Made by a program: the position numbers and the translations under genes. A stretch of 8,292 nucleotides of DNA. Origin: a bacterium. GTDB lineage: Bacteria > ARS69. The notes beneath the pieces were generated by a model that did not search any database, was not told the origin of the DNA, and saw only the letters and a list, made by a program, of their open reading frames with translations. How positions within the stretch are numbered: the first letter of the stretch is position 1; every line of letters starts with the position of its first letter. The stretch is taken from assembly GCA_025774865.1 (NCBI GenBank), contig JALGZO010000435.1, forward strand, positions 1 to 8,292, read 5' to 3'. This document shows positions 1-8,292 of this stretch, in pieces.

Positions 1-141
1 GAAGGGCTGGAGCTCCCGGGTTCCTCTCCCCGCGAGATACGTTGCCCGGTCCCTTTCGAGCTCAACATAGTCCCGTCTTGCGGGTGGGCAGGTCAACAAC
101 TCGCGGGGAGACGAACCCGGGAGTTCCGAGCCTTCACCGGC
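1..141 (+). repeat. Structured hairpin element, copy A (5' end at the window edge)
   Basis: This stretch folds on itself. Bases 25-36 pair with 100-111 (12 bp), 9-23 pair with 113-127 (15 bp including one G·T), and pairing continues imperfectly to base 1 with 135. The 63-nt interior (37-99) begins ATACGTTGCCCGGTCCCTT and contains GTTG (41-44) able to pair with CAAC (94-97), and a small hairpin CCCG-TCTTG-CGGG (72-84). A second, inverted copy lies at 341-486 and shares about 55 of 64 aligned interior positions. Weaker similarity continues past the stem to about position 170. The element may start before the window. No reading frame here looks like a known protein. It could be a structured RNA, a miniature mobile element, or a protein-binding DNA hairpin; the sequence does not decide. 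Confidence 0.8.
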
Positions 142-166
142 GTTCGCGCGGTAAGATGGATCGCAC

Positions 167-194
167 GTTCGACCGCGAGGTCCCGCGCTCGAAC
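167..194. repeat. Short inverted repeat in the spacer
   Basis: GTTCGACCGCG (167-177) faces CGCGCTCGAAC (184-194) across a 6-nt loop, giving an 11-bp stem with one mismatch. It could form a hairpin or be a dimeric protein-binding site. There is no T-run after it on either side, so it is not a standard terminator. Confidence 0.5.
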
Positions 195-216
195 GATCAC
201 CCGCTGCGCCCCCGTT

Positions 217-230
217 CGCGACCGGTCGCG
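217..230. repeat. Perfect 14-bp palindrome
   Basis: CGCGACCGGTCGCG reads the same on both strands. It sits between the two hairpin copies. Such palindromes also arise by chance in very GC-rich DNA, so a regulatory role is only a possibility. Confidence 0.4.
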
Positions 231-340
231 TGCGCCCGTACCGAGCCGGCCGGGGAGGGGTTCGCGCGCAGTTGCGGAGGGCCCGCACCTCCAGACCGAC
301 GGACTCGGGGCGCTGGCGTTCGATCCGTCTCCCTGCTCAA

Positions 341-486
341 GCCGGTGGAGAGCCGGAGCTCCAGGATTCGCTCCACGCGAGTTGTTGACCGGGCCCACCC
401 GCAAGACGGGAACGCATTGAGTTCGGAAGGGACCGGGCAACGTATCTCGCGGGGAGCGAATCCTGGAGCTCCGCTCTCTCGCCGGC
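341..486 (-). repeat. Structured hairpin element, copy B (inverted relative to copy A)
   Basis: Bases 355-374 pair perfectly with 453-472 (20 bp). After an A/G mismatch (375/452), 376-381 pair with 446-451. Pairing resumes at the outer end, where GCCGG (341-345) faces the CCGGC at 482-486. The 64-nt interior (382-445) carries the same blocks as copy A on the opposite strand, including the CCCG-CAAGA-CGGG hairpin (398-410). Compared with copy A, two stem pairs have changed on both sides (C-G to A-T, and G-C to A-T), so pairing is kept. The element begins on the last base of the ZIP transporter stop codon and could act as a 3' hairpin of that operon, although it has no T-tract. Confidence 0.8.
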
Positions 487-1202
487 TACTCTCCCAGCGT
501 CATCACCAGAATCCCCGCGAACAGTGCGAAGAGGTTCCGGAACCGTCCCTCCGGCGCGGAGTGCACCTGCGGGAGAAGGTCCGCCGTCGCGATGGCGAGG
601 AACGTTCCGGCCGAGAATCCGATGGCTGCGTGGAGCATGCTTCCCGTGAGATCGGACAGTACGCTGAACGAGATGACCGCCCCCAGGGGAGTCGCCAGTG
701 CGAAGAAGCCGATCATCGCCACGATGCGACGGCGCGGATACTCGCAGTGGAGCAGGATTCCCGTCAGAGCCAGCGAAGACGGAAGCTTGTGCAGCACGAT
801 CGCCAGCGTCACCGCGGTCGACAGGTGAGGAATCGAGATCCCGGCCCCCAGCGCGACACCGTCGATGAGCGCATGCAGGGTGATGCCGCAGAACGCCGCG
901 AGCCCCATGTGATGGAACGCGCACTCCTCTTCCTCGCACGGATGCAGCATCACGAAGCGCTCCAGCACGTAAATCAAGAGGAAGCCGACGAGTACCGCCC
1001 CTCCGACGCCTTCCCCGAGCCCCTGCACCGCTTCCGGGATCATGTGGAAGAAGGCCGCGCCGAGCAGCACACCGGTTCCGAACGCGAGCAGGAGGCGCAC
1101 GGTCTTCCGACTCCAGGACCGCACGAGCGGAAGAAGCCCCCCGGCGAGGGTCAGCACGACGACGAGGGCCGCCGCCACCGCGAGGCGTTGCAGGTCGCTC
1201 AC
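486..1202 (-). CDS. ZIP-family metal transporter
   Basis: This 238-residue membrane protein belongs to the ZIP family, which moves divalent metals such as Zn(II), Fe(II) or Mn(II) into the cytoplasm. About seven or eight hydrophobic segments are visible. The signature segments are HALID (110-114) with the following GVALGAG in the fourth helix and LHKLPSS (137-143) in the fifth. The usual fifth-helix pattern is HExPE or HNxPE. Lysine 139 and serine 142 replace acidic or polar ligands, so the second site of the binuclear centre looks lost; a similar HKxP pattern occurs in ZIP9-type members, as I recall it. A loop at 87-98 has H87, C89, C94, H97 and H98 around four glutamates and may bind metal. 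The start is GTG, with GGAG nine bases upstream. The gene lies 2 nt after the preceding HflK-type gene and is the last of its operon. Substrate is not determinable. Confidence 0.88.
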   Translation of the reverse strand: MSDLQRLAVAAALVVVLTLAGGLLPLVRSWSRKTVRLLLAFGTGVLLGAAFFHMIPEAVQGLGEGVGGAVLVGFLLIYVLERFVMLHPCEEEECAFHHMGLAAFCGITLHALIDGVALGAGISIPHLSTAVTLAIVLHKLPSSLALTGILLHCEYPRRRIVAMIGFFALATPLGAVISFSVLSDLTGSMLHAAIGFSAGTFLAIATADLLPQVHSAPEGRFRNLFALFAGILVMTLGE

Positions 1203-1204
1203 GG

Positions 1205-2122
1205 TCAGGGTCTCCGATCGAGGTCGATTATCTTGAGGTCGAAGCCCTCCGTGCCGTCTCGGTCGATGACGTACCGTTTGACCCGCGGCAGGACGACCTC
1301 CAGCGTCTCGAGGTAGATCCGCTTGCGCGAAGCGTCCGGATTCCTGCGGTACTCCTCGAGCACCGCCAGGAACCGAGCCGCCTCACCCGTCGCCTCCGCG
1401 ATGCGACTGTTCCTGTCGGCGTGGGCGCGTTCCTCGATCCAGGTCGCCTCGCCCCGCGCGCGTGGGATGACGGAGTTCGCATAACCGTTCGCCTCGTTCA
1501 TGATGCGCTCTCGGTCGGCCGCCGCGTTCGAGACGTCGCGGAACACGTCGATGACCTGATTCGGCGGGTCGATCGAAAGCAGGTTGACCGAGCTGACAGC
1601 GATCCCCACCTCGAGCTTGTCCAGGCGCGCCTGGGTTCGCTCCCGCACCTCACGAGCGATCAGGGGCCGGTTCACGGTGAACGCGTCGTCGACCGTCATG
1701 CCGCCGAGCACATCGGTGAGAGCAGCCTCGGCGATCCTGGCCATCAGGAACTGCGGGCTCTGCATCCGATAGAGGTAGCTCGCGAGGTCCACGACCGTGT
1801 ACTGGATCATCACCTTGACCGACAGGATGTTCGTGTCGCCGGTGAGCCAGAGTGAGAGTTCCTCGGGAGAGGGAATGCCACGCAGAAAGTCGCGCGTGAT
1901 CATGCCCACCCCCATCTTGTAGACGGTGGTCGTCTGGAATTTGTCGTGACGCTCGATCGGCCACGGCAGCCGGTAGTGGAGGCCCGATGGCACCCCGCGA
2001 TCGACGACGCGGCCGAATCGCTTCACGACCGCGAGCTCTTCGGGCTCGACCTTGTAGAAGCCTGTGATGAACCAGGCGGCGATCAAGAGAGCCGGAACGG
2101 CTCGAAAGGCGTGACGGCGCAT
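1205..2122 (-). CDS. hflK: HflK-type SPFH membrane protein (second HflK copy of the operon)
   Basis: This 305-residue protein has one N-terminal membrane segment (about 8-22) followed by an SPFH/band-7 domain (about 24-200) and an Ala/Glu/Arg-rich helical region (about 200-265). HflK hallmarks are LTGDTNIL (93-100) followed by an IQY strand, AALTDVLGG (133-141), DPPNQVIDVFRDV (185-197), and RIYLETLEVVLPR (268-280). In E. coli, HflK joins HflC in a periplasm-facing cage around FtsH and modulates proteolysis of membrane proteins. This copy lacks the long Gly/Pro-rich cytoplasmic tail that E. coli HflK has before its membrane segment. Its ATG overlaps the stop of hflC (TGATG), so the two are translationally coupled. 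It resembles the C-terminal half of the fusion protein encoded upstream, so the operon has two HflK-type chains to one HflC. No ftsH is in the window. Confidence 0.88.
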   Translation of the reverse strand: MRRHAFRAVPALLIAAWFITGFYKVEPEELAVVKRFGRVVDRGVPSGLHYRLPWPIERHDKFQTTTVYKMGVGMITRDFLRGIPSPEELSLWLTGDTNILSVKVMIQYTVVDLASYLYRMQSPQFLMARIAEAALTDVLGGMTVDDAFTVNRPLIAREVRERTQARLDKLEVGIAVSSVNLLSIDPPNQVIDVFRDVSNAAADRERIMNEANGYANSVIPRARGEATWIEERAHADRNSRIAEATGEAARFLAVLEEYRRNPDASRKRIYLETLEVVLPRVKRYVIDRDGTEGFDLKIIDLDRRP

Positions 2123-3039
2123 CAGGGACTCGTTCTCCCCTGCTTGGCGTCACCCAGTCCCTCCGTCAGAAGCCGCATCAGCTCCGAGTCGGACGGCAGG
2201 ATGATCGTCGTCTGATCGTCGAGGAACGTACGGTACGCCTGGAGAGTGCGGGTGAACTCGTAGAACTCGGGATCTTGCGAAATGGCGTCGCCGAAGATCC
2301 GAGTCGCCTGGGCCTCCCCCTCGCCCCGCAGGATTTCGGCCTTCTCGTACGCCTCCGAGAGGATGCGGCTCTCCTCGCGGTCCGCTTCGGCCCGGATCTT
2401 CCGCGCCTCTTCCTCGCCCTGCGACCGGTAGCCGCGCGACAATCGCTCGCGTTCGGCCCGCATGCGTTCGAAGACGCTCCGACGATTCTGGTCCGGGAAC
2501 GCCAAGCGCTGGATGTCGAAGTCGACGACTTCGACGCCGAACTTCTCGCGAACCGGGCCCGCGATCGTCTCGTGGATCGCGCCGACGACTGCTTCGAGCC
2601 GGCGGCTTTCGGACTGCGTGCTGATGAGCTCCCCGAAGGGAACCGACGCGAGGGCGGCCCCGACCTCCGACGAGATCACGTCGGTGAGCTGGCTGCGCGC
2701 TGCCGCGTCCGAGGGAAGCGCCCGAAAGTACTGCAGGGGGTCCGCTATTTTCCACACCGCGAAGTAGTTCACGATCACGTTCTTCTTGTCCTTGGTGAGG
2801 AACTCGGACTGCTGCGGCTCGAGCACCTGGAGGCGCGCGTCAAAGCGGCGCACGCGCTGCACGAACGGAATCTTGGTCCTCAGCCCCGGTTCGGTGACCA
2901 CGGCCACCGGATTTCCGAACTGAGTCACGACCGCGGTCTCGGTGACGTCCACCATGAAAAACGACATCACGAGGAGCACCAAGACGACGAGCGTCGCCGG
3001 AATCACGATCCGAAGGGCATTCTTCATTTCGTAGCTCAC
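2122..3039 (-). CDS. hflC: HflC, SPFH-family FtsH modulator
   Basis: This protein of 305 residues (301 from the internal ATG) matches HflC closely. It has a membrane segment at about 10-30, then the SPFH domain with VDVTETAVVTQFG (30-42), LTKDKKNVIVNYFAVWKI (81-98) and SQLTDVISSEVG (116-127). A long charged helix follows with FERMRAERERLSRGYRSQG (190-208) and GEGEAQATRIFGDA (239-252). The tail has DPEFYEFTRTLQAY (256-269), as in HflC. HflC forms alternating rings with HflK around FtsH. The GTG at 3039 overlaps the preceding stop (GTGA), the usual sign of coupling. However, its GGGAGA lies directly against the start, so the ATG at 3027 is a real alternative. It lies between two HflK-type genes, which differs from the hflK-hflC order of E. 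coli. Confidence 0.92.
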   Translation of the reverse strand: MSYEMKNALRIVIPATLVVLVLLVMSFFMVDVTETAVVTQFGNPVAVVTEPGLRTKIPFVQRVRRFDARLQVLEPQQSEFLTKDKKNVIVNYFAVWKIADPLQYFRALPSDAAARSQLTDVISSEVGAALASVPFGELISTQSESRRLEAVVGAIHETIAGPVREKFGVEVVDFDIQRLAFPDQNRRSVFERMRAERERLSRGYRSQGEEEARKIRAEADREESRILSEAYEKAEILRGEGEAQATRIFGDAISQDPEFYEFTRTLQAYRTFLDDQTTIILPSDSELMRLLTEGLGDAKQGRTSP

Positions 3040-5219
3040 TCTCCCGCTTGCGTCTGATCCCCGGGATCTTCACCCCGGCGAATCGCACCGCCCCGCAGGA
3101 CCTCCCCGACCGGTAGCGGTTCACCCTTTCCCGAAGAGATCCACAGATCGATCCTGCCCGAGCCGTCCCAGCCCGGTCGAACGATCTTGGTTCCCCGCGA
3201 CAGGACCTCCTCCACTGTCTCCAGATAGAGCCGTGTGAATGTGCCGGTGCGCTTCTCTCGATACGCGTCGGAGCGCATCAGGAGGCTCTCGGATTCGCCC
3301 CGCGCCCGGTGCACCTCTCGCGTCGCGAAGCTCTGCGCCTCGGCGACCGTTCGAGCCGCTTCCCCGCGCGCGAGATTCACGGTCTCGTCGAGGTAGCGGT
3401 ACGCGACGTTGATCGACGTCAGCTTGTCTTCCTGCGCACTGGCCACGTCGCGAAACGCGGCATGCACCTCAGGCGGCGCGTGCACGTCGCGGATTGCGAA
3501 GCGCACCACTTCGACCCCCAGGTCGAGATCCTCCGTGCGCCGTCGGACGTCGTCCAGCACGAGGGTCTCCACGAGCCGCCGGTCGACGGTGTACACGCGG
3601 TCGATCTCGAAGCTCGCGAGAACATCGAGCATCGCGGCCAGCGTCTCGTGCTTGATGGCCAACTCCGGATCTCGAAACCCGTACACGTACTTCTCCGGAT
3701 CGACGATTCGGTACTGCAAGACCGACCTCGTCGCGAGAAGGTTTTCGTCGCCCGTGAGATAGAGCGACTCCTCCTCGAGTCGCCGCGTCGCGACCGCGCC
3801 ACCTCCATCCCCCGGCGCGGACGTGACCTCACCGGGCGAACGAAAGCCGATCTCGATGCGGCGCACGCGGTCGCTCGAAACCAACTCGGCGGTCCCGATC
3901 GGAGGCGGCCAGCGCCAGTGCAGTCCTGCGGCGCGCGGCGCACCGCTCGGCGCTCCAAAGCGGCGGACGAGCCCTTGGTGACCCGGCGGCACGACGAGCC
4001 AGCAGCTCGAGAAGGCCCAGATCCCGAGCACCGCGACCGCGAGTGCCCCGAGCCGGCGCCGGGTGAGACGGAACCCGGTGACCCACTCGAGCCCGCGCAA
4101 GAGCGTGATGAACTCGCGCGGCGCGGCGGCGCGGCGGAATGAGAGAACGAGAAGTGCCGCGAACGCGATCGCGGCCGCCCAGCCCAGCCACGCCGGCATT
4201 TGACGCACCTGGCCCGCCGTCGCCCCGGGATCCATGTTCAGCGTCTGGTAGATGACGTCGAGAAGGGCGCCGAGCGCGAGACTGAGGATGGCGATGGTCG
4301 AGATGTAGATCACCATCACGCGACGACCCAGAAACCGCGACAGGATCGCGAGCGATCCGATGTTTGTCGCCGGCCCCGCGAGCAGGAAGACGAGGGCGGC
4401 CCCGGGAGAGAGACCCTTGATCACGAGCGCCGCCGCGATAGGCGTGGACGCCGAAGCGCAGATGTACAGCGGGATCCCGATCACGAGCATGAGGAGCAGC
4501 GGCACCGGTCCGGACGACAGATACCGAGTCACGATCTCGGCCGGCAGGAGGACGGCGATCATCGCTGAGATGACGAGGCCGGCCAGCATCCAGTGCGACG
4601 TCTCGTCGAACAGCTCGACGAAGGCGCTGGCGAATCCACCGCGAAGCTTGTCGCGGAACGATCCTCGACCCTCGGCGGCCTCGGTGCCCTCGGTCCCCTC
4701 GGCGAGCGCGTCGTGGGCGTGACCATGGGAGTGCGCGCTCGGGACCGCCTCCTCGCCCGGGCCGCAGCACGACTCCGGCGCTGCGTCCGTTGCTTCTTCG
4801 TCATCCTTCCCGAAGGCCTCCGCCGCGAAACCGGCTGTCAGCGCGGAAACCATGGCCGAGAACGGCCGGTAGATGGCCATCAGAGGATCCATCAATCCGT
4901 AGGTCAGGGCGATCGAGTCGACTCCAGTCTCCGGCGTGGAAACCAGGAAGGAGACTGTCGCTCCTCGGCTCGCCCCTCGCTTCCGCAGGGAAAGCGCGGT
5001 GGGCAGGACCGAGCACGAGCACAAGGGGAGCGGGATCCCGATCGCCGAGGCCGCGAAGATCGAGCGCACTCGGCCGGTCCCGAGAAGGCGCTGGATGGCC
5101 GAGGCGGGCACCAGGACCTGGAGCAGCGCGGCGACGAGGAAGCCGAGCAGGATATACGGCGACGCTTCGAGAAAGACCCCGAGGAGCTCCGAGAGGAACT
5201 GCGTGCCGAATGCGCTCAA
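3036..5219 (-). CDS. Fusion: SO_0444/ArsP-like metal-efflux permease plus HflK-type SPFH domain
   Basis: One uninterrupted frame of 727 residues joins two families. Residues about 1-370 are a permease of the DUF318/ArsP/SO_0444 group (Cu/Zn or arsenical efflux), with about nine membrane helices. It shows PLCSCS (65-70), STPETGVDS (94-102) before a conserved MDP-x-MAIYRP stretch, C254 in the second half, and AGPATNIGS (281-289). A cytoplasmic loop has CC (151-152) and an HxHxHxH run (163-169), likely metal-binding. After an arginine-rich segment comes a new membrane helix (390-410) and a full HflK-type SPFH region: VPPGHQGLVRRFG (410-422), LTGDEN (488-493), VLQYRIVDPEKYVY (500-513), and RLYLETVEEVL (663-673). 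The permease sits where HflK normally has its cytoplasmic tail. An in-frame TTG at 5252 would add 11 residues, but the TTG at 5219 has GGAGG seven bases upstream. It is the first gene of its operon, and its stop overlaps hflC. Confidence 0.88.
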   Translation of the reverse strand: MSAFGTQFLSELLGVFLEASPYILLGFLVAALLQVLVPASAIQRLLGTGRVRSIFAASAIGIPLPLCSCSVLPTALSLRKRGASRGATVSFLVSTPETGVDSIALTYGLMDPLMAIYRPFSAMVSALTAGFAAEAFGKDDEEATDAAPESCCGPGEEAVPSAHSHGHAHDALAEGTEGTEAAEGRGSFRDKLRGGFASAFVELFDETSHWMLAGLVISAMIAVLLPAEIVTRYLSSGPVPLLLMLVIGIPLYICASASTPIAAALVIKGLSPGAALVFLLAGPATNIGSLAILSRFLGRRVMVIYISTIAILSLALGALLDVIYQTLNMDPGATAGQVRQMPAWLGWAAAIAFAALLVLSFRRAAAPREFITLLRGLEWVTGFRLTRRRLGALAVAVLGIWAFSSCWLVVPPGHQGLVRRFGAPSGAPRAAGLHWRWPPPIGTAELVSSDRVRRIEIGFRSPGEVTSAPGDGGGAVATRRLEEESLYLTGDENLLATRSVLQYRIVDPEKYVYGFRDPELAIKHETLAAMLDVLASFEIDRVYTVDRRLVETLVLDDVRRRTEDLDLGVEVVRFAIRDVHAPPEVHAAFRDVASAQEDKLTSINVAYRYLDETVNLARGEAARTVAEAQSFATREVHRARGESESLLMRSDAYREKRTGTFTRLYLETVEEVLSRGTKIVRPGWDGSGRIDLWISSGKGEPLPVGEVLRGGAIRRGEDPGDQTQAGE

Positions 5220-5232
5220 GACCGACCCTCCC
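5220..5232 (-). promoter_or_regulatory. Shine-Dalgarno site deciding the fusion-gene start
   Basis: On the minus strand GGGAGGG (5232-5226) stands seven bases before the TTG at 5219, counted from the GGAGG core. The longer frame would start at the TTG of 5252, which has only a GGGAG three bases away. Starting at 5219 also removes a Pro/Gly-rich leader and places the first membrane helix close to the N-terminus, as in other permeases of this group. Confidence 0.65.
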
Positions 5233-5261
5233 GCGAAGTTCGGCGGGGCCAAGGGCTCCCT

Positions 5262-5290
5262 ACGTTAGGCGATGACCCCGGGGCGAGCAA
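5262..5290 (-). promoter_or_regulatory. Possible sigma-70-like promoter of the permease-HflK operon
   Basis: On the minus strand, TTGCTC (5290-5285) and TAACGT (5267-5262) are separated by 17 bases. Each hexamer matches the consensus at only three of six positions, so this is weak. Its predicted start near 5255 would give a short leader containing the Shine-Dalgarno site of the 5219 start, and would leave almost no leader for a start at 5252. Confidence 0.3.
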
Positions 5291-5336
5291 GGGTACCGAG
5301 GAAGGTCCGCTCTGGCCCCGACCGGGGTCCCGCGCT

Positions 5337-5342
5337 TAGAAT
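5337..5342 (+). promoter_or_regulatory. Possible -10 element for the TPR membrane-protein gene
   Basis: TAGAAT is one base from the TATAAT consensus and stands out in GC-rich surroundings. Transcription would start around 5349-5352, almost at the GTG of the gene, which has no visible Shine-Dalgarno site; a leaderless message would explain both. No good -35 hexamer is visible upstream, so this remains tentative. Confidence 0.35.
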
Positions 5343-5351
5343 CCCCGCACC

Positions 5352-7328
5352 GTGAAAATGGTTTCCTCTGACTTCTCGCGCCGAGACGCGCTGATCCTCT
5401 TCCTCGCAGCGTTCCTGCTGCGGGTCGTGGCTCTCTCGCCGGGCCCGATCCAGCCGCAGGAGAGCGCTCATCTCGACCGCGCCGACCTTCCGGCGGCGGC
5501 TTCGCCGGGAAGCGCCGACCTGACGGCGACCCTCGTGGCCGCGCTGAGGCCGCTCGCCCCTGGGGCTTCCGACCCCGACGGCGGCCTCGGGGGCCTTCGG
5601 CTGGTGTTCCTGCTCCTGGGTTCGCTGGCCGCTCCGGCGCTCGGAGCCGCCGGTGGAAGACTCGGCGGGCGGACTACCGGTTGGATCGCGGGCGGCCTCG
5701 CGGCAGTGGGCCCGTTCGCGTTCAAATCGTCGCTGCTGGTCGGGCCGGCCGGCCTGGTGATCACCGCCACGGCGGGCTCCCTCTGGCTTCTGACGATCCT
5801 GGCCGAGAAGGCGACGCCGGGATGCTCCCTCGGCGCGGGTGCACTCACCGGCCTCGCCGTCGCCGCGAACCCGGGTGCGGCCGGACTCGCCCTCGCGTGG
5901 CCCGCCGCGGCCCGCGGAACCTCGTGGATCCTCGCCATTCCGGCCGCGGTCGCCATGTTCGCCCTCGGCGCGCCCGCGACGCTCGTCGCGATCGTTGACC
6001 CGACGACCCCCACGACCGCCGCCGGCTCCGCGGGCCCGGCGTCGCCGCTCGCTTCCGGTCTCTGGACGCTGGTCGGCATCGCCGGCTTCGGTCCATCCGT
6101 TCTGGCAGCATTCGGAATCGCGTCGTCGGCCCGACGCGGACTCGCCGGGGATCGCGCTCTACTCGTGGCCACCGGGGGAGCTTTCGTCGTCAGTCTTCTC
6201 ACCGGCGGAGGTGATCCGTCCCGGCTCGCGGTCGTCCTGCCCGGCGTGCTCCTGCTCGCGGCGCTCGGAATCTCCGGCCCCACACCATGGTCGCGGACTC
6301 TCCCTCGCGCCGCGCAGGGCGTCGTCGTCGCGCTGATCCTCGCGGAGGCCCTGCTCGGGACGGCGCCGAAGATCGCGGGGCGCTGGCTCGCGAGCCCGCC
6401 GGAGAAGGCCCGCGTGTGGATCGAGCAGAACGTCACGCCCGGCTCCCCGATCCTGGTCGAGGGGGACGTGCGTCTCGCCGCACGAGAGGACGCACACCCG
6501 CGGAGCTCGGCGGCCGAGGAAACGTCTCCGATCTATCAGCCGATCGAGCTCCCCGCGCGGGGGTCGTCGGGTCAGGAGTCGACCCTCTTCTACGACCCCA
6601 ACGTCGCGCAGCTCTTCTCCTGGATTCTTCTCGAAGATCGACCGGAGGAGCTCGAGGCCGCCGTCGTCCGGGCGCGCTTCCGGGAGTGGCTTTCCGAGCA
6701 GTGGGACACGGTCGGGCAGTTCGACTCCGTCGACCCCGACGCCGGCTCGTACACGATCTTCCGTCGCCCCTCTGATTTCCGGTACGACCCGGAGTCTGTC
6801 GTTTCGATGGTCGAGCACCTCGGCGCGCCGAGGCTCAACGCGGTGCGCGACACGAGCCAGGCGTTCACTCGGTGGATCCGTCGGTGCGGCACCGCGTTCC
6901 GCGCGATCGGCGAGGCACGGACCGCGCGGGGCCTCCTCGGCCTGGCGAAGACTCGCGATCCCTCCGATCCGCAGGTCAACTTCGAGCTCGGCCTCGTTCA
7001 TATCCTTCTCGGGCAAGACGAGGACGCGAAACGAACGCTTCTCGAAGGGCTCGACGTCGACCCGTATCACGGCGGGATGCACTACAACCTGGGAACGCTC
7101 CTCGAGAAGGAAGGGAGCACGGACGGAGCGGAGGTGGAATACCGCGCCGCCATCCTCCAACTCGACGATCCGACCCCCGCTCACGCTCGGCTCGGCGCGT
7201 TGCTCGTCGCTCGCGGTGATCTCGAAGGAGCGTCGGTGCAGCTCGCGGAGCTTCTGGCCCGGGACCCGCAGGGAGAGGCGACCCTCTTCCTCGCCGAGAT
7301 CATGGCCGACGCTCAGTCCGCTCCTTGA
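5352..7328 (+). CDS. Polytopic membrane protein with C-terminal TPR repeats, possibly GT-C glycosyltransferase-like
   Basis: The 658-residue product has about ten hydrophobic segments between residues 12 and 338, a soluble domain (about 350-480) and a helical tail (about 505-650). The tail reads as four TPR-like repeats, for example QVNFELGLVHILLGQDEDAK (541-560) and GMHYNLGTLLEKEG (575-588). The layout resembles GT-C glycosyltransferases of the ArnT/PMT type: one N-terminal helix, then a first outer loop, where this protein has QPQESAH (34-40) in place of the usual Asp-Glu motif. The WIEQNVTPGSPIL stretch (356-368) resembles the start of the soluble domain in such enzymes. Since the acidic pair is degenerate, catalysis is uncertain. 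Many helices are poor in aromatic residues and rich in Ala/Gly. The start is GTG at 5352 or ATG at 5358, neither with a clear ribosome site. It is divergent from the permease operon. Specific function unknown. Confidence 0.8.
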   Translation: MKMVSSDFSRRDALILFLAAFLLRVVALSPGPIQPQESAHLDRADLPAAASPGSADLTATLVAALRPLAPGASDPDGGLGGLRLVFLLLGSLAAPALGAAGGRLGGRTTGWIAGGLAAVGPFAFKSSLLVGPAGLVITATAGSLWLLTILAEKATPGCSLGAGALTGLAVAANPGAAGLALAWPAAARGTSWILAIPAAVAMFALGAPATLVAIVDPTTPTTAAGSAGPASPLASGLWTLVGIAGFGPSVLAAFGIASSARRGLAGDRALLVATGGAFVVSLLTGGGDPSRLAVVLPGVLLLAALGISGPTPWSRTLPRAAQGVVVALILAEALLGTAPKIAGRWLASPPEKARVWIEQNVTPGSPILVEGDVRLAAREDAHPRSSAAEETSPIYQPIELPARGSSGQESTLFYDPNVAQLFSWILLEDRPEELEAAVVRARFREWLSEQWDTVGQFDSVDPDAGSYTIFRRPSDFRYDPESVVSMVEHLGAPRLNAVRDTSQAFTRWIRRCGTAFRAIGEARTARGLLGLAKTRDPSDPQVNFELGLVHILLGQDEDAKRTLLEGLDVDPYHGGMHYNLGTLLEKEGSTDGAEVEYRAAILQLDDPTPAHARLGALLVARGDLEGASVQLAELLARDPQGEATLFLAEIMADAQSAP

Positions 7329-7353
7329 CCCCTCCGGCGACGAAGCCTATCGT
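7325..7353 (+). promoter_or_regulatory. Likely sigma-70-type promoter of the superoxide dismutase gene
   Basis: TTGACC (7325-7330, five of six consensus positions) and TATCGT (7348-7353, four of six) are separated by exactly 17 bases. The -35 box includes the stop codon of the preceding gene. Transcription would begin near 7360, leaving a leader of about 60 nt before the ATG. This allows superoxide dismutase expression independent of the upstream gene. Confidence 0.5.
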
Positions 7354-7408
7354 GACGGTGCCTTTACGAGCGGCGGCCCGTTCCGCCCTCCCAACCTGAT
7401 TCCGTTTT

Positions 7409-7413
7409 GGAGG
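7409..7413 (+). promoter_or_regulatory. Ribosome binding site of superoxide dismutase
   Basis: GGAGG lies eight bases before the ATG at 7422. A longer frame opening with TTG at 7407 would run through this site and add five residues not found in the family, so 7422 is the start. Confidence 0.8.
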
Positions 7414-7421
7414 ACCCTCCC

Positions 7422-8036
7422 ATGCCTCACGTTCTCCCACCGCTTCCCTACGAGTACGACGCGCTGGAGCCGCACATCGACGAACAGACGATGCGACTCC
7501 ACCACGACATTCACCACAAGGGCTACGTCGACGGATTGAACGGCGCCGAGAAGAAGCTCGCCGAAATGCGCGAGTCGGGTGACTTCGCGGCCGCCCAAGC
7601 CGTCCACCGAGCTCTCGCGTTCCACGGGTCCGGACACTTCAATCATGTCGTCTTCTGGGAGAACATGGGCCCGCAGGGAGGCGGGACTCCGTCCGGCGAC
7701 CTGGCGTCGCGTATCACCAAGGATTTCGGCGACTTCGACAAGTTCAAGGCACACTTCAGTGCGGCAGCCGCGACCGTCGAGGGGAATGGTTGGGGAATCC
7801 TCGCGTGGCATCCCGCCGCCGGCCATCTCGTCACGCTCGCGTCGATGAATCACCAGAACCAGGGCATCCACGGCGCGATTCCCATTCTGATGCTCGATGT
7901 TTGGGAGCACGCCTACTACTTGAAGTACCAGAACAAGCGCCCCGCCTATATCGAGGCGTGGTGGAACGTGGTCAACTGGGACAACGTCGCGGAGCGATTC
8001 GACAGAGCCATATCGCTCCAGATGCAGACCACCTGA
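7422..8036 (+). CDS. sod: Iron/manganese superoxide dismutase
   Basis: This 204-residue protein is a full-length member of the Fe/Mn superoxide dismutase family, which converts superoxide into oxygen and hydrogen peroxide. The N-terminal helical domain begins with LPPLPYEYDALEPHID (5-20). The four metal ligands are visible: H27 in LHHDIHH, H75 in FNHVVFW, and D159 and H163 in LDVWEHAYY. At the outer-sphere position where Mn enzymes usually have Gln (NQD in E. coli SodA), this protein has His 144 in the string MNHQNQ, the pattern I recall from the mycobacterial Fe enzyme and the cambialistic Propionibacterium enzyme. Metal choice cannot be read from this alone. There is no signal peptide, so it should be cytoplasmic. 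It has its own promoter-like sequence and a hairpin after it. Metal supply by the neighbouring transporters is an idea only. Confidence 0.96.
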   Translation: MPHVLPPLPYEYDALEPHIDEQTMRLHHDIHHKGYVDGLNGAEKKLAEMRESGDFAAAQAVHRALAFHGSGHFNHVVFWENMGPQGGGTPSGDLASRITKDFGDFDKFKAHFSAAAATVEGNGWGILAWHPAAGHLVTLASMNHQNQGIHGAIPILMLDVWEHAYYLKYQNKRPAYIEAWWNVVNWDNVAERFDRAISLQMQTT

Positions 8037-8048
8037 CCCGAGGGGTGA

Positions 8049-8078
8049 GGAGGCGGCCGGCGCGACGCGGCCGTCTCC
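8049..8078 (+). terminator. Hairpin after superoxide dismutase, terminator-like without T-tract
   Basis: GGAGGCGGCCG (8049-8059) pairs with CGGCCGTCTCC (8068-8078) through 11 bp, one of them G·T, around an 8-nt loop. It starts 12 bases after the stop codon. The following bases are GCCCCATCG, with no T-run, so it may end transcription weakly, protect the 3' end, or act with another factor. Confidence 0.5.
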
Positions 8079-8110
8079 GCCCCATCGCTCTCCGAAAGTT
8101 CGAGGTCCTC

Positions 8111-8292
8111 GTGAAGCCCGTCGAAGAAATCACGACCGGCACGTTCCTGGTGGCGAGCCCACTTCTTCAGGATCCGAACTTCGTCCGAACCGTCATTTTG
8201 ATGTGCGAGCACAGCGTCGAAGGTTCGTGGGGACTCGTCGTCAACCGCCGCACCGACCTCACGTACGGCGAGCTTCTCGATGATCTCCCCTT
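8111..8292 (+). CDS. algH: AlgH/YqgE (UPF0301) family protein, N-terminal part
   Basis: Only the first 60 codons are in the window; the frame is still open at the edge. The translated part has the family's opening pattern: an N-terminal TTGTFLVASPLL (8-19), DPNFVRTVILMCEH (21-34) and GLVVNRRTDL (41-50). The full family protein is about 180-190 residues, so roughly two thirds is missing. AlgH was named for an effect on alginate production in Pseudomonas; its biochemical role is not settled. The start is GTG at 8111 with GAGG five bases upstream. The hairpin at 8049-8078 separates it from superoxide dismutase, so it may be transcribed on its own, though no clear promoter is visible in the gap. 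Confidence 0.92.
   Translation, partial: MKPVEEITTGTFLVASPLLQDPNFVRTVILMCEHSVEGSWGLVVNRRTDLTYGELLDDLP

Follow-up and report, generated by a model that had tools for sequence, protein, structure and literature searches.

The window, the whole 8,292-nucleotide stretch of bacterial DNA that was analysed, carries on its minus strand an operon in the order permease-HflK fusion, HflC, second HflK and ZIP-family transporter, with neighbouring genes overlapping or lying 2 bases apart. The fusion gene spans positions 3036–5219 (minus strand). The frame that encodes both the permease and the HflK-like domains is free of stops over 3036–5252 (738 amino acids), and its start codon candidate is a TTG at 5219; because the N-termini of homologues (MSEV.., MNDL.., MPEV..) line up with this codon, 3036–5219 is probably the true extent of the gene. 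A first-pass annotation of the sequence had given the same coordinates, which fit the homologue starts, but had omitted the strand; a plus-strand reading of the interval is ruled out by the stops that interrupt it.

The claim that a full permease and a full HflK-like segment share one frame is borne out by profile matches to both. Residues 24–369 of the 738-residue frame (4146–5183, minus strand) form an SO_0444-type Cu/Zn permease that scores 382.8 bits against the curated NF033936 cut-off of 300 bits; PF03773 matches residues 23–331 with an E-value of 7.7e-46, and the cut-off of the SaoE efflux family, NF040736, is missed (164.7 versus 325 bits). The CSCS, STPETG and AGPATN motifs that had been picked out in this half are all present, and are nearly invariant among permeases 32–64% identical to that of the window. 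Between the permease halves lies a Cys/His-rich loop, CCGPGEEAVPSAHSHGHAHDAL (4704–4769, minus strand), which is modelled with low confidence and is possibly a metal-binding loop; several homologues likewise have His-rich loops.

A further membrane helix (about residues 354–372, by hydropathy) precedes a positively charged linker at residues 373–402 (4047–4136, minus strand), with 8 Lys/Arg and 2 Asp/Glu. This linker, which would lie in the cytoplasm, corresponds to a charged stretch recognised earlier, for which the compatible topology holds and the position given (residues 361–389) shifts slightly downstream. An HflK-type membrane helix follows at residues 403–421 (3990–4046, minus strand; assigned by hydropathy, with a helix at 398–415 in the structure model), and then an HflK-like SPFH and coiled-coil part at residues 420–691 (3180–3995, minus strand), in which PF01145 (Band_7) matches residues 420–617 (E 9.3e-18) and a long helix at 594–666 accounts for the coiled coil. 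The description of this half as HflK-type is sound for the succession of helix, SPFH domain and coiled coil, but not by two stricter measures: TIGR01933 scores 152.2 bits over residues 420–691, narrowly below its cut-off of 159.4, and the domain lies outside the canonical HflK clade. In an AlphaFold2 model of the fusion (single chain, 15-sequence alignment, mean pLDDT 69, pTM 0.47), the best fold match of the SPFH half is E. coli HflK (Foldseek, 9cz2 and 7vhq; VIA-align, 7vhq_E, Z 17.2), and the permease half is similar in fold to ArsB (10tp_A, Z 13.7) and to transporters of the INDY/YdaH type, a likeness that is only suggestive for a helical domain. By sequence profile, HflK, HflC, QmcA and stomatin are the solved proteins that come nearest.

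The end of the fusion gene is overlapped by hflC (2122–3039, minus strand; TIGR01932, 221.9 bits), which places an HflC partner in the fusion's own operon. The end of hflC is overlapped in turn by a second, unfused hflK, here hflK2 (1205–2122, minus strand; TIGR01933, 205 bits), and directly after it lies a gene for a ZIP-family metal transporter (486–1202, minus strand; PF02535, E 4.8e-34). Neither hflK2 nor the ZIP gene featured in the first-pass annotation. Two successive helices of the ZIP protein read HALID and HKLPSS where the usual ZIP motifs are HNxxE and HExPHE, and by this comparison the metal site may be altered. Divergent from the operon, on the plus strand, are genes for a TPR membrane protein (5352–7328) and an Fe/Mn superoxide dismutase (7407–8036), relatives of one or both of which adjoin the fusion operon in loci L001, L002 and L061. 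The window also contains a palindromic element of about 120 nucleotides in two inverted copies (1–135 and 354–473; 74-nucleotide arms, 85% complementary), a third copy of which, 86% identical, is found on contig C512 of the same genome.

Recurrence of exporter-HflK fusions across bacteria

The permease-HflK fusion is present in all five genomes examined from the window's phylum, each of a different genus; in the copy of one genome of the phylum (G002), a contig end removes most of the permease. The domain order PF03773 then PF01145, which had been proposed as a search of protein databases, was found in the rest of the phylum and, within a broad sample of 386 genomes, in six other GTDB families (f85, f95, f98, f99, f118 and f232). 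Eleven more distant fusion proteins, most at 37–46% identity, share an unbroken junction. The window's genome is fragmented (785 contigs) and has an estimated contamination of 8.3%, as an assembly chimera or frameshift artefact might lead one to expect, but that explanation is refuted by the identical junction in the eleven distant fusions and in the phylum's other genomes, which were assembled independently. The homologues are themselves fused, contrary to the possibility raised at the outset that they are always separate proteins, and the fusion of a full SO_0444-type permease with an HflK-like SPFH protein is real.

The window operon has the organisation that defines the wider group, namely an HflK-like SPFH protein with a metal exporter fused to its N-terminus, then hflC, then a second hflK. 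Most complete loci, in lineages very distant from one another, have hflC and hflK2 directly downstream of the fusion; the exceptions are L051, with neither gene beside it, and L055, in which the contig stops inside the fusion gene. The ZIP gene follows the operon in families f1 and f99 and directly precedes it in f118. Genes outside the operon core are mixed among loci, and beyond ZIP in these three families and an island in Aquibium (below), no consistent metal-gene neighbourhood was found across lineages. An unfused permease adjoining SPFH genes was found in none of five loci checked (L063–L067), and no plasmid match to permease-HflK covered 80% of the query. In two families, a lone HflC-like gene is separated from the permease-HflK gene by an acetamidase/formamidase-family gene (L050, 8639–9766; L052, 8585–9613).

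In other bacteria, this fusion site is occupied by members of two further exporter families, which the first-pass annotation did not mention. A CDF exporter (PF01545) joined to an HflK-like protein, in the same three-gene SPFH arrangement, occurs in at least 10 families of the sample and, full length or partial, in 17 of the 20 genomes of one phylum. P1B-type ATPase-HflK proteins (PF00122, PF00702; CPC motif) occur in five genomes from two families of one phylum, with lengths of 1011–1052 amino acids where complete, and one genome (G268) carries both a CDF fusion operon and a P1B fusion operon. Outside the phylum of that genome, no P1B-HflK was found in the 386 sampled genomes, and none on plasmids covered 80% of the query among the best 5000 records. 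Two further long frames, in genomes G029 (650 amino acids) and G072 (945 amino acids), were rejected as additional fusion types, no exporter domain having been found in them. A cultured carrier of the CDF type is the alphaproteobacterium Aquibium oceanicum, on the conjugative plasmid NZ_CP018172.1. Its protein WP_072608301.1, annotated only as HflK, has PF01545 at residues 8–198 and PF01145 at 243–414; HflC and then HflK are encoded downstream, and the region further encodes an Nramp transporter, a two-component system and a heavy-metal P-type ATPase. The CDF-HflK operon of genome G175 (L091) is flanked on both sides by genes for ParA-type ATPases with 4Fe-4S domains (3240–4130 and 7901–8848), and a plasmid of Methylophaga thalassica (NZ_CP143310.1, L185) has an unfused hflK-hflC pair within a heavy-metal resistance island that includes a MerR regulator and a P-type ATPase.

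Judged by their motifs, the fused exporters look functional. The CDF fusions keep HxxxD in TM2 and HxxxD in TM5, a pairing that points to zinc and related ions; H40, D44 and H146 are invariant in 18 CDF-fusion sequences, and the TM5 aspartate is found in at least 90%, being missing in L090. All four full-length ATPase fusions retain CPC, DKTG, TGES and GDGIND. For the permease type, a Cu/Zn efflux phenotype is known only from the founding member SO_0444, which is needed for growth of Shewanella under zinc or copper stress and mutants of which are sensitive to both metals (PMC3219624).

Canonical HflK loci behave differently: among 28 of them, drawn from many families, neither a fused exporter nor a third SPFH gene was present in the stretches examined. 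In a careful tree, the 28 canonical HflKs form one clade (100/99) with no fused HflK inside, the permease fusions another (100/93) and the ATPase fusions a third (100/100), and the CDF fusions fall into two groups; no fused group includes a canonical HflK. In a strict sense, the SPFH half is a paralogue that resembles HflK but falls outside the canonical clade. A quick tree places all fused HflK domains together (SH-aLRT 92), and a single clade for all exporter fusions is not rejected (p-AU 0.536). Within the fused permeases, one stand-alone permease nests with weak support, and a single clade is again not rejected (p-AU 0.276). The trees are compatible both with exporters having been exchanged on one SPFH lineage and with fusion having occurred more than once.

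Possible dome assembly and competing readings

The most economical reading, and in our view a moderately probable one, is that the fused HflK belongs to an HflK/C-type dome, to which it contributes a Zn/Cu exporter in place of the cytoplasmic tail. The operon products would form such a dome at the inner membrane, on its periplasmic side. The last helix of the exporter would end in the cytoplasm and lead into the positively charged linker, the HflK helix would re-cross the membrane, and the SPFH and coiled-coil parts would become part of the ring together with HflC and HflK2. A dome could thereby gather several exporters in one membrane patch, with clustering as the putative benefit, and the exported metal would leave either into the dome or beside it. 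In other bacteria, the same three-SPFH chassis would bear a CDF exporter or a P1B ATPase. The usual orientation of the HflK helix would require a cytoplasmic C-terminus of all three exporter types, and the charged linkers of five fusions examined, in which every type is represented, are consistent with this.

The presence of both domains in one frame, the recurrence, the downstream hflC and hflK2, the other exporters in the same slot, the kept motifs, the HflK fold, the separation of the fused domains from canonical HflK, the metal sensitivity of SO_0444 mutants and the known domes of HflK/C and stomatin with their membrane-protein cargo all count in favour of the dome. Against it count the locus with neither hflC nor hflK2 (L051), the mixed outer neighbours and the pTM of the single-chain model (0.47). 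The ZIP protein is likely an importer, and as such is hard to reconcile with simple export by the operon. The first-pass annotation had envisaged a cage-tethered exporter, with many permease subunits held in each ring of the fusion with HflC; as a whole, that interpretation is partly supported.

A first alternative is that the SPFH ring recruits FtsH and that the fused exporter is an obligate client, its level set by metal-dependent proteolysis. FtsH access to membrane proteins is indeed controlled by HflK/C (PMC12048511), and the SPFH half is nearest to HflK. Regulated turnover is nonetheless unlikely, given that the neighbouring genes scanned include none for FtsH, that a canonical HflK for control of FtsH is encoded separately, on another contig of the genome, and scores 257 bits, above the family cut-off, and that degrading a subunit of the ring itself would be costly.

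The organisation of membrane microdomains is a role widely proposed for SPFH proteins, and the SPFH half might simply steer the exporter to ordered membrane domains, requiring neither a closed dome nor a partner ring. The locus devoid of adjacent partners (L051) would suit this arrangement, but the persistence of hflC and hflK2 beside the fusion in most complete loci of very distant lineages makes it quite unlikely. Alternatively, the exporter half might bind metal and signal to the SPFH ring, altering membrane organisation or proteolysis, with transport a secondary matter. A sensor too would need the conserved metal-site motifs, and in some lineages ZIP may be the working transporter; the ATPase fusions, however, retain the whole catalytic cycle beyond their metal sites, and three unrelated exporters serving as sensors is a less simple account than three serving as exporters. 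We regard a sensory role, too, as quite unlikely.

The dome with built-in exporters could also be framed more broadly, as a general bacterial compartment for metal export. A three-subunit SPFH dome would then have an interchangeable exporter (SO_0444 permease, CDF or P1B ATPase) covalently joined to it, and the metal pumped into the periplasmic space that the dome encloses would be sequestered, or handed over in a controlled way, rather than freely released. This extension is tentative, and we hold it to be possible rather than probable.

Relation to known SPFH systems

The closest relative by both sequence and fold is the E. coli HflK/HflC-FtsH system (7vhq, 7wi3, 9cz2), with which the fusion has in common an SPFH fold of the HflK type and an HflC encoded alongside. 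It differs in that an exporter takes the place of the cytoplasmic tail, each operon encodes two HflK-type subunits and the SPFH half lies outside the canonical clade. The permease half, well above the NF033936 cut-off and with the family motifs kept, belongs with the SO_0444 family, the founding member of which stands alone, whereas the window's permease has a membrane scaffold subunit attached. The A. oceanicum protein has the same succession of exporter-HflK, HflC and HflK, but with a CDF for the permease, an HflK-only annotation and no adjoining ZIP gene. SPFH-NfeD operons (QmcA-YbbJ and others), as treated in a prokaryotic SPFH survey (PMC2636767), likewise pair an SPFH protein with a dedicated membrane partner, but NfeD is not a transporter, and no NfeD domain was detected in the six window proteins scanned.

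A dome holding transporters has precedent, since FtsH is held within HflK/C assemblies (PMC12048511), and aquaporin-1 and UT-B lie inside domes of human stomatin (PMC12407830). The nearest precedent is stomatin encapsulating aquaporin-1, an SPFH dome housing a membrane transporter, although the stomatin cargo is a separate protein, the dome cytosolic and the organism human. Covalent, exchangeable attachment of the exporter to the dome is without precedent in the literature searched. No description of exporter-HflK fusions of the permease, CDF or P1B type was found in the open-access literature searched; the passages searched of the prokaryotic survey (PMC2636767) and of a paper on Pseudomonas SPFH proteins (PMC13086221) contain none. 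Domain-architecture databases probably list such proteins, and what is claimed as new is that the literature searched contains no account of them as a system.

The recurrence with three unrelated kinds of exporter in distant bacteria suggests that one way in which metal export is organised has been overlooked. Here the cargo is covalently part of a putative ring subunit and encoded in its gene. Should the dome form, bacteria would have a counterpart to the stomatin domes that enclose channels, and the effect of an SPFH dome on its cargo could be tested directly. As the Aquibium oceanicum plasmid illustrates, the annotation 'FtsH protease activity modulator HflK' can hide a whole metal exporter.
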